Of a stretch of DNA of 64,000 bases, positions 1 through 64,000 are shown piece by piece. How positions within the stretch are numbered: the stretch's first letter is position 1; every line of letters begins with the position of its first letter. The notes beneath the pieces are model-generated. The model made no database searches and was not told the DNA's origin. It saw nothing but the letters and a program-made list of their open reading frames with translations. A program made the position numbers and the translations under genes. Origin of the DNA: Acinetobacter sp. ANC 4173 (GTDB lineage: Bacteria > Pseudomonadota > Gammaproteobacteria > Pseudomonadales > Moraxellaceae); contig NZ_SJOF01000008.1 in assembly GCF_004331255.1 (NCBI RefSeq), positions 62,001 to 126,000 on the forward strand. The letters are read 5' to 3'.

Positions 1-460
1 CTGGTAAATTGGCATCTACAAACATCTGAATTAGGGTTTGTAAATAAACAGAATCTATAAGCTCGCTCTTTTCAGTGGCTAAAAACTGCACTTTTGCATC
101 GTTGGGCCAGTGTTGTGCTTTGATTGGCTGCCAACCGTAAGTTTCAATAATATGCCCAATTAAGTGTCCTGCACTGTGTAACCGACTATGAAGTTGACGG
201 GATTGAATATCAACTTTTGCATATGCCTGACCTAATGCTACAGCGCGGTTACATCGATGAACAATGGCTCCATTTATAAATGCCACATGCAAAACTTCAC
301 TGTCTGCAATATATCCTGTATCACTTGGTTGCCCTCCTCCTTGAGGATGAAATGGCGTGTTCTCTAATTTAATTTCAAATTGACCATTTTCCAGTAAAGT
401 GCAAGCCACAACTTCCACATAACTTTCTGTAACACCAGATAAATAAAGATTTTTTACCAT
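1..460 (-). CDS. Alanyl-tRNA editing protein, AlaX-like (partial, cut by window start)
   Basis: The frame opens with ATG at 460 and runs off the left edge without a stop, giving about 153 residues. It carries the hallmarks of the AlaRS editing domain: HPQGGGQPSDTG near residues 40-51, and the zinc-binding HxxxH (HSAGH) near residue 97. Free-standing AlaX proteins hydrolyse mischarged Ser- or Gly-tRNA(Ala) in the cytoplasm. The gene diverges from the LysR gene at 550, with 89 bases between them. The C-terminal part, including the later zinc-binding cysteine and histidine, lies outside the window, so completeness cannot be judged. The family call is fairly sure; the exact substrate is not. Confidence 0.8.
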   Translation of the reverse strand, partial: MVKNLYLSGVTESYVEVVACTLLENGQFEIKLENTPFHPQGGGQPSDTGYIADSEVLHVAFINGAIVHRCNRAVALGQAYAKVDIQSRQLHSRLHSAGHLIGHIIETYGWQPIKAQHWPNDAKVQFLATEKSELIDSVYLQTLIQMFVDANLP

Positions 461-549
461 GAAATAACAACAGTATCTAAATATGAAAAAATTGTATAAC
501 TTTGTCTATGGGGTGATAATCTAGAAAATTATCAAATAACTTTTGCCTC

Positions 550-1485
550 ATGAGCACAAATCAAAATTTAAACTTACTGAATGAAATGGTGACATTTGTA
601 AAAGTGGTTGAAACAGGCAGTTTTTCTGAAACGGCACGTCAGTTTGGAACAACGCCTTCAGCAATCAGTCGAGCTATTTCACGTCTCGAAAAAGCGTTAG
701 GGACTCGACTACTACAAAGAACAACCCGTAAGTTGCGCATAAGTGAAAGTGGGCAAGCCGTATATGAGCGATGTCTAGACATGGTCAATGCGGCTCAAGC
801 TGTGATGGAAAGTTCGGAAAAATTTCACTCAGAGCCTCAAGGCCAAATTCGAATGAGTGTGCCTAAAGCAGTTGGACATTATCTTATTCATCCCTATTTG
901 CCTGAATTTTTAAGACTTTATCCTAAAATTGATATTCAACTACTGTTAGAAGATCGCTACATTGATTTAATTGAAGATCAAGTAGACCTTGCTATTCGTA
1001 TTACGGAAAAGCCACATGATGGTTTAATGGGGCGGAAACTTTTAGAAATAGACCATGTAATTTGTGCAACCCCTGAATATTTATCAAGGTTCGGCACACC
1101 TCAGCATCCACATGATTTGAAAGAACATCAGTGTATCTATTTGGGTGAGCAAGCAATTGATTCAAAATGGAAATTTCAGCAAGGAAACAAAAGTCTTTCA
1201 GTCCATGTTAAAGGTCGCTACGCGGCGAATCATACTGGAGTCCGTCTTGATGCTGCTTTACAGCACCTTGGAGTTGCCAGTTTACCGTTCTTTGTAGCAA
1301 ATAAGGTAATGAAAAATAAGCAGTTAATTCAAGTTTTGCCAGACTGGTATTTTAAAACCTATTATAGTGGTGGAGCATGGCTGTTATACCCAGTGACAAA
1401 ACATTTGCCACCAAAACTAAAAGTATTGATTGAATTTCTTGCTCAAAAATTGGAACAAGAACCAACATTGTTAAGACCAGATTGA
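550..1485 (+). CDS. LysR family transcriptional regulator
   Basis: A 311-residue protein with the LysR layout: an N-terminal winged helix-turn-helix (about residues 12-70, with SFSETARQFGTTPSAISRAI and RLEKALGTRLLQRTTR) and a C-terminal periplasmic-binding-like effector domain from about residue 95. The helix-turn-helix resembles the CrgA/AaeR branch. It diverges from the AlaX-like gene, so either that gene or its own promoter may be the target; the effector cannot be read from sequence. The ATG at 550 is preferred, with a possible later ATG at 586. The 176 bases after the stop (to 1661) hold AT-rich sequence with no gene I can support. Confidence 0.85.
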   Translation: MSTNQNLNLLNEMVTFVKVVETGSFSETARQFGTTPSAISRAISRLEKALGTRLLQRTTRKLRISESGQAVYERCLDMVNAAQAVMESSEKFHSEPQGQIRMSVPKAVGHYLIHPYLPEFLRLYPKIDIQLLLEDRYIDLIEDQVDLAIRITEKPHDGLMGRKLLEIDHVICATPEYLSRFGTPQHPHDLKEHQCIYLGEQAIDSKWKFQQGNKSLSVHVKGRYAANHTGVRLDAALQHLGVASLPFFVANKVMKNKQLIQVLPDWYFKTYYSGGAWLLYPVTKHLPPKLKVLIEFLAQKLEQEPTLLRPD

Positions 1486-1661
1486 TAAAAAACATTCAAA
1501 AAGTTGTACGGCAAAGCAATCAATAGGGAAATTTAGAAATGTGAAAATTGACAAAAAATAAAGATTAATGTGTGTTATTTATGCTCAAAATATTAAAAGT
1601 AGACATTGTATAAATGAAAATTTAATAGATAAAAAATTATTTATACAATGCCTAAAGATTA

Positions 1662-2534
1662 TTAATTAATGAGAGTATTCCAAATATAGTCCATGCGTTG
1701 AGAATATATAACTTTACTGCGAATAATATAAATATCTTGGAAGAAGTGATAATTATCTAAGACGCGCAATTTATTTTCAGCAATTTCTTCTTCTACTAAA
1801 AGTTTAGGTAACCAAGCAATGCCTAGTCCTTGTAAAACCAAAGCTTTTAGATCTCCAGCATTGTCTGTTTCATATAAAATTCGATAATCCAATTTATCTT
1901 CAATTTCACGGTCAACACATTTTCTTAAATAAGCTTGCTTACTATAAGACAGCAAAGGAAAATGTTGATCTAAACTGTATTTTTCGTATTTATCACGTGC
2001 AGAAGCCACAGGAAGAATTTCCATTTTCACAATTTTATGAAATGCAAAAATTGCATGGTCTAACTGTTTTAGCGTTTCTTCATCACAATAGCAAATTAAG
2101 AAATCACATGAACCTTCTTTCAATAGTCGCATGCCCTGTTTCATATTAGCTGCAATAATTTCAAGTTGTAGATCTTTAATATCTGTATATAAATTGTGAA
2201 TGAAGTTGGGGAAAAATTGTGTAATTAATGAATGAGATACTGCAAACTTGATGGAAAGCTCATTATTTTTAATGTTTTTTTCCAGATACTTAATAGTTGT
2301 ATCTAATTGATTTTGTATGTTTTTTGCTGATGATAGCAAAATTTGACCGGCATCCGTAAAGTCAACATTTTTGCTATAGCGTTTTAAAATTTGAAAGCCT
2401 AAAGCATCTTCAATAGCTTGAATTCTGCGTGTAAAGGCAGATTGTGTCACATGTCTGAGTTCGGCCGCTTTTGAGATAGATTTTTCTTGTTCTAAAGCAA
2501 GTAAATCTTCAATCCAACGAATTTCCAATGACAT
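1662..2534 (-). CDS. LysR family regulator, divergent from aspA
   Basis: About 290 residues: LysR helix-turn-helix at the N-terminus (SISKAAELRHVTQSAFTRRI, then IEDALGFQILKR) and a ligand-binding domain behind it. The QSAFTRRI helix recalls the HypT/YjiE branch, but the assignment is weak. The frame can be extended three codons-worth upstream to a GTG at 2540; ATG at 2534 is chosen because it is a normal start with GGACAG upstream. It is transcribed away from aspA, the usual arrangement for a LysR protein that controls its neighbour. A perfect 15-bp palindrome lies in the shared promoter, and an identical copy lies inside this gene at 2042-2056. Confidence 0.8.
   Translation of the reverse strand: MSLEIRWIEDLLALEQEKSISKAAELRHVTQSAFTRRIQAIEDALGFQILKRYSKNVDFTDAGQILLSSAKNIQNQLDTTIKYLEKNIKNNELSIKFAVSHSLITQFFPNFIHNLYTDIKDLQLEIIAANMKQGMRLLKEGSCDFLICYCDEETLKQLDHAIFAFHKIVKMEILPVASARDKYEKYSLDQHFPLLSYSKQAYLRKCVDREIEDKLDYRILYETDNAGDLKALVLQGLGIAWLPKLLVEEEIAENKLRVLDNYHFFQDIYIIRSKVIYSQRMDYIWNTLIN
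2042..2056. promoter_or_regulatory. Second copy of LysR-type palindrome, inside the regulator gene
   Basis: ATGCAAAAATTGCAT, identical to the copy at 2580-2594, with centres 538 bp apart. Here it is also protein-coding (His-Ala-Ile-Phe-Ala on the minus strand), so it may be coincidence. It could be an auxiliary operator for DNA looping. Confidence 0.3.
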
Positions 2535-2579
2535 TTGCACTGTCCATAATCTAAGCGATGTTAATAATTATACAGTGTT

Positions 2580-2594
2580 ATGCAAAAATTGCAT
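2580..2594. promoter_or_regulatory. Candidate LysR operator between regulator and aspA
   Basis: Perfect inverted repeat ATGCAA-AAA-TTGCAT in the 140-bp divergent intergenic region, 46 bp from the regulator start and 81 bp from the aspA start. It contains the T-N11-A core typical of LysR-binding sites. Binding is inferred from pattern and position only. Confidence 0.5.
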
Positions 2595-2674
2595 GAATAA
2601 ATATTTTTTTACATTAGTCAGGCTAGGTCTTCTCGCTCTAAGATAAAATTATTCCCGCTATAGAGCATTTCTTA

Positions 2675-4090
2675 ATGAATATTGAAATTAAATCACGGAC
2701 TGAAAAAGATTTACTCGGTTTTAAAGAAGTCCCATTCCATTGTTACTACGGTGTACAAACGCTACGTGCATTGGAAAATTTCAATTTAAGTCCGAATAAA
2801 TTAAGCCATTTCCCAATCTTCATTAAAGCTTTGGCAATGGTTAAATCTGCATGTGCAGTTTCAAATTTTAAACTAAATAAATTAGAAGAAAATAAATACA
2901 ATGCAATTCAACATGCTTGCGAGCAGTTGATGAATGATTTATATCATGATCAATTCCCAATTGATATGATTCAAGGTGGTGCTGGTACTTCAACCAATAT
3001 GAATGCAAACGAAGTAATTGCAAATATTGGCTTGGAATACATGGGACATGCAAAAGGCGAATATAAATATTTACACCCAAATAATGATGTAAATATGTCA
3101 CAGTCAACCAATGACGTATACCCTACAGCAATTAAAGTTGGTTTATTATTTTCTTTAGATCAACTTAACACACCGTTCCAAAGCTTAATTAACAGCTTCC
3201 GTGTAAAATCTGAAGAATTTGCGCATATCTTAAAAATGGGTCGTACCCAGTTGCAAGATGCTGTGCCTATGACTTTAGGTCAAGAGTTTGGTGCATTTGC
3301 TAATACCTTACAAAATGACTTGAATATGCTTTACAGCATCATGCCGAATGCATTAAGTGTTGTGAACTTAGCAGGTACAGCAATTGGTACAGGTATTAAC
3401 ACTGAAGTTGAATACCGTTTACACGCCATTGAAGCGTTGTCACAAATTACGCAAAAGAATATTTCAAGTTCTCCTGACTTAATTGAAGCAACTTCAGACA
3501 TGGGCGATTTCGTTCTATTGTCAGGTTTCTTAAAACGTACGGCGACTAAACTTGCTAAAATTGCCAATGACTTACGTTTATTGTCGAGTGGTCCACGTGC
3601 AGGTCTAAATGAAATTCACTTAGAACCACGCCAACCAGGTAGTTCAATCATGCCAGGTAAAGTGAACCCAGTAATTCCTGAAGCAATGAACTTGGCGTGT
3701 TACCAAATTATTGCAAATGACTTAGCGATTACCCTTTCTGCTGAAGCGGGTCAGTTACAGTTAAATGCAATGGAACCTTTAATTGCCTTTAAACTTTTCG
3801 AATCAATTGATTTGTTAGGTAAAGCAATGCGTATGTTCCAACTAAAATGTATTGAAAATGTTGTTGCGAATGCTGAACATTGCCAACACTTGGTAGATAA
3901 CTCAATTGGTATTATTACTGTATTGAACCCATACCTTGGCTATGAAACGACAACTCGTATTGCCAAAGAAGCGAACGAATCTGGTCAAAGTATTCTTGCG
4001 CTCATTAAAGCTGAAAACTTGCTTTCTGATGAAGTTTTAGCAGACGTACTTTCAGTACAAAACATGGTACATCCTAAGCAATCTACATAA
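2675..4090 (+). CDS. aspA: Aspartate ammonia-lyase (aspartase)
   Basis: A 471-residue member of the aspartase/fumarase superfamily, converting L-aspartate to fumarate and ammonia in the cytoplasm. The superfamily signature GSSIMPGKVNP is at about residues 321-331 and holds the flexible loop with the catalytic serine. TSTNMNANEVIAN and NDVNMSQSTNDVYPTA are also present, matching conserved substrate-binding segments. The length fits aspartases (about 470-480). Class II fumarase is the main alternative, but the N-terminal layout and the LPYLGYE-type tail favour aspartase. It stands alone between a divergent LysR gene and a strong terminator, so it is probably induced monocistronically. Confidence 0.88.
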   Translation: MNIEIKSRTEKDLLGFKEVPFHCYYGVQTLRALENFNLSPNKLSHFPIFIKALAMVKSACAVSNFKLNKLEENKYNAIQHACEQLMNDLYHDQFPIDMIQGGAGTSTNMNANEVIANIGLEYMGHAKGEYKYLHPNNDVNMSQSTNDVYPTAIKVGLLFSLDQLNTPFQSLINSFRVKSEEFAHILKMGRTQLQDAVPMTLGQEFGAFANTLQNDLNMLYSIMPNALSVVNLAGTAIGTGINTEVEYRLHAIEALSQITQKNISSSPDLIEATSDMGDFVLLSGFLKRTATKLAKIANDLRLLSSGPRAGLNEIHLEPRQPGSSIMPGKVNPVIPEAMNLACYQIIANDLAITLSAEAGQLQLNAMEPLIAFKLFESIDLLGKAMRMFQLKCIENVVANAEHCQHLVDNSIGIITVLNPYLGYETTTRIAKEANESGQSILALIKAENLLSDEVLADVLSVQNMVHPKQST

Positions 4091-4109
4091 TATTTTTATG
4101 TAATAGCTC

Positions 4110-4139
4110 AAAAAGGAACTTAGTCATAAGTTCCTTTTT
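4110..4139 (+). terminator. Rho-independent terminator after aspA
   Basis: Stem AAAAAGGAACTTA (4110-4122), loop GTCA, matching stem TAAGTTCCTTTTT ending in a T run. It starts 20 bases after the aspA stop. Confidence 0.9.
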
Positions 4140-4168
4140 TCGTCTGTATTACCCAATCAATCCAATAA

Positions 4169-4390
4169 GCAAAAACTGAATTAGATGAAACTGATCCAAC
4201 ACTTTTACCTTATATATTTAGTGTTGTTGCACCCTGCTTAATGCTAATCATGACCAGTATGGCAGCATCAGGTCCATTGCAGAATATGCGTTACATACCA
4301 GCCAAGCAATTGGCTCAACATTTTAAAACCTTTTCTTTGGCAGGTTTAAAAGCGGTTGTACATTCCCAGAAGAAAAATTTATCCAATTAA
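4169..4390 (+). pseudogene. Possible 3' remnant of an unrecognised membrane-associated gene
   Basis: An open frame of 73 codons between stops at 4166-4168 and 4388-4390, with no start codon near its beginning. It reads as ordinary protein: a hydrophobic stretch with SVVAPCLMLIMTSMAASG, then QNMRYIPAKQLAQHFKTFSL, then a basic end. This looks like the C-terminal end of a lost gene, or an out-of-frame fragment. I do not recognise the family. It lies in the 410-base gap between the aspA terminator and the crotonase gene. The remainder, 4391-4551, is AT-rich with no feature I can support. Confidence 0.35.
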
Positions 4391-4551
4391 TTTTGTATTA
4401 CGCTGATTTAAAATTAATTTTTATATTCTGCTACAATTTTTACAGTGGAGTTGGCTTAATATCATTTGCATACAGTTTTTCACTTTATCTTCATCAAAGT
4501 CATTCCATAATAAAAGAACATCACTAAACAAAATAACTTAGGTATATAACG

Positions 4552-5340
4552 ATGAATAAAATAAATGGAACAGTGAGTCGTGAAGTCCAAGATCATCTTT
4601 TATTCATTGGTTTAGATCGTGCCAGTAAACGAAATGCTTTTGATAGTCATATGATCTTGGCTTTATCTCAGGCACTTACCGAATATGAAGCAGATCCATC
4701 TTTAAGATGTGCCGTTATTTTTGCACATGGTGATCATTTTACAGCAGGGTTGGATTTACTTGAATTGCAAGATAAATTGGCTCAGGGAATTTTTAATTTT
4801 GCTACTGATCAGATTGATCCTTGGGGAGTAAGTGGAAAGCCCCGAACCAAGCCTGTGGTGGTGGCTGTACAAGGCACCTGTTTTACTGCGGGAATTGAAT
4901 TGATGTTAAATGCCGATGTTGTGATTGCCAGTGAAGATTGTACGTTTGCACAAATGGAAGTATTGCGTGGCATTATGCCATTTGGTGGCGCAACAGTACG
5001 CTTTGTCCAAGCAGCAGGTTGGCAAAAAGCGATGCCATATTTATTGACTGGGAAAAGTTTTACAGCCACGACTGCTTTAGATTTGAATCTTATTTCTGAG
5101 AAAGTCGCTTGTGGTCAACAGTTTGCTCGAGCAATTCAAGTTGCTCAAGAAATTTCTACTGCAGCACCTTTGGCAGTTCAAGCTTTAATCTGTTCTGCGC
5201 AAGAAGCACAACAAAAAGGCACAGCATATGCCTTACAAAATTTAGCATCTTACTTACCCGCTTTGTTCCAATCTGAAGATGCACATGAAGGTGTAATGGC
5301 AATGCTAGAAAAAAGAAAACCTGAGTTTAAGGGAAAATAG
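4552..5340 (+). CDS. Enoyl-CoA hydratase/isomerase (crotonase) family protein
   Basis: A 262-residue crotonase. The oxyanion-hole segments are visible (HFTAGLDLLELQ and QGTCFTAGIELMLNAD). The two glutamates used by enoyl-CoA hydratases are both in place: one in GIELML and one exactly 20 residues later in QMEVLRG. Hydration of a 2-enoyl-CoA is therefore plausible, although the substrate cannot be read. It stands alone between the aspA region and a small membrane protein, with no beta-oxidation partners next to it. The ATG at 4552 follows a weak AGG 11 bases upstream. Crotonases are functionally diverse, so only the fold is certain. Confidence 0.8.
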   Translation: MNKINGTVSREVQDHLLFIGLDRASKRNAFDSHMILALSQALTEYEADPSLRCAVIFAHGDHFTAGLDLLELQDKLAQGIFNFATDQIDPWGVSGKPRTKPVVVAVQGTCFTAGIELMLNADVVIASEDCTFAQMEVLRGIMPFGGATVRFVQAAGWQKAMPYLLTGKSFTATTALDLNLISEKVACGQQFARAIQVAQEISTAAPLAVQALICSAQEAQQKGTAYALQNLASYLPALFQSEDAHEGVMAMLEKRKPEFKGK

Positions 5341-5341
5341 C

Positions 5342-5371
5342 AGCTTTATTCCAGACCCGAAAGCTTTATTC
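5342..5371. repeat. Short direct repeat AGCTTTATTC x2
   Basis: AGCTTTATTC occurs at 5342-5351 and 5362-5371, exactly 20 bp apart, just after the crotonase stop. Two turns of the helix would fit a tandem protein site, but chance is equally likely in AT-rich DNA. Confidence 0.25.
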
Positions 5372-5570
5372 AATAAAGGATAGATACGTCATTTTATAAG
5401 GCTCAAGTGAGCAAATGGATTTAAAATATAGAGGACCTGTATGAGGAAAAACATAGCAGAAGCTTAAAATCACTTTTCTCTGTTATAGTTTGTTATTCAA
5501 AAAGTGTACCTACTTCAGTTTGCAAAACTTAGCCATAATCACTACAAATCATAATAGAGTGAGTTTTGAG

Positions 5571-5732
5571 ATGAATGATGATCAAGGTTCAAGAAAGCCA
5601 GAAAAATATGCGGACAGTTCTATTTCGGATAAAGCCTTTAAGCGAATGATTGTTTGGTTTTTCTTATACTGCGCATTTTTTTGTATCTGTGTAATTTTTG
5701 TGGTGAATGCCGACTCTGCATTTATGCCTTAA
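5571..5732 (+). CDS. Small single-span membrane protein, 53 residues, unknown function
   Basis: A hydrophilic, charged N-terminus of about 25 residues (MNDDQGSRKPEKYADSS...) is followed by one membrane segment (MIVWFFLYCAFFCICVIFVV) and a short tail. The open frame could begin at 5490, but ATG at 5571, preceded by GAGTTTTGAG, removes an unconvincing extension and gives a compact protein. The orientation is probably N-in. It precedes the Kef-type antiporter by 240 bp in the same direction, too far for clear co-transcription. I do not recognise a family. Confidence 0.5.
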   Translation: MNDDQGSRKPEKYADSSISDKAFKRMIVWFFLYCAFFCICVIFVVNADSAFMP

Positions 5733-5972
5733 TTACAAAGTACAAAATAACGCTATCTTATAAACCGTTGGCATCAGAAATAAAAAAATTTAGATATGTT
5801 TCTGATGTCATATGATTTTTTTACTTAAAATCAGCTCATTAAGGAATAGTCGCAAAATTTATACGCGCCTATCTTCTTGTATATCAACCTTCTTCACACT
5901 CAAATTATGATGTCCTATGACAACATAATCAGTTAATATTTTTCAAAATAATTCAATAAATATGAGAAATAT

Positions 5973-7784
5973 ATGAGTGCAGAAGCAGATTCTCTTAGTC
6001 TCATCTCCCCTGTGATCTTGCTTACAGCCGCAGTCATTGCTGTACCCGTGATCAAACGATTGGGGTTGAGTTCTGTATTAGGCTATTTAATTGCAGGATT
6101 AATTATTGGGCCATTTGGTCTGGCTTTTTTCTATGATTCAGCATCAATTTTACATATCGCTGAACTTGGAATTGTAATGTATCTATTCGTGATTGGGCTA
6201 GAAATGCGTCCTTCACATTTATGGAGTCTAAGAAAAGAGATTTTTGGACTCGGAACTTTGCAAATTATCGCATGTTCACTTGGGCTGACAGGCGTTGGTT
6301 TAGTTTATGGTTATTCTTGGCAAGTGAGTTTTGTGTGTGCTGCGGGTTTTGTCCTCACATCTACCGCAATTGTGATGCAACTTTTGGGCGATCGAGGCGA
6401 TATTGCACAACCTCGGGGGCAAAAAATTGTCTCTATTCTTTTATTTGAAGATTTACTGATTGTTCCTTTACTTGCAATTGTGGCGTTTATTGCGCCGAAT
6501 CATGTTGTTGAAAGTACCTCGGTACGGTTGCAAAACATTGGTATTGGGTTAATTTCGATTGCAGGTTTAATTGCTGCTGGCTATTGGTTACTGAATCCCC
6601 TCTTCCGTTTATTGGCTGCCGCTAAAGCGCGTGAAGTGATGACCGCAGCAGCATTATTGGTTGTATTAGGCGCAGCTTTACTCATGCAAGTCAGTGGTCT
6701 ATCTATGGCAATGGGGGCTTTTCTAGCGGGCGTATTACTCTCCGAATCGACCTTCCGTCATCAAATTGAAGCTGATATTGAGCCATTTCGTGGGATTTTA
6801 CTTGGTTTGTTTTTCCTTGGCGTTGGCATGTCCTTAGACTTAAACGTGGTGCAAAGTAATTGGCCACTCATTCTCAGTGCCGTCATTGCATTAATGTTTG
6901 TTAAAGCAGTGATGATCTATCTTACCGCTCGTTTAACCAAAAGCCCGCATATCGAAGCCCTTGATCGTGCATTACTGATGGCGCAAGGTGGGGAATTTGC
7001 TTTTGTGCTGTTCACGGCAGCAATGAGCGCTCAAGTAATCAGCGCTGTCGAACGCTCGAACCTTACTGCAATTGTGGTGTTGTCGATGATTCTTACACCA
7101 ATTATCGGTATTTTATTTAAACGATTTACCCAAAAAACAGCACAAGTTTCATTAGACAATATCCGCATTGCAGATGGTCTTTCAGGTAAAGTGCTGATGA
7201 TTGGTTTTGGTCGTTTTGGGCAAGTCACCAGTCAATTACTACTCGCGCGTGGTGTTGATGTCACAATTATTGATAATGACATTGACATGATTCAAAACGC
7301 GGAACGTTTCGGTTTTACCATTTACTATGGAGATGGTTCCCGTTTAGATATTTTACATGCCTCAGGAGCGGATACCGCTGAAGCGATTGTGGTCTGCGTA
7401 GACCATAAAGACACCACCAATAAAATTGTAGAGTTGGTGCAGCATGAATTTCCTTTAACCAAACTATTGGTACGTTCCTATGACCGTGAACATGCTTTAC
7501 ATTTGGCCAAACAAAATGTGGATTACATGATCCGAGAAACCTTTGAGTCAGCAATGGTATTTGGTGGTGCGATTTTAGAAGAGCTTGGCGTTGACCTAAA
7601 CGAGGTGGAAGAAATTAGCCGTGAAATTCGTGAACGCGACAAAGAACGCTTTGAAACAGAAGTCGCAGCAGATGATGTTTATGCTGGTATTGGCTTACAG
7701 TACACAGGGCCACGCCCGACTGCACCATTAATCACGCCTAAGCATACAGGGCAAATTATTAATGAATGCGACACACAACAGTAA
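5973..7784 (+). CDS. kefB: Monovalent cation:proton antiporter, KefB/KefC type
   Basis: 603 residues in the CPA2 layout. About 12 hydrophobic segments (residues 8-385) form the Na+/H+ exchanger domain, and a cytosolic RCK/TrkA-N domain starts near residue 405 (VLMIGFGRFGQVTSQLL, a Rossmann NAD-binding fold, with VTIIDND as the acidic end of beta-2). Such proteins are K+ efflux/H+ antiporters in the inner membrane that answer electrophile stress or K+ status. The length equals E. coli KefB/KefC (about 600-620). No KefF/KefG-type ancillary oxidoreductase lies beside it. KefB and KefC cannot be told apart by eye. It ends in its own terminator. Confidence 0.85.
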   Translation: MSAEADSLSLISPVILLTAAVIAVPVIKRLGLSSVLGYLIAGLIIGPFGLAFFYDSASILHIAELGIVMYLFVIGLEMRPSHLWSLRKEIFGLGTLQIIACSLGLTGVGLVYGYSWQVSFVCAAGFVLTSTAIVMQLLGDRGDIAQPRGQKIVSILLFEDLLIVPLLAIVAFIAPNHVVESTSVRLQNIGIGLISIAGLIAAGYWLLNPLFRLLAAAKAREVMTAAALLVVLGAALLMQVSGLSMAMGAFLAGVLLSESTFRHQIEADIEPFRGILLGLFFLGVGMSLDLNVVQSNWPLILSAVIALMFVKAVMIYLTARLTKSPHIEALDRALLMAQGGEFAFVLFTAAMSAQVISAVERSNLTAIVVLSMILTPIIGILFKRFTQKTAQVSLDNIRIADGLSGKVLMIGFGRFGQVTSQLLLARGVDVTIIDNDIDMIQNAERFGFTIYYGDGSRLDILHASGADTAEAIVVCVDHKDTTNKIVELVQHEFPLTKLLVRSYDREHALHLAKQNVDYMIRETFESAMVFGGAILEELGVDLNEVEEISREIRERDKERFETEVAADDVYAGIGLQYTGPRPTAPLITPKHTGQIINECDTQQ

Positions 7785-7807
7785 TCAAGATTGTAAAATT
7801 CATCAAT

Positions 7808-7837
7808 AAAAAAGAGGTCGAATTAGACCTCTTTTTT
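7808..7837 (+). terminator. Terminator after the Kef-type antiporter (probably bidirectional)
   Basis: Stem AAAAAAGAGGTC, loop GAATTA, stem GACCTCTTTTTT. It sits between convergent genes (7784 end and 7854 end), so it can serve both strands. Confidence 0.9.
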
Positions 7838-7853
7838 ATATGTTGAGAAATTT

Positions 7854-8747
7854 CTATCGCGCTAAAATTTCATGGCACATTTGTCTCAGCCATTGATGGC
7901 TGGTCTTATGATGACATGACATATGCCAAAATTGTTTTACGCTATAAGTTGGAAATGAAATAGGCGCATTAAAAATTTGTAAATTACCACGTGATAATAA
8001 TACTTCACTTAGGTAATAAGGCACTGTGGCAATCGCATCGGACTCTTGTACCACCAAACCCACACCTAAGTAGCTTGGTAAACGCATGATAATATTGCGT
8101 TTTAAATCTAAATTTAACAGCTCATTTTCAATATGATAATGACCAATGCCAGCATCAATATCAATATGTGACTCTGCCAAATACTGTTCAATAGTCAAAT
8201 GATTTGGCGTTAAACGAGGATGGTTTTTCGCGGCAATCACCACATAGTATTGTTCAAATAACAATTGCTGATAAAAGCCATTTTCCATATGTGGCAAGAA
8301 ACCAATCGCTAGATCAATTTCACCATTCGCCATTTGATAACTGGTTTCGGAGGTAATTGGACGCACATTTAATCTGACATGGGGTGCGTGCTGTTTCAGG
8401 TATTGTGACATCTTAGGCAATAACACCAAATGCGATACATCCGTCATGGCAATGTTAAATTGCTGATGAGAATTCATTTCATCAAAATCGATAGTAAAAT
8501 TATTAATTAATTCAATTCGGTTTAACGCTTCACTGACCAAAGGAAAGAGCTGCTTGGAAAGTTCCGTTGGCATCATTTCATTGCCAATACGTAAAAATAA
8601 CGGGTCGTTATAATGTTGACGGATTTTATTTAAGCTATTACTGACCGCAGGTTGGCTCATGCAGAGTTGTTCTGCGGCAACCGAAACACTTTTAAATTTA
8701 TACACATAGAAAAAAATGCTAAGAAGTTTACAGTCAAGTTCGAACAC
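7854..8747 (-). CDS. LysR family transcriptional regulator
   Basis: 297 residues with an N-terminal LysR helix-turn-helix (KSVSVAAEQLCMSQPAVSNSL, then YNDPLFLRIGNEMMPTELS) of the NodD/LeuO/PcpR type, and a substrate-binding effector domain. The start is a GTG at 8747; no better ATG lies nearby, and the sequence before it lacks a clear Shine-Dalgarno. It follows modC on the same strand after 113 bp, so it could be read through from the mod operon or have its own promoter. Nothing identifies the ligand. It is not ModE, which has a different fold. Confidence 0.8.
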   Translation of the reverse strand: MFELDCKLLSIFFYVYKFKSVSVAAEQLCMSQPAVSNSLNKIRQHYNDPLFLRIGNEMMPTELSKQLFPLVSEALNRIELINNFTIDFDEMNSHQQFNIAMTDVSHLVLLPKMSQYLKQHAPHVRLNVRPITSETSYQMANGEIDLAIGFLPHMENGFYQQLLFEQYYVVIAAKNHPRLTPNHLTIEQYLAESHIDIDAGIGHYHIENELLNLDLKRNIIMRLPSYLGVGLVVQESDAIATVPYYLSEVLLSRGNLQIFNAPISFPTYSVKQFWHMSCHHKTSHQWLRQMCHEILAR

Positions 8748-8860
8748 TAAAATAGAAATCCTAATCTTATTTCAATAGGCATATATCATCGCTTTTTTTC
8801 AGATTTACGCCAATATCAAATTCTATCTTTTTCTGTGATTGTATGTATTTTCTTAAGACT

Positions 8861-9499
8861 CTAAGCCAATAATCTTCCCTCATGCATGGTAAGAATCTCT
8901 GCATCTAAACTTTTTAATTCATCAATATGGTGCGTGACATAAATCATGGGTAAATCCAGTTCATCTTTAATGCGTTTTAAAAAAGGCAATATTTGTTGCT
9001 TGAGTTGACGATCTAGACCTGTAAGCGGTTCATCTAAAAGTAATAAGTTGGGTGACGACAGTAATGCACGTCCAATACAAACGCGCTGTGCTTCGCCCCC
9101 TGAAAGTTGATGGGCTTTGCGTTGAATCAGATGTTCTAATTCTAATAATTCTACAATTTGTGCAGAATGAAATTTAACATCTTTAGAATCTTGAAGTTTT
9201 TCTGCATATTTTAGGTTTTGTTGAACATTTAAATGTGGGAATAACAATGCTTGTTGAAAGACTAAAGCAACTTGTCGTTGGTGGGGAGCTAAGTTGATCT
9301 TCCGAGATGAAGCAAATAAAGTTTGAGAACCCAATTGAATATCACCCGATTTCGGATTCAATAATCCTGCTATGTTTTTGAGTAAGGTGGTTTTACCACT
9401 CCCAGATGAACCGACAATGCCTAAAATTGGGTGCTGCATTTCAAGTTGAATATTTAAATTAAAATCGGCTCTTTGATAATCGAATTTACAGTTCAACAT
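8861..9499 (-). CDS. modC: Molybdate ABC transporter ATP-binding protein, short form
   Basis: A 212-residue ABC ATPase. Walker A GSSGSGKTT is at residues 30-38, the Q-loop segment is VFQQALLF, the signature LSGGEAQR is at about residue 118, and Walker B LLLLDEPLTG and a switch histidine (YVTHHIDE) follow. E. coli ModC is about 352 residues because of a C-terminal molybdate-binding TOBE/Mop region. That region is absent here, so substrate feedback on the ATPase is probably lost or done elsewhere. It is the last gene of modA-modB-modC, three bases after modB. Neighbours rather than its own sequence fix the molybdate assignment. Confidence 0.85.
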   Translation of the reverse strand: MLNCKFDYQRADFNLNIQLEMQHPILGIVGSSGSGKTTLLKNIAGLLNPKSGDIQLGSQTLFASSRKINLAPHQRQVALVFQQALLFPHLNVQQNLKYAEKLQDSKDVKFHSAQIVELLELEHLIQRKAHQLSGGEAQRVCIGRALLSSPNLLLLDEPLTGLDRQLKQQILPFLKRIKDELDLPMIYVTHHIDELKSLDAEILTMHEGRLLA

Positions 9500-9502
9500 G
9501 GC

Positions 9503-10186
9503 TCAAACTCCTAATCGCTTTTGATATTTCTGCAAAATCAAATAATTGGCAATTAATGCAGTAAATGCCAGTAGCATAGAAAGTGCAACTAAGCGCATTG
9601 CCATTTCTTCACCATTGGGTTGTTGTAGAAATGAATAAATTGCAATCGGGATAGTCCGTGTTTCATCTGGAATATTGCCAACAAAAGTAATGGTTGCCCC
9701 AAACTCACCCAGACTACGGCTAAAACACAAGATGCTACCAATAATGATGCCTGGAATTGCCAAAGGTAAACTAATAGTACAAAACACCCGTATTGGGCTT
9801 GCTCCTAGAGTTGCTGCCACTTGTTCAAGTTGTTGATTAATCAATTGAAAAGACAGACGAATGGGTTGTACCATCAATGGAAAAGCCACAATCATCGAGG
9901 CGAGTACAGCGCCTTTCCAATTAAAAACCACCTGAATACCAAGTTCATTTAAGTAGCGCCCAATCCAGCCTTGTTGCCCAAATAAAACCAAGAGTAAATA
10001 GCCCAAAACTACAGGCGGTAAGACCATCGGCATTTGTAAGATGGCTTCTAACAAAAATTTAAGCCGAAACTCATAACGTGCTAAAACCCAAGCCAATGCA
10101 ATTGCAAAGGGTAAACTCAGCAATGTCGCGAACAATGCAACTTTGGCTGATAAATATAATGCACTGAGTTCCTCTGGGCTTAACAT
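9503..10186 (-). CDS. modB: Molybdate ABC transporter permease
   Basis: 227 residues with about five or six membrane segments and the EAA-type cytoplasmic loop (VAATLGASPIRVFCTISLPLAIPG) that docks on the ATPase. FSRSLGEFGATITFVGNIP near residue 160 is typical of ModB/CysT-class permeases. It forms the inner-membrane channel for molybdate with ModC. It sits 10 bases after modA and 3 before modC, so it is surely co-transcribed. The length matches E. coli ModB (229). Confidence 0.92.
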   Translation of the reverse strand: MLSPEELSALYLSAKVALFATLLSLPFAIALAWVLARYEFRLKFLLEAILQMPMVLPPVVLGYLLLVLFGQQGWIGRYLNELGIQVVFNWKGAVLASMIVAFPLMVQPIRLSFQLINQQLEQVAATLGASPIRVFCTISLPLAIPGIIIGSILCFSRSLGEFGATITFVGNIPDETRTIPIAIYSFLQQPNGEEMAMRLVALSMLLAFTALIANYLILQKYQKRLGV

Positions 10187-10196
10187 GGATTCAGTC

Positions 10197-10961
10197 CTAT
10201 TGTTTTAAAACAAAACCATAGCGTTGAAAAATTTGCTTGGCTTGGCTATTAGTACGCACATATTTTTCAAATTGTATGGCGTCTTGATTTGCTGTGCCTT
10301 GCTGGGTCAGTGCAATTGGATAAATAATCGGATGGTGTGAGTTGGCTGGGAAAGTCCCAATTATTTTAACTTTCTGGCTAATGAGCGCATCGGTTTTATA
10401 GACAATTCCAACAGTGCATTCCCCGCGTTCAACAAATGCCAAAGCAGCGCGTACATCATCGGTTCCCACAATTCTACCTTTCAACGCATTCAACCAATTT
10501 AGTTTAATTAAACTTTGCTTGGTGTATTTCCCCGCTGGAACAGATTCCATTTGCCCTGTACACAGGTATCCCTGAAATGCCCCTGCAAAGTTAAACTGTG
10601 GTTTGGCTTGAAATGGAATATTTAATTGACGCGGACTAATTGCAACCAATTGATTCAATAAAAAAGGATGGACTTGTTTATTGCTAATTTTCTGTTTTTG
10701 TACCAGATAATTCATCCAATCTAGATCCGCAGAGAAATAGATATCACTGCTGGCACCAGCCTCAATTTGTTTTGCTAAGGCGGAAGATGCGCCAAATACA
10801 GGCACAATTTCGCTCTGTGGGTATTTTGCCCGATATTGTTTTGAAATATCAGTTAAAGCATTGGTTAAACTTGCCGCAGCATAAATTTTTACTGTATCTG
10901 CATGACCTAGAATGCTCAAACAGCAGGTTGTAACAAGGACTAAAGCAGGTTTAATTTTCAT
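10197..10961 (-). CDS. modA: Molybdate ABC transporter substrate-binding protein
   Basis: About 254 residues from ATG at 10961. This start is chosen because GAGAGG lies 10 bases upstream and the protein then begins with a clean signal peptide (MKIKPALVLVTTCCLSILGHA) cut after GHA. The frame continues upstream to 11036 but that extension would hide the signal. The mature protein shows the ModA motifs VKIYAAASLTNAL and VFGASSALAKQIEAGASSDIYFSAD, whose serines bind molybdate or tungstate in the periplasm. It leads modB and modC and follows moeA by 40 bp, so supply and use of molybdenum share an operon. Confidence 0.92.
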   Translation of the reverse strand: MKIKPALVLVTTCCLSILGHADTVKIYAAASLTNALTDISKQYRAKYPQSEIVPVFGASSALAKQIEAGASSDIYFSADLDWMNYLVQKQKISNKQVHPFLLNQLVAISPRQLNIPFQAKPQFNFAGAFQGYLCTGQMESVPAGKYTKQSLIKLNWLNALKGRIVGTDDVRAALAFVERGECTVGIVYKTDALISQKVKIIGTFPANSHHPIIYPIALTQQGTANQDAIQFEKYVRTNSQAKQIFQRYGFVLKQ

Positions 10962-11001
10962 ACAATTCCAACCTCTCAATTTAGCGATAATTTTAGTTTG
11001 C

Positions 11002-12228
11002 TTACAGAAAAAGCCCTTGTACCGTTGATCCTGCACTTAAAACTTGATTTTCTGGTATTCGAATCAAACAATTGGCGTGCATCAGATTACTCAACATGTG
11101 TGATTGCTGTTTCGATAAATTTTCGACCCATAATTGCCCTTGCTCAAAATGAGCAAACATTCTCAGAAAACGTTCTCTTGAATCACTCTTGATCGATTGC
11201 TTTAAGGTTGCACTAAACCAGTTGGGCAATTTAGTCTGACCCTGTAATGCGTGTAATAAGGTTGCAGTATAAATTTGCATGCCGACAAATACCGCAGCGG
11301 GATTACCTGGTAGTCCTAATAAATAACAGGCATCGCCAGATGTACGTTGATATTCTGCAAAGAGCATCGGTTTACCGGGTTTCTGTTTCACTTTCCAAAA
11401 GATTTGCTGAAAGCCTTGCTCTAATGCAACGGGCCGCACAAAGTCATAGTCTCCGACTGAAACCCCACCCGTAGTCAAAATGACGTCACACTCTTGTTTG
11501 AGTTGCTGAATCAATTGTTGTAGCGCCAGTTCGGTATCTTCGACATGATAAATGTTGACGTTTTGCTGCTGTTGTTCAAACCATGCTTGGATTAATGGTG
11601 CATTGGCATCAAAAATTTTACCCGAAGTAAAATCATCTAGCGTTTTAGCGACTTCATCTCCAGTAATCACCACGGCAACTTTTGGAAATTGATAGACTTT
11701 AACCTGTTGAACTCCTGCCATCGCCAGTGCAGCGATTGCCCCAACGCTTAAATGCTGTCTTTGGTTTGCCAGGAGTTGTCCTTGACTCAATTCTTCCCCA
11801 ACATCGCGAATATCGGCATGTGTATCTAAAGCGATATTGATCTGAATTTCAATAGAGTTCAATGGTGTGACAATTTCTTGTCGTGCCACTGTTGTTGTAC
11901 CTTCAGGAATTTTTGCGCCTGTGAAAATACGCAGTGCCTGACCGTGATTTAAGGTCACATTTGTGTCTTGCCCTGCACGGATTTCACCAACCAATTCAAA
12001 CTTGCTATTCTCAAGGATTGGCTCAGTGCTACATATGGCATAACCATCGACCGCACTTTGACTAAACAAGGGCAAATCAATTTCAGAATAAATGGCTTCT
12101 GCCAAGTATCGATTCAATGCTTGTTGCAGTGGAATACTTTCACTGGCTAATGCATGAACCCGATCTACAATCGTCGCAAGGGCTTGATCTACACCAATCA
12201 GCCCTTTTTCAGCACCACAACCCGACAT
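11002..12228 (-). CDS. moeA: Molybdopterin molybdenumtransferase
   Basis: 408 residues. MoeA inserts molybdate into adenylylated molybdopterin. Visible motifs are LPLFSQSAVDGYAI near residue 53, RIFTGAKIPEGTTTVARQE near 104, VAVVITGDEV, the MoCF fold VILTTGGVSVGDYDFV near 250, and CYLLGLPGNPAAVFVGMQ near 315. The length equals E. coli MoeA (411). Its start overlaps the moaCB stop by one base (TAATG), so translation is probably coupled. The following gene is modA. Confidence 0.93.
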   Translation of the reverse strand: MSGCGAEKGLIGVDQALATIVDRVHALASESIPLQQALNRYLAEAIYSEIDLPLFSQSAVDGYAICSTEPILENSKFELVGEIRAGQDTNVTLNHGQALRIFTGAKIPEGTTTVARQEIVTPLNSIEIQINIALDTHADIRDVGEELSQGQLLANQRQHLSVGAIAALAMAGVQQVKVYQFPKVAVVITGDEVAKTLDDFTSGKIFDANAPLIQAWFEQQQQNVNIYHVEDTELALQQLIQQLKQECDVILTTGGVSVGDYDFVRPVALEQGFQQIFWKVKQKPGKPMLFAEYQRTSGDACYLLGLPGNPAAVFVGMQIYTATLLHALQGQTKLPNWFSATLKQSIKSDSRERFLRMFAHFEQGQLWVENLSKQQSHMLSNLMHANCLIRIPENQVLSAGSTVQGLFL

Positions 12229-13151
12229 TATTGATATCCTCCGGCATGGGGAATATTTTTCTGTACATCAAACAGATGAATTAATGCAGGTTGAATTGCA
12301 ATGAGGGATTCTTTCGCACCCTGACGGCTTCCGGGCAAAGTGATGACTAGACTCTGATCGATATAACCTGCAACACCACGGCTAAGCGCTGCATAAGGTG
12401 TACGTTTCTGACCAAAACTCCGTGATGCTTCCATCAACCCCGGAATTTCACGTTTCATTAATGGCTGTAAGGTTTCTACGGTAAGATCTTTCGGACCAAG
12501 CCCTGTTCCGCCCACGGTCAGAATAAGAGGATAATGATTTTTTTGCTGTTCGATTAATGCCAACAGTTGTTCAGGACTGTCTGGAATCACCTGATAAGCA
12601 ATATCTTTAAAATTGGCGTCTTGAAGGATCTCCAACACATTTAAACCTGCGGTATCTGGCTTTTTACCTGCGGCAACAGTATCGGAGAGGACAATGATTG
12701 AAGCTGGAATGGCTTCTTTTAGCGCGCGAGTATAATGAGACTTGCCCCCTTTTTTCTTCGCCAGTTTACATTGGTCTAAGCATAAATCTTCTGGTTCGCA
12801 ATGTGGTTTGAGCATGTCATAGAGGGTTAATCCCGCTAAACTGACTGCAGTTAATGCCTCCATTTCCACGCCTGTTGGACCAATGGTTTCAACCGTTGCT
12901 GTAATTAAGACATGTTGCTCGAATAGTTCATATTCCACATCCGCACGGTAAATAGGTAAGGGATGACACAAGGGAATCAGCTCATCTGTACGCTTTGCTG
13001 CAAGGATTCCTGCGATACGGGCAGTTTTTAGTGCATCGCCCTTTTCAGTATTGCCATTACGGAGCAGTTCAATACAATGTGCAGGCGCATACAAAATACC
13101 CGTTGCTACTGCGGTTCTATAGCTTTCGGCTTTCATGCCTACATTTTTCAT
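12228..13151 (-). CDS. moaCB: Bifunctional MoaC-MoaB molybdenum cofactor biosynthesis protein
   Basis: 307 residues holding two enzymes. Residues 1-150 are MoaC (cyclic pyranopterin monophosphate synthase), with ELIPLCHPLPI and VETIGPTGVEMEALTAV, then DMLKP and KKKGGKSH. Residues 150-307 are a MoaB/MogA molybdopterin adenylyltransferase, with SIIVLSDTVAAGKKPDTAG, LTVGGTGLGPKD and LVITLPGSRQGAKESL. The two act early and late in the pathway, before and after MoaD/MoaE. AGGAG lies 6 bases before the ATG. It follows moaE by 22 bp and overlaps moeA by one base. I recall the fusion as known in Acinetobacter and some relatives. Confidence 0.92.
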   Translation of the reverse strand: MKNVGMKAESYRTAVATGILYAPAHCIELLRNGNTEKGDALKTARIAGILAAKRTDELIPLCHPLPIYRADVEYELFEQHVLITATVETIGPTGVEMEALTAVSLAGLTLYDMLKPHCEPEDLCLDQCKLAKKKGGKSHYTRALKEAIPASIIVLSDTVAAGKKPDTAGLNVLEILQDANFKDIAYQVIPDSPEQLLALIEQQKNHYPLILTVGGTGLGPKDLTVETLQPLMKREIPGLMEASRSFGQKRTPYAALSRGVAGYIDQSLVITLPGSRQGAKESLIAIQPALIHLFDVQKNIPHAGGYQ

Positions 13152-13173
13152 GACGTACTCCTATTGCTGAATA

Positions 13174-13704
13174 TTAAACGGTTGCCGTTGCGGTGTGATG
13201 ATGGTGTTGGCATGATCCATGATGGGTCTGTGGTGCAACAGGCGTTGTCACGGCAACATAATCCTGATCTTTACGGATACAGCAACCTTCTACATATTGA
13301 CTGCTACCATCTGCATAAAACTCTTCCTTCCAGACAGGGACTTCATGCTTGACCCGTTCCACTGCTTCTTCACAAGCTTGGAAGGCTTCTCGACGATGTG
13401 CTGCATAAGCCATGGCAATAATTGCAGTATCGCCAATATCTAAAGCACCAATGCGGTGAACCACCCGAACATAGGACACTTGATATTTGGCTTGGATCTC
13501 TTGCTCAATGGCGCGAATCATTTTTTCGGCAACGGGAGCATAAGCGGTATATTTCAATGCTTTGACCGCTTTGCCTTCATGGTGATTACGTACCGTCCCG
13601 ATAAAGATGCCAATACCACCACATTCAGGAAAATGTTGGATACCATCAAAATCACTTTGTATTAACGCGGTGGTTTGAACACGTGGGAAATTCTTCAAGC
13701 TCAT
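13174..13704 (-). CDS. moaE: Molybdopterin synthase catalytic subunit, His-rich tail
   Basis: 176 residues. MoaE transfers sulfur from MoaD thiocarboxylate to cyclic pyranopterin. Motifs visible: GIGIFIGTVRNHHEGKAV near residue 31, VVHRIGALDIGD, YAAHRREAF and VPVWKEEF near 123, which carries the catalytic lysine. E. coli MoaE has about 150 residues; here a tail of roughly 20 is added, holding THHGSCQHHHH. The tail could bind metal, but that is inference. It follows moaD by 5 bp. Confidence 0.92.
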   Translation of the reverse strand: MSLKNFPRVQTTALIQSDFDGIQHFPECGGIGIFIGTVRNHHEGKAVKALKYTAYAPVAEKMIRAIEQEIQAKYQVSYVRVVHRIGALDIGDTAIIAMAYAAHRREAFQACEEAVERVKHEVPVWKEEFYADGSSQYVEGCCIRKDQDYVAVTTPVAPQTHHGSCQHHHHTATATV

Positions 13705-13709
13705 CTGAC

Positions 13710-13973
13710 TTAACCTCCTGCCACTGGTGATAGCAATACGAGGGTCATCGCATGTTCAATAATGGAATGACGCGGGATAATGTCTTCACCCACTGCACAG
13801 GCACAGCGTTCAATCAAGTTTTTTGCTTCGGGATAAAGTGTTATAACTTGGCTTAACGCTGCACCAATATCACTATGGGGTGGGCTGTAAATGACAAGAT
13901 TTGCAGGCAATAATTTTTCAACTGCACCATAAGCTTCAATTTTAATTTGGATGGTTGAATTTGATTGCAACAT
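13710..13973 (-). CDS. moaD: Molybdopterin synthase sulfur carrier subunit
   Basis: An 87-residue ubiquitin-like protein ending in Gly-Gly (SPVAGG), the C-terminus that is adenylylated and thiocarboxylated before docking in MoaE. Identity is weak over the body, but length, the GG end and position between moaA and moaE settle it. ATG at 13973 lies one base after the moaA stop. Confidence 0.9.
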   Translation of the reverse strand: MLQSNSTIQIKIEAYGAVEKLLPANLVIYSPPHSDIGAALSQVITLYPEAKNLIERCACAVGEDIIPRHSIIEHAMTLVLLSPVAGG

Positions 13974-13974
13974 A

Positions 13975-14985
13975 TTAACCTCCGATCATGTGCATACTAA
14001 TTTTTCGATGAGTTTGCTGGGCCTGAATAGCATGAAACCCTGCTTTTTTGTTCCAGATATAAGATTCAAGTTTCTGCTGAAACACACTTGCATTTTGTTT
14101 TGTCTGGAGTTGTTCAATTTCAGCTTTAAGCGCTAGCCCTTGTGTGGCAAATAAACAGTTATAAAACTCACCTTGAGCAGTCAGTCGAACACGATCACAT
14201 TCACCACAAAAAGCATGGGTAATGGTGGAGATAATGCCGATCTGATGCCCATCTACCCAATATTGTCTGGCTGGGCTTCGAGTATTGTCTGTTAAAGGTT
14301 TTATTCTGAATTTGGTTGCAAGCGTATCTAAAATTTGCTGTTCACTGACCACATGGTCAGCGTTCCAGTGTCGGTCTCCATCTAAAGGCATAAATTCGAT
14401 AAACCTTAGAGCAATACCTAAATCTGCTGCCCATTGTACCAAGGGAATAATTTGGTCTTCATTTTTGCCTTGTATCAGTACGCTATTGATTTTCAGTGGC
14501 AAACCGACGTCTAAAGCAGCCTGGATGCCTTCCAATACAGGCTGAAGTTGTTTTTGTGTGAGCTGAAAGAACTGTGCCGCATCTAAACTGTCTAAACTGA
14601 CATTAATATTGTCTAGTCCTGCACGTTTTAAATCTTGCGCATATTTTTTTAAGTAATGACCATTGCTGGTCATTGAAATTTGTTTCAGTCCTATTTTTTT
14701 CAGTTTTTGCAGTTCTGCAACAAAATGCACAACACCTTGACGCATTAAAGGTTCCCCACCTGTAATGCGGATATGCTCAATCCCGTTTTGCACCATAAAC
14801 TGGCAAAACTGAAATAAAGCTTCAAAGCTCAAAATTTGATGTTTCTTCATCCACTCAGGATGTTCAGGCATACAATAGACACACTTAAAATTACAGCGAT
14901 CAGTCACTGAAATTCTGAGTTTACGCTTGCTGCGACCAAATTGATCTATAAATGCAGCATGGGTTTCTACCATAGATACTGTCAT
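13975..14985 (-). CDS. moaA: GTP 3',8-cyclase (radical SAM)
   Basis: 336 residues from ATG at 14985. MoaA uses S-adenosylmethionine and GTP to make 3',8-cyclo-GTP, the first cofactor step. The radical SAM cysteines are C31, C35 and C38 (DRCNFKCVYCMPE). The second cluster shows FCGECDRVRLTAQGEFYNC, and the C-terminal Gly-Gly that reaches into the active site is present (HMIGG). The open frame reaches a TTG at 15021, but GGAATAA before the ATG, and the family's usual start, favour 14985; ATG at 14973 is also possible. It heads the moaA-modC operon, 129 bp after mobA, behind a sigma-54-like promoter. Confidence 0.92.
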   Translation of the reverse strand: MTVSMVETHAAFIDQFGRSKRKLRISVTDRCNFKCVYCMPEHPEWMKKHQILSFEALFQFCQFMVQNGIEHIRITGGEPLMRQGVVHFVAELQKLKKIGLKQISMTSNGHYLKKYAQDLKRAGLDNINVSLDSLDAAQFFQLTQKQLQPVLEGIQAALDVGLPLKINSVLIQGKNEDQIIPLVQWAADLGIALRFIEFMPLDGDRHWNADHVVSEQQILDTLATKFRIKPLTDNTRSPARQYWVDGHQIGIISTITHAFCGECDRVRLTAQGEFYNCLFATQGLALKAEIEQLQTKQNASVFQQKLESYIWNKKAGFHAIQAQQTHRKISMHMIGG

Positions 14986-15014
14986 GCATGTTATTCCATG
15001 TGGAAATGAGCAAG

Positions 15015-15031
15015 TGCACAAAGATTGTGCT
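15015..15031. promoter_or_regulatory. NtrC-like palindrome 1 in moaA leader
   Basis: TGCACAAAGATTGTGCT: TGCAC-N7-GTGC, the spacing of NtrC sites (TGCAC-N7-GTGCA). It lies downstream of the proposed start of transcription, so it could equally act as an RNA hairpin (stem GCACAA/TTGTGC). Confidence 0.4.
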
Positions 15032-15042
15032 TATTTACTGAT

Positions 15043-15059
15043 TGCACTTTCATTGTGCT
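15043..15059. promoter_or_regulatory. NtrC-like palindrome 2 in moaA leader
   Basis: TGCACTTTCATTGTGCT, the same TGCAC-N7-GTGCT pattern as the copy 28 bp away. Paired sites are what cooperative NtrC binding needs. Confidence 0.4.
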
Positions 15060-15077
15060 AATAACTATGAATTAAGA

Positions 15078-15094
15078 AGCAATAAGTGTTCCAG
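15078..15094 (-). promoter_or_regulatory. Candidate sigma-54 promoter of the moaA-modC operon
   Basis: Minus strand CTGGAACACTTATTGCT. GG (-24) and GC (-12) are 12 bases apart as required, with one departure from TGGCAC in the -24 box. Start of transcription is predicted near 15067, giving a leader of about 80 bases. Confidence 0.55.
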
Positions 15095-15113
15095 CTTTGT
15101 GCTATCTCTGGGT

Positions 15114-15725
15114 TTAGTTAAGAAATTTTAATTGTTGGTACTGTTGTAGTTCATCGAGTGAGTTAATACTGTGAAAAAATAGATTTTTATTATTAAACCG
15201 TGCGACTTGAGGGTGCAGTTCAGCAAAACACTTTTTTAGACTGAACTGTTTTAGTTCGATATGCTGTTGTAGTTGCTTTAGTGCACTACGTTTTAACAAA
15301 CAGAACGGATACAGTGCGCGTCCATTCAATTCGACATAAGCCACTTCTGCCTGTGCGTTTTTTGCCAGTACGGTATGAAGTTTCTCAAGCACACGGGATG
15401 GAATGTAGGTCACATCACACGGAATAAATAGAACATAGTCCGATGAGACATGTGTCCAAGCGCTTTTCATGCCCATCAGTGGACCTAAAAATCCAGATTC
15501 CTCATCTTGATAATAGGCAATGCTCGGTACCAATGCACGGTAAAGTGAATAGTCACGATGACTATTCACCCAGATAGAATTCACTTTATGTTTTAGGGTT
15601 TGATGAATTTTTAAAAGCTGAATCTGATCATCAAAAGTTTGCAAAAGTTTATTCATCCCATTCATACGTCGCGCTTGTCCTCCTGCAAGAATGACAAGAT
15701 CAGTGGCAGGATAAGCTTTAATCAT
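15114..15725 (-). CDS. mobA: Molybdenum cofactor guanylyltransferase
   Basis: 203 residues. MobA joins GMP to Mo-molybdopterin, making the guanine dinucleotide cofactor that NasA-type nitrate reductases carry. The nucleotide-binding motif LVILAGGQARRMNGMNKLL is at residues 11-29, and FIPCDVTYIP near residue 100 holds the metal-binding aspartate. Its ATG overlaps the nasA stop by four bases (ATGA), so it is translationally coupled to its own client enzyme. It is the last gene of the narK operon. Confidence 0.9.
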   Translation of the reverse strand: MIKAYPATDLVILAGGQARRMNGMNKLLQTFDDQIQLLKIHQTLKHKVNSIWVNSHRDYSLYRALVPSIAYYQDEESGFLGPLMGMKSAWTHVSSDYVLFIPCDVTYIPSRVLEKLHTVLAKNAQAEVAYVELNGRALYPFCLLKRSALKQLQQHIELKQFSLKKCFAELHPQVARFNNKNLFFHSINSLDELQQYQQLKFLN

Positions 15726-18502
15726 TCCACATCCTCCGTTTGACAGGCTTTAATTAAGCCACGAATTTCAGGTAAGCAAGAACCACAATTACCTCCAGCT
15801 TTTAAGCAAGCGGTAACTTGCTTTTCATTGGTAATGTTTTTCTCTTTAATGGTTTCAATAATTCGATTTTTACCCACTTTGAAGCAACTACACACCAATG
15901 GCCCTTCATTATTGCGCATTGAAATCGGTTGCCCCGCCAATAGTGCTTTACGATGCATGGCACTCAATCGTTCACGTTTAAATAATCCTGCAACCCAGTC
16001 TCGATCTGGCAGTAAAGCACGTGGGGCAATATATAAACTGGCAATCAGAATGCCATCTTTTAAGACAATGCTATGACTGATTTGTGCTGAATGATCATCG
16101 ACATTTAACCATTCAAAACTTTCATCTTGAAATGGTAAAAGTTCTTTTAAATGTTTGGTAATGTCATCGTATTTACGGCGATCTGCCAGTTCATAACGTA
16201 CAGCTTTGGCAGTGGTCACTTTGGTCCACCAAACACAGGCCTCTATAGAGGTCTTGACCATAGTGGCGTACTCATTACGGGCATAAAATACGCCCTGCCA
16301 TTGAGTATAAAAAGGTTGCAGCATAACAGGTGTGTGCTTAAATTCTGGCTCACCTGAGATAGCATCCACCACAGGATTAACCACGCGACCAATGCGGGCA
16401 TCTGAAGCAACTTGATCGTTCCAATGGATTGGGGCAAAAATTTGCCCACGACGGATACCTTGAGAAATAGCAGTTTTTAAAACACAGCGCCCCCAAGTCG
16501 ATGCAACTTCGACCAAGTCCCCTTCTTTCAAGCCATATTTCAAAGCATCTTGCGCATGAATCTCACAAAATGGTTCTGCACGATGCGTACTTAAGTTGGC
16601 GGATAATCCTGTTCGACTCATGGTATGCCACTGATCACGAATACGACCTGTGTTTAAAGCCAGAGGATATTCACTGGTACAGGCATTTACAGGAGCAATA
16701 TTTTCTACAGCAATAAACTTGGCTTTACCATCAGGATGGCTAAATTGCCCATTGGCATAGAGATGTCGTACCATTTCAATGGCCTGCTGTTTATCCCATA
16801 CTGGCCACTGAATGGGGTTGAGATCATCGTATTCTTGTCCTGTTAGCCCTGTTAAACCTTGTAAATTGAAATAACGAAAAGTCTTTGATTCATCACGTTG
16901 TGCTAAGGGGACATTTTCACTGGCTGAAAGTTGTGCATGCTCGTTAAAAATTTCACTGACATTTTCAAAATTAAAACCAGAGAATCCCATTCTTTTTGCC
17001 ACTTGCGAAACTGTCCACCAGTCTGCTTGAGCAATTCCCGGTGCATCTAAAAATGCTCGTTGTCTGGAAATACGTCGCTCAGAATTGGTCACTGTGCCAT
17101 CTTTTTCTCCCCAACCTAAAGCGGGCAGTAAAACATCGGCAAATGCTGTCGTATCGGTATTTTGGCAAATATCCGAAACCACCACAAAAGAACATTTTTC
17201 TAAGGCACGTTTGACCTGATCTGCATTAGGTAAACTCACTACAGGATTGGTGGCCATAATCCAAAGTGCTTTAATTTTGCCACTTTCAACGGCTTCAAAT
17301 AAATCAACTGCTTTTAATCCAGCGGATTTAGCAATGACAGGACTTTGCCAAAAGTTTTGTACCAATTGCTGATGTTGAGGGTTATCAATATCTAAATGAG
17401 CTGCCAACATATTGGCTAATCCACCCACTTCACGGCCACCCATCGCATTCGGCTGACCTGTCATTGAAAATGGTGCCGCCCCAACTTTACCAATTTTCCC
17501 ACTATATAAATGGCAATTGGTAATGGCATTGGCTTTATTCACGCCTTGTGAAGACTGATTGACCCCCATTGAAAATAGGGTCATTACTCGTTCAGTCTGT
17601 GCAAATTTTGCATAAAACTGTTGTAATTTATCTAGTGTAATTCCTGTTTGTTGAGCGACATCTTCAATATCTTGTTCCGTTTGGCTACTGAGCAAAGCAG
17701 CTTCAATCCCTTGCGTATGTGCATCAATAAAGGATTGATCTGCACATCCATTTTGATGCAAATATTGTAGGAGTCCATTAAACAAAGCGATATCTTGCCC
17801 TGGAAGAATGGGCAAATGTAAATCGGCTTGCTCACAAGTACTGGTAAAACGCGGATCAACCACAACCACAAAAATATCGCGTTCAGCTTTGGCTTGCATA
17901 ATCCGTTGATACAATACTGGATGACACCATGCCGTATTTGATCCGACCAGAACCACCATATCTGTTTGTTCAAAATCTTGATAACTGGCAGGAACAATGT
18001 CTTCACCAAAAGCCCGTTTATGTGCTGCCACAGCAGAAGACATACATAGACGGGAATTGGTATCAATATTGGCTGTACCTAAGTAGCCTTTCACGAATTT
18101 ATTCACCACATAGTAATCTTCGGTCAGTAATTGCCCCGATACATAAAATGCGATACTTTCTGGGCCATATTGCTCTATACAGGTTTGGAATTGCTGCGCA
18201 ATTTGATCGAGTGCAGTATCCCAAGTTGTCATTTTTTGCTGTGTATTTCTTCCGAGCATGGGCTGTAATAAGCGCGTTTCTAACCCGATGGTATCCGCCA
18301 AATTGCTGCCTTTAATACACAATTTTCCATAGTTAGAAGGATGTGAAACATCCCCCTCTACACTAACAACTTGACCTTGCGCCGTATGTTTGACATGTGC
18401 GACTACACCACACCCCACGCCACAGTAAGGACAAGTGGTTTTTGTGCTCTCGGTCACTGGAGCAGTCGAACTTTGGAGTTCCACAAATGGAATACTGGTC
18501 AT
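15722..18502 (-). CDS. nasA: Assimilatory nitrate reductase catalytic subunit with C-terminal [2Fe-2S] domain
   Basis: 926 residues, cytoplasmic, no Tat signal. The N-terminal [4Fe-4S] site is C24, C27, C31 and C62. Three molybdopterin-binding domains follow, including NTDTTAFADVLLPALGWGEKDGTVTNSERRISRQ near residues 455-490 in shorter blocks, and a final dinucleotide-binding domain with LNTGRIRDQWHTMSRTG. The last 60 or so residues form a BFD-like [2Fe-2S] domain (VCSCFKVGK, later CGSCLPEI), which is typical of the NasA class and probably the electron entry. It reduces nitrate to nitrite. It follows the NirD/FAD gene by 59 bp, and mobA overlaps its end. Confidence 0.93.
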   Translation of the reverse strand: MTSIPFVELQSSTAPVTESTKTTCPYCGVGCGVVAHVKHTAQGQVVSVEGDVSHPSNYGKLCIKGSNLADTIGLETRLLQPMLGRNTQQKMTTWDTALDQIAQQFQTCIEQYGPESIAFYVSGQLLTEDYYVVNKFVKGYLGTANIDTNSRLCMSSAVAAHKRAFGEDIVPASYQDFEQTDMVVLVGSNTAWCHPVLYQRIMQAKAERDIFVVVVDPRFTSTCEQADLHLPILPGQDIALFNGLLQYLHQNGCADQSFIDAHTQGIEAALLSSQTEQDIEDVAQQTGITLDKLQQFYAKFAQTERVMTLFSMGVNQSSQGVNKANAITNCHLYSGKIGKVGAAPFSMTGQPNAMGGREVGGLANMLAAHLDIDNPQHQQLVQNFWQSPVIAKSAGLKAVDLFEAVESGKIKALWIMATNPVVSLPNADQVKRALEKCSFVVVSDICQNTDTTAFADVLLPALGWGEKDGTVTNSERRISRQRAFLDAPGIAQADWWTVSQVAKRMGFSGFNFENVSEIFNEHAQLSASENVPLAQRDESKTFRYFNLQGLTGLTGQEYDDLNPIQWPVWDKQQAIEMVRHLYANGQFSHPDGKAKFIAVENIAPVNACTSEYPLALNTGRIRDQWHTMSRTGLSANLSTHRAEPFCEIHAQDALKYGLKEGDLVEVASTWGRCVLKTAISQGIRRGQIFAPIHWNDQVASDARIGRVVNPVVDAISGEPEFKHTPVMLQPFYTQWQGVFYARNEYATMVKTSIEACVWWTKVTTAKAVRYELADRRKYDDITKHLKELLPFQDESFEWLNVDDHSAQISHSIVLKDGILIASLYIAPRALLPDRDWVAGLFKRERLSAMHRKALLAGQPISMRNNEGPLVCSCFKVGKNRIIETIKEKNITNEKQVTACLKAGGNCGSCLPEIRGLIKACQTEDVE

Positions 18503-18561
18503 ACGGTGCTCCCTCTTCTTAGGTTAAAACTCATGGCAGCAAAAATATAATGGTTGTTGAA

Positions 18562-20181
18562 TTAGCCTACTTTTTTTAATGCAAAATCCCGACCAAAAAG
18601 CAGCTTATTGCGAATATTGGAAATTGGGGTTTGATCTGCAATTAATTCGGCATACCAAGCGCCATCTTCTGTATCTCCAAACAAGACTGCTCCAATGACT
18701 TTGTCCTGTTGAATAATGATACGTTTATAAATTTGACGTTTTTCATCATTTAAAATGATGTCTTCAAAATCATCTTTAGGCTCAAAATTCCCTGCCGAAA
18801 ACACATCGACACCACTGACTTTTAATTGGGTCGGAACCGTTGGGGCTTTAAAGGTCAGACTACCATGTTCTGCCAAGTGACTCGCGCAAATAAAAGCTTG
18901 TCCCCATAAAGGTTCGACCAAACCAAAGGTCTGACTGCGATGTTCAATACATTCACCCACTGCATAAATACTTGGGTCAAAAGTTTGCATGGTGTCATTG
19001 ACCATGACGCCACGGTTGGTTCTGAGTCCTGCGCTTTGTGCCAAACTGATATTTGGTCGAATGCCGACTGCAAAAACCACCAAATCCGCATCTAACACAG
19101 TACCGTCTTTTAAACGCACTTGGCTGACTTGACCATCAGTACCGATTAGCTCGTCAGTATTGGCTTCGGTAATAATTTGAATCCCTTTTTGTTCAATGCT
19201 ATGGCGAAGCATTTGACTGGCACGATCATCCAGTTGACGTTCCATAATGCGATTTATTAAATGTAAAACGGTGACATTCATACCACGGCGCTTCAAACCG
19301 TAAGCCGCTTCTAAACCAAGTAACCCCCCACCAATCACCACAGCATTACGTTTGTTTTCACAATATTCCAGCATGGTATTGACATCATAAATATCACGGA
19401 AACTCACGACACCTTTTAGGTCTGCGCCTTTTACTGGTGGCACAAAAGGTTTAGACCCTGTGGCTAAAATGAGTCGGTCATAATCCACCACAATGCCTGT
19501 TTGGGTATGGACCTGTTTGCGTGGACGATCAATTTTGACGGCAGGATCATCTGCAATAAAGCGCATACCTTTGTCGCGATACCATGCATGTGGGTGTAGC
19601 ATAATATCTTCAACTGTTTTTTCACCTGATAACACTGGCGATAGCATAATGCGGTTATAGTTGCCCCATGGTTCTTCACCAATTACGGTAATTTCATAAC
19701 GATCTGGTGCCATATCCAATAAATCTTCCAGACAGCGCATACCTGCCAAACCATTTCCAATCAAAACCAACTTCATTTTTTCTGAAGAAGGTCCATTGTT
19801 GGTGATATAAGTCTTTTGTGCTGTAGGACTCACCCAAACACGACCATCTTGAATTTTGGTTGGGAACACCAGTAGTTTTTGATCTTTATCTTCTAAGCAA
19901 CGTCCAGTGGCTAAACTAAAATGCTGCTTATAAATGGGCGATGCAATGACGCGTTCACCTTGTAAGTCGCCAATAATGCCACGGCTCATGACATTGGCTT
20001 GGCTGAAAGGGTCTTTATTGCTCAGCGCATAAACACGTTTTTCTGTCCCTACGCGGAACAAAGCAATTGCTTGTCCTTCAACCAAAGCCCCTACGCCCGT
20101 ATTCGGGGTGATGTCATTTAAATCACAGACCTCAACCCAGTTTTGATCTGGAAGCATATTTTTATCATTTAAAATAGTCAT
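18562..20181 (-). CDS. NirD-like Rieske-fold domain fused to an FAD/NAD(P) oxidoreductase
   Basis: 539 residues in two parts. Residues 12-125 match the nitrite reductase small subunit NirD (WVEVCDLNDITPNTGVGALV, SRGIIGDLQGERVIASPIYK, FSLATGRCLE), a Rieske fold without iron ligands. Residues 135-539 are a flavoprotein of the NirB N-terminal/rubredoxin-reductase type, with FAD site LVLIGNGLAGMRCLED, NAD site AVVIGGGLLGLEAAYGL and VNDTMQTFDPSIYAVGE. It lies 15 bp after nirB and before nasA. The likely role is to serve NirB as small subunit and to pass electrons from NAD(P)H to NasA or NirB. The electron route is inference. Confidence 0.85.
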   Translation of the reverse strand: MTILNDKNMLPDQNWVEVCDLNDITPNTGVGALVEGQAIALFRVGTEKRVYALSNKDPFSQANVMSRGIIGDLQGERVIASPIYKQHFSLATGRCLEDKDQKLLVFPTKIQDGRVWVSPTAQKTYITNNGPSSEKMKLVLIGNGLAGMRCLEDLLDMAPDRYEITVIGEEPWGNYNRIMLSPVLSGEKTVEDIMLHPHAWYRDKGMRFIADDPAVKIDRPRKQVHTQTGIVVDYDRLILATGSKPFVPPVKGADLKGVVSFRDIYDVNTMLEYCENKRNAVVIGGGLLGLEAAYGLKRRGMNVTVLHLINRIMERQLDDRASQMLRHSIEQKGIQIITEANTDELIGTDGQVSQVRLKDGTVLDADLVVFAVGIRPNISLAQSAGLRTNRGVMVNDTMQTFDPSIYAVGECIEHRSQTFGLVEPLWGQAFICASHLAEHGSLTFKAPTVPTQLKVSGVDVFSAGNFEPKDDFEDIILNDEKRQIYKRIIIQQDKVIGAVLFGDTEDGAWYAELIADQTPISNIRNKLLFGRDFALKKVG

Positions 20182-20195
20182 TTGCGTTCTCCTTA

Positions 20196-22742
20196 TTATG
20201 CTTCAACCATTGGAATACGGTCTTCAGCGCGTTCTGCGCTGTTTAATGGGCGAATTTGTCCGCGTTCTTGGGTAAATTGAATATGCGGATCAGCTTGCTG
20301 CTCAGCATTGGCATTGATATAAGTTTGGAAGCGTTTACGAATTTCAGGGTTCTCAACTGCGGTACGCCATTCATCTTGATAAGTCCCAACAATGTGCTGC
20401 ATACGACGTTCAAGTTCTGTGGCTAAACCCAGTGAATCTTCAATAATCACGGATTTTAAATAGTCTAAGCCGCCTTCCATGTTGTCGCGCCATACGCTGG
20501 TGCGTTGTAAACGATCTGCGGTTTGAATGTAGAACATAAAGAAACGGTCGATATAACGAATCAACATTTCGGTATCTAAGTCAGATGCAATCAATTCTGC
20601 ATGGCGTGGTTTCATACCACCATTACCACAGACATAGAGGTTCCAACCTTTTTCAGTGGCAATCACGCCAACATCTTTACCTTGAGCTTCAGCACACTCA
20701 CGGGTACAACCCGAAACCGCCATTTTTAATTTATGTGGTGAGCGTAAACCTTTGTAGCGGTTTTCGAGGAAAATGGCTAAACCGACTGAATCATCTACAC
20801 CATAACGACACCATGTACTGCCAACACAAGATTTAACTGTACGTAATGATTTACCGTAAGCATGACCAGATTCAAAACCTGCGGCATTCAACTCTTCCCA
20901 AATCAACGGCAGTTGATGCACTTGCGCGCCAAACATATCAACACGTTGTCCGCCCGTAATTTTGGTGTACAGGTTGTATTTTTTTGCAATTTGACCTACA
21001 GCAATTAAGCCATCTGGTGTGACTTCACCCCCAGCCATGCGTGGTACAACCGAGTAAGAACCATCTTTTTGGATGTTTCCTAAGTAGTAGTCGTTACTGT
21101 CTTGCAAACCGGCATGACTTGGTTCAAGTACGAAATCATTCCAGCAAGACGCCAAGATGTTTGCAGCCGTTGGTTTGCAAATATCACAGCCCAAACCATG
21201 CCCATGCTGATGAATCAAGTCATCGAAGGTTTTAATTTCATTCACACGAACCAAGTGATACAGCTCTTGGCGGGAGTATGGGAAGTGTTCGCAAATATGA
21301 TTATTGACAGTGACACCTTGACGTTGTAATTCAGACTTCAATACCTGCGTAACTAAAGGAGCACAACCACCACAAGCGGTCGCAGCTTTGGTACATTTCT
21401 TTAAGGCACCCAAAGAAGTTGAGCCGTCACTAATGGCTTGACAAATATCGGCTTTCGACACGTTATTACATGAACATATCGTGGCACTGTCTGGTAGTAA
21501 ATCGACGCCACTGCCGCCTGCTTTCGCGCCCGAGTCGGCAAACCCTGGCATAATGAGACTTTCTGGAACTTCGGGTAATGCCAGACCATTCAGCATCATT
21601 TGTAGCAAGTCGCTATATTCTTTGGCATCACCTACCAATACCGCACCCAAAAGTTGGGTTTTTTCTGCATTGACTACAATTTTCTTATATACCAATGCAG
21701 CTTCATCAGCATAAAAATAGCTCAATGAATTTGGAGTCATGGCATGTGCATCACCGATGGATGCCACGTCTACACCCATCAACTTCAATTTGGTGCTCAT
21801 GTCTGCACCAGCGAAAATGTTGCATTCTTGCTGCATCACATGCTTGGCTGCAATACGTGCCATGTCATAGCCTGGTGCGACTAAACCAAAGATTTTATTG
21901 TTCCAAAGCGCACACTCACCAATGGCATAAATATCTTCATGACTGGTTTGGCAATAATCATTAATGACAATACCACCACGTTCACCAATGGCTAAACCGC
22001 TTGAGCGAGCAAGTTCATCGCGTGGGCGAATGCCCGCAGAGAATAAAACGATATCGGTTTCGAGTTCTGAGCCATCGCCAAATTTCATTACATGAACAGC
22101 GGACGCCCCATCTTCAATAGATTGAGTGGCTTTTTGGGTATGAACTTTAACCCCGAGGTTTTCAATTTTGGTGCGTAATACTTTGCCGCCTAAGTCATCA
22201 ATTTGCACAGCCATTAAGCGTGGCGCAAACTCTACCACATGTGTTTCTAAGTTTAGGTCACAGAGTGCCTTCGCTGCTTCAAGTCCTAATAAGCCACCAC
22301 CAATCACCACACCTGTTTTTGCATTTAAACTTGCAGCTTTAATGGCATCTAAGTCTTCAATGGTACGGTAAACAAAACAGTTTTGACGTTCATTCCCCGG
22401 AATTGGCGGTACAAAAGCATAAGAGCCTGTGGCTAAAACCAATTTGTCATAGCTAAGTGTTTCACCATGATTGGTGGTCACCAATTTATTTTCTGGATCA
22501 ATTGCAAGGGCTTTGGTATTTAAACGTAGGTCTATTCCATAGGCATCGGCAAAGTCTGCACGTGCAAGTGATAAATCTTTGGCAGTTTTACCAGAAAAGT
22601 ATTCGGTTAAATGCACACGGTCATACGCCAAACGTGGTTCTTCTGCCAAAATGGTAATTTCTACTTCGTCACCTGCCTGCTCAAGTACACTCTCAATGAA
22701 CTTGTGCCCGACCATACCGTGACCAATCATAAGTAGTTTCAT
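20196..22742 (-). CDS. nirB: Assimilatory nitrite reductase, large subunit
   Basis: 848 residues; reduces nitrite to ammonium with NAD(P)H. In order: FAD domain (MKLLMIGHGMVGHKFIE), NAD domain (GVVIGGGLLGLEAAKAL), a BFD-like [2Fe-2S] domain near residues 417-470 (TICSCNNVSK, ACGGCAPL), a ferredoxin-like half-domain, and the siroheme/[4Fe-4S] site with cysteines in TVKSCVGSTWCRYG and MAVSGCTRECAEAQGKD. The length matches E. coli NirB (847). It follows narK by 24 bp. The NirD function is supplied by the fused protein downstream. Confidence 0.95.
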   Translation of the reverse strand: MKLLMIGHGMVGHKFIESVLEQAGDEVEITILAEEPRLAYDRVHLTEYFSGKTAKDLSLARADFADAYGIDLRLNTKALAIDPENKLVTTNHGETLSYDKLVLATGSYAFVPPIPGNERQNCFVYRTIEDLDAIKAASLNAKTGVVIGGGLLGLEAAKALCDLNLETHVVEFAPRLMAVQIDDLGGKVLRTKIENLGVKVHTQKATQSIEDGASAVHVMKFGDGSELETDIVLFSAGIRPRDELARSSGLAIGERGGIVINDYCQTSHEDIYAIGECALWNNKIFGLVAPGYDMARIAAKHVMQQECNIFAGADMSTKLKLMGVDVASIGDAHAMTPNSLSYFYADEAALVYKKIVVNAEKTQLLGAVLVGDAKEYSDLLQMMLNGLALPEVPESLIMPGFADSGAKAGGSGVDLLPDSATICSCNNVSKADICQAISDGSTSLGALKKCTKAATACGGCAPLVTQVLKSELQRQGVTVNNHICEHFPYSRQELYHLVRVNEIKTFDDLIHQHGHGLGCDICKPTAANILASCWNDFVLEPSHAGLQDSNDYYLGNIQKDGSYSVVPRMAGGEVTPDGLIAVGQIAKKYNLYTKITGGQRVDMFGAQVHQLPLIWEELNAAGFESGHAYGKSLRTVKSCVGSTWCRYGVDDSVGLAIFLENRYKGLRSPHKLKMAVSGCTRECAEAQGKDVGVIATEKGWNLYVCGNGGMKPRHAELIASDLDTEMLIRYIDRFFMFYIQTADRLQRTSVWRDNMEGGLDYLKSVIIEDSLGLATELERRMQHIVGTYQDEWRTAVENPEIRKRFQTYINANAEQQADPHIQFTQERGQIRPLNSAERAEDRIPMVEA

Positions 22743-22766
22743 ATTCTTTCTCCTTAAATTTTTTAC

Positions 22767-24107
22767 TTATGCCATGTTGTTACGATCAAGCACGGCTTGC
22801 TCGAATAAACGTTGTTCTTTCTCTTTGTGTTCGACTGAAAAGCGAATCATGAGCACAAAACTTGCTGCAATGACTACCAGTCCACCTAGAACCATCAGGC
22901 ATGTTTGAATATCTAAGACACCTTTGAGTAGAAAACCTGCTGCAACCGCACCAACGTTGCCACCCGCGCCGATAATGCCTGCAACCCCACCTAAGGCATC
23001 ACGATCAATAAATGGCACCAAGGCATAGGTTGCGCCGCAAGCCATGTGAGTAAACAAAGCAAATACTGTCATGGTTAAAATGGCCAACATCGCAGTGTTC
23101 ATTTGTGAGAATACAATCAGGAACAGACCTTCCATCAGGATCATGCCGAACAAGACTTTAGTACGCCCATCCAGCCCTTTTTTGGTTGCAACCTTGTCCG
23201 AAATAATGCCGCCTAAAGCACGGGCAAACAGTGCCAAAAGTCCGAAAATACCCGCAGCCAAACCTGCTTCTTTTAGTCCAAAGCCAAAGTTTTCCACGTA
23301 GTACATTGCGACAATGTTATGAATGAAAATTTCGATACCAAAGCATGCCGCATAAGAGCCAAATAGAATCCAGACGCGATAGTTGCGGGCTGCATGCATT
23401 AAGATGTTTAAGCCACCTTTTTTCTCACTGCCAACTTGAATGCCTTGAGCGCGTAATTCCTTAAAGTTGCCTTGCGGACAATCTTGTGTGTATTTCCAGT
23501 ACAGCCCGCCCACAATCAGCATCATGACGCCAGGAACAAGTAGGGCAATACGCCAGCCCATAGCTTGTTCAACACCGAACATCACTAAAGCTGAAAGTAA
23601 AAGTGGCATTAAGGCTTGAGTGGCACCGCCCCCCGCATTTCCCCAACCCGCAGTAGTGGCATTTGCAGTCCCGACAACATTCGGGGCAAACATGATGCTG
23701 GTATGGTATTGCGTGATGACGAAACTTGCGCCAATTGCACCGATAAGCAGCCTAAAGAACAGAAAAGATTCGTAACTGTTGGCTGATGCAACACCAAAGA
23801 CAGGAATGCTGCCAAGAATAAGTAACGCAGTATAAGTTTTGCGTGGACCGTATTTGTCACAGAGTGGACCAACAATCAAGCGAACCAAAATCGTAATCGC
23901 AACGGCTGCAATATTAATATTCGCAATTTGATCTTTAGTCAGATGGAATTCGCCTGCAATGACAGGCATGAGTGGTGCACAGGCAAACCATGCAAAAAAG
24001 CAGACAAAAAAGGCGAGCCAACTCATGTGGAAGGCCCGCATCGCTGAAGTCTTAAAATTAAAAAGACTTATTGTTGTGGCTTTTTTCTCATATAAATTTG
24101 AAGACAT
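22767..24107 (-). CDS. narK: Nitrate/nitrite transporter, MFS NNP family
   Basis: 446 residues with 12 predicted membrane segments. Nitrate-signature glycine runs are visible: GWGNAGGGATQALMPLL near residue 160 and GIIGAGGNVGAVAAGF near 375, each in a helix lining the path. LCDKYGPRKTYT after helix 2 is the MFS loop motif. It imports nitrate (possibly with nitrite exchange) for the reductases downstream. GGAAGGAGAGG lies just before the ATG. It is the first gene of the operon, behind a sigma-54-like promoter and two leader hairpins. NarK and NasA-transporter names are used interchangeably for this type. Confidence 0.92.
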   Translation of the reverse strand: MSSNLYEKKATTISLFNFKTSAMRAFHMSWLAFFVCFFAWFACAPLMPVIAGEFHLTKDQIANINIAAVAITILVRLIVGPLCDKYGPRKTYTALLILGSIPVFGVASANSYESFLFFRLLIGAIGASFVITQYHTSIMFAPNVVGTANATTAGWGNAGGGATQALMPLLLSALVMFGVEQAMGWRIALLVPGVMMLIVGGLYWKYTQDCPQGNFKELRAQGIQVGSEKKGGLNILMHAARNYRVWILFGSYAACFGIEIFIHNIVAMYYVENFGFGLKEAGLAAGIFGLLALFARALGGIISDKVATKKGLDGRTKVLFGMILMEGLFLIVFSQMNTAMLAILTMTVFALFTHMACGATYALVPFIDRDALGGVAGIIGAGGNVGAVAAGFLLKGVLDIQTCLMVLGGLVVIAASFVLMIRFSVEHKEKEQRLFEQAVLDRNNMA

Positions 24108-24181
24108 AACCCTCTCCTTCCTGAACTGAACGTATATAAATTCCCACTCGGCAGGTTTCTCTGCTTTACAGGTCGATCAGA

Positions 24182-24199
24182 ACGGACATCGTTGGCCGT
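24182..24199 (-). ncRNA. ANTAR-target hairpin P2 in narK leader
   Basis: In the minus-strand RNA: ACGGCC-AACGAT-GTCCGU. A six-base stem (one C-U mismatch) closes a hexaloop with A at loop position 1 and G at position 4, the conserved pair recognised by ANTAR domains. It is 16 bases after P1 and 75 bases before the narK ATG. Confidence 0.65.
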
Positions 24200-24215
24200 C
24201 TTACAAATTTTTTAA

Positions 24216-24231
24216 GAGTCGTCTTTGACTC
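24216..24231 (-). ncRNA. ANTAR-target hairpin P1 in narK leader
   Basis: In the minus-strand RNA: GAGUC-AAAGAC-GACUC. A perfect five-base stem carries a hexaloop, again with A1 and G4. It begins within a few bases of the predicted sigma-54 transcription start near 24233, as in known nas leaders. Confidence 0.7.
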
Positions 24232-24242
24232 ATAAGGAATAA

Positions 24243-24259
24243 TGCAATTGCTATGCCAA
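24243..24259 (-). promoter_or_regulatory. Candidate sigma-54 promoter of the narK-nirB-nasA-mobA operon
   Basis: Minus strand TTGGCATAGCAATTGCA: TTGGCA and TTGCA boxes with GG and GC 12 bases apart, a near-consensus -24/-12 pair. Predicted start is near 24233, immediately before hairpin P1. The 474-base gap 24108-24581 thus holds the leader RNA, two promoters and an NtrC-like site. Confidence 0.7.
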
Positions 24260-24416
24260 TATTAATATTAATATCTTAAGATACTGTTTTATTAAAATAA
24301 ATTTATAAATTACGATTGTTTTTTATATTGATACTGAAATTATGTTTAATCTCAAGTATTGGATGATTACTAGAAAAACATCGGAATCTGAGCTTTTGCC
24401 ACTAAATTGCACATTT

Positions 24417-24433
24417 TGCTTTGTAATGGTGCA
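24417..24433. promoter_or_regulatory. NtrC-like site between narK and nasT
   Basis: TGCTTTGTAATGGTGCA: the right half GGTGCA is exact and the left half matches four of six positions of TGCACY-N5-GGTGCA. It lies about 160 bp from the narK promoter and 65 bp from the nasT promoter, suitable for an enhancer shared by both. Confidence 0.4.
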
Positions 24434-24496
24434 TCAATAAATTTTAGAATTTGCTTATTTGTATTGTTTTGTATGTTTAATCACCAAAATAGTACA

Positions 24497-24513
24497 TCGG
24501 CATGTTTATTGCT
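24497..24513 (+). promoter_or_regulatory. Candidate sigma-54 promoter of nasT-nasS
   Basis: TCGGCATGTTTATTGCT: GG and GC are 12 bases apart, with TTGCT a perfect -12 box and the -24 box departing at two positions. Predicted start is near 24525, about 57 bases before the nasT ATG. Confidence 0.5.
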
Positions 24514-24581
24514 TATTATTAATGCTACAAAATACACATCAGTTCTGCCCTGATTAGCAGCCCAATAGCGATAGCTCAAAT

Positions 24582-25169
24582 ATGCCAAAGCTTAAAATTG
24601 CCTTGATCGATGATGATCAAGATCGTGCCAACTATATAAAAGATTCACTGCTTCAGCACGATTTTGACGTGGTTGCCTGCTTAACCATCGATCATTTAAA
24701 TATGTTCAAATTAGAGCATTTACAGGCCGATGTCATTTTGCTGGATATGGATCATCCACATCGTGACATTATTGAAAGTTGTGTGAGTCAGTTTGATTTA
24801 CCGACTGTGCTATTTACCCAAAATAGCCAAAAAGACATGATTAAGAGTGCCATTGATGCTGGAATTACAGCTTATATTGTCGATGGTATTGATCCTGCAA
24901 AATTGGACAGTATTTTAGAAATCTCTATTGAACAGTTCAAAAAACATAAGAAATTACTAGCAGATTTGAAAGAGACCAAAAGTAAACTCGCCGATCGGAA
25001 AGATGTCGAAAAAGCCAAAGTTCTTTTGATGCAACTGCATCAACTCACTGAAGATCAAGCATTTCAGTTACTCCGTAAAAATGCCATGAGCCATCGAATT
25101 ACCATGGGAGAAATGGCGCGTCGCCTACTCGATGCGCAAGAATTACTACAAACCAAGTTGAAGGATTAA
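24582..25169 (+). CDS. nasT: ANTAR-domain antiterminator of nitrate assimilation
   Basis: 195 residues: a receiver-like domain (residues 1-120, with IALIDDDQDRAN and VILLDMDHP, D55 at the phosphorylation position) and a C-terminal ANTAR RNA-binding domain (about 130-192: DRKDVEKAKVLLMQLHQLTE, AFQLLRKNAMS, MARRLL). NasT binds paired hexaloop hairpins in the nas leader RNA and lets polymerase read through. In nitrate-free cells it is held by NasS. It precedes nasS by three bases and diverges from the narK operon, whose leader carries matching hairpins. Confidence 0.9.
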   Translation: MPKLKIALIDDDQDRANYIKDSLLQHDFDVVACLTIDHLNMFKLEHLQADVILLDMDHPHRDIIESCVSQFDLPTVLFTQNSQKDMIKSAIDAGITAYIVDGIDPAKLDSILEISIEQFKKHKKLLADLKETKSKLADRKDVEKAKVLLMQLHQLTEDQAFQLLRKNAMSHRITMGEMARRLLDAQELLQTKLKD

Positions 25170-25172
25170 ACT

Positions 25173-26162
25173 ATGTCTACATTAGAAAAAACACATATTC
25201 AACTTGGCTATATTCCATTACTCGATTGTATTTCTATACTTTGGGCAAAACATCGTGGTTATTTTGATGAACTTGGATTAAATGTCACACTGGTTAAAGA
25301 AGCTTCTTGGGCCAGTTTGCGAGATCGTTTGGCTTTTGGATTATTAGATGCGGCACACTGTTTATCCGGTATTTTACCCGCAGCCTCAATCGGTACAGAT
25401 CATATTGGCATTCCATTTCAAACCCCTTTGGTTTTAAGTGTAAATCGCGCTTATATCAGTTTAAGTCAAAAATTATGTTTTGATCTGGGCATTACCCATA
25501 ATGACACCGCAAAGGAAGTCGCGGCTAAAGTTGTGACCGCGATTCAACACGGACAAAATATTCAATTGGCACATGTATTTGCCAATTCCATTCATCATTT
25601 TTGTATTCGTGAATGGCTCGCACTGGCAGATGCAGAATTAGCCCAAAACATTAAACTGAGAATTTTACCGCCACCTTATATGGTAGAAGCCTTAAATAAT
25701 CAGGTGATTGATGGCTTCTGTGTCGGGGAGCCTTGGAATACTCAAGGTGAAGTTTTAGGATTGAGTCAAATTGTGGCTTCTAGTCAAGATGTCATTCCTG
25801 AAATTGCCGATAAAGTGTTAGCTGTGACCAAAGAATGGGCTACAGCACATCCGAATACTTTACAAGCAATCACTCAAGCCATTCAAAAAGCCCAGCATGA
25901 AATCAAAACCATGCAGGATTTTAGCCAAATTTGGGCATTATTAACTGAATATGAGATTCTGCAATTCGAATGTTCAGATCGCATCCATGTTCAAGAATTT
26001 TATAAAATTCAAAATATTATTAGAAATTTCATAGAAGATACAGCCACCCCTAAAGTTGAAGATTTTGAATGGCTGATTCAGCAAATGGCAAAATGGAGCA
26101 ATGTTCAAGTGAATCATGCTGAGCTTAAAAACTTAAGTCAGCAATGTATCATTCAACTTTAG
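25173..26162 (+). CDS. nasS: Nitrate sensor, NrtA/NasS-like
   Basis: 329 residues, similar to the nitrate/bicarbonate-binding proteins NrtA and CmpA (LGYIPLLDCISILWAKHRG, LNVTLVKEASWASLRDRLAFG, PPPYMVEALNNQVIDGFCVG EPWNTQG in shorter blocks). It lacks any signal peptide, so it is cytoplasmic, and no permease or ATPase gene is attached. That fits NasS, which binds nitrate and then frees NasT, rather than a transporter subunit. AAGGA lies seven bases before the ATG. The gene converges with a thioesterase-like gene 15 bp further on. Confidence 0.88.
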   Translation: MSTLEKTHIQLGYIPLLDCISILWAKHRGYFDELGLNVTLVKEASWASLRDRLAFGLLDAAHCLSGILPAASIGTDHIGIPFQTPLVLSVNRAYISLSQKLCFDLGITHNDTAKEVAAKVVTAIQHGQNIQLAHVFANSIHHFCIREWLALADAELAQNIKLRILPPPYMVEALNNQVIDGFCVGEPWNTQGEVLGLSQIVASSQDVIPEIADKVLAVTKEWATAHPNTLQAITQAIQKAQHEIKTMQDFSQIWALLTEYEILQFECSDRIHVQEFYKIQNIIRNFIEDTATPKVEDFEWLIQQMAKWSNVQVNHAELKNLSQQCIIQL

Positions 26163-26177
26163 CTTTTATGGTTTAGA

Positions 26178-26981
26178 TTAGAGTTTTCGCAAGGTTAAGA
26201 TTTGTTCGCTGCGACCAAAAGGACCATGTACATCATGCAGGACTGCACTGGTCAAACCAATACCATCTGTACCGTATTGCTGTTCGACATCTAAACCTAA
26301 CCATTGTCCCTGAGGAATACGATACAAATGAATTTGCAAATCTAAATTTGGAAATGCCCAGCCCGCTTGAGGATCCTGACGTGGCACAACACCATTTGCA
26401 GTATCCACCATGCCCATCAGTTTGACAAAATCTGACGTGGTTTTACCTTCCACCATATTACATGGATTGGTTAGCCAAACGAGTCCTTTTCCTGCTCTAC
26501 GGGACGCTTCAGCACGGGTTTCAATACTCTGAATATAACCGCCTGGCCAGCACTTCATGCCGTCCCAAACAGGTAATTGCTCTGGATGTTGAACTTTTTG
26601 GTCTTCAAGTCCCGCAATACTATGCGTGTCCTGTGTAAGCATTTTCCATGCACGAGCCACAATACAGGTTTTACCATTGGCTTGCATTTCACTTTCAATT
26701 AGCTCAATGGTTTTCCCACCCCGAATCATACGTGTGGTAATGCTAAAATCGCCAAATCCAATTAAACCAAAAATATCGAGACTAATGCGCCCTATTCGCA
26801 TGTCATCTCGAGGTAAAAACTGTTCCAATTCTGCACAAATTACGCCTGTTGCTGGCGCCATATGTTGCTCATTTGGATTCCAAGCACCTTGTGCATGCAA
26901 GTTCGATTGATAATGTGCAGTTACACTTCCATCCGCATGTTGTTCGCGTTGTATTAAACGATAATAAGCAGGCATATTCAT
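26178..26981 (-). CDS. Thioesterase-like (hotdog fold) protein
   Basis: 267 residues, with a hotdog-type layout of the TesB/acyl-CoA thioesterase-like class: an N-terminal half with GRISLDIFGLIGFGDFSITT and TIELIESEMQANGKTCIVARAW, and a C-terminal half with PNLDLQIHLYRIPQGQWLGLD and VLHDVHGPFGRSEQ, which are characteristic of the second hotdog unit. It would cleave acyl-CoA thioesters. The substrate is unknown and the catalytic residues cannot be assigned by eye. It stands alone between nasS (convergent) and a methyltransferase gene on the same strand. Confidence 0.7.
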   Translation of the reverse strand: MNMPAYYRLIQREQHADGSVTAHYQSNLHAQGAWNPNEQHMAPATGVICAELEQFLPRDDMRIGRISLDIFGLIGFGDFSITTRMIRGGKTIELIESEMQANGKTCIVARAWKMLTQDTHSIAGLEDQKVQHPEQLPVWDGMKCWPGGYIQSIETRAEASRRAGKGLVWLTNPCNMVEGKTTSDFVKLMGMVDTANGVVPRQDPQAGWAFPNLDLQIHLYRIPQGQWLGLDVEQQYGTDGIGLTSAVLHDVHGPFGRSEQILTLRKL

Positions 26982-27032
26982 ATCCTTTGTCTTTTGTGTA
27001 TTCCTTAATTAAGTTCGTTGTTTCAAGGGGCA

Positions 27033-27710
27033 TTATTTGACTGCACAAAATCCGTAATAATTTAGAATTTGGCTGTAGGTTTTAACTTTTTTAAAGCCAA
27101 CATTGGATAAGAGCTGCTGCCCCATTCTTGGCGATACCAAGAAAAAATCTTGCTGTAATCGTTCAACCATTTTTTCACTTTGAAGCGTGGTTAAGCCATT
27201 ATTTTCACACAGTTGCTTCAGTACAAAAATCTCATGTGCTTCGGTTTCTTTCATTAAGTCATAAGTCAGCAACATTCCATTGGGCTTTAGTTGAGCAAAG
27301 ATGTCTTTAAAGAAGTTTTGCTTTGATTCCAATGGAATAAAATGAGCCACCAGAATAGATAATACCGCGTCAAAAGTATGAGTTGTGCCAATGGATTTTG
27401 TATCGCCATGAATAAAGCGAATACGGCTTAAAACACCTTGTTTGTCTAGATGTTGCTTTGCCTTACATAACATGACATGCGATGGATCTAGCGCAGTAAA
27501 GTTCCAAGTTGGATGCTTTTGCGCCAAATATTGAATTTCATATCCTGTTCCACAGCCCACCACCAAAATGTCTACATGTTCTTGTTCGGCATAATGATGA
27601 GTTAAAATGGCATCGACCTGCTGATGCGTTAACTCATAGCCTGGAATAAGCTTGCGGATATGGTCATCGTATCCATCCACCACTTGTTGGTTATTAAAGT
27701 CTTTCGCCAT
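27033..27710 (-). CDS. Class I SAM-dependent methyltransferase
   Basis: 225 residues with the Rossmann methyltransferase motifs: motif I VDILVVGCGTGYEIQYLA near residue 47, motif II LDPSHVMLCKAK, and FDAVLSILVAHFIP near 118. The small-molecule-type layout suggests a soluble enzyme methylating a metabolite, but nothing identifies it. It sits between bioB and the thioesterase-like gene on the same strand. It is shorter than BioC and lacks a bio-operon context beyond bioB, so BioC is possible but not supported. Confidence 0.8.
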   Translation of the reverse strand: MAKDFNNQQVVDGYDDHIRKLIPGYELTHQQVDAILTHHYAEQEHVDILVVGCGTGYEIQYLAQKHPTWNFTALDPSHVMLCKAKQHLDKQGVLSRIRFIHGDTKSIGTTHTFDAVLSILVAHFIPLESKQNFFKDIFAQLKPNGMLLTYDLMKETEAHEIFVLKQLCENNGLTTLQSEKMVERLQQDFFLVSPRMGQQLLSNVGFKKVKTYSQILNYYGFCAVK

Positions 27711-27793
27711 ATTGCACTCTATTTAATAGTTATGTAGATGATATGAATGTGCTAAATGCTTTTTCATCATTGTGTACTGCTTTCAGATTTAGC

Positions 27794-28789
27794 TTAAGCC
27801 ACCGACATTGCATCCAAAGTCAGTTCCGCAATCGATGGTTTTGGTTTTTCAACCGTTAAACCTAATTTTTGAAATAATTGTTGATCTTTGCCCTGTGCGA
27901 CATTAGGTGTCGTCAGCAGTTTTTCACCTGAGAACAGTGAGTTTGCACCTGCCATAAATGCCAATGCTTGATCTGAATCAGATAAAGATTCACGACCCGC
28001 AGAAAGACGAATATAGCTTTTTGGCATAATGATACGTGCAACGGCAATGGTACGAATCCATTCAGTCACATCGAGCTTTTCAACATCTGCCAATGGCGTG
28101 CCTTCAATTGGAACCAGCATGTTAATTGGCACTGATTCTGGATGAATAGGTAAAGTCGCAAGTTCAAGTAATAGACCAATACGATCGGCAGTGTCTTCAC
28201 CCAAACCCACAATACCGCCGCTACAGACTTTCATGCCTGCACCGCGTACATATTCAAGCGTATTTAAGCGATCATCGAAAGTACGGGTACTGATGATATT
28301 TGAATAATACTCACGCGAAGTGTCAAGGTTGTGGTTATAGTAATCGAGTCCAGCATCTTTTAAGCGTTCAGCTTGAGACTGGTTTAACATGCCTAAAGTC
28401 ATGCAAGTTTCTAAACCTAAAGCTTTGACTTCACGAACCATTTCAAGCACATAAGGCATATCGCGCTCATGCGGGTTACGCCATGCTGCCCCCATACAGA
28501 AGCGTGAAGAACCAGACTCTAAGGCTTCTTTGGCTTCGCTAATGACTTTGTCTACAGCAATACGCTTTTCTGCTTCTAGTTTTGAATCATAACGTGCAGA
28601 TTGAGAGCAGTATTTGCAATCTTCAGGGCATTTGCCTGTTTTAATAGAAAGCAAAGTGCTGACCTGAATCTGGTTCGCACTAAAATTTTGTCGATGGATT
28701 TGTTGTGCCTGAAAAACCAAATCTAAAAAGGGTTGCTGATATAGATTTTGTATTTCTGTGCGAGTCCAATCGTGACGAAGTTCCATCAT
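27794..28789 (-). CDS. bioB: Biotin synthase
   Basis: 331 residues. A radical SAM enzyme that inserts sulfur into dethiobiotin. The [4Fe-4S] cysteines are C54, C58 and C61 ([16 protein letters not shown]); [2Fe-2S] ligands are in SRFCMGAAW and [10 protein letters not shown], and [12 protein letters not shown] is the substrate segment. The length is near E. coli BioB (346). bioA, bioF, bioC and bioD are not adjacent. The downstream liuB/liuD carboxylase on the other strand needs biotin, but no direct link is visible. No BirA box was recognised in the 94 bp upstream. Confidence 0.96.
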
Positions 28790-28832
28790 GATTTCCTTAT
28801 TCTGTTTGGTTTATTCAGACTTTTTCATTTTC

Positions 28833-28861
28833 TCCCTTTACCCTGAAGCAGAGTAAAGGGA
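28833..28861. other. Inverted repeat between acyl-CoA synthetase and bioB
   Basis: TCCCTTTAC (28833-28841) and GTAAAGGGA (28853-28861) flank 11 bases. It could end the acyl-CoA synthetase transcript poorly or lie in the bioB leader; neither strand has a T run directly after the stem except a T-rich tract on the far side. Confidence 0.4.
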
Positions 28862-28883
28862 AACTCCAAGTCAGAAGATCACG

Positions 28884-30575
28884 TTACGCAATATCTTCCA
28901 GTAAATTCAGCTCTTTACGCATAAATTCTTGAAGTCGGAATTTTTGTGCTTTACCTGAGGCGGTCATTGGAAACTCGGTAAAGAAACGCACATAACGTGG
29001 CACTTTATTATGTGAAATATGTTCAGCACAGTAACGTCGAATACTTTCTTCTGTCGTTTCATGGTGCTCATGCAAAATGATGCAGGCACATAATTCTTCA
29101 CCATAACGTGCATCTGGCAGACCAATGACCTGTACATCACTGACATCTGGATGGGTATATAAGAAATCTTCAATTTCTTTCGGGAACAGATTTTCACCAC
29201 CACGAATTACCACATCTTTGATGCGACCTTTAATTTTGACAAAACCGTCATCGTCCATTTCGGCAATATCACCCGTATGCATCCAGCGTGCGTTATCAAT
29301 CACTTCTTGGGTTTTTTCACTGTCTTCCCAATAACCCAACATCACTGAATAACCACGCACACAGAGTTCACCGAGTTTGCCGCGTGGTACGACTTTGCCC
29401 GCTTCATCCACAATTTTAATTTCTAAATGCGGATGTACGCGACCTACCGTCCCAACACGTTGTTCCACCGTATCACTGGTCGAGCTTTGTGCACTCACAG
29501 GTGCCGTTTCGGTCATGCCATAACAAATGGTGATTTCCGTCATGTGCATTCGCTCCATGACACGTTGCATGATTTCGCGCGGACACGGGCTACCAGCCAT
29601 AATGCCTGTACGTAAACTACTCAAATCAAAGTCGTTGAATTGTTCATGCTCTAAAGTGGCAATGAACATGGTGGGCACACCATAAGCTGCTGTACATTTC
29701 TCTTGCTGAATGGCTTTTAAACTATCTAAAGGATTAAACACAGCAGAAGGATAGACCATGGTTGAACCATGCGTAATACAGGCCAAATTCCCCATCACCA
29801 TGCCGAAACAGTGAAATAAGGGTACTGAAATACACACGCGATCTTGTGGAGTCAAATGAATCGCTTCACCCACAAAATAACCATTATTTAAAATGTTATT
29901 GTGCGTGAGCATGGTGCCTTTCGGGTTACCTGTCGTTCCCGAAGTAAACTGAATATTGATGGTTTCATCAAATTGCAACTCACTTGCAACCACTTCTAAT
30001 TGATCTAGTTGTTTTGCGGTAGGTTGCCCCAAAAGATCTTGAAAACGATGAATACCAGTATGTACTGCATCATCAATTTTAATCACATGTTTTAAATGAG
30101 GTAAACGTAGCGCATTTAAGATTTTGTCTTCAGCTTCTTGCAGCTCTGGTGCAATTTTGGTTAAAAGCTCTTGATAATTGGTGGTTTTAAATTGCGATGC
30201 AATGACTAAACCTTTACACGACACCTTATTCAGCACGTATTCTAGCTCGTTACTTTTATACGCAGTGTTTAGGTTAACAAGAATAATGCCCGCTTTAAAT
30301 GCAGCGAATTGAGTAATGGTCCATTCCACACAATTGGGGGACCAAATGGCAAGCCGATCGCCTTTTTTGAACCCCAGTTTGAGTAAGCTACAAGCAAAAG
30401 CATTCACCTGTGCTTGTAGCTCTTGATAGCTTAACCGTACATTCTGATGCACACTGACCACAGCATCCTGATCTGCATATTGCGCGCATGCCTGATCAAA
30501 TTTTTCACCAATCGTCATGCCCAGTAAAGGTTGACTGCTGGTTCCATACGCATAGCTTAACCGTACCTGTGTCAT
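28884..30575 (-). CDS. AMP-binding fatty-acyl-CoA synthetase family protein
   Basis: 563 residues from ATG at 30575, which has AGGAGA nine bases upstream; a GTG at 30584 would abut the Shine-Dalgarno. ANL-superfamily motifs: A3 FTSGTTGNPKGTMLTHNN near residue 215, A5 ICYGMTETAPVS, A7 WMHTGDIAEMDDDGFVKIKG, A8 GGENLFPKEIEDFLY, and the A10 lysine in PMTASGKAQKFRLQE. It adenylates a carboxylic acid and makes its CoA thioester. Such ligases often accompany liu clusters, so a branched or short acyl acid is plausible. It lies behind the TetR gene on the same strand. Confidence 0.85.
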   Translation of the reverse strand: MTQVRLSYAYGTSSQPLLGMTIGEKFDQACAQYADQDAVVSVHQNVRLSYQELQAQVNAFACSLLKLGFKKGDRLAIWSPNCVEWTITQFAAFKAGIILVNLNTAYKSNELEYVLNKVSCKGLVIASQFKTTNYQELLTKIAPELQEAEDKILNALRLPHLKHVIKIDDAVHTGIHRFQDLLGQPTAKQLDQLEVVASELQFDETINIQFTSGTTGNPKGTMLTHNNILNNGYFVGEAIHLTPQDRVCISVPLFHCFGMVMGNLACITHGSTMVYPSAVFNPLDSLKAIQQEKCTAAYGVPTMFIATLEHEQFNDFDLSSLRTGIMAGSPCPREIMQRVMERMHMTEITICYGMTETAPVSAQSSTSDTVEQRVGTVGRVHPHLEIKIVDEAGKVVPRGKLGELCVRGYSVMLGYWEDSEKTQEVIDNARWMHTGDIAEMDDDGFVKIKGRIKDVVIRGGENLFPKEIEDFLYTHPDVSDVQVIGLPDARYGEELCACIILHEHHETTEESIRRYCAEHISHNKVPRYVRFFTEFPMTASGKAQKFRLQEFMRKELNLLEDIA

Positions 30576-30678
30576 TTGAATCACTCTCCTTGATTCTTTG
30601 TAATTCTGATTCTTACTGTTTTATTTTGATCACAGAGATTACTTTGTACGGATTTGCCTCCTTTGCATATAAGACTAT

Positions 30679-31308
30679 TTAATTACGATCCTGTAATTGC
30701 ACAGCTTGTACACAAAAGTCTGCAACCTGTTTCACAAAGTAATCTTTGTAGTTTTGATCAAACATGACATTACGAGATGGATTTAAAGGTTCAATTACAA
30801 CAAAAGTCATGCTTCCGACAATGCATAACGCCACCGTATTTAAATCTTCAAAACCGAACTCACCATTGACTTTCCCTTCGGCAAGAATCTCGTTAATTGT
30901 TTGTTTAATTAACTGTTTACTGCGAAAACGCTCATGCTCAACAATTGGATCTACAGGTTCGAACATGAGTGAATACGACAGTTGAGGACTATTCAGTGCC
31001 CGCTTAACAAAGGTCGTGACTGCCTTATGTAATTTTTGTTGTGCCGTTAGCTCTGCGCTGCTCGCAATCGTATTCAGAATATGAATTTCATGCTGAATCG
31101 CTTCAGACAACACTTCAATTAAGACTTCACTTTTATTATCAAAATAGCGGTAAACCAAGCCACTAGAAACGCCTGCACGTTCCGCAATCGCTTGAATTTG
31201 GGCATCTTTAAATCCCCCTTGAGCAATAAGTTCTCGCGCAGATTGCAAAATCGATTGACGATTTTGTTCCATTCGCTCTTGCATCAATGTCGATCTTTTA
31301 TAGCTCAT
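30679..31308 (-). CDS. TetR/AcrR family regulator, divergent from liu operon
   Basis: About 209 residues from ATG at 31308 (MSYKRSTLMQERM). The frame extends to an ATG at 31347, but that adds 13 unusual residues. The TetR helix-turn-helix lies at residues 15-60 (ILQSARELIAQGGFKDAQIQ, AERAGVSSGLVYRYF). The rest is an all-helical ligand domain with few recognisable residues. Position suggests it represses the diverging liu genes and perhaps the acyl-CoA synthetase behind it, with an acyl-CoA as likely effector. A GTGAA-N6-TTCAC inverted repeat lies in the gap. Confidence 0.82.
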   Translation of the reverse strand: MSYKRSTLMQERMEQNRQSILQSARELIAQGGFKDAQIQAIAERAGVSSGLVYRYFDNKSEVLIEVLSEAIQHEIHILNTIASSAELTAQQKLHKAVTTFVKRALNSPQLSYSLMFEPVDPIVEHERFRSKQLIKQTINEILAEGKVNGEFGFEDLNTVALCIVGSMTFVVIEPLNPSRNVMFDQNYKDYFVKQVADFCVQAVQLQDRN

Positions 31309-31350
31309 AATCTTATTCTCATCCAGATAAAATGAATTGTAAATCATTTT

Positions 31351-31366
31351 GTGAATTTTAGTTCAC
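31351..31366. promoter_or_regulatory. Candidate TetR operator upstream of liuA
   Basis: GTGAA-TTTTAG-TTCAC, an inverted repeat 43 bp before the TetR start and 86 bp before the liuA start. Assigned by position only. Confidence 0.35.
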
Positions 31367-31451
31367 TTTTTTAAAAAATAGATGTATTGTAAAACTACAA
31401 GCACAACAACAATGCTTATTGGACAACAAATATAACCTCAGGATGAACAGC

Positions 31452-32648
31452 ATGAACGCACACGTTCCATTACAACTTAATCTACAAACCTTAAGTTTCG
31501 GTTTAGATGAAACTTTGATCGCACTGCGTGATTCAGTTGCTGCATTTTGTGCAAAAGAAATTGCACCAATTGCTCAGCAAGTGGATCGTGACAATGTATT
31601 CCCTGCACACCTTTGGAAGAAAATGGGTGACATGGGCTTACATGGTTTAACAGTAAGCGAAGAGTATGGTGGTTCTAACCTCGGTTATTTAGCGCATATT
31701 ATTGTTATGCAAGAAATCTCACGCGCATCTGCCGCTATAGGATTGTCTTACGGAGCACATTCTAACCTATGTGTGAACCAAATTAAGCGAAATGGTAACG
31801 AAGAACAAAAACAACGTTATTTGCCTAAACTTATTTCTGGTGAATTTGTCGGTGCATTGGCAATGTCTGAACCGAATGCAGGTTCTGATGTGGTCAGCAT
31901 GAAATTAAAAGCGGAAGAACAAGGCGATCATTACCTTTTAAATGGCTCGAAAATGTGGATTACCAATGGCGGTGATGCTGATGTCTTGGTGGTGTATGCC
32001 AAAACTGATTTACAGGCAGGTGCTAAAGGCATGACGGCATTCTTGGTTGAAAAAGACATGCCAGGTTTTAGTTACGGTAACCATCTCGATAAATTGGGGA
32101 TGCGTGGTTCAAATACGTATCCACTATTTTTTGACAATGTAAAAGTACCCAAAGAAAACGTGCTCGGTGGCGTGGGGAATGGCGTAAAAGTCCTGATGAG
32201 CGGTCTGGACTATGAACGTGCGGTACTGAGTGCTGGTCCTCTAGGCATTATGGATGCCTGCATGGATACCGTGATTCCTTATATTCATGATCGTAAACAG
32301 TTTGGACAAGCGCTTGGTGAGTTCCAGCTCATGCAAGGCAAAATTGCCGATATGTATTCAACTTGGTTAGCTTGTAAAGCGCTTGTGTATGCCGTGGGTG
32401 CTGAGTGCGACAAAGCTGAACATAGCCGTAGCTTACGAAAAGATGCTGCCAGTGCCATTCTTTATGCTGCTGAAAAAGCCACATGGATGGCAGGTGAAAC
32501 CATTCAAGCATTGGGTGGTAATGGCTATATCAACGAATTTGCAGCAGGTCGTTTGTGGCGTGATGCAAAACTTTATGAAATTGGTGCAGGGACTTCTGAA
32601 ATCCGCCGCATGTTAATTGGTCGTGAATTATTTAACGAAACGGCTTAA
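31452..32648 (+). CDS. liuA: Isovaleryl-CoA dehydrogenase
   Basis: 398 residues from ATG at 31452, chosen because AGGA lies eight bases upstream (an earlier TTG at 31419 and ATG at 31443 lack spacing). It is an acyl-CoA dehydrogenase: [20 protein letters not shown] near residue 130, [29 protein letters not shown] with the region holding the isovaleryl-CoA catalytic glutamate, [20 protein letters not shown] and [13 protein letters not shown]. It oxidises isovaleryl-CoA to 3-methylcrotonyl-CoA with FAD, passing electrons to ETF. First gene of the leucine operon. Confidence 0.92.
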
Positions 32649-32681
32649 TGCTTCTGGCTCACTTTATACAAGGAAGTTTAT

Positions 32682-34391
32682 ATGAATCAATTACAAACCC
32701 AAATGCAAAGCGGTCATGAAGAGTTGAATCTGGTGAAAATGCCAAAACAGAGCAATCAAAACATCACTTTTGCAAACCAAGGCTCAGATTTAAATCAACT
32801 GCAAAGCAAAATGAACAGCCGCAGTGAAGAATTTAAAAACAATCAGGCAACGATGTTGAATCTTGTGCAAGATTTAAAACAGATCAGCCAGAAAATTGCC
32901 TTAGGTGGTGGTGAAAGCGCGCGCCAAAAGCATATTGCTCGTGGCAAATTGTTGGCACGTGACCGTATTGATCAACTGATTGATGCAGGCAGCGCTTTCC
33001 TTGAAATTGGACAATTGGCGGCACATAACGTCTATCCCGATGATGTTCCTGCTGCGGGCGTAGTTGCTGGGATTGGTCAAGTGAATGGTGTCACCTGCAT
33101 GATCGTTGCCAATGATGCTACGGTAAAAGGCGGTACCTATTACCCTCTTACTGTGAAAAAACACTTACGCGCACAAGAAATTGCAGAACAAAACCGCTTA
33201 CCTTGTATTTACTTGGTGGATTCAGGCGGTGCGTATTTACCTATGCAAGATGAAGTGTTTCCAGATCGTGATCACTTTGGGCGTATTTTCTATAACCAAG
33301 CCCGTATGTCGAGCTTAGGTATCGCTCAAATTGCGGTGGTAATGGGCAGTTGTACCGCAGGTGGTGCTTATGTCCCTGCCATGTCGGATGAAACCATTAT
33401 TGTGCGTAACCAAGGCACCATTTTCTTGGGTGGTCCACCATTGGTGAAAGCAGCAACAGGTGAAGTGGTCAGCAGCGAAGACCTTGGTGGTGGTGATGTA
33501 CACACCCGCCTTTCTGGGGTCGCTGACCATTTGGCAGAAAATGATGAACATGCCCTTCAGATTGCGCGAAATATTGTAGCGAATTTAAATATTCAGCCGA
33601 ATAAAACAGCGGAAGGAATTGAAGAACCACTTTTCCCTGCCGAAGAACTCTACGGTATTGTGCCAAGTGATACCCGTAAACCGTTTGATGTACGTGAAAT
33701 TATTGCCCGTATTGTCGATGGTTCACGCCTAGACGAATTTAAAGCGCGTTTTGGTACCACGTTAATTACGGGCTTTGCCAAAATTTACGGTATGCCTGTC
33801 GGAATTATTGCCAATAACGGCATTCTATTCTCTGAATCAGCACAAAAAGGCGCGCACTTTATCGAGCTCTGTGTACAACGCAATATTCCATTATTGTTCT
33901 TACAAAACATCACAGGCTTTATGGTGGGTCGTCAGTATGAAAATGAAGGCATTGCCAAACATGGTGCCAAACTGGTAATGGCGGTTGCCACAGCCAATGT
34001 ACCTAAACTGACTTTAATTATTGGCGGATCGTTTGGTGCAGGAAACTACGGTATGTGCGGTCGTGCCTATTCGCCACGCTTCTTATGGACTTGGCCGAAC
34101 TCTCGGATTTCAGTCATGGGTGGCGAACAGGCAGCGAGCGTACTCTCGACCATCAAACGTGACCAAATTGAACAAAAAGGTGAATCTTGGTCTGCCGAAG
34201 CAGAAGATGAATTCAAACAACCCATTCGTGATCAATACGAACATCAAGGTCATCCATATTATGCTTCTGCACGTTTGTGGGATGATGGTGTAATTGACCC
34301 TGCTCAGTCGCGTCAAGTGTTAGGTTTAAGTTTGGCTGCGGCGCTGACGGCGCCAATTCAACCAACCAAGTTCGGCGTGTTCCGCATGTAA
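32682..34391 (+). CDS. liuB: 3-methylcrotonyl-CoA carboxylase, carboxyltransferase (beta) subunit
   Basis: 569 residues, about 35 more than usual. It transfers CO2 from biotin to 3-methylcrotonyl-CoA. Motifs: [60 protein letters not shown]-equivalent [20 protein letters not shown] and [24 protein letters not shown] seven bases before the ATG supports translation of the long N-terminus, in which residues 2-15 ([14 protein letters not shown]) look like a degenerate copy of 38-51 ([14 protein letters not shown]), where the usual protein begins. It follows liuA by 33 bp and liuC follows by 11. Confidence 0.93.
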
Positions 34392-34402
34392 GGGGGTGAA
34401 AA

Positions 34403-35197
34403 ATGGACTATCAATTTTTACAACTCGAACAGCAACAGCAAGTAGCAACGGTTTGGATCAATCGTGCTGAACTGCATAATGCCTTCAATACTACGGTAAT
34501 TGAAGAATTGCATCACTGCTTTCAGCAGTTAAATGGACGAGATGACATTCGTGTGGTGATTTTAGCGGGTCGTGGCAAAAGCTTCTCGGCAGGTGCGGAC
34601 TTAAACTGGATGAAACAAGCGGGACAAGCCTCACAAGCAGACAATGAAGCCGATGCGTTAAAACTTGCGAAAATGCTGCAAAACTTAGCAACTTTAAAAC
34701 AGCCAACCATTGCGCGTGTACAAGGTATTGCCTTTGGTGGAGGTATGGGACTTGCTTCGGCTTGTGATATTTGTGTGGCCAGTACAGATGCGAAATTTGC
34801 CACATCGGAAGTCCGTTTGGGTTTGGCACCTTCAACCATTAGCCCTTATGTAATTCGTGCAATTGGCGCACGTCAGGCTTCACGTTACTTCCTCACAGCA
34901 GAACGTATTACGGCTGAGCAAGCATTACAGATCGGTTTAGCGCATGAAGTAACCACACCTGAATTACTTGATGCCAAAGTCGATGAAATTGTACAAGCAC
35001 TGTTGTTAGGTGGACCTGAAGCACAAGCTGCGTCGAAGCAACTGATTCAAATGGTGAATCAGCAAAGTGTTGATGAAAGCCTACTGCTTAAAACTGCGCA
35101 ACACATTGCCCATGTACGTCAAGGCGAAGAAGCAAAAAATGGACTAAATGCATTCTTAAATAAACATAGCCCAGCTTGGATTAAGGCAACGGCATAA
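34403..35197 (+). CDS. liuC: Methylglutaconyl-CoA hydratase
   Basis: 264 residues, crotonase fold. GKSFSAGADLNWMKQAG near residue 55 and GIAFGGGMGLASACDICVAS near 110 form the oxyanion hole. The second catalytic glutamate is present (TSEVRLGLAP), while the first is Gly (GMGLAS), as I recall for liu-cluster hydratases. It converts 3-methylglutaconyl-CoA to HMG-CoA. It lies between the two carboxylase subunit genes, which fixes the substrate better than its sequence. Confidence 0.88.
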   Translation: MDYQFLQLEQQQQVATVWINRAELHNAFNTTVIEELHHCFQQLNGRDDIRVVILAGRGKSFSAGADLNWMKQAGQASQADNEADALKLAKMLQNLATLKQPTIARVQGIAFGGGMGLASACDICVASTDAKFATSEVRLGLAPSTISPYVIRAIGARQASRYFLTAERITAEQALQIGLAHEVTTPELLDAKVDEIVQALLLGGPEAQAASKQLIQMVNQQSVDESLLLKTAQHIAHVRQGEEAKNGLNAFLNKHSPAWIKATA

Positions 35198-35216
35198 CGA
35201 TAATAAGGACAGAACA

Positions 35217-37205
35217 ATGTTTGAAAAAATTCTAATTGCAAACCGTGGTGAAATTGCCTGTCGTGTTATTCGCACTGCTAAAAAACTCGGCATTGCGACA
35301 GTTGCTGTCTATTCAGATGCTGATGCAAATTCTCAGCATGTTAAACAAGCAGACGAAGCAATTTATATTGGTGAATCCCCTGCTTCTCAAAGCTATTTAC
35401 AGATTGACCGTATTATTCAAGCGGCGCTAACTACTGGCGCACAAGCGATTCATCCAGGTTATGGCTTTTTGTCTGAAAATGACCAGTTTGCAGAAGCTTG
35501 TGAAAAAAACAATATTACCTTTATTGGTCCTCCTGTTGCTGCCATTTTAGCCATGGGTCTAAAAGCAACCTCCAAAGCACTCATGGAAAAAGCTGGTGTG
35601 CCCTTAACTCCGGGTTATCACGGTACCAATCAAGATGCCACTTTCCTAAAACAGCAAGCAGATCAAATTGGTTATCCAGTGTTAATTAAAGCCAGCGCTG
35701 GTGGTGGTGGTAAAGGGATGCGTTTGGTTGAACGTGAAGCTGACTTTTTAAGTTCGCTTGCTTCTTGTAAAAGTGAGGCCAAATCAAGCTTCGCTAATGA
35801 TGACGTGTTAATTGAACGCTATGTGATACAACCACGCCATATCGAAGTGCAAGTTTTTGGTGATACCCACGGTAATTATGTACACTTATTCGAACGTGAT
35901 TGTTCAGTGCAACGTCGCCACCAAAAAGTACTGGAAGAAGCACCTGCTCCACTGATGCCACAACATAAACTGGAGGCTATGCGCCAAGCTGCAATTGATG
36001 CTGCACGTGCAGTGGATTATGTCGGCGCGGGTACAGTGGAGTTTATTGTAGAACAAGATGGTACGGCGTATTTCATGGAAATGAATACTCGTCTACAAGT
36101 AGAACACCCTGTAACTGAAATGATTACAGGACAAGACTTAGTCGAGTGGCAACTCCGCGTGGCTTATGGTGAGCCATTACCGAAGCAACAACATGAATTA
36201 CAAATTCATGGTCATGCGATTGAAGCGCGGGTTTATGCAGAAGAACCTGAAAAAGGCTTCCTTCCTGCGATTGGTCAAATTAGTTATTTACATTATCCAA
36301 ATCAAAATCAGCATGTCCGTGTGGATAGCGGAATTGTTGAAGGCGATGAAATTACCACGTTCTATGACCCAATGATTGCCAAGTTAATTGTTTGGGGTGA
36401 AAACCGTGAAGCAGCATTGGTTCAAATGCACCATGCCTTAAGTCAGTTTCATGTCGAAGGTTTAGGCAATAACATTGCCTTCTTAGACCGTATCATTCGC
36501 TGTGATTCATTTAAAAATGCCAAACTAGATACCAATCTGATTCAACGTGAAGATGCTTTCTTGATGAATGCAGAAACAGCTTCAGATGAAACCATTGTAT
36601 CAGCGGCATTTATTGAACTATTGAAGCGTTTTCATCAGCAGCAAAATGCAAATCCTGTTTGGTCATCAACACCGCTCTGGCGTGTCAATGTGAAGACTCA
36701 ATACGGCGTAAAATTGCAACTGAATCAACAAGCTATTGAGGTATGCTTTACTGCCATCGATAACGGCTTTATTGCACACTATCAGGGTCAGCAATATCCA
36801 GTTCAGGGTCAACTGCTAGATGTACATTTAGCTCAACTTAATCTGAATGGCAAACAATCGAAATTGGCCTTTAGCATTGATGCAGACCATTTAACTGTTT
36901 TCGAAAATGGACAAACGCATAAATTTGCTTATATCCGTCCGAACTATGGCAATGTCGATACCCAACATAATGAGGGCAATTTGAAAGCGCCAATGCCTGG
37001 TGTGATTACCCAAGTTTTGGTTGAAGCCAATGCGCAAGTCAAAAAAGATGACATTTTACTGACTTTAGAAGCCATGAAGATTGAATACGCTATTCGTGCT
37101 CCACGCGATGGTGTGATTACTTCAGCCTACTTCCAACCCGGTGATCAAGTTAAAGCAGGTGATGAACTGGTGGAATTTCAGGCTTTAGCAGAGGAAGTGG
37201 CATGA
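35217..37205 (+). CDS. liuD: 3-methylcrotonyl-CoA carboxylase, biotin-containing (alpha) subunit
   Basis: 662 residues: biotin carboxylase (1-445, with ILIANRGEIACRVIRTAKKL, IHPGYGFLSEN, ATP loop KASAGGGGKGMRLV, CSVQRRHQKVLEEAPAP, FMEMNTRLQVEHPVTE), a linker, and a C-terminal biotinyl domain whose lysine is in LEAMKIEY near residue 621. The common AMKM is AMKI here, which is accepted in this family. The cofactor comes from biotin made by bioB-type enzymes. It carboxylates biotin with ATP and bicarbonate, and LiuB completes the reaction. It overlaps liuE by four bases. Confidence 0.93.
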   Translation: MFEKILIANRGEIACRVIRTAKKLGIATVAVYSDADANSQHVKQADEAIYIGESPASQSYLQIDRIIQAALTTGAQAIHPGYGFLSENDQFAEACEKNNITFIGPPVAAILAMGLKATSKALMEKAGVPLTPGYHGTNQDATFLKQQADQIGYPVLIKASAGGGGKGMRLVEREADFLSSLASCKSEAKSSFANDDVLIERYVIQPRHIEVQVFGDTHGNYVHLFERDCSVQRRHQKVLEEAPAPLMPQHKLEAMRQAAIDAARAVDYVGAGTVEFIVEQDGTAYFMEMNTRLQVEHPVTEMITGQDLVEWQLRVAYGEPLPKQQHELQIHGHAIEARVYAEEPEKGFLPAIGQISYLHYPNQNQHVRVDSGIVEGDEITTFYDPMIAKLIVWGENREAALVQMHHALSQFHVEGLGNNIAFLDRIIRCDSFKNAKLDTNLIQREDAFLMNAETASDETIVSAAFIELLKRFHQQQNANPVWSSTPLWRVNVKTQYGVKLQLNQQAIEVCFTAIDNGFIAHYQGQQYPVQGQLLDVHLAQLNLNGKQSKLAFSIDADHLTVFENGQTHKFAYIRPNYGNVDTQHNEGNLKAPMPGVITQVLVEANAQVKKDDILLTLEAMKIEYAIRAPRDGVITSAYFQPGDQVKAGDELVEFQALAEEVA

Positions 37206-38104
37206 CTGAATTTGTAAAAGTTGTTGAAGTCGGTCCGCGTGATGGTTTGCAGAATGAGAAAACCTCACTCACCCTTCAAGATCGGAAACAACTGATTTTG
37301 GATTTAATGCAGACGGGACTTAAAGCCATTGAAGTCGGTTCTTGCGTGTCTCCGAAGTGGGTGCCACAAATGGCATTGAGTGATGAACTCTATGCTCAAT
37401 TGCCCAAGGATCCGAATGTTCAATTCAGTTTGCTCACCCCAAACATGAAGGGCTTTGAATCTGCTTTGGCTGTCGGATGTAAAGAAGTTGCGGTTTTTAC
37501 CGCAGCTTCTGAAAGTTTCACGCAAAAAAACATTAATTGTTCAATTGATGAAAGCTTTGAAAAATTTGCAGATATTCTAAAAGCCGCCAAAGAACATGAC
37601 ATTCAAGTTCGTGGCTATGTATCTTGTGTGGTTGATTGTCCTTATGAAGGTGCAATTGATCCGAAACAAGTCAGCAAAGTTGTAACCCGTTTATTTGATA
37701 TGGGTTGTTATGAAGTCTCTTTGGGTGAAACCATTGGTACAGCCACTCCCAACCGTGTCAAAAACATGTGGGAAGCTTGTTTAAGCGAATTGGATGCTCA
37801 ATTCATGGCAGGACATTTCCACAACACCTACGGCATGGCGATTGCCAATATTTACCAATCCTTAGAACAAGGCATTCGTGTTTTTGATTCTTCAATTGCG
37901 GGTTTAGGTGGTTGTCCTTATGCCAAAGGCGCTTCGGGTAATGTCAGTACCGAAGATTTATTGTATTTACTCAATGGCATGGGTTTTGAAACAGGCATTA
38001 ATGTTGAAGCACTGATGCAAGCCAGTCAAAACATCAGTCAGCGTTTAGACCGAAAAAATCCCTCGAACTTTGCCAATGCCTATTTGCAAACGCGTTGTGC
38101 TTAA
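37202..38104 (+). CDS. liuE: Hydroxymethylglutaryl-CoA lyase
   Basis: 300 residues, TIM-barrel. It splits HMG-CoA into acetoacetate and acetyl-CoA, the last step of the leucine branch. VEVGPRDGLQNEKT near residue 10 holds the metal-binding aspartate and catalytic arginine; AGHFHNTYGMA carries the metal histidines; and GLGGCPYAKGASGNVSTED has the catalytic cysteine near residue 237. The ATG overlaps the liuD stop (ATGA). Also called mvaB. Terminator follows 10 bases later. Confidence 0.94.
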   Translation: MTEFVKVVEVGPRDGLQNEKTSLTLQDRKQLILDLMQTGLKAIEVGSCVSPKWVPQMALSDELYAQLPKDPNVQFSLLTPNMKGFESALAVGCKEVAVFTAASESFTQKNINCSIDESFEKFADILKAAKEHDIQVRGYVSCVVDCPYEGAIDPKQVSKVVTRLFDMGCYEVSLGETIGTATPNRVKNMWEACLSELDAQFMAGHFHNTYGMAIANIYQSLEQGIRVFDSSIAGLGGCPYAKGASGNVSTEDLLYLLNGMGFETGINVEALMQASQNISQRLDRKNPSNFANAYLQTRCA

Positions 38105-38114
38105 CAAAGATAAT

Positions 38115-38143
38115 AAATCAGCCGCTTATTCAGCGGCTGATTT
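38115..38143 (+). terminator. Terminator after the liu operon
   Basis: Stem AAATCAGCCGCT, loop TATTC, stem AGCGGCTGATTT. The T tract is short, but the 12-bp stem is perfect. It lies between convergent liuE and cysK, so it can act on both. Confidence 0.8.
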
Positions 38144-38167
38144 ACATTTCATACTGATCAAACCAAC

Positions 38168-39166
38168 TTAATCAGCAGAAATATCTTCAAACAGAACTGA
38201 AGATAAATAGCGTTCACCACTATCAGGTAAGATCACCACAATATTCTTGCCTGCATTTTCAGGACGAGCTGCCAATTGTGCTGCTGCAGCCATCGCTGCA
38301 CCGCAAGAAATACCCACTAAAATCCCTTCTTGAGTCGCAGTTTTACGCGCCCAATCAATTGCATCTTGGCTAGTAATCGCCACAACCTCATCGACTAAAT
38401 CAAGGTCTAAGTTCTTCGGAATGAAGTTTGCCCCAATGCCTTGGATTTTATGTGGTGCTGGTGTAATCGCCTCACCACGTTTGGTTTGACTAATAATTGC
38501 AGATTCGGCAGGTTCTACTGCAACCGAGTAAATTGGCTGGTTTTTCACTTTTTCAAAGAAACGTGAAATCCCTGAAATTGTGCCTCCTGTACCCACACCT
38601 GCCACTAAAATATCGACTTGACCATTGGTCGCTGCCCAAATTTCAGGGCCTGTTGTGTCTTCATGAATTTGCGGATTGGCTGGATTTTCAAATTGTTGTG
38701 GCAGGAAATAATGTTCAGGTTGTTCAGTCGCTAAACGAACAGCTTCATCTACTGCACCTTTCATCCCTTTAGCTGGCTCAGTCAACACCAAGTTTGCGCC
38801 CAATGCTTTTAACACTTTACGACGTTCAATACTCATGCTGGCTGGCATGGTTAAAGTAATATCATAGCCTTTTGCCGCAGCAACAAACGCTAAAGCAATG
38901 CCTGTGTTACCACTGGTTGGTTCTACAATATGCATCCCTGCTTTTAACACGCCACGTTTTTCTGCATCGGCAATCAGTGCCGCACCAATACGACATTTCA
39001 CTGAAAAAGCAGGATTTCGGCTTTCAACTTTGGCAAATACATTTGCACCACCCGAAATGACACGATTAATGCGTACTAATGGTGTATTACCAATCGCTTC
39101 GGCATTGTTACTATAAACTGCAATACCTAAATTATTGGGTGTTGGAAAGGCTGAATCAGTACTCAT
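38168..39166 (-). CDS. cysK: Cysteine synthase A
   Basis: 332 residues. O-acetylserine sulfhydrylase with pyridoxal phosphate on K57 (FSVKCRIG). [13 protein letters not shown] binds substrate, [14 protein letters not shown] holds the phosphate, and GVGISCGAA-type [13 protein letters not shown] follows near the end. It makes L-cysteine from O-acetylserine and sulfide. It stands alone, ending against the liu terminator. CysM is less likely because of the length and the SVKCRIG form of the lysine motif. No CysB site was identified. Confidence 0.93.
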
Positions 39167-39322
39167 GTTATATCCCTAAGTTTATTGACTATTTAGAACT
39201 GAATCATGATACAACCAATTTTGCTGAAATACAGAATGCACGCGGAATTTTCTGTAGATTTCGCTTTAAAAACATACATTTTAAAAACCTCAATTTCAGC
39301 ACGTCCCTATGCCATTTTAAGT

Positions 39323-40198
39323 TTAAGCTTCTAAAACTGTTTGGTTCCATTGTTCAAGCACAGAAACTACCGCGGTAAAATCCATCTGCTCGGCTTGCGC
39401 TGTTGGAATCTGCTTAAACAGTGCTTGAATACTTTCAAAAATCGGCACGTTTGCATCCTGCTGCTGTGCTAAATTCAAGCCAATGCCAATATCTTTCTGC
39501 AATAAATTTAGGGCAAAAGTCTTAGGGAAACTACGGTTCAATACCTTTTGCGCCATGATCGAATCAGACACCGTACTTTTACCACTTGAATGATTAATAC
39601 AGTTTAAGGCACCCGTAACATCAACTTGCTGTTGCTTAAGAATAGTGAGTCCCTCCGCCAAAGCCCACAAATGGGTTGCCATCAACACATTATTCACGGC
39701 TTTCACCGCAAAGCCTGAACCACTGCATCCAACATATTCGACCAAGCCTGCAAATGCAGAAATGATCGGTAAAGCGCGCTGATAGGCTTGTTCATCTCCA
39801 CCTAACATCACGGTTAAGGTTCCCCGTTCCGCACCAATCGTTTGACCTGACACAGGTGCATCTAAATAAGCAACCTGATTTTGCCCAAGCTGCCGAGATA
39901 ACTTGCGTGCTGAATCTGGCACACCACTGGTACAGTCAATCCAGATACTACCCGTTTTGGGTGGAAATTCGGCAATCAGTTGTTCAACATCTGCACTGGT
40001 CGGCAGACAGGAAAAAATATAATCAGCTTGTGCGGCTTGTTCCAAACTCACAGCCTGTGTACCAAATTGCTGTGCATGATGTTCTGCTTTTTCAGCTGTA
40101 CGGTTCCAGACATACACGGGTAAACCGAGCTTGGGAAGATGGGAAGCCATATGCCAACCCATCGCGCCTAATCCAATAAAAGCAATACTTTGACTCAA
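39323..40198 (-). CDS. NAD(P)-dependent beta-hydroxyacid dehydrogenase at end of rut operon
   Basis: About 291 residues of the 3-hydroxyisobutyrate dehydrogenase family. N-terminal Rossmann motif [19 protein letters not shown], substrate loop [19 protein letters not shown] near residue 115, and catalytic lysine in [17 protein letters not shown] at 40198 is chosen because GGAGAG lies five bases upstream; the upstream extension (GTG at 40240) overlaps rutG by 20 bp. Placed directly after rutG, it may reduce malonic semialdehyde to 3-hydroxypropionate, the job of the missing RutE. That role is inference. Confidence 0.78.
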
Positions 40199-40220
40199 TT
40201 GATCTCTCCAATCAGGCTCA

Positions 40221-41579
40221 TTAAGAGCCTTGTGCAACACTACTATTTACTTCACTATCCACGTCCTGCACTTTGGTTACAGTCTCTTCACCCCGGTTTA
40301 AAAATAGGTTGAGTAGAATTGCTGCCAGTGTTGCGGTACCAATACCACCCAAGTCAAATGATCCGATGTGTAAACTGAAGTTACCTGCGCCCATAATTAA
40401 ACTCACGGCTGCAATAATTAAGGTGCTGTTTTGGGTAAAATCAACTTTGTTATCGACCCAGATTTTTGCTCCAGCGACAGTAATCAAACCAAATACAACG
40501 ATAGATGCCCCACCTAAAAGTGCGACTGGAATGGTGCTGATCACGGCGCCAAACTTTGGTGATAAGCCAAGTAAAATGGCGAAGATCCCTGCGACGACAA
40601 AAATGGTGGTTGAATAAACTTTGGTGACTGCCATTACGCCAATGTTCTCGGCATAGGTGGTCATGCCTGTACCACCAACCGAAGCGGATAAAGAGGTACA
40701 TACACCATCTGCGAAAAATGCGCGGCCCATATACGGCGACAGGTTTTTCCCTGTCATGGCTGAAACTGCTTTGAAATGTCCTAAGTTTTCTGCCACTAAA
40801 ATAATCGCGACAGGTGCAATCAGTAACATAGCATTGGCGTTAAAAACGGGTGCATGGAACATCGGTAATCCAAACCATGCAGCATTGCCAATGATTGAGA
40901 AATCAATTGGTTTGCCGAACCCCATGACATTGGCAAGCAAGAAATAAACAAGATAAGCAGAACACAGCCCAATCAGTAATAACAAGCGACGCACCATGCC
41001 GCGAGTAAACACAGCAACAGCACTAATACAGACAATGGTAATCACCGCCATCCACGTATCGAATGTATTGGTAGATACACTTTTAATGGTAATGGGTGCA
41101 AGGTTCAAACCAATGATCATGACAATCGCACCTGTAACAATCGGGGGCATCAACTTTTCGATCCAACCTGTTCCCGTCTTCATCACCACAAGACCAATAC
41201 CTGCATACACTAGACCACAAGCAATTGTTCCCCCAAGAGCTAAAGCAATGTTTGGATTTGAACCTACACCTGCGTAACCTGTTGCGGCCGCGACTGCCCC
41301 AATAAAGGCGAAACTTGACCCCAGATAACTTGGCATACGACCGCCCGTCATCAGGAAGAATAAAATCGTGCCTATTCCTGTAATGAAGATGGTTAAGTTA
41401 GGATCGAAGCCCATCAACAATGGCGCCAGTACCGTTGCTCCAAACATGGCAAAAGCATGTTGTAAGCCTAGAACGATACTGCGTCCGACTGGGAGATATT
41501 CATCAATTTGAACAGGGGTTGTATCTAAGTCGCCTTGGTAAGGCTTAAATTTTGGAAACCACGATTGTTTTTCTTGCAT
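40221..41579 (-). CDS. rutG: Uracil/pyrimidine permease
   Basis: 452 residues, NCS2 nucleobase:cation symporter family, with about 14 membrane segments. ATG at 41579 is chosen over the upstream frame (to 41618) because AAGGAGGGG lies six bases before it and the longer version overlaps rutF. Motifs include SFAFIGAVAAATGYAG and VILVAENLGHFKAVSAMTG, the latter holding the conserved glutamate of the substrate site, and GGTGMTTYAENIGVMAVTKV. It imports uracil or thymine for RutA. It follows rutF by 32 bp. Confidence 0.9.
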   Translation of the reverse strand: MQEKQSWFPKFKPYQGDLDTTPVQIDEYLPVGRSIVLGLQHAFAMFGATVLAPLLMGFDPNLTIFITGIGTILFFLMTGGRMPSYLGSSFAFIGAVAAATGYAGVGSNPNIALALGGTIACGLVYAGIGLVVMKTGTGWIEKLMPPIVTGAIVMIIGLNLAPITIKSVSTNTFDTWMAVITIVCISAVAVFTRGMVRRLLLLIGLCSAYLVYFLLANVMGFGKPIDFSIIGNAAWFGLPMFHAPVFNANAMLLIAPVAIILVAENLGHFKAVSAMTGKNLSPYMGRAFFADGVCTSLSASVGGTGMTTYAENIGVMAVTKVYSTTIFVVAGIFAILLGLSPKFGAVISTIPVALLGGASIVVFGLITVAGAKIWVDNKVDFTQNSTLIIAAVSLIMGAGNFSLHIGSFDLGGIGTATLAAILLNLFLNRGEETVTKVQDVDSEVNSSVAQGS

Positions 41580-41611
41580 GGGTTTCCCCTCCTTCTTATA
41601 GGGTTTGTTCT

Positions 41612-42178
41612 TTAGCACATACGGTGTGGTTCACAATAAGCACGGTTAAAATACATCAACGCATTTAAGCCCTGATTGTGTTGAATGGCTTTGACCTGAC
41701 AGAATAAAACATCATGACTCCCCACACTCATGCTTTGCACAATTTCACAGTCAAAACTAATTAAGGCATCCTGTAAAACAGGCGCTTGAGTAGCCAGCGT
41801 TTCCCACTGACCCGCAGCAAAGCGTTCAGGCATTGGTGTTTTGCCACCAAAAACATTGGAAAGTACCATCTGATGTGAAGCTAAGGTGTTCACACATAAA
41901 ACTTTATTGATCTTAAAAGTCTCAAATACAGATGCAGAACGATTGAGACATACTAACAATGTCGGTGGTGTATCCGTCACACTACATACGGCAGATGCGG
42001 TAAAACCTGCGACACCTGCGGGTCCAGAAGTAGTAATCACATTTACTGCTGCACCCAAATTTGACATGCCTTCGCGGAATGCTTTCTGATCGACATCAAT
42101 ATGCGTGGTTTTTTGCGTGTTATAGATTTTTTCTAAACATTCTTCTTTGATTAAGCTTTTGAGTAATTCTGCATTCAT
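41612..42178 (-). CDS. rutF: FMN reductase of the Rut pathway
   Basis: 188 residues, flavin reductase-like (NADH:FMN oxidoreductase, split-barrel). [20 protein letters not shown] at residue 33, [20 protein letters not shown] and [18 protein letters not shown] are typical. It supplies reduced flavin to the RutA oxygenase. E. coli RutF is 164 residues; the extra length is N-terminal, so a later start is possible. It lies 35 bp after rutC. Confidence 0.9.
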
Positions 42179-42213
42179 CTTGGTTCTCCTATCGTGGCTA
42201 GTCTTGCTACTAC

Positions 42214-42603
42214 CTAAGCAGTAGCGGCATGGGCAACACTGGCTATTTCAACGAGGGCATCGGGCTTCACCAAACCAGCCTGAATGCAGTAACGTGCAGG
42301 CTTGTCCCCTGGAAAATACTCGGCATAGACTTGATTAATCGCAGCATAATCTGCCCAATCTTTGACAAAAATATGGTTAAAGGTCACATCCTCCATACTT
42401 CCACCTGCTTCTTTCAATACTGATTGAATGGTTTCTAAAATATGTCGTGCTTGAGCAGCCGCATCGCCGACATGAACCACATTGTTGTTTTCATCAAAAG
42501 CCAATGTGCCTGAGACATACACAATATTATCTGCCTTGGTGGCTGGAACATAGGGTGCTAAAGGTTTTGATGTTCCTGCTGGAATAATGACTTGTTTAGG
42601 CAT
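42214..42603 (-). CDS. rutC: RidA-family aminoacrylate deaminase/peracid reductase
   Basis: 129 residues, RidA/YjgF/YER057c fold. [20 protein letters not shown], then [19 protein letters not shown] and [23 protein letters not shown], with the active-site arginine in ARYCIQ. In the rut pathway it acts on aminoacrylate or its peracid. The length matches E. coli RutC (128). It follows rutB by 14 bp. Confidence 0.9.
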
Positions 42604-42617
42604 GGTAATCGCTCCTT

Positions 42618-43373
42618 TTAAGCAGTTTTAGCGAGTTGGTCGGTATTGGGAACAAAAGTGTCGACAAAACTTTGCGTATCGGACACCCAGCCAAAGAAGG
42701 TTTTGATGTTATAGAGGCTTGCAGCTTGAATTTCTGCTGAACCCGCCTGATAACAGGCATCTTTTAATGCCACCCCGAAGTACTCGAGGAAAAAACCATC
42801 TCTTAAGGTCGATTCCACGCAAACATTGGTCGCAATACCAACAAAGACTAAATTACGAATCCCGCGGGCACGTAACATGCTGTCTAATGCAGTATTAAAG
42901 AAACCGCTGTAGCGAGGTTTTTCAATTACAATGTCTTGCGCCAAGGGTTGCAATTCATCGATCAGCTCAAAATCCCAACCGCCTTTTGCCAGTAATTTGC
43001 CTTGTAGTTCAGGTTGTTTACGCATAGTTTTCAGTGCATTGGATTTATGAAAATTTGGTGAACCGCGTCCTCCCGCTTCTACATATTGATCATCCCAGCC
43101 GTTTTTAAAGTAAATCACCTGAATATTGGCTGCATGTGCCGTTTCAACTGCCTTTTTAATGTTCTGTACCACAGGTTGGGTCGCTGAAACATCAAAACCA
43201 GCTAAATCCAGATAGCCACCCATTGAGGTATAGGCATTCTGCATATCAATGACAATTAAGGCCGTTTGCTCAGGTGCAAACTGAATATTTTCAGGTTCTG
43301 CTTTTAAGGTTTTACCTTGACCTGTAGCTTCGGTAAAATCGCTGATGACTGTATGTGTATTGACTTGGCTCAT
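42618..43373 (-). CDS. rutB: Ureidoacrylate amidohydrolase
   Basis: 251 residues from ATG at 43373, which has TGGAGA seven bases upstream and overlaps the rutA stop by four bases (ATGA); the longer frame to 43439 is inside rutA and rejected. Isochorismatase-like cysteine hydrolase: [16 protein letters not shown] supplies the aspartate, and [16 protein letters not shown] the catalytic cysteine. It splits ureidoacrylate (peracid) to aminoacrylate, CO2 and ammonia. E. coli RutB is 230 residues. Confidence 0.92.
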
Positions 43374-44488
43374 GCTGATTTCTCCAAAACTGTTACAGGT
43401 GCTTGTTCTGCCAGATCCATCACAACATGTTGACGGCATTGCATAAGCGGTTGAATTTTTTGACCAAAATCTTCGACGCCCTGAACGAAATCATCAAAAG
43501 TTAATAAAATGCCTTCTGTGCCTTTAATGTCACCAATTTCATCTAACATCGCTGCGACTTTTTCATAAGAACCTACCAAGGTGCCCATGTTGATATTGAC
43601 GGGAGATACACTCGATGCCATTTGACGAATATTGGTATCGGTTCCTGAAGTAGTGTCTTTGCCGCCTTGATTCATCAGCCAGTTAATTGCTTCCATGTCT
43701 GCGCCATCGTTATAGCTTTGCCATTTCGCCAATGCTTCTTCATCAGTTTCAGCAGCAATTACCATAAACAACACATAAGTTTGAACATCACGTCCTGTTT
43801 TATCAGTATGTGCTTTTAGGCGATCATTGATTTCTGCATAAGCGGTTGGTGTGTTTAAACCTTTCCCAAACACAAAGTTGTAATCCGCGTATTGCGCAGA
43901 AAATGCCAGTCCTGTATCCGATTGACCTGCACAGATAATTTTCATATCCGCTTGTGGTGTTGGGCTGACACGACAATCCTGCATTTCAAAATGTTCGCCT
44001 TTGAAATCTGACTTACCTGTAGCCCACAGTTCACGAAGAACTTGCACATATTCAGATAAATAGTCATAGCGCTTCCCAAAATACTCATCTCCTGGCCACA
44101 TCCCCATTTGCGTATATTCAGGCGCTTGCCAGCCTGTCACGACATTTAAGCCAAAACGACCATTCGAAATGGAGTCAATAGTTGAAGCCATACGTGCAAC
44201 AATTGCAGGTGGCATCACCAAAGTTGCTGCGGTTGCATAAATTTTAATTTTGCTGGTAACCGCAGCTAAGCCCGCCATGAGTGTGAAGGTTTCTAAGTTG
44301 TGATCCCAAAATTCGGTTTTGCCACCAAAGCCACGCAGTTTAATCATGGACAAGGCAAAATCGAAACCATAATGCTCGGCACGTTGTACAATTTTTTTGT
44401 TGAGTTCAAAGCTCGGCATGTACTGTGGCGCATTTTCAGAAAGTAACCAGCCATTGTTCCCGATTGGGCAAAAGACACCTATTTTCAT
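43370..44488 (-). CDS. rutA: Pyrimidine oxygenase (flavin-dependent)
   Basis: 372 residues, bacterial luciferase-like monooxygenase. It uses FMNH2 from RutF and O2 to open the uracil ring between N3 and C4. [19 protein letters not shown] at the start, [39 protein letters not shown] and [12 protein letters not shown] are all clear RutA features. First gene of the operon, 80 bases after a predicted sigma-54 start. The 341-base gap to rutD (44489-44829) holds that promoter, palindromes and the rutD terminator. Confidence 0.94.
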
Positions 44489-44579
44489 GTGTTACATCCT
44501 CATTCAATTATGAAATTTCTCAAAACCTATACCCTGTTATTTTTTGGGATATAAATCTTTATATTCTTAACTTGATGAG

Positions 44580-44596
44580 TGCATGGAGTGTGCCAA
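44580..44596 (-). promoter_or_regulatory. Candidate sigma-54 promoter of the rut operon
   Basis: Minus strand TTGGCACACTCCATGCA: a perfect TTGGCAC -24 box, and GC of the -12 box 12 bases after the GG; the -12 box has ATGCA for TTGCA. Start predicted near 44569. E. coli rut is known to be NtrC-activated. Confidence 0.65.
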
Positions 44597-44648
44597 CTTT
44601 TTAAATTAATTTAATATCAATAATTTAAAACCATTAAAATATTTATGT

Positions 44649-44668
44649 ATTTTACCGAAAGGTAAAAT
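44649..44668. promoter_or_regulatory. Perfect 20-bp palindrome upstream of rutA
   Basis: ATTTTACC-GAAA-GGTAAAAT. A looser relative (TTTACC-AAAT-GG, 44721-44742) lies 70 bp away. It may bind a local repressor or activator; no regulator gene is beside it. Confidence 0.4.
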
Positions 44669-44702
44669 TGACATTTTTAATGTGCACTTTTTTTGTGATT
44701 CA

Positions 44703-44719
44703 TGATCTAAATGTGTGCA
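44703..44719. promoter_or_regulatory. NtrC-like site upstream of rutA
   Basis: TGATCTAAATGTGTGCA matches 9 of 12 positions of TGCACY-N5-GGTGCA, about 110 bp upstream of the sigma-54-like promoter. A weaker half-site, TGCACT, is at 44683-44688. Confidence 0.35.
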
Positions 44720-44752
44720 CATTTTTTACCAAATGGAAAAATAACGAAAAGA

Positions 44753-44783
44753 AAAAAGGCACTGGGTTAAGCAGTGCCTTTTT
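44753..44783 (-). terminator. Terminator after rutD
   Basis: Stem AAAAAGGCACTG/CAGTGCCTTTTT with loop GGTTAAG. On the minus strand it follows rutD by 46 bases and ends in T residues, separating rutD from rutA. Confidence 0.88.
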
Positions 44784-44829
44784 GAATTTTTATATCAACC
44801 TATATGATGGTGAAAATGAACCTGACTTG

Positions 44830-45645
44830 TTAACTTGCCGCTAAATTTTCAGCTAATTTCTTCACTAGTTTTTCTAATAACAATTGATTGAATATTTCAG
44901 GTTGTGTAACCGTTACCGCATGTGCGCCATGCGGCAGCATATCTAATTCAGCATGTGGAAATAGCTGTTTTAATTGATAACTTTGTTGATGCGGCACCAG
45001 AAAATCATCTTCAGTCGCGATTAAATAGATTGGAATTTTATTTAAACTCGAAATTGTTGCAGCCTTCAGTTCATAACTCATTAAAGCATTCAAACGCGTG
45101 AAGACATTTAGCAAAGGAGGAAATTGTTCGATCTGCTTATTTTCCTGAATTTCTAAATCCGCAATATGTGCAGAAATCCATGCTGGCGGATATAAGAACA
45201 ATGCCTGTGCTCGGACATACGCTTCGACACCCGCATATTGCAATAATGATATACGAGTATTGAAACACTTCTGCGTATGCGGATCTAATTGCGCCCAGCC
45301 ATTGATAACCGTAAGCGACAACATGGTTTTTTCAGATTTTTCCAATAAAACGGCCAGCTCTGCCCCAATAAAACCCCCTAAAGCATGCCCAACAAAGTGG
45401 AATTCTTGAATGTTCAATATGGATAATAAATCCATGACCTGTTTGGCTAAGTGAGTCATACTGTAGTTTTCTGCAAGAATGGCTGCATTTTTATGGCAAC
45501 CTTCTTGATCATAAATCACCACATGAAAATGTTGTTGTAATGCTTGTATTTGCGGTGTCCAAAACTGTCCATGTCCACCTAAACCTGCCGATAAAACAAT
45601 ATATTCAGCAGATATTTTTTGTGATGGAAAAACCTGATAATGCAT
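44830..45645 (-). CDS. rutD: Aminoacrylate hydrolase, RutD-like
   Basis: 271 residues, alpha/beta hydrolase fold. The nucleophile elbow reads FVGHALGGFIGAEL, with Ala where serine hydrolases have Ser; E. coli RutD also has GHALG there, so this is a family trait and not damage. NGWAQLDPHTQKCF and a late PHGAHAVTVTQPEIFN match RutD too. It speeds breakdown of aminoacrylate to malonic semialdehyde. Unlike E. coli, it is not inside the operon but a separate unit just upstream of rutA, with a terminator between. Confidence 0.85.
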   Translation of the reverse strand: MHYQVFPSQKISAEYIVLSAGLGGHGQFWTPQIQALQQHFHVVIYDQEGCHKNAAILAENYSMTHLAKQVMDLLSILNIQEFHFVGHALGGFIGAELAVLLEKSEKTMLSLTVINGWAQLDPHTQKCFNTRISLLQYAGVEAYVRAQALFLYPPAWISAHIADLEIQENKQIEQFPPLLNVFTRLNALMSYELKAATISSLNKIPIYLIATEDDFLVPHQQSYQLKQLFPHAELDMLPHGAHAVTVTQPEIFNQLLLEKLVKKLAENLAAS

Positions 45646-45867
45646 AATGATTGGCCTCTAAGAAAAATATATTTCCTAGAGTTCAGCAAAAAATATGCCC
45701 ATTTACTTTTCTTCAATGATTCAAACAATCGCTTTGATCTTTATGGTCGTATTTTCTAAAGATACGATCTGTTACATGCTTTATGTTCTATTTAGCAACA
45801 AAAGCATTTGTATTCTTAGACAAGATTGAACAAAATAATCCTCGAAACATGGTTCATAGGAATAACA

Positions 45868-48369
45868 ATGTCCAATAAAGGTTATCGCCAATTTTATCGT
45901 CAACTCACACAGAAAATTTTAAATAAAGTGGTGAGTCCACAAGTATTAGGCACGACCTCTGAACTGGAACAGCAATATTCAGCTTCGTCCGACACCCCTA
46001 TTTGCTATGTATTACAAGATGCTTCGCTCAGTAATACGGTACTGATTGATAATGAAGCGCAAAAGAGACAGTTACCTTCAGTCTATCAACCTTTAAGGAT
46101 TGGAACAGTTCAAGAAGAAGATTCCATTTTAGTTCTGAACGAAAAGAACCATCTTAAACAAGGATTACATTACCCTTCTAAACTCATTCATTTAATTGAA
46201 ATTTTAGAAAAAAATTCAGAATTGGATGTAGATTTAGTACCTGTGACTATGTTGTGGGGACGTGCACCAGAATACGAAGATTCTTGGTATAAAGCCTTAT
46301 TTGCTGATGCATGGTCAACGCCATCGCCACTCAAACAAGCCATGAATATTTCCTTATATGGACGTGAAAATTATCTGGAATTTCACAAGCCACTTTCTTT
46401 AAGAAAGTTAATAACCGAAGCGAAGGAATTAAGTCCTCATTTCTCGCCTGCACATCATGTAATAAAAGAACTGAATGCCAACTTTAATAAATATAAAGAG
46501 GCAATTTTAGGACCAGACTTGTCTGACCGTCGTAATGTCATTAATAACCTTTTGATTAGCGATGGTGTTAAACATGCCATTCGCAAAGAAAGTATCGATG
46601 AAAATATCAGTATGTTTGAAGCTGAGCATCGTGCACGACACTATTTAACTGAAATCGCCTCTGACTTTTCTTATTCCACGCTACGCTTTGGCTATCTTGC
46701 TTTAACCAAATTATGGACTCAACTTTATGATGGCATTGAAGTTCATAACTTTGATACCGTCCGCGAATTGGCGCAGGACTATGAAATTGTTTATGCCCCC
46801 TGCCATCGTAGTCATATCGATTACCTCTTGCTGTCTTATGTGATTTTTAACCGTGGTTTGATGGTGCCGCACATTGCCGCAGGCATTAACTTGAATTTAC
46901 CGATTGTTGGTCAATTGTTCCGTGGTGCGGGTGCTTACTTTATTCGCCGTAGTTTCAATGGTAATGAACTCTATACTTCTGTATTTAAAGAATATTTGCA
47001 TAGTCTACTGCTGCGTAACACGCCTTTAGAATACTTTATTGAAGGTGGCCGCTCACGTACGGGTTTATTACTGCCTGCTAAAAAAGGCATGTTATCAATG
47101 ACTATTCAAAGTCACTTAAGAGGAAATTCCAAACCTATTGTCTTTATTCCGACTTATTTTGGCTATGAAAAACTATTGGAAGGCACTTCGTACTTAAATG
47201 AACTCAGTGGTAAGCCTAAAGAAGCTGAATCACTTTGGGGAATTTTAAGTTCAGCGCGTAAAATTGAGAAAGTTTTTGGGCAAGTGTACGTTAACTTTGG
47301 CGAGCCTGTTTTTTTAGATACTGTATTAAAACAGCAAGATGCTGAAAAAATTAAACTAAAACTTAATGATAAACTGCCTGCTTCAGTGGTAAATACTGTC
47401 GATCAAACAGCACAATCAATTTTAGAAAACATCAATAAAGCTGTGGTGATTAACCCGATTTCAATCATTTCTTTAATTTTATTGAATGCTCCAGCGCATC
47501 AATTGACTGAATCAAGTTTAGTCGCAACGCTTGATCAGTATCGGAAATTACTGGAACAGAATCGCTATGATGATCGAATGATTATTTCTGAACTTTCTAG
47601 TGCAGACATCATTCAATACGCCTTGAAGTTAAAGCAAGTTGAAATTCATCATCAAAATTCAGAAACATGGGTTCGTGTTTCAGAGAGCCAAAAAATTCTA
47701 TTGAGCTATTTCAGTAATAACATTCTGCATTGCTTTATTTTACCTGCCTTGGTTGCACGTATTATCCAACATTATGAAAAAATTGAGGTTTCTCAATTAA
47801 TTCAATTGGTACAGTCTTTATATCCATTTGTTCAAGAAGAATTCTTTTTGAAATGGCAACTTGAAGATGTCGAAATGCAGATCCACGCCATTTTAGATCA
47901 TTTTGAGGATGCACAGTGGATTAAGCGTGATGCTGGCCACGTTATGCAATCATCAACTGAAAGCACTGGATTACAAACGCTTGCAGCATTGTCTGAGCAT
48001 AGCTTAAATAACTTCGTTGTCATGCAAAGCATATTTACTCAATATGCAAATACGCAAACCTTCTCTGAAAAAGTGTTTGAGAAAATGGCAAAAGCAGCAT
48101 TACAGCAATTAAGTCAAAACAAAGTCATTACTCAAGGCTACTATTTCGACAGTGCTACTTTAAAAGGCTATTTGACGACTTTGAAAAAGTTGGGACTTGC
48201 TGAAGTTACCCGCGAACATCTATTACTCGCGCCAGATTTTGTGACCCAGATGCAACATCGTCTAGCATGGTATGCGCAAGAGCATCAAGATGCATTTGAT
48301 CATGCGAGCCTATTTAATGAAAAAGAACTGAAACATTTTTATGACAGTGTAAAAGTAAAAAAGAGTTAA
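45868..48369 (+). CDS. plsB: Glycerol-3-phosphate 1-O-acyltransferase
   Basis: 833 residues from ATG at 45868, with AGGA ahead of it; the frame extends to a TTG at 45826. Membrane-bound enzyme that starts phospholipid synthesis with acyl-CoA or acyl-ACP. Acyltransferase block I is HRSHID in APCHRSHIDYLLLSY near residue 310 (HX4D), block II GAGAYFIRRSFNG, block III FIEGGRSRTGLLLPAK and block IV VFIPTYFGYEKLLEG. The length fits E. coli PlsB (807). It is divergent from rutD across 222 bp. Confidence 0.95.
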   Translation: MSNKGYRQFYRQLTQKILNKVVSPQVLGTTSELEQQYSASSDTPICYVLQDASLSNTVLIDNEAQKRQLPSVYQPLRIGTVQEEDSILVLNEKNHLKQGLHYPSKLIHLIEILEKNSELDVDLVPVTMLWGRAPEYEDSWYKALFADAWSTPSPLKQAMNISLYGRENYLEFHKPLSLRKLITEAKELSPHFSPAHHVIKELNANFNKYKEAILGPDLSDRRNVINNLLISDGVKHAIRKESIDENISMFEAEHRARHYLTEIASDFSYSTLRFGYLALTKLWTQLYDGIEVHNFDTVRELAQDYEIVYAPCHRSHIDYLLLSYVIFNRGLMVPHIAAGINLNLPIVGQLFRGAGAYFIRRSFNGNELYTSVFKEYLHSLLLRNTPLEYFIEGGRSRTGLLLPAKKGMLSMTIQSHLRGNSKPIVFIPTYFGYEKLLEGTSYLNELSGKPKEAESLWGILSSARKIEKVFGQVYVNFGEPVFLDTVLKQQDAEKIKLKLNDKLPASVVNTVDQTAQSILENINKAVVINPISIISLILLNAPAHQLTESSLVATLDQYRKLLEQNRYDDRMIISELSSADIIQYALKLKQVEIHHQNSETWVRVSESQKILLSYFSNNILHCFILPALVARIIQHYEKIEVSQLIQLVQSLYPFVQEEFFLKWQLEDVEMQIHAILDHFEDAQWIKRDAGHVMQSSTESTGLQTLAALSEHSLNNFVVMQSIFTQYANTQTFSEKVFEKMAKAALQQLSQNKVITQGYYFDSATLKGYLTTLKKLGLAEVTREHLLLAPDFVTQMQHRLAWYAQEHQDAFDHASLFNEKELKHFYDSVKVKKS

Positions 48370-48378
48370 GTGCCATCA

Positions 48379-48417
48379 ATTACGGCATGTCATTTTAATC
48401 AAATTGCATGCCGTAAT
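48379..48417. other. Stem-loop after plsB
   Basis: ATTACGGCATG (48379-48389) pairs with CATGCCGTAAT (48407-48417) across 17 bases. It starts 10 bases after the plsB stop. There is no T run after the stem, so it is a doubtful terminator and perhaps a stability element. Confidence 0.45.
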
Positions 48418-48506
48418 CAGCATTATTTATAAGAAAATCTGATAATTGTTTTCATTAAAAACCATCTAGATTGAAATTTTAGCTACATCTAATCTGCACA
48501 TTGTAC

Positions 48507-48522
48507 GCTTATAATAGTAAGC
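48507..48522 (+). promoter_or_regulatory. Promoter -10 with overlapping palindrome before the ArsR gene
   Basis: GCTTA-TAATAG-TAAGC. It contains a perfect TATAAT (48510-48515) and lies 22 bases before the regulator start, so the regulator could repress its own gene by covering the -10. No good -35 is visible at 16-18 bp. Confidence 0.45.
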
Positions 48523-48543
48523 TGATTTTAATGAGACGTACCA

Positions 48544-48864
48544 ATGGAAAATGATTTTGAAATTACATCGATGCGAAATTCCGCTGAACATGTGGTGAGT
48601 ATTTTAAAATCACTGGCTAATACGGACCGTTTACTCATTTTATGTCATTTGGCAAAACAAGAACTGAATGTTTCGCAAATTGAACAAATCACGCAAATTA
48701 CTCAGCCTACGCTGTCTCAGCAATTGATGATGTTAAGAAAAAGTGATGTGGTCAGCACACGCCGTGACGGTAAGCAAATCTTTTATTCGATTAAAGATGA
48801 AAAATTAGTACAGGTACTGCAAACTTTATATGAACTGTATTGTACTAAGTCTGTATTAAGTTAA
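48544..48864 (+). CDS. ArsR-family regulator, BigR/SqrR-like persulfide sensor
   Basis: 106 residues with an ArsR winged helix (KSLANTDRLLILCHLAKQEL, QITQPTLSQQLMMLRKSDVV, RRDGKQIFYSI). It lacks the ELCVCDL metal site of ArsR. It has exactly two cysteines, C34 (LLILCHL) and C100 (YELYCTKS), 66 residues apart, the same spacing as C41/C107 of SqrR and C42/C108 of BigR. Those proteins form a disulfide or polysulfide link when reactive sulfur rises and then release DNA. The gene is 78 bp before a SulP transporter, a likely target. No sulfide oxidation enzyme is adjacent. Confidence 0.8.
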   Translation: MENDFEITSMRNSAEHVVSILKSLANTDRLLILCHLAKQELNVSQIEQITQITQPTLSQQLMMLRKSDVVSTRRDGKQIFYSIKDEKLVQVLQTLYELYCTKSVLS

Positions 48865-48942
48865 ATAAAATCATTATTCTATTTTCTTTCTTGTTGTGAT
48901 TTCTGTGCATAATATATTTAAAGTTGCGCTTTAGATCAGCCT

Positions 48943-50676
48943 ATGTCTAATTCAAAGAAATCATATTCAAAATATTTTCCAGCTTGTATTTGGCTTGCAG
49001 ATTACAATTTTTCCAACTTTAAATCTGATTTGCTTTCCGCAGTCATTGTAATTGCCATGTTGGTACCACAAGGCATGGCATATGCCATGCTCGCAGGCTT
49101 ACCTCCGATTATAGGTTTGTATGCTAGCATGTTGCCCATGATTGTTTATGCATTCTTTGGCAGTAGCCCTACACTTTCGATTGGCCCTGTGGCTATTATT
49201 TCGATGATGACCTTTGCCACACTAACGCCATTTTTTGAGGCAGGTTCAGAAGCATATATTCAAGCAGCCTGTTTACTGGCGATGATGGTCGGGATTATTT
49301 CTTTCTTATTGGGCATCTTCAAATTTGGTTTTCTCATCCAACTGATCAGCCACCCTGTCATTCATAGCTTTATTATTGCATCGGCATTACTGATTGCTTT
49401 GGGGCAAATCAAGTTCTTACTGGATATCCCCCTTCAATCAAACAATATCCCTGAACTGATCATCAGCTTTTATCACAATATAACGCATGCACATTTGGGT
49501 ACTTTGCTATTTGGCGTGGCAGCCATGCTGTTTTTAATTTATATGCCCAAATTGCTAAATTTAGGTCATATCCAACAACGTTTTAAATTTTCAGGCTTTT
49601 TGATTAAAGCGATACCGCTGCTTCTCGTGGTTTTGTCTATTACTTTGGTTTCTGTTTTACAACTTGAACATGTAGGGATTAAAACGGTAGGTGAAATTCC
49701 ATCTGGCTTTCCACCTTTAAAGCTTCCCAACTGGAATTGGGATTTAGTACTGCAACTTCTTCCTGGCGCAAGCATGATTGCCATGATTAGTTTTATCGAA
49801 TCGCTTTCAATTGCTCAAGCAACAGCGTTACAGCAACGTAGTGCTTTAAATAGTAATCAAGAGCTAATTGCATTAGGACTTTCGAACTTGAGTGCAGGCA
49901 TAAGTTCTGCCTTTCCAGTCACTGGAAGTTTGTCACGTACCGTCGTGAATGCCGATGCAGGAGCAAAAACACCTATGGCGGGTATTTTATCTTCCTGTTT
50001 TATAGTCGTTGTCAGCTTATTCTTTACTGGATTTTTTAAAAACCTTCCTGTGGCTATTCTGGCTGCAACGATTATCGTTTCAATTTGGAAGCTAGTTGAT
50101 TTAAAACCCTTTTTTGAAACATGGCATTATTCTAAAGCAGATGGTATTGCCATGTGGATTACATTTTTTGGGGTTATTTGCATTGATATTTCTACAGGTT
50201 TAATTTTAGGGGTTATTTCAACCTTTCTGTTAATGCTCTGGCGTATTAGTCGTCCGCATATGGCTGTGATTGGTTTGGTTGAAGGTACACAGCATTTTCG
50301 GAATCAGCAGCGCTATCCTGTTAAAACAGTCGACTCTATTCTTTCCTTGCGGATAGATGAAGGTTTGAATTTTTTAAATGCCAGTAGCTTTAAAAGCTTT
50401 TTTATTAATGCAGTCAGTGAAAAGAAACATGTGCAATTTGTGATCGTAAATTGCTCTGGGGTCAGTAGTATTGATTATAGTGCGTTAGAGGTTTTGGAAG
50501 AATTAGATGCTGAACTGCATAAACTCAATATTCAACTGCATCTTTCCGAAGTCAAGGGACCTGTAATGGATAAACTGATTCATTCCCGACTTTATGAGAA
50601 GTTAGATGGACGCATTCATTTAACCCATTACCAAGCCATTCAGGCTTTAAATCCAGAATTTTTAAGTTTAACTTGA
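48943..50676 (+). CDS. SulP family anion permease with STAS domain
   Basis: 577 residues. Residues 10-430 form the SLC26/SulP membrane domain, with VIVIAMLVPQGMAYAMLAGL and GLYASMLPMIVYAFFGSSP, the start of the fold's 7+7 helices, and FPVTGSLSRTVVNADAGAKT with the conserved NxxxGAKT run. Residues 450-570 are a cytoplasmic STAS domain (FVIVNCSGVSSIDYSALEVL). Likely substrates are sulfate, another sulfur oxyanion, bicarbonate or a dicarboxylate; sequence does not decide. Next to a BigR-like regulator a sulfur oxyanion is favoured. Downstream is sstT, 228 bp away. Confidence 0.85.
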   Translation: MSNSKKSYSKYFPACIWLADYNFSNFKSDLLSAVIVIAMLVPQGMAYAMLAGLPPIIGLYASMLPMIVYAFFGSSPTLSIGPVAIISMMTFATLTPFFEAGSEAYIQAACLLAMMVGIISFLLGIFKFGFLIQLISHPVIHSFIIASALLIALGQIKFLLDIPLQSNNIPELIISFYHNITHAHLGTLLFGVAAMLFLIYMPKLLNLGHIQQRFKFSGFLIKAIPLLLVVLSITLVSVLQLEHVGIKTVGEIPSGFPPLKLPNWNWDLVLQLLPGASMIAMISFIESLSIAQATALQQRSALNSNQELIALGLSNLSAGISSAFPVTGSLSRTVVNADAGAKTPMAGILSSCFIVVVSLFFTGFFKNLPVAILAATIIVSIWKLVDLKPFFETWHYSKADGIAMWITFFGVICIDISTGLILGVISTFLLMLWRISRPHMAVIGLVEGTQHFRNQQRYPVKTVDSILSLRIDEGLNFLNASSFKSFFINAVSEKKHVQFVIVNCSGVSSIDYSALEVLEELDAELHKLNIQLHLSEVKGPVMDKLIHSRLYEKLDGRIHLTHYQAIQALNPEFLSLT

Positions 50677-50904
50677 AAAGCTAAGTAAATAATTTCAAAG
50701 CTGTTATTTCAGATTGGCTTCCTTCAGAAAGGTATTTTTTGCAATAAAATTCGGTTTTTCCTTGTTTTAAATCAAAAAATATCAACTTTAAAAAGAATAA
50801 GTTAGTTTTTATATCAAAATATCTTTTATCCATTTTAAATTTTAGGTATAGAATTGCTCACTTAATTTTATTCTCTGCCCTCGTAGTACTGACAAGGTCA
50901 ACCT

Positions 50905-52098
50905 ATGTTTTCAGCTTTTGCGCGTTTAAGTTTAGTTACGCGAATCCTCATCGCCATTATTTTAGGGATGGCAGTTGCCTTCTTGTTCCCAAATGCTGCT
51001 CCTTATTTGAGCCTTTTAGGTGACCTATTTATTAAGGCCCTAAAATCTGTTGCACCTATTTTAGTTTTTGTATTGGTGATGGCATCCATCTCCAATTTTA
51101 AAGTTGGACATAGTGCAAATCTTCGTCCAATTATGATCTTATATGCAGTGGGCATGTTGCTAGCTGCGTTCAGTGCTGTGGCTGCGAGCTTGGTCTTCCC
51201 AAGTACTTTATTTTTGGACGTTCCTGCACAAGGTGAATTACAACCACCAGGAAATTTGGCAGAGATTTTAAAGAATTTACTTTTAAGTTTTATTGCAAAC
51301 CCTGTTACAGCAATTAGCGAAGCCAACTTTATTGGTATTTTAGCTTGGGCGATTGCTCTTGGTTTAGCCTTCCGTCACGCACATGACAGCACCAAAGTAT
51401 TTATTGCAGATGCGGCAAATGCTGTAAATCATGTCATCCGTATTGTGATTAACTTTGCACCAGTCGGTATTTTTGGTTTAGTCGCAGTCACATTTGCAGA
51501 TTCTGGTTTAAAAACATTATCGACGTACGCTCAACTTTTAGCTGTATTGCTTGGAACAATGTTCTTTGTTGCATTGGTCATTAACCCAATTTTAGTTGCT
51601 TTAACAACTCGTCAAAATCCTTACCCGCTTGTATTGCAATGCTTACGTGAAAGTGGGATTACTGCATTCTTTACCCGTAGTTCGGCTGCCAATATTCCTG
51701 TCAACCTTGATTTGGCAAAACGTTTAGGGGTAAATGAAGCGACAGCCAGTGTTGCCATTCCTTTAGGGGCTACTGTGAATATGGCAGGTGCATCGGTGAC
51801 CATTACCGTCTTAACTTTAGCAGCAGTCCATACTTTAGGTATTTCAGTTGATTTTACCACCATGATAATTTTATCTGTTGTGGCTTCAATCTCGGCTTGT
51901 GGTGCATCGGGTGTTGCGGGTGGCTCATTATTACTAATTCCAGTTGCCTGTGGTTTATTTGGTATTTCTTCTGATATCGCAATGCAAGTGGTCGCTATTG
52001 GTATGGTGATTAGTGTTCTACAAGACTCAACTGAAACGGCATTAAACTCATCTACAGATGTTTTATTTACTGTAGCAGTTGATCGTGCATCACGTTAA
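50905..52098 (+). CDS. sstT: Serine/threonine:Na+ symporter
   Basis: 397 residues, DAACS (glutamate transporter) family with eight helices and two re-entrant hairpins. [19 protein letters not shown] near residue 40, and the hairpin 2/TM8 segments [20 protein letters not shown] and [20 protein letters not shown], with [31 protein letters not shown] and the length match E. coli SstT (414) better than GltP. It imports L-serine and L-threonine with sodium. Confidence 0.9.
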
Positions 52099-52150
52099 TA
52101 TTATTTTATAAATAATAATTTAGACATTTATTGGATGGTTGTATCGCGAT

Positions 52151-52819
52151 ATGCCATTTCAAACTTTACCGTTTTGGATGCAACTAGGGGCATTCTTTCT
52201 CGCAATTAATGCGGGCATGATTAACGTACTCGGACTGGTCACGGTATTGCACCAGTCTGTTTCTCACATGACTGGAAACGTGAGTATGTTATCGATGGCT
52301 ATTGTCCATTGGGACCCTGCTTCAATTCTCTATCTCCTTCTGGTTATCCTCTGCTATGTCGCGGGGTCTTGCTATAGCGGACTTATACTTGGAAATAGCA
52401 CGTTCCAACTGGGTCGACGCTATGGTATTCCATTGAGTCTAGTTGCTCTCTTTATCCTACTGTGTTGGCTCATTTTGCCCTATTTACCGCGTTATGCTTT
52501 GTTGTGGGCTTGCGCGGCTATGGGAATCCAGAATGCAATGGTCAGTCATTACAAGGGGACTATTATTCGTACCACCCACTTATCTGGTGTTCTCACCGAC
52601 TTGGGGCTTGCCTTAGGTTACCGATTGATAGGTTTAAAAGTTGGGCAGCGGCGAATAATTTTGCATTTACTCATTTTATTTGGCTTTCTGCTAGGTGGAC
52701 TGGTTGCAAGCCTGATTTATCCTTATTTAAAATTAAACGCGTATCTCATTCCAGTCGGTTTAAGTTTCTGCTTAAGTCTGGTGTACTGGATCATTTACTT
52801 TCAATATCGTCATCATTAA
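52151..52819 (+). CDS. DUF1275 (YoaK) family membrane protein
   Basis: 222 residues from ATG at 52151; a TTG at 52139 would overlap the GGATGG likely to be the ribosome site. Six or so hydrophobic segments. GMINVLGLVTVLHQSVSHMTG near residue 20, and MGIQNAMVSHYKGTIIRTTH with LSGVLTDLG, are the two family motifs (the SHMTGN and T-hxTG repeats). Function is unknown for the family. It lies between sstT and the DUF2058 gene, 18 bp before the latter, so the two are probably co-transcribed. Confidence 0.82.
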   Translation: MPFQTLPFWMQLGAFFLAINAGMINVLGLVTVLHQSVSHMTGNVSMLSMAIVHWDPASILYLLLVILCYVAGSCYSGLILGNSTFQLGRRYGIPLSLVALFILLCWLILPYLPRYALLWACAAMGIQNAMVSHYKGTIIRTTHLSGVLTDLGLALGYRLIGLKVGQRRIILHLLILFGFLLGGLVASLIYPYLKLNAYLIPVGLSFCLSLVYWIIYFQYRHH

Positions 52820-52836
52820 CCCTTTTGGAATTTATT

Positions 52837-53373
52837 ATGGTTAAAAATGCTTTACAGGCACAGTTATTAAAAGCGGGTCTGGTAGACAATAAAAAGGCAA
52901 AAAAACTGTCTAAACAGGCGGTGCATGAGCAACGCACTGGACAAAATGACGATGCTGAGATCAAAGCAAAAATTGCCCAAGACAAACAAGATAAAATGGC
53001 AAAAGATCAAGCCCTTGAGCAAGAAAAGAAAAGTATTTTACAAGAGAAAGAATTAAAAGCCTCAATTGTGCAAATGATTCAGCAACATAAAATTAAAGAT
53101 GTTGCTGGTGATGTGGTCTATCAATTTATTGATGAAACCAAAATCAAAAAAGTGTATTTACAGCAGCAAGTGTATAACGCATTGGTATCTGGCAGTTTAG
53201 TGATTGCCAAAGATCAAGACAGTTATGCATATTTGCCTAAAGCACTGGCAGATCGCATTAATGAAAAAATGACGGGCTTTATTATTGTGAACAATTCTGA
53301 AAAGAATGAAGAAGTGACAGATGAAGAAGATCCGTACGCGGCTTATGTGATTCCAGATGATTTAATGTGGTAA
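52837..53373 (+). CDS. DUF2058 family protein, YaiL-like
   Basis: 178 residues from ATG at 52837, which removes a long out-of-frame extension that overlaps the DUF1275 gene. MVKNALQAQLLKAGLVDNKK and the KKLSKQAVHEQRTGQND run match E. coli YaiL (179). The charged middle (residues 40-85) is likely coiled-coil, and the C-terminal half binds as a compact domain ending YAAYVIPDDLMW. YaiL has been described as nucleoprotein or polynucleotide associated; the biochemical role is not settled. Terminator follows directly. Confidence 0.88.
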   Translation: MVKNALQAQLLKAGLVDNKKAKKLSKQAVHEQRTGQNDDAEIKAKIAQDKQDKMAKDQALEQEKKSILQEKELKASIVQMIQQHKIKDVAGDVVYQFIDETKIKKVYLQQQVYNALVSGSLVIAKDQDSYAYLPKALADRINEKMTGFIIVNNSEKNEEVTDEEDPYAAYVIPDDLMW

Positions 53374-53381
53374 TCAGAATC

Positions 53382-53408
53382 AAAAGGGCGTCATCTAGAC
53401 GCCCTTTT
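53382..53408. terminator. Bidirectional terminator
   Basis: Stem AAAAGGGCGTC, loop ATCTA, stem GACGCCCTTTT. It lies between the convergent DUF2058 gene and TonB-dependent receptor gene and has A and T runs for both directions. Confidence 0.92.
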
Positions 53409-53429
53409 CAATAATGATAAAAAATATCT

Positions 53430-55586
53430 TTAGAATTTCATCGTTGCTTTTAAAACAGCTTGTCGCGCATCACCTTGTGAAACCGTTAAATTGCTGACGC
53501 TCGCGGTGTAATAGGTCGTATCAAAGAGATTATTGAGATTGAGTTTAAAGTTGACATCTTGCTTGGCAATTCGAGTGTCGTAACTAACAAAAGCGTTGGC
53601 TAGTGTATAGTCTGGTAAAGTAAAGCTATTTTCAGTATCCCCAGCTCGCTTACCAACGTAATTACCACTGAGTCCCATTCTTAGGTTTCCAAGACCCAAT
53701 TGGCCATAATCATAAGTAAAACTTAAAGAAGCGGTATTTTTAGCCACATTATTTAAGCGATTGCCAATTAAATCTGTATCTTCATCCTGTAATACCTTGG
53801 CATCGGTATATGCATAGGTGAATGTGGCATCAAGCTGATCGGTAATTTGCCCCGTCACATCAAGCTCCAAACCCTTAGACCCCACTTTACCTGAGGTATG
53901 TAGTTCATTTTCGCCAGTTTCAACATTAGTTACACTCGCCAAAACATTGCGTTTTTTAATGTCATATAAGGCAAAATTAGCTTTTAAGCGTTCGTCTAAT
54001 TCATACTTCAAACCAACTTCATAGGATCTGGCTTGTTCTGGCTGTACATCTGAATCAATTTGACCACCACTTAACGGCGCAATTGAAGAGTTGGGTTTCA
54101 ATGACTCGGTATAACTGGTGTATACGGATAACTGATCATTCCATTTATACACTAAACCTGCACGTGGTAACCATGCATCATCATTGGTATTGGTATTAAT
54201 GCTGAATGGTCGTCCTCGTCCTGCCATTTGCTGATAATGCGTATATCGCCCCCCTAAAACGGCAATCCACTGATCTGTTAGATGAATGGCATCTTGTAAA
54301 TAGAAGCCATAAGTGTGCAATTTATCGGTTTGTTCACTGGCATTTGCATCAATACTGCTAGACGCAGTCACTTTGCCAAAAACAGGATTTAAATAATCAA
54401 GGGTGCTGTTACTGCCTCGAACCATGTTTGGTCGATAATATTTTCGGTATTCGATATCAGAACCAATTTGAAGGTCATGTTTAAATCCGAGCGCATTAAA
54501 GTGCCCTTCTAAATACGCTTGACCCGCACTATCAACACTCTCAGCACCCAATGTACCATCGGTTCGTCGTGTGACTGTATGATTAGTGGTATTCAGTTTG
54601 GTAATACGTAATTGATTTGCATCATAGGTTTCATAATTATAGCTATAACCTAAATGTGCTGACCATTGATCATTGATTTGATGATCGACACTCACTTGAG
54701 CCAAATGGTCTTCACCATTGGTCTGATTAAAGGCTTCATCTAAACGAGTATATTTTGAAATTGGCAAAGCTTTATTGGTAGCCAAGTCAAAAACTGTCGT
54801 ACGGTCAAAAGGCACATCAAAATCACGATATTGATAGCTCAAGTTCACTTGAGTTTGACCATTATCCCATGCCAACGATGGTGCAATTAAAGTTTGCTGG
54901 TTATAACCAAAATTGCGCCAATAATCTTGGTCTGAATAATCTGCAATGAAACGGTAAGCAAAATTACTCTGACCAATAGCACCTGTGGTATCTACGCTGC
55001 CACCTAAACCATTTTTGCCATTTCCAAAGCTTGAACCATAAATAGAAACTTCAGATGCTTGTTCACGTTGCGGTCTTTTCGTCACCACATTGACCACGCC
55101 ACCAGGGTCCATAATGCCATATAAAAGTGATGCAGGCCCTTTAAGTACCTCAACTTGCTCAACCGCAGCATTCATTGCACGACCTTGTACAATTGGCATG
55201 CCGTTAATCATAATAGAGCCATCACGGTTATCACCAAAACCCCGTTTCATTACCGTATCTTGAGTTCCTGCCAACGTGTTACCTTGCGTAATCCCACTGA
55301 CTTGAGTCAATGCAGCATCTAAAGTTGCAGGCTTAAAATCTTCAATATATTGATTTGAAACCACATTCACCGTTTGTGGTGTTTCCAAATTCTTTTGTTG
55401 TCCTTTTAAGGTACTTGCCGTTTGCTGCCCTATTTTCTTATGTTCGGCCTGTTTTGCAGTTAAATGAATGGTTTCTAATATTTCAGATGTCTGTATCTCG
55501 GCTGCATAAACCCAGACTGAGCTGAGTGTCGTGGTCAATCCTAAAAAAACTTTAATGCTTAGGCTCAGTGGATGTAATGATTTCAC
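53430..55586 (-). CDS. TonB-dependent siderophore receptor
   Basis: 718 residues. A signal peptide (LSLSIKVFLGLTTTLSSVW then VYAAE) is followed by the plug domain (TPQTVNVVSNQYIEDFKPAT, QVEVLKGPASLLYGIMDPGG), and a 22-strand barrel ending in the outer-membrane F (ATMKF). It lacks the extra N-terminal signalling domain of FpvA/FecA, so it should not act through an anti-sigma factor. It imports a ferric siderophore with TonB energy; which one is unknown. It starts with GTG at 55586 without a good Shine-Dalgarno. A Fur-box-like site lies 69 bp upstream. No esterase, permease or synthesis gene is adjacent. Confidence 0.9.
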   Translation of the reverse strand: MKSLHPLSLSIKVFLGLTTTLSSVWVYAAEIQTSEILETIHLTAKQAEHKKIGQQTASTLKGQQKNLETPQTVNVVSNQYIEDFKPATLDAALTQVSGITQGNTLAGTQDTVMKRGFGDNRDGSIMINGMPIVQGRAMNAAVEQVEVLKGPASLLYGIMDPGGVVNVVTKRPQREQASEVSIYGSSFGNGKNGLGGSVDTTGAIGQSNFAYRFIADYSDQDYWRNFGYNQQTLIAPSLAWDNGQTQVNLSYQYRDFDVPFDRTTVFDLATNKALPISKYTRLDEAFNQTNGEDHLAQVSVDHQINDQWSAHLGYSYNYETYDANQLRITKLNTTNHTVTRRTDGTLGAESVDSAGQAYLEGHFNALGFKHDLQIGSDIEYRKYYRPNMVRGSNSTLDYLNPVFGKVTASSSIDANASEQTDKLHTYGFYLQDAIHLTDQWIAVLGGRYTHYQQMAGRGRPFSINTNTNDDAWLPRAGLVYKWNDQLSVYTSYTESLKPNSSIAPLSGGQIDSDVQPEQARSYEVGLKYELDERLKANFALYDIKKRNVLASVTNVETGENELHTSGKVGSKGLELDVTGQITDQLDATFTYAYTDAKVLQDEDTDLIGNRLNNVAKNTASLSFTYDYGQLGLGNLRMGLSGNYVGKRAGDTENSFTLPDYTLANAFVSYDTRIAKQDVNFKLNLNNLFDTTYYTASVSNLTVSQGDARQAVLKATMKF

Positions 55587-55654
55587 TAGGTTGTAAACTC
55601 GATTTGGGAGGGGGTGTTTTAAATTTTGTGCATATTCTAGCGCCAGCCAATATT

Positions 55655-55673
55655 AATGAGAATACTTATTATT
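55655..55673. promoter_or_regulatory. Fur-box-like site before the TonB-dependent receptor
   Basis: AATGAGAATACTTATTATT matches 15 of 18 fixed positions of AATGATAATNATTATCATT, so iron repression is likely. The 272-base gap 55587-55858 otherwise shows only AT-rich promoter-like sequence for the two divergent genes. Confidence 0.6.
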
Positions 55674-55870
55674 TATCTTATGTAATTTTTTTAAATAATT
55701 TTTACTATTGTTCAATTATTTTAATCAAATTAGAAAAATTCAGACTGTTTTTTAGCCTTTACAGACCCTTGAGAAAATCATGCTATGTTTAAGAAATGTT
55801 ATTCAACTTCATTCCGAAGCGGTTAATTTATAAAATATAAATCGATTAAAAATTTGCATTGAGGAAAACT

Positions 55871-57154
55871 TTGCCGCATTTTACTTTTATTGAACGTATT
55901 ACAGCGTGGTCAAATCAATATGCTTGGTTAGATATGTCTTTATCTTTAAGCCTATTGATATTACTTGCGATTTTAACCAATTTTATTGCGAAAAAAATTG
56001 TTGTTCGCGGTATTCGTAAAGTCATCTCCAAACTAAAATTTGCCAATCGTGATATCGTTACTCAACATCATGTCATTCGTAGAATTGCCAATATTGTTCC
56101 TGCCTTAGTCATCATGAACGGTATTGTGACAATACCTCATTTATCTGAAAAATTGATTAGCTTGGTACAAATGGCGACACAAGCTTTTATTTTTCTCACC
56201 TTCGCGCTTGCCATCGGTGAAAGCTTAAATATCTTTAATGCGATTTATCAACGCAATCCAAAGTCCAGAAACAAGCCTATTAAAGGCTATTTGCAGTTGG
56301 TGAAACTGGTCATTTTTGTGGTCTGTGCTTTGATGATTATTGGCACATTTTTGAAAAAAGATGTCTTTACGCTACTCGCTGGTTTTGGTGCCATGGCAGC
56401 CGTATTGATGTTGGTGTTCCAAAATACCATTTTATCCTTGGTGGCTTCTGTACAGATTTCATCTTACGATATGGTCCGCATTGGCGATTGGATTGAAATG
56501 CCTTCGTTAAATGCAGATGGCGATGTCATTGATATGTCATTACATACAGTTACTGTACAGAACTTTGATAAGACGTTTACCACCATTCCCACCAATAAAC
56601 TGGTGACGGATACCTTTAGAAATTGGCGTGGTATGGCACAAGCAGGTGTACGTCGTATCAAACGCTCGATCTTTATTGATCAGAGTAGTGTTCACTTCAT
56701 GAGTAATCACGAGCAACAAAAATTGAAAGATTTCTTATTATTGGATCAATATTTAAATAGCAAACAAGAAGAAATAGAAGAGTTTAATTTGCAACTCTCA
56801 AATCAGGCCATTTATAACCAACGTCGTCTGACCAACTTGGGGACATTTCGTGCCTATGTCGAGTTTTACTTAAAACAACATCCTGGTATCACACAACATC
56901 AAACTATTATGGTGCGTCAATTGCAACCAACCAGCGAAGGCCTACCTCTGGAAATTTATAGCTTTGCCAACACCACGGTATGGAAAGACTACGAAGCCAT
57001 TCAAGCCGATATTTTTGATCATTTAATTGCAATTTTACCTGAGTTCGGTTTAAGAATTTACCAAGCGCCGTCTGGTTCAGACATGAACGCATTGGCACAG
57101 CATTTTGCTCAAACAGCACATGATATAAATCGTTTTACATCGCATAGTGAATAA
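55871..57154 (+). CDS. Mechanosensitive ion channel, MscS family (YbdG-like)
   Basis: About 427 residues if translation starts at TTG 55871, which has GAGG six bases upstream; other starts at 55859 (TTG) and 55934 (ATG) are possible. Several N-terminal helices precede the MscS pore helix: LAGFGAMAAVLMLVFQNTIL near residue 170, then the beta domain SVQISSYDMVRIGDWIEMP and TTIPTNKLVTDTFRNWRGM. A long insertion and the length recall YbdG/MscM of E. coli (415). It gates under membrane tension from osmotic down-shock. Terminator after. Confidence 0.85.
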   Translation: MPHFTFIERITAWSNQYAWLDMSLSLSLLILLAILTNFIAKKIVVRGIRKVISKLKFANRDIVTQHHVIRRIANIVPALVIMNGIVTIPHLSEKLISLVQMATQAFIFLTFALAIGESLNIFNAIYQRNPKSRNKPIKGYLQLVKLVIFVVCALMIIGTFLKKDVFTLLAGFGAMAAVLMLVFQNTILSLVASVQISSYDMVRIGDWIEMPSLNADGDVIDMSLHTVTVQNFDKTFTTIPTNKLVTDTFRNWRGMAQAGVRRIKRSIFIDQSSVHFMSNHEQQKLKDFLLLDQYLNSKQEEIEEFNLQLSNQAIYNQRRLTNLGTFRAYVEFYLKQHPGITQHQTIMVRQLQPTSEGLPLEIYSFANTTVWKDYEAIQADIFDHLIAILPEFGLRIYQAPSGSDMNALAQHFAQTAHDINRFTSHSE

Positions 57155-57159
57155 CTTTT

Positions 57160-57186
57160 ATCCCCTCACTAAGAGGGGATTTTTAT
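57160..57186 (+). terminator. Terminator after the MscS-family gene
   Basis: Stem ATCCCCTC, loop ACTAA, stem GAGGGGAT, then a T-rich run, 6 bases after the stop. Confidence 0.88.
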
Positions 57187-57260
57187 TTCGGTTCAAGTCG
57201 AGTTATAAATAGGTAACGACTCGATCTATTTGCATTTTATAACTTCTTGAGTCTTAAAAA

Positions 57261-57581
57261 CTATTCACTCACTTCAGCGTGTTCACAATAATCAAAATAT
57301 TCTAATTTAAAACTTTCTACGGCTTGCTGCTTTTGGGTTTCATTTGGAAATATTGGGAGATCATAGGCATCTTCTACAATTGCCTCATACAACTCCTTTG
57401 CCCCATCTTCATATTCAAGTGCAATACTTTTCTGGAGGCTGAGCGGAACTTCATCTTGTCTTTCTTGCATCACATTCTCTGCAACAATCGCAATTGCTTG
57501 ACAAAAGCTAATGCTATCTTGAACAGAGGCAAATAACGCTCCAGAATACAAACAGCAGCAACACATTATTATTTTTTTCAT
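57261..57581 (-). CDS. Small exported hypothetical protein with Cys-rich leader
   Basis: 106 residues. It begins MKKIIMCCCCLYSGALFASV, a signal peptide with four adjacent cysteines, cut after LFA. The mature part is acidic (about 20 Asp/Glu in 85) and has two cysteines (SFCQAIAIV, DYCEHAEV) that could form a disulfide in the periplasm. A lipoprotein is unlikely because a lipobox is not clear. I do not recognise the family. It converges on the MscS gene and is followed upstream by the broken LysE gene. Confidence 0.6.
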   Translation of the reverse strand: MKKIIMCCCCLYSGALFASVQDSISFCQAIAIVAENVMQERQDEVPLSLQKSIALEYEDGAKELYEAIVEDAYDLPIFPNETQKQQAVESFKLEYFDYCEHAEVSE

Positions 57582-57698
57582 AATGCACCTGTTTTATGTG
57601 CTTTAGTTCAATTTTAACAAGTGGAATGTGAAGCTGCTGTAATTTCTTGTTGGGCTAAAATGAAAGTATTGCCATCTTATTTTGTTTCATAACTTTAA

Positions 57699-58309
57699 CT
57701 AACGCTTGCTCATTACAAGCTTTAGGGCAAATAACAAGAAAATAGTTCCTGTAATTTGATCTAAACGTCGAACAATTTTGGGTTGTTTCAAAAATCTGGA
57801 AATTGGCTGCATCATAAAAATAAGTATGCTTGACCAAAGAACCCTAGCACAACATGTATGGCAACTAGTCCCATAACCCAAATAAAGGGGGTGACATCAT
57901 TTGGAATGAACTGCGGTAAAAAAGTGATATAAAAAAGCCCAACCTTGGGATTAAGAATATTGCAAAAAAATCCTTTTAAAAACCAATTGGGTGTTCTTTG
58001 TATGTTGATGTTGTTTTCTAGACTACTACGTGGTTTAACCAACAACTGTAATCCTAACCAAGCTAGATAAGCGGCTCCAAACCATTTTAAGACATTAAAA
58101 GCGAGTTCAGAGGTTGCCAATAATGCTCCCAACCCACATGCAACAATAATCCCCCATACCATGCATCCGAAGTTAATGCCTAAAGCGGTTTGAAAAGCCT
58201 TTTGACGGGTTTCAAGTGTGGCTGTACGAATAATTAACGTGGTATCTAAACCTGGGGTAATGGTCAAAATAACGATTGCAATTGTATAAGGGATGAGTAT
58301 TTCAAACAT
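57699..58309 (-). pseudogene. LysE/RhtB family exporter, one-base frameshift
   Basis: Frame 1 from ATG 58309 encodes a LysE-type permease (TITPGLDTTLIIRTATLETR, ALGINFGCMVWGIIVACGLG, GLFYITFLPQFIP) but stops after 165 residues. After codon 158, around 57836-57838, the next frame continues with WSSILIFMMQPISRFLKQ and TGTIFLLFALKLVMSKR to a stop at 57699. One added T in GGGTTCTTTGG would restore a 203-residue protein, the usual LysE length. It may be a real inactivating mutation or a sequencing or assembly slip in a homopolymer. The intact protein would export an amino acid or similar metabolite. A TTG start at 58330 is less likely. Confidence 0.8.
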
Positions 58310-58525
58310 ATCTGACTCACTTTTTTTCAAACAGACTCAATACGGCGTGGATGCATATATATTGAGCAAAATTTATGAGTAAACTCACGTAAAAATGAGT
58401 ATTACCATAAAGTCGATATAAGCACTTAAAGTATTTTAAAAAATTTAAATGCAGTTGCCGCATTTATATTAATCTTACGCAACGTAATCATCAATTTGTT
58501 AGTCAGATATTCATATTCAATGAAT

Positions 58526-58547
58526 AAGGTCTACCTGAGTAGACCTT
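58526..58547 (-). terminator. Probable terminator of the 64-residue gene
   Basis: AAGGTCTAC-CTGA-GTAGACCTT, 45 bases beyond the stop at 58592 on the minus strand. The tail is only weakly T-rich. Confidence 0.55.
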
Positions 58548-58591
58548 TATAGATGTTCTTTTATAAGTGAATAATGCTCAAAATAATAAAA

Positions 58592-58786
58592 CTAATGCGT
58601 ATTTGTTACTTCCCAAACAGAAGTCACTTCAGCACCATCTATGACAAAATCAACAATTAAACCATCAATCGGTAAATTATTAGGATCGCTCCACTGCTCT
58701 ACCGCAAAATAAAACCACTCACCACACTCATCACGAATCATGCCCAATTGTGTTTGAGAATCGTATCGTTCTACACTTCCTCTCAT
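58592..58786 (-). CDS. Small cold-shock-domain-like protein
   Basis: 64 residues. The opening MRGSVERYDSQTQLGMIRDE follows the pattern of cold-shock proteins (xGxVxxYDxxxxxGxI), and EWFYFAVEQW resembles the following strand. It lacks the usual RNP1 aromatic motif KGFGFI, so nucleic-acid binding is uncertain. No start conflict; ATG at 58786 has AGGTGGC upstream. It is flanked by intergenic gaps of 280 and 210 bases with nothing else I can support. Confidence 0.55.
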   Translation of the reverse strand: MRGSVERYDSQTQLGMIRDECGEWFYFAVEQWSDPNNLPIDGLIVDFVIDGAEVTSVWEVTNTH

Positions 58787-58998
58787 ATTGCCACCTTTAT
58801 TATTGATTCAATTATTTAAGTTAACAATTACAGGGTATTAAAGTTATCAACAAGCCTGTATCGATAAAAATTTTATCATTATTTTCCAGAAAAAATACGA
58901 CTTTTTTCACATTTTTCTAATAATTATCGACGGCGTATTCCATATTAAAATATATTTCTATAGAAATAACCGATCATTATTTTCAATTCAATTCCCAG

Positions 58999-59226
58999 TT
59001 ATTTCACTTGAAAATAGTGTTTATCCGTAACCAAAGTAATTCTGAGTTTTTTATAAAATCTATGGATTGGATCTTCATTTCCTTTCATGATTTGATCTGC
59101 GAATTTATCATCTTGCATGAGTACCGCATAAGTTTTATAACCAAAAACTAACTCACTCGGTATTTTTCCAGTTTGTGTAAATTCGTCAATTTGCTTGTTT
59201 ATTTTCTTTACAGATAAATCATTCAT
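58999..59226 (-). CDS. Hypothetical protein, 75 residues
   Basis: A short soluble protein rich in Lys, Asp and Ile (MNDLSVKKINKQIDEFTQTG, then VFGYKTYAVLMQDDKFADQI). No signal peptide, membrane segment or known motif is visible. ATG at 59226 has only a weak site (AAACTTTAAAAAC region) upstream. The amino-acid make-up looks like real protein rather than a chance frame. The 298 bases to the next gene (59227-59524) show no other feature. Confidence 0.5.
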   Translation of the reverse strand: MNDLSVKKINKQIDEFTQTGKIPSELVFGYKTYAVLMQDDKFADQIMKGNEDPIHRFYKKLRITLVTDKHYFQVK

Positions 59227-59524
59227 GTGTTTTTAAAGTTTCGGATTAGGCTTACTTTTTTATAATTGAAAAACATGACAAAAATGTGAACATCAACACC
59301 TTCCGTGTTAGCCGACTTTATGATGGTGCGTTAGATTGATATGGATTACAATGAATTCAAGCAAATTTCGGTTGTACTTTTACATGTGAATTAAGGATAA
59401 ATGAACGTTTTCATCTTCCTCATCCATTATCTTTGAAAATATAATCCCGATTTTTTCTTGTAAAAATTTTATTTATCTTATTGTCATTTCTAAATTATGC
59501 AATTTTACCAAGAGGTTAATATTA

Positions 59525-61378
59525 ATGCTTAGATGGTTCGAAAAGCGTGTAGATCCCTATCCTAGTAAAGGTTTAAAAGATCCACTGCCTACAACTTTCT
59601 TTGCATTTGTCTGGAGTGCATCTAAAGGTATACGCCCTTACCTGCTTATTTTAGTGCTTTGTACCGCAGGTGCTGCAAGTTTTGAAGCCTTGTTGTATGC
59701 CAAAATTGGCGACTTAGTCAATTGGCTCAGTAAAAGTCAACCTGATACATTCTTGGCACAACATCGTCAAAATTTAATACTACTGAGCATGATATTACTG
59801 GGGAATATCTTTTTTGCTAACTTCCAGTCCATTATTAAACATCAAATTCTGTTTAGTAGCTTTCCCATGCGGCTGCGTTGGAAGTTCCATAATTTATTAT
59901 TACAACAAAGCCTTGATTTTTTTCATAATGATTTTGCAGGGCGACTTTCTGCCAAAGTCATGCAAACAGCGCTTGCAGTGCGCGAGTTTTGGATGATTTT
60001 GGGGGATATGCTGGCTTATGTCCTGATCTACTTCTTTACAGTCAGTATTGTACTCGGCTCAATCTCCCCATTTCTGATTATTCCCCTATTGGTCTGGTTG
60101 GCTTTATTCCTGCTTGCAGCATGGTATTTCATTCCACGACTCAGCAAAATTTCCAATGAACAAGCCGATGCTCGTGCGGTAATGACAGGTCGTGTAACCG
60201 ATGCCTACACCAATATTCAAACGGTAAAACTGTTTGCCCATGCCGGCCGTGAAAGCCAGTATGCCAAGTCATCCATGCAAGAGTTTATGCGAACAGTCTA
60301 TAAGCAAATGCGATTGGGTTCAGGTTATGAAATAAGCATTAACTCGCTCAGTATTGTGCTTTATACCGGTGTACTTGGAACAGCTTTATGGTTGTGGATC
60401 GAAGGTCGTGCAGAGCTGGGCATTATCGCGGCAACGACTGCCATGATTTTAAAACTCAACAGTATTGCCGAATTTATGATGTGGCAAACATCTGCTTTAT
60501 TTGAAAATGTCGGCACCATTCAAGATGGTATGAAAACATTAGGGCGTCCGATTAGTATTCAGGATAAACCGAATGCAACTACGCTTGAGGTGAAACACGG
60601 CGAAATTAAGTTTGAAGATGTCTGTTTTGCCTACAATGAAAAAAATGTCATTGATCACTTTAATCTCACCATACGTCCAGGTGAAAAAATTGGTATTGTC
60701 GGGCGTTCTGGTGTTGGTAAATCTACGCTGATTCAATTGTTATTACATTTTTATACCCTTAACCAAGGGCGTATTTTAATTGATGGGCAAAATATAGAGG
60801 ACGTAAGCCAAGACAGTCTGCGTAAAAGTATTGCTTTAGTCACACAAGATACATCGCTATTGCATCGTACCGTTGCAGAAAATATCAAATACGGACGTCC
60901 AGATGCCAGTGATGCAGATATGTATGATGCAGTTCGTAAAGCCAAAGCAGAGGATTTTATTCCGCAACTGACTGACCTTCGTGGTCGTAAAGGTTATGAC
61001 GCCTATGTGGGCGAACGTGGAGTAAAACTTTCGGGTGGACAACGTCAGCGTATCGCCATTGCACGAGTATTTTTAAAAGATGCTCCGATTCTAATTCTTG
61101 ATGAAGCCACCAGTGCCTTAGACTCTGAAGTTGAAGCTGCAATTCAGTCCAGTCTGGATGATTTAATGCAAGATAAAACAGTTATTGCAATTGCACACCG
61201 TCTTTCTACCATTGCGCAAATGGATCGTCTGATTGTCTTAGATCAGGGTCGAATTGCTGAACAAGGTACGCATGATGAATTGGTTGCTTTAAATGGTATT
61301 TATGCGCAATTATGGCAACGTCAAACTGGTGGTTTTTTAATTGAACAACATGAACTGAAAAATAAGGATAGTGCTTGA
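59525..61378 (+). CDS. ABC exporter, fused membrane and ATPase domains
   Basis: 617 residues, half-size type I ABC exporter. Six membrane helices (about residues 35-330) then a nucleotide-binding domain: Walker A GRSGVGKST near 394-402, Q-loop LVTQDTSLLH, signature LSGGQRQR near 501, Walker B ILILDEATSALD near 521, and the H-loop IAIAHRLST. It should work as a homodimer, exporting a lipid or drug across the inner membrane. The substrate is unknown. Its TGA overlaps the ATG of the MaoC gene by one base (TGATG), suggesting co-translation. Confidence 0.88.
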   Translation: MLRWFEKRVDPYPSKGLKDPLPTTFFAFVWSASKGIRPYLLILVLCTAGAASFEALLYAKIGDLVNWLSKSQPDTFLAQHRQNLILLSMILLGNIFFANFQSIIKHQILFSSFPMRLRWKFHNLLLQQSLDFFHNDFAGRLSAKVMQTALAVREFWMILGDMLAYVLIYFFTVSIVLGSISPFLIIPLLVWLALFLLAAWYFIPRLSKISNEQADARAVMTGRVTDAYTNIQTVKLFAHAGRESQYAKSSMQEFMRTVYKQMRLGSGYEISINSLSIVLYTGVLGTALWLWIEGRAELGIIAATTAMILKLNSIAEFMMWQTSALFENVGTIQDGMKTLGRPISIQDKPNATTLEVKHGEIKFEDVCFAYNEKNVIDHFNLTIRPGEKIGIVGRSGVGKSTLIQLLLHFYTLNQGRILIDGQNIEDVSQDSLRKSIALVTQDTSLLHRTVAENIKYGRPDASDADMYDAVRKAKAEDFIPQLTDLRGRKGYDAYVGERGVKLSGGQRQRIAIARVFLKDAPILILDEATSALDSEVEAAIQSSLDDLMQDKTVIAIAHRLSTIAQMDRLIVLDQGRIAEQGTHDELVALNGIYAQLWQRQTGGFLIEQHELKNKDSA

Positions 61379-61830
61379 TGTTGTATTTAGAAGATCTACA
61401 CGTCGGTGATCGCTTTATTAGTCGTGCCTATGAAATGACTGTCGATGAAATTAAGCAATTCGCGCATCAATTTGACCCGCAGCCTTTTCATACCAATGAG
61501 GTAGAAGCGGCTAACCATCCAATTTTTAAAGGTTTGGCTGCCAGCGGTTGGCATACTTCCGCAGTCACCATGCGACTTTGGACAGAATGTTTTCCTGTAG
61601 CGTATGGCTTAATCGGTTCCGAAGCGCAAGTACGATGGCCTAGGCCGACCCGTGTAGGTGACCAGATCCATGTTGAGGTAGAAATAACCGAAATTAAACT
61701 GTCAAAATCAAAACCTGATCGAGCTATTGTGAGTTATACCACCGAAACACTCAATCAAAATGGTGAAGCAGTATTACTAGGCAATACCAAAATTTTAGTG
61801 TTTAGTAAAAACTATCAACCTGATCTTTAA
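61378..61830 (+). CDS. MaoC-family (R)-hydratase-like protein
   Basis: 150 residues from ATG at 61378, overlapping the ABC gene stop by one base; a TTG at 61375 is not needed. Hotdog fold with the hydratase motif AHQFDPQPFHTNEVEA near residue 30, whose Asp and His are the catalytic pair, and GLAASGWHTSAVTMRLW. It would hydrate an enoyl-CoA to the (R)-3-hydroxyacyl-CoA, or act on a related substrate. Direct coupling to an exporter gene is unusual; a lipid or acyl product is a guess. Confidence 0.82.
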   Translation: MLYLEDLHVGDRFISRAYEMTVDEIKQFAHQFDPQPFHTNEVEAANHPIFKGLAASGWHTSAVTMRLWTECFPVAYGLIGSEAQVRWPRPTRVGDQIHVEVEITEIKLSKSKPDRAIVSYTTETLNQNGEAVLLGNTKILVFSKNYQPDL

Positions 61831-61972
61831 AAGATGATGGTTCTAAAATCATTCGTGGTTTTAGAATCCACTTTATCTAATTTGTCGAACAATTTATCAG
61901 GCGTGTACTTATGTTTCATGCCAATATAAAAACTAACTGATATAACAACATTAAACGTGCAATGGATCGCGC

Positions 61973-63001
61973 ATGAATACTATTTCGTCTAGACAAGACC
62001 AAGGAATTCCGGGAGTCTATGGTCTGTTACTTTTAGATGTCGTGTCACGCTGGGGCTATAATGCAGATACTTTATTTGCTCCATTCCAGCTCAATAGTGA
62101 AAAATTAGCGGAGCCAGATTTTCGAATCTCGACGTCAGTTGCCAATGCATTAATTCAACATGCCTTGATCCTGACCGGTGAATCAACACTTGGTTATCAT
62201 TTAGGTACGCAAATGCGTATTTCTATCCATGGTTTTATTGGTTATGCCATTATGACTGCAAATGATATTACCGATGCGCTTGTCCTCGCCAACCGCTTTG
62301 TGCAATTACGATTGCCCTTCTTACAAATCTATTTTTCTACTTTCGCTGAACAAGCAACTTTGCAGCTTCGAAGTGATGTCAGTATAGAACCCTTACGTTC
62401 AGAAATTTGTATTACGTTAACCATTGGCATTATTTCTATGGCCAAAGCCATGACAGGTGTCACAGATTTGGGCGGTGAGATTGATTTTGATTTTCCCCAA
62501 CCCGAAGGTTTTGAACGCTATATTACCAAGTTTCCAAATCATCAGTTTCGTTTTGATCAACCCCATTTATTGATGAGCTTTGATAAAAAATACCTCGCAT
62601 TAAAAATGATGAATGCTGACCCGATTGCGAGCCAAATTGCAATTAACCAATGTGAAGCCGAACTTTCGGCTTTAGGTGAACGCAGACGGCTCTCTATGGC
62701 GGTTCGCGACATTTTGACGCATTCAGAGCAGCATTATTTAAGTATTGAAAATGTAGCATATCGCTTACATATGTCTGATAGAACCTTGAAGCGCCAGTTA
62801 GCGACCGAAGGAACCTCCTTTTCAACAATTGTCGATGAAGTTCGCTACCGACATGCAACGTCGCTACTCTCCCGAACAGATTACACTCTTGAACAAATTG
62901 CAGATGAACTAGGCTATAGTGATGTTGCCAATTTCAGTCGTGCTTTTAAAAGATGGAGTGGACGTAGCCCAAGTAATTGGCGTAAAGATCCATACCTATA
63001 A
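61973..63001 (+). CDS. AraC family regulator, OruR-like
   Basis: 342 residues. The N-terminal 200 residues match the AraC-type 'arabinose-binding-like' domain of OruR/ArgR-type regulators (MRISIHGFIGYAIMTANDIT). The C-terminal pair of helix-turn-helices is at about 245-340: SIENVAYRLHMSDRTLKRQL and LEQIADELGYSDVANFSRAF KRWSG in two blocks. Amino-acid or acyl responsive members are known; the effector here is unknown. It precedes gcvH by 70 bp and follows the MaoC gene by 142. Confidence 0.85.
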   Translation: MNTISSRQDQGIPGVYGLLLLDVVSRWGYNADTLFAPFQLNSEKLAEPDFRISTSVANALIQHALILTGESTLGYHLGTQMRISIHGFIGYAIMTANDITDALVLANRFVQLRLPFLQIYFSTFAEQATLQLRSDVSIEPLRSEICITLTIGIISMAKAMTGVTDLGGEIDFDFPQPEGFERYITKFPNHQFRFDQPHLLMSFDKKYLALKMMNADPIASQIAINQCEAELSALGERRRLSMAVRDILTHSEQHYLSIENVAYRLHMSDRTLKRQLATEGTSFSTIVDEVRYRHATSLLSRTDYTLEQIADELGYSDVANFSRAFKRWSGRSPSNWRKDPYL

Positions 63002-63071
63002 GCCTTTTGTTTTTAGGTAAAAACATGTATAAAGCATGACAAAAATAAATGAATACTTTTGAGGAGTCATC

Positions 63072-63446
63072 ATGAATCATCCTTCAGATTTGAAATATGC
63101 GAGCACGCACGAGTGGGTGAAAATTGAAGGTGATCTTGTTGTAACTGGGATTTCAGACCATGCGCAGGATGCCTTAGGCGATTTAGTTTATGTCGAAATG
63201 CCAGAAGTGGGACAACAAGTGACGGCCGGCGAACAAGCGGGTGTTGTTGAATCTGTGAAAACAGCTTCTGACATTCATGCGCCTATTTCAGGTGTTGTCG
63301 TTGAAGTGAATACAGCACTGGAAGACGATCCTGACTTTGTAAATGACGCACCCTATGGCAAAGGTTGGATTTATAAAATCAAGCCAAATAACATCGATGA
63401 TGTAAACACATTGTTGTCTAGTACGGACTATGAAGCAGGACTTTAA
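63072..63446 (+). CDS. gcvH: Glycine cleavage system H protein
   Basis: 124 residues. The lipoyl lysine is K63 in [12 protein letters not shown], in a lipoyl-domain hairpin. [23 protein letters not shown] (in two blocks) opens the fold and [11 protein letters not shown] ends it. It shuttles the aminomethyl group between GcvP and GcvT. Neither partner gene is in the window, so they must lie elsewhere. GAGGAG lies 8 bases before the ATG. Terminator follows. Confidence 0.95.
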
Positions 63447-63463
63447 GTTATCCACGCTTCTTG

Positions 63464-63487
63464 AAAATCAGCTTTCGGGCTGATTTT
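63464..63487 (+). terminator. Terminator after gcvH
   Basis: Stem AAAATCAGC, loop TTTCGG, stem GCTGATTTT followed by further T residues, 17 bases after the stop. Confidence 0.9.
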
Positions 63488-63703
63488 TTATATTTAAAAC
63501 TCGCTAATAATCAAATAATGATAATTTTATTAAATATAAGAAATATTAATATAAAAAAATATATCAAAATATCAATTTACTTTATTTTTCTTCTTTACTT
63601 GGTTATGATTAAACCTCATCTTCATGACCTTGGTATGCGCAGGGAATACATAAAATAGTGATAGCCACATTGTCGTGATTCCCTTTCTACTTCTGGGTCA
63701 ATT

Positions 63704-64000
63704 ATGTCACATTCATCTACAATTCAGCTTTGGAATAAGTCTTTTATACTGTGTCTAGCCAATAACTTATTTCTATTTATCTTTTATTTCGCGCAAACCA
63801 CAATTCTACCCATCTATATTTTACAAGACTTACATGGCAGCCTTGCTCAAGCTGGATTAGCCATGACTTTATTTATGGTATCTTCTATTGCGGTACGCCC
63901 TTTTAGTGGATTAATCATTGAAAAGTTTGGTCGAAAAAAAACACTTTTTATCTCTGAGCTTTTGTTCTGTTTATTTTCCGTTGCCTATATCTTTGCAGAT
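63704..64000 (+). CDS. MFS transporter (partial, cut by window end)
   Basis: ATG at 63704 opens a frame of 99 codons that runs off the right edge. Three hydrophobic segments are visible (LANNLFLFIFYFAQTTILPI and so on), followed by GLIIEKFGRKKTLFISELLF, the MFS loop 2-3 motif (here GLIIEKFGRKK). Probably a 12-helix drug or metabolite exporter of the DHA1 type. The gap 63488-63703 is very AT-rich with no supported feature. Confidence 0.82.
   Translation, partial: MSHSSTIQLWNKSFILCLANNLFLFIFYFAQTTILPIYILQDLHGSLAQAGLAMTLFMVSSIAVRPFSGLIIEKFGRKKTLFISELLFCLFSVAYIFAD

Follow-up and report, generated by a model that had tools for sequence, protein, structure and literature searches.

In the usual ANTAR mechanism, as set out by Ramesh et al. 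(PMC3369931), a terminator competes with P2, the second hairpin of the target RNA. The NasS-NasT pair of Paracoccus is described as separating on nitrate or nitrite, and NasT as binding the nasA leader (PMC3795266). In actinobacteria, ANTAR RNAs are reported to overlap the ribosome-binding site (RBS) often, and in mycobacteria they repress translation (PMC8164766). Translational control was also suggested by Ramesh et al. for matches near an RBS; the main text of that paper mentions neither Acinetobacter nor NasT (PMC3369931). According to a review, A. baumannii needs its ANTAR response regulator AvnR to use amino acids as nitrogen sources (PMC10269061). Among the literature matches listed, drawn mostly from outside the subscription literature, there was no published report of an ANTAR leader acting on a start codon in Acinetobacter.

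Here we describe the leader of narK in a 64,000-nucleotide stretch of Acinetobacter sp. ANC 4173 DNA (hereafter the window) and compare it with other Acinetobacter leaders and with leaders of other bacteria. An earlier note on this DNA had drawn a full circuit, with nitrogen control of initiation and nitrate control of elongation via NasS-NasT. The reading that we favour, with a probability of about 0.58, is that NasT holds P2 and frees the narK start codon, and that translation then silences a terminator inside the gene.

Results

A sigma-54 promoter followed by paired ANTAR-target hairpins

The window's narK (22767-24107, minus strand) encodes a nitrate/nitrite MFS transporter of 446 aa (PF07690 above the cut-off; TIGR00886 at 302 bits, slightly below its cut-off of 311.7). 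It is followed on the same strand by nirB for the nitrite reductase large subunit (20196-22742; TIGR02374 and NF011565 above cut-off), a gene fusing a NirD-like Rieske domain to an NAD(P)H reductase domain (18562-20181; PF13806, PF07992, and TIGR02378 above cut-off) and a gene for a probable assimilatory nitrate reductase (15722-18502; molybdopterin domains, with NCBIfam matches including NasC all below cut-off). Divergent from narK are nasT (24582-25169, plus strand), with a receiver domain (PF00072, 31.5 bits) and an ANTAR domain (PF03861, 61.8 bits), and nasS (25173-26162, plus strand), encoding a nitrate-sensor-like NMT1_2 protein (PF13379, 179.9 bits). The start of nasT at 24582 is 350 bp from the predicted transcription start of narK, the distance given in the earlier note. 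Searching the genome, we found one ANTAR protein, NasT, one RpoN (PF04552, 226.8 bits) and an NtrC equivalog (NF008176, 757.6 bits). As the search turned up no ANTAR protein besides NasT, NasT-NasS is likely the regulator of the narK leader, as had been proposed.

On the minus strand, TTGGCATAGCAATTGCA occupies 24259-24243, with GG at 24257/24256 and GC at 24245/24244, 12 apart; the sequence and position claimed for a sigma-54 promoter were thus correct. The -24/-12 element TGGCATAGCAATTGCA (24243-24258, minus strand) is the sole exact match to TGGCAYRNNNNTTGCW within the window against 0.21 expected, which is weak by itself. What takes the promoter beyond chance is the comparison of leaders, since TGGCA-N6/7-TGC stands upstream of P1, the first hairpin, in 83 of 85 Acinetobacter leaders and the remaining two (L073, L109) have TGGTA. 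The GG-N10-GC consensus, together with RpoN and the enhancer-binding activator NtrC in the same genome, supports the proposed sigma-54 promoter. Counting from the -12 GC, the narK transcript is predicted to start at about 24232 (+/-1, minus strand), one base upstream of P1; the earlier note had put the start near 24233.

A sigma-54-like promoter, CGGCATGTTTATTGCT (24498-24513, plus strand), was also found 84 bp upstream of nasT. A -24/-12 match beginning 53-83 bp before the gene is conserved in 50 of the 54 named NasT loci that we collected, all of them from Acinetobacter; therefore, regulator and target would both be nitrogen-controlled. In another genus of the same family (L159-L161), a sigma-54-like site lies about 230 bp upstream of nasT, and a hairpin bearing a T-run comes after it; there, nasT itself may be under a different attenuator.

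Downstream of the narK promoter and upstream of the gene lie the paired ANTAR-target hairpins: P1 (24216-24231, minus strand), GAGUC-AAAGAC-GACUC with the loop AAAGAC; a linker of 16 bases (24200-24215); and P2 (24182-24199), ACGGCC-AACGAU-GUCCGU with the loop AACGAU. The tandem stem-loops both have A1 and G4 in a six-base loop, the features of the dual hexaloop motif. The earlier note had placed all of these correctly but left a C.U mismatch in the P2 stem unmentioned.

We compared this leader with those of other Acinetobacter loci. A strict P2 pattern was present in 149 of 169 loci and a looser one gave 151; removal of loci more than 96% identical left 85, which with the window made a set of 86 leaders, 85 of them distinct, as one row duplicates another. 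Loop G4 is present in both hairpins in 86/86 leaders; loop A1 is present in 86/86 for P2 and 80/86 for P1, the other six P1 loops having G. Three of the five P1 pairs have changed on both sides, while in P2 four of five pairs are invariant across the 85 distinct leaders, and the mismatch is C.U in 78 of the 86, U.C in 7 and C.C in 1. For P1 and P2 together, 94.1% of pair cells are kept in the 85 distinct leaders, compared with 21-49% when the partner was slid.

The 20-base P2 pattern CGGYCAANGNNGYCCGNTCT was found in 99 of 119 Acinetobacter genomes, in one or two copies each, and the reversed control pattern in 0/119. NasT matches were obtained in 105 of these genomes, but five of them (G032, G033, G050, G064, G107) are weak and stop before the ANTAR end, so that full-length NasT was counted in 100. 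The pattern is present in 99 of the 100 genomes with full-length NasT, being absent from G097, and in none of the 19 without it. An Rfam search, which the earlier note had suggested as a check, gave no match in the window that reached a gathering threshold; a sub-threshold match to RF03032 ('narK RNA') covers the leader (17.0 bits against a gathering cut-off of 43.2, E 5.1).

No terminator on the 3' arm of P2

The earlier note had reported no strong intrinsic terminator after P2, and our scans bear this out. In a strict scan for terminators built on the 3' arm of P2 (six perfect pairs, four of them G-C, and a run of 4 T), 0/86 Acinetobacter leaders were positive, and 1/86 with shuffled downstream sequence. 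The same scan was positive in 11/11 comparison leaders from other bacteria, namely L163-L169 from other genera of the family and four of RF03032 type (L170, L171, L173, L182), for which P2 was placed by hand. Seen by eye, L163-L169, seven of the 11 loci fetched (L159-L169), have a sigma-54 site, the hairpins and a U-run stem reusing the P2 3' arm; in L159-L162 no leader of the sigma-54/hairpin/terminator kind was visible. The weak GCAG/CTGC stem that had been pointed out at 24164-24151 does exist, but as part of a longer, variable hairpin.

These results bear on classical antitermination, in which NasT-bound P2 would block a leader terminator as in the Klebsiella, Pseudomonas and Enterococcus systems, the Acinetobacter terminator being weak or having been missed. 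This is the established mechanism for ANTAR proteins (PMC3369931), and it occurs in other genera of the same family. The window contains a weak terminator-like element at 24155-24143, and with a loose scan (five pairs, one mismatch, run of 3 T) a stem on the P2 3' arm was detected in 28/86 Acinetobacter leaders, the window also being positive in a similar scan. However, 28/86 is chance level, as 34/86 were positive with shuffled downstream sequence, and the strict count of none against all of the comparison leaders leads us to regard this mechanism as distinctly unlikely. By the window scan, by alignments inspected by eye and by the scripted scan of 86 leaders, the candidates on the P2 3' arm were weak stems at chance level, so nitrate control of elongation in its usual form is not supported. 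As P2 has the region around the start codon for its alternative partner, the first step controlled is more likely translation initiation, coupled perhaps to a terminator inside narK.

Predicted pairing of the linker and P2 with the narK start codon

The AUG of narK lies at 24107, preceded by the Shine-Dalgarno (SD) sequence AAGGAG (24114-24119, minus strand). In minimum-energy folds of the leader, 24208-24194 pairs with 24111-24096. The 5' strand of this predicted helix, which we call the OFF helix, consists of the final nine bases of the linker and the P2 5' arm (24194-24208, minus strand), and the 3' strand takes in bases upstream of the AUG, the start codon itself and codons 2-4 (24096-24111, minus strand). 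The OFF helix closes over a lower stem, P3 (24126-24180, minus strand), formed by CUGAUCG (24180-24174) with CGUUCAG (24132-24126) around a variable hairpin and kept in 93.9% of pair cells. In 80 of 86 leaders, the G of the AUG is paired to the linker or P2 arm at P>0.5. Five of the six exceptions (L120, L141, L142, L143, L157) pair the P2 arm just upstream of the AUG, and L145 does neither.

The mean folding energy of the 86 leaders is -37.8 kcal/mol when they fold freely and -30.1 kcal/mol with P2 forced. Forcing P2 raises the mean openness of the AUG modestly, from 0.46 to 0.61 (higher in 65/86 leaders), and lowers that of the SD sequence from 0.45 to 0.38 (higher in 26/86). Opening the ribosome site (-14..+12) costs 13.8 kcal/mol in the free leader and 7.6 with P2, which is 6.2 less and lower in 86/86, but this cost is not independent evidence because for the most part it repeats the energy difference between the free and the P2-forced state.

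When the linkers were shuffled, the share of leaders with the AUG's G at P>0.5 dropped to 43%, and the first nine coding bases were paired at 0.32 on average instead of 0.70; in 42/86 leaders the real linker outdid all 20 shuffles. Duplexes between the linker plus P2 arm and the cognate start region were better than non-cognate ones in 10 divergent leaders, only 7 of 20,000 permutations being as good; the same comparison lacking the P2 arm was weak (637/50,000 for 14 leaders, 2,105/50,000 for 5 leaders). In L104, both the start region (AUGGUCAGUUGUU) and the linker/P2 arm (ACAACGGCC) retain complementarity, and in L107 a longer A+U helix replaces the usual OFF helix.

In the alignment, 87.2% of the cells of the OFF helix and P3 are paired, against 28-40% with slid partners. 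The covariation score of 0.116 was reached by 0/500 shuffles, which related sequences may exceed even where there is no structure, and slid partners scored 0.029-0.064. Two-sided changes (9 pairs, 24 cells) were hardly above those of the slid control (5-9 pairs, 16-22 cells), and RNAalifold on the 86 leaders predicted P1 and P2 only, leaving the OFF helix out of the consensus. The P2-terminator control favours the start-codon reading, whereas the slid control weakens it; the RNAalifold consensus and the lower SD openness with P2 formed likewise count against the OFF helix. The OFF helix and the switch are predicted from folding and comparison.

Three other candidates were put aside. Pairing of the P2 3' flank with the SD sequence (GUCCGUUCUGA with UCAGGAAGGA) is possible by eye, but the predicted folds favour P3. 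An AAGUCUU/AAGACUU hairpin early in the window's narK was dropped as not conserved by eye. The stability of the window leader as a whole is ordinary (z -1.51; 18/200 shuffles as good) and was set aside as evidence.

A start-codon switch might also work in the opposite sense, with NasT binding repressing translation as in mycobacteria, where ANTAR RNAs that overlap the RBS do so (PMC8164766). In the window, the overlap of the dual hairpin with the RBS or start codon that marks the actinobacterial type was not found, P2 ending 74 bases before the AUG, and NasT is described as a positive regulator in Paracoccus (PMC3795266). We consider repression by NasT highly improbable.

A terminator-like hairpin inside narK

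Within the coding sequence of narK we found a terminator-like hairpin (24006-24039, minus strand), formed by GCGGGCC (24039-24033) and GGCTCGC (24019-24013) and followed by a six-T run (24011-24006). We compared it with synonymous shuffles in 24 representatives, which were hand-chosen and related and hence not independent; with the shuffles drawn on the window's codon usage, the hairpin was significant at p<=0.01 in 9/24 and at p<0.05 in 11/24, and not in the other 13. At L071, a locus of Acinetobacter baylyi, the species of the laboratory strain ADP1, the leader and a narK start are present together with an internal hairpin, GCGAGCC/GGCTCGC, and seven T.

In 34 of the 151 loci, duplicates included, the open reading frame (ORF) behind the leader is no longer than 110 codons. 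In the A. calcoaceticus-baumannii complex (e.g., L057, L066, L081), it has 89 codons and narK-like ends and lies directly before nirB. The 12 distinct narK remnants of this complex keep the internal stem, lengthened to ten pairs, and a seven-T run. Their pairwise divergence is 0.009 in codons 1-6, 0.055 in codons 7-21, 0.023 in the terminator codons 22-34, 0.124 in codons 35-60 and 0.081 in codons 61-90, and over the 66 pairs we counted 904 nonsynonymous and 250 synonymous codon differences. By these counts the remnant peptide seems free of constraint, whereas the start region and the internal terminator, where divergence is lowest, are kept. A separate remnant, L029, retains a seven-pair internal stem and six T. 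A clear internal terminator was seen neither in L073 nor in the L104 group, some members of which have a weak A+T-rich stem, and no likeness to narK was visible in the L104 ORF.

These remnants weigh on a purely translational switch, in which NasT frees the narK start, the downstream genes respond through ordinary Rho-dependent polarity and the internal hairpin arises incidentally from the codons for RAFHMSWLAFF. The evidence for the start-codon helix would serve it equally, and the failure of the internal hairpin in the shuffle comparison in 13 of 24 representatives speaks for it. However, the 12 remnants, with a seemingly unconstrained protein, keep the stem at ten pairs together with its seven-T run, and L029 keeps its own stem and six T. 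We regard this alternative as rather unlikely. A ribosome-guarded internal terminator, as in the reading that we favour, would account for a dead narK start being retained before nirB.

Mapped onto a tree of NasT with 81 rows, the label for a short ORF requires five changes, all forced by well-supported branches. From these sequence comparisons, narK appears to have been lost behind the leader at least four times (the complex, L029, L073, L104/L105) if the narK of L064 and L094 was regained, and otherwise more. L064 and L094, which fall within the complex, have a similar leader followed by a longer open narK, that of L064 being 78% identical to the window's; this suggests a regain or several losses. 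In six of the genomes concerned (G008, G043, G047, G054, G065, G100), a further leader stands before a narK at another place, so that the gene is gone from the nas locus but not from the genome.

Extra copies of the leader

The genome of the window contains a second leader (L192:1440-1584) before another narK. It has an exact P2, a different P1 sequence and a sigma-54 site of its own, and its AUG is paired at 0.94-0.99. Together with 20 further leaders lying away from the nasT loci already read, picked among the genome-wide P2 pattern matches and coming from 19 genomes (G006 twice), this makes 21 extra leaders, 20 of which precede a narK start. The AUG pairing holds in 13 of these 20; L215 was excluded because its downstream gene is not narK. 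At L215 (G042:C16, near 70978, reverse strand), a P2 element and a sigma-54-like site stand before a gene that perhaps starts with GTG.

Discussion

In the reading that we favour, the nitrogen-controlled sigma-54 promoter would produce an RNA beginning with P1 and P2, which would fold first because they are transcribed first. Nitrate would free NasT from NasS, and NasT would bind P1 and P2 on the nascent RNA and hold P2. When NasT is not bound, P2 would melt and its 5' arm and the linker would pair with the AUG and codons 2-4, leaving narK untranslated. In the untranslated mRNA, the internal hairpin within the first 35 narK codons would form and the downstream nirB and nitrate reductase genes would be off, whereas a translating ribosome would keep the hairpin from forming and the operon would be read.

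A broader proposal, which we hold only tentatively, is that in Acinetobacter an ANTAR protein permits translation to start and that the ribosome so admitted acts as the antiterminator at a terminator within the coding sequence. Dependence of the operon on this arrangement would have preserved the leader with the opening codons, now a leader ORF ahead of nirB, once narK had been lost from that place, several times independently. If so, the expression platform of an ANTAR target RNA can be exchanged, a terminator for a start codon, between genera of one family, and promoter, hairpins and regulator stay while the platform changes, as in riboswitches. The narK remnants would then be a natural experiment in which a coding gene has turned into a leader ORF.

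Like the NasT/NasR-type antitermination leaders (Klebsiella nasF, Pseudomonas nirB, Paracoccus nasA), the Acinetobacter leader combines dual A1/G4 hexaloop hairpins and an ANTAR regulator with nitrate assimilation, and like the antitermination leaders of other genera of the family (seven loci), it has a sigma-54 site directly upstream of P1. It differs from the NasT/NasR-type leaders in having no P2-overlapping terminator and in the alternative partner of P2, which is predicted to be the start-codon region. In translation-coupled attenuators, such as the E. coli ampC leader, an intrinsic terminator is kept from forming by a ribosome on the mRNA; the favoured reading shares this step, but in Acinetobacter it would be an ANTAR protein that gates ribosome entry. 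The ANTAR RNAs of mycobacteria and other actinobacteria are alike in that translation initiation is controlled rather than termination; in those RNAs the dual hairpin is reported to overlap the RBS and binding to repress (PMC8164766), whereas in Acinetobacter binding should activate at a distance.

The Rfam family RF03032 has the same parts as the Acinetobacter leader. Its consensus contains a -24/-12-like element at positions 1-15 (GGCaCAgcucUUGCU), a hairpin with the annotated loop AACGGC and an CAAAGACG element, and its 3' end, which the model leaves unpaired, can form a second hairpin, ACGAC-AAAGAC-GUCG. Matches were obtained in 12 of 274 genomes of the class at E<=0.001, two of them above the cut-off. 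At L170:1501-1567 and L171:1501-1571, what matches RF03032 looks like an ANTAR target joined to a sigma-54 promoter. The comparison suggests that RF03032 is such a joined element, its first 15 positions being probably promoter DNA. Unlike in RF03032, the loop types in Acinetobacter come in reverse order, with AAAGAC first, and the four RF03032-like leaders checked have their terminator on the second hairpin.
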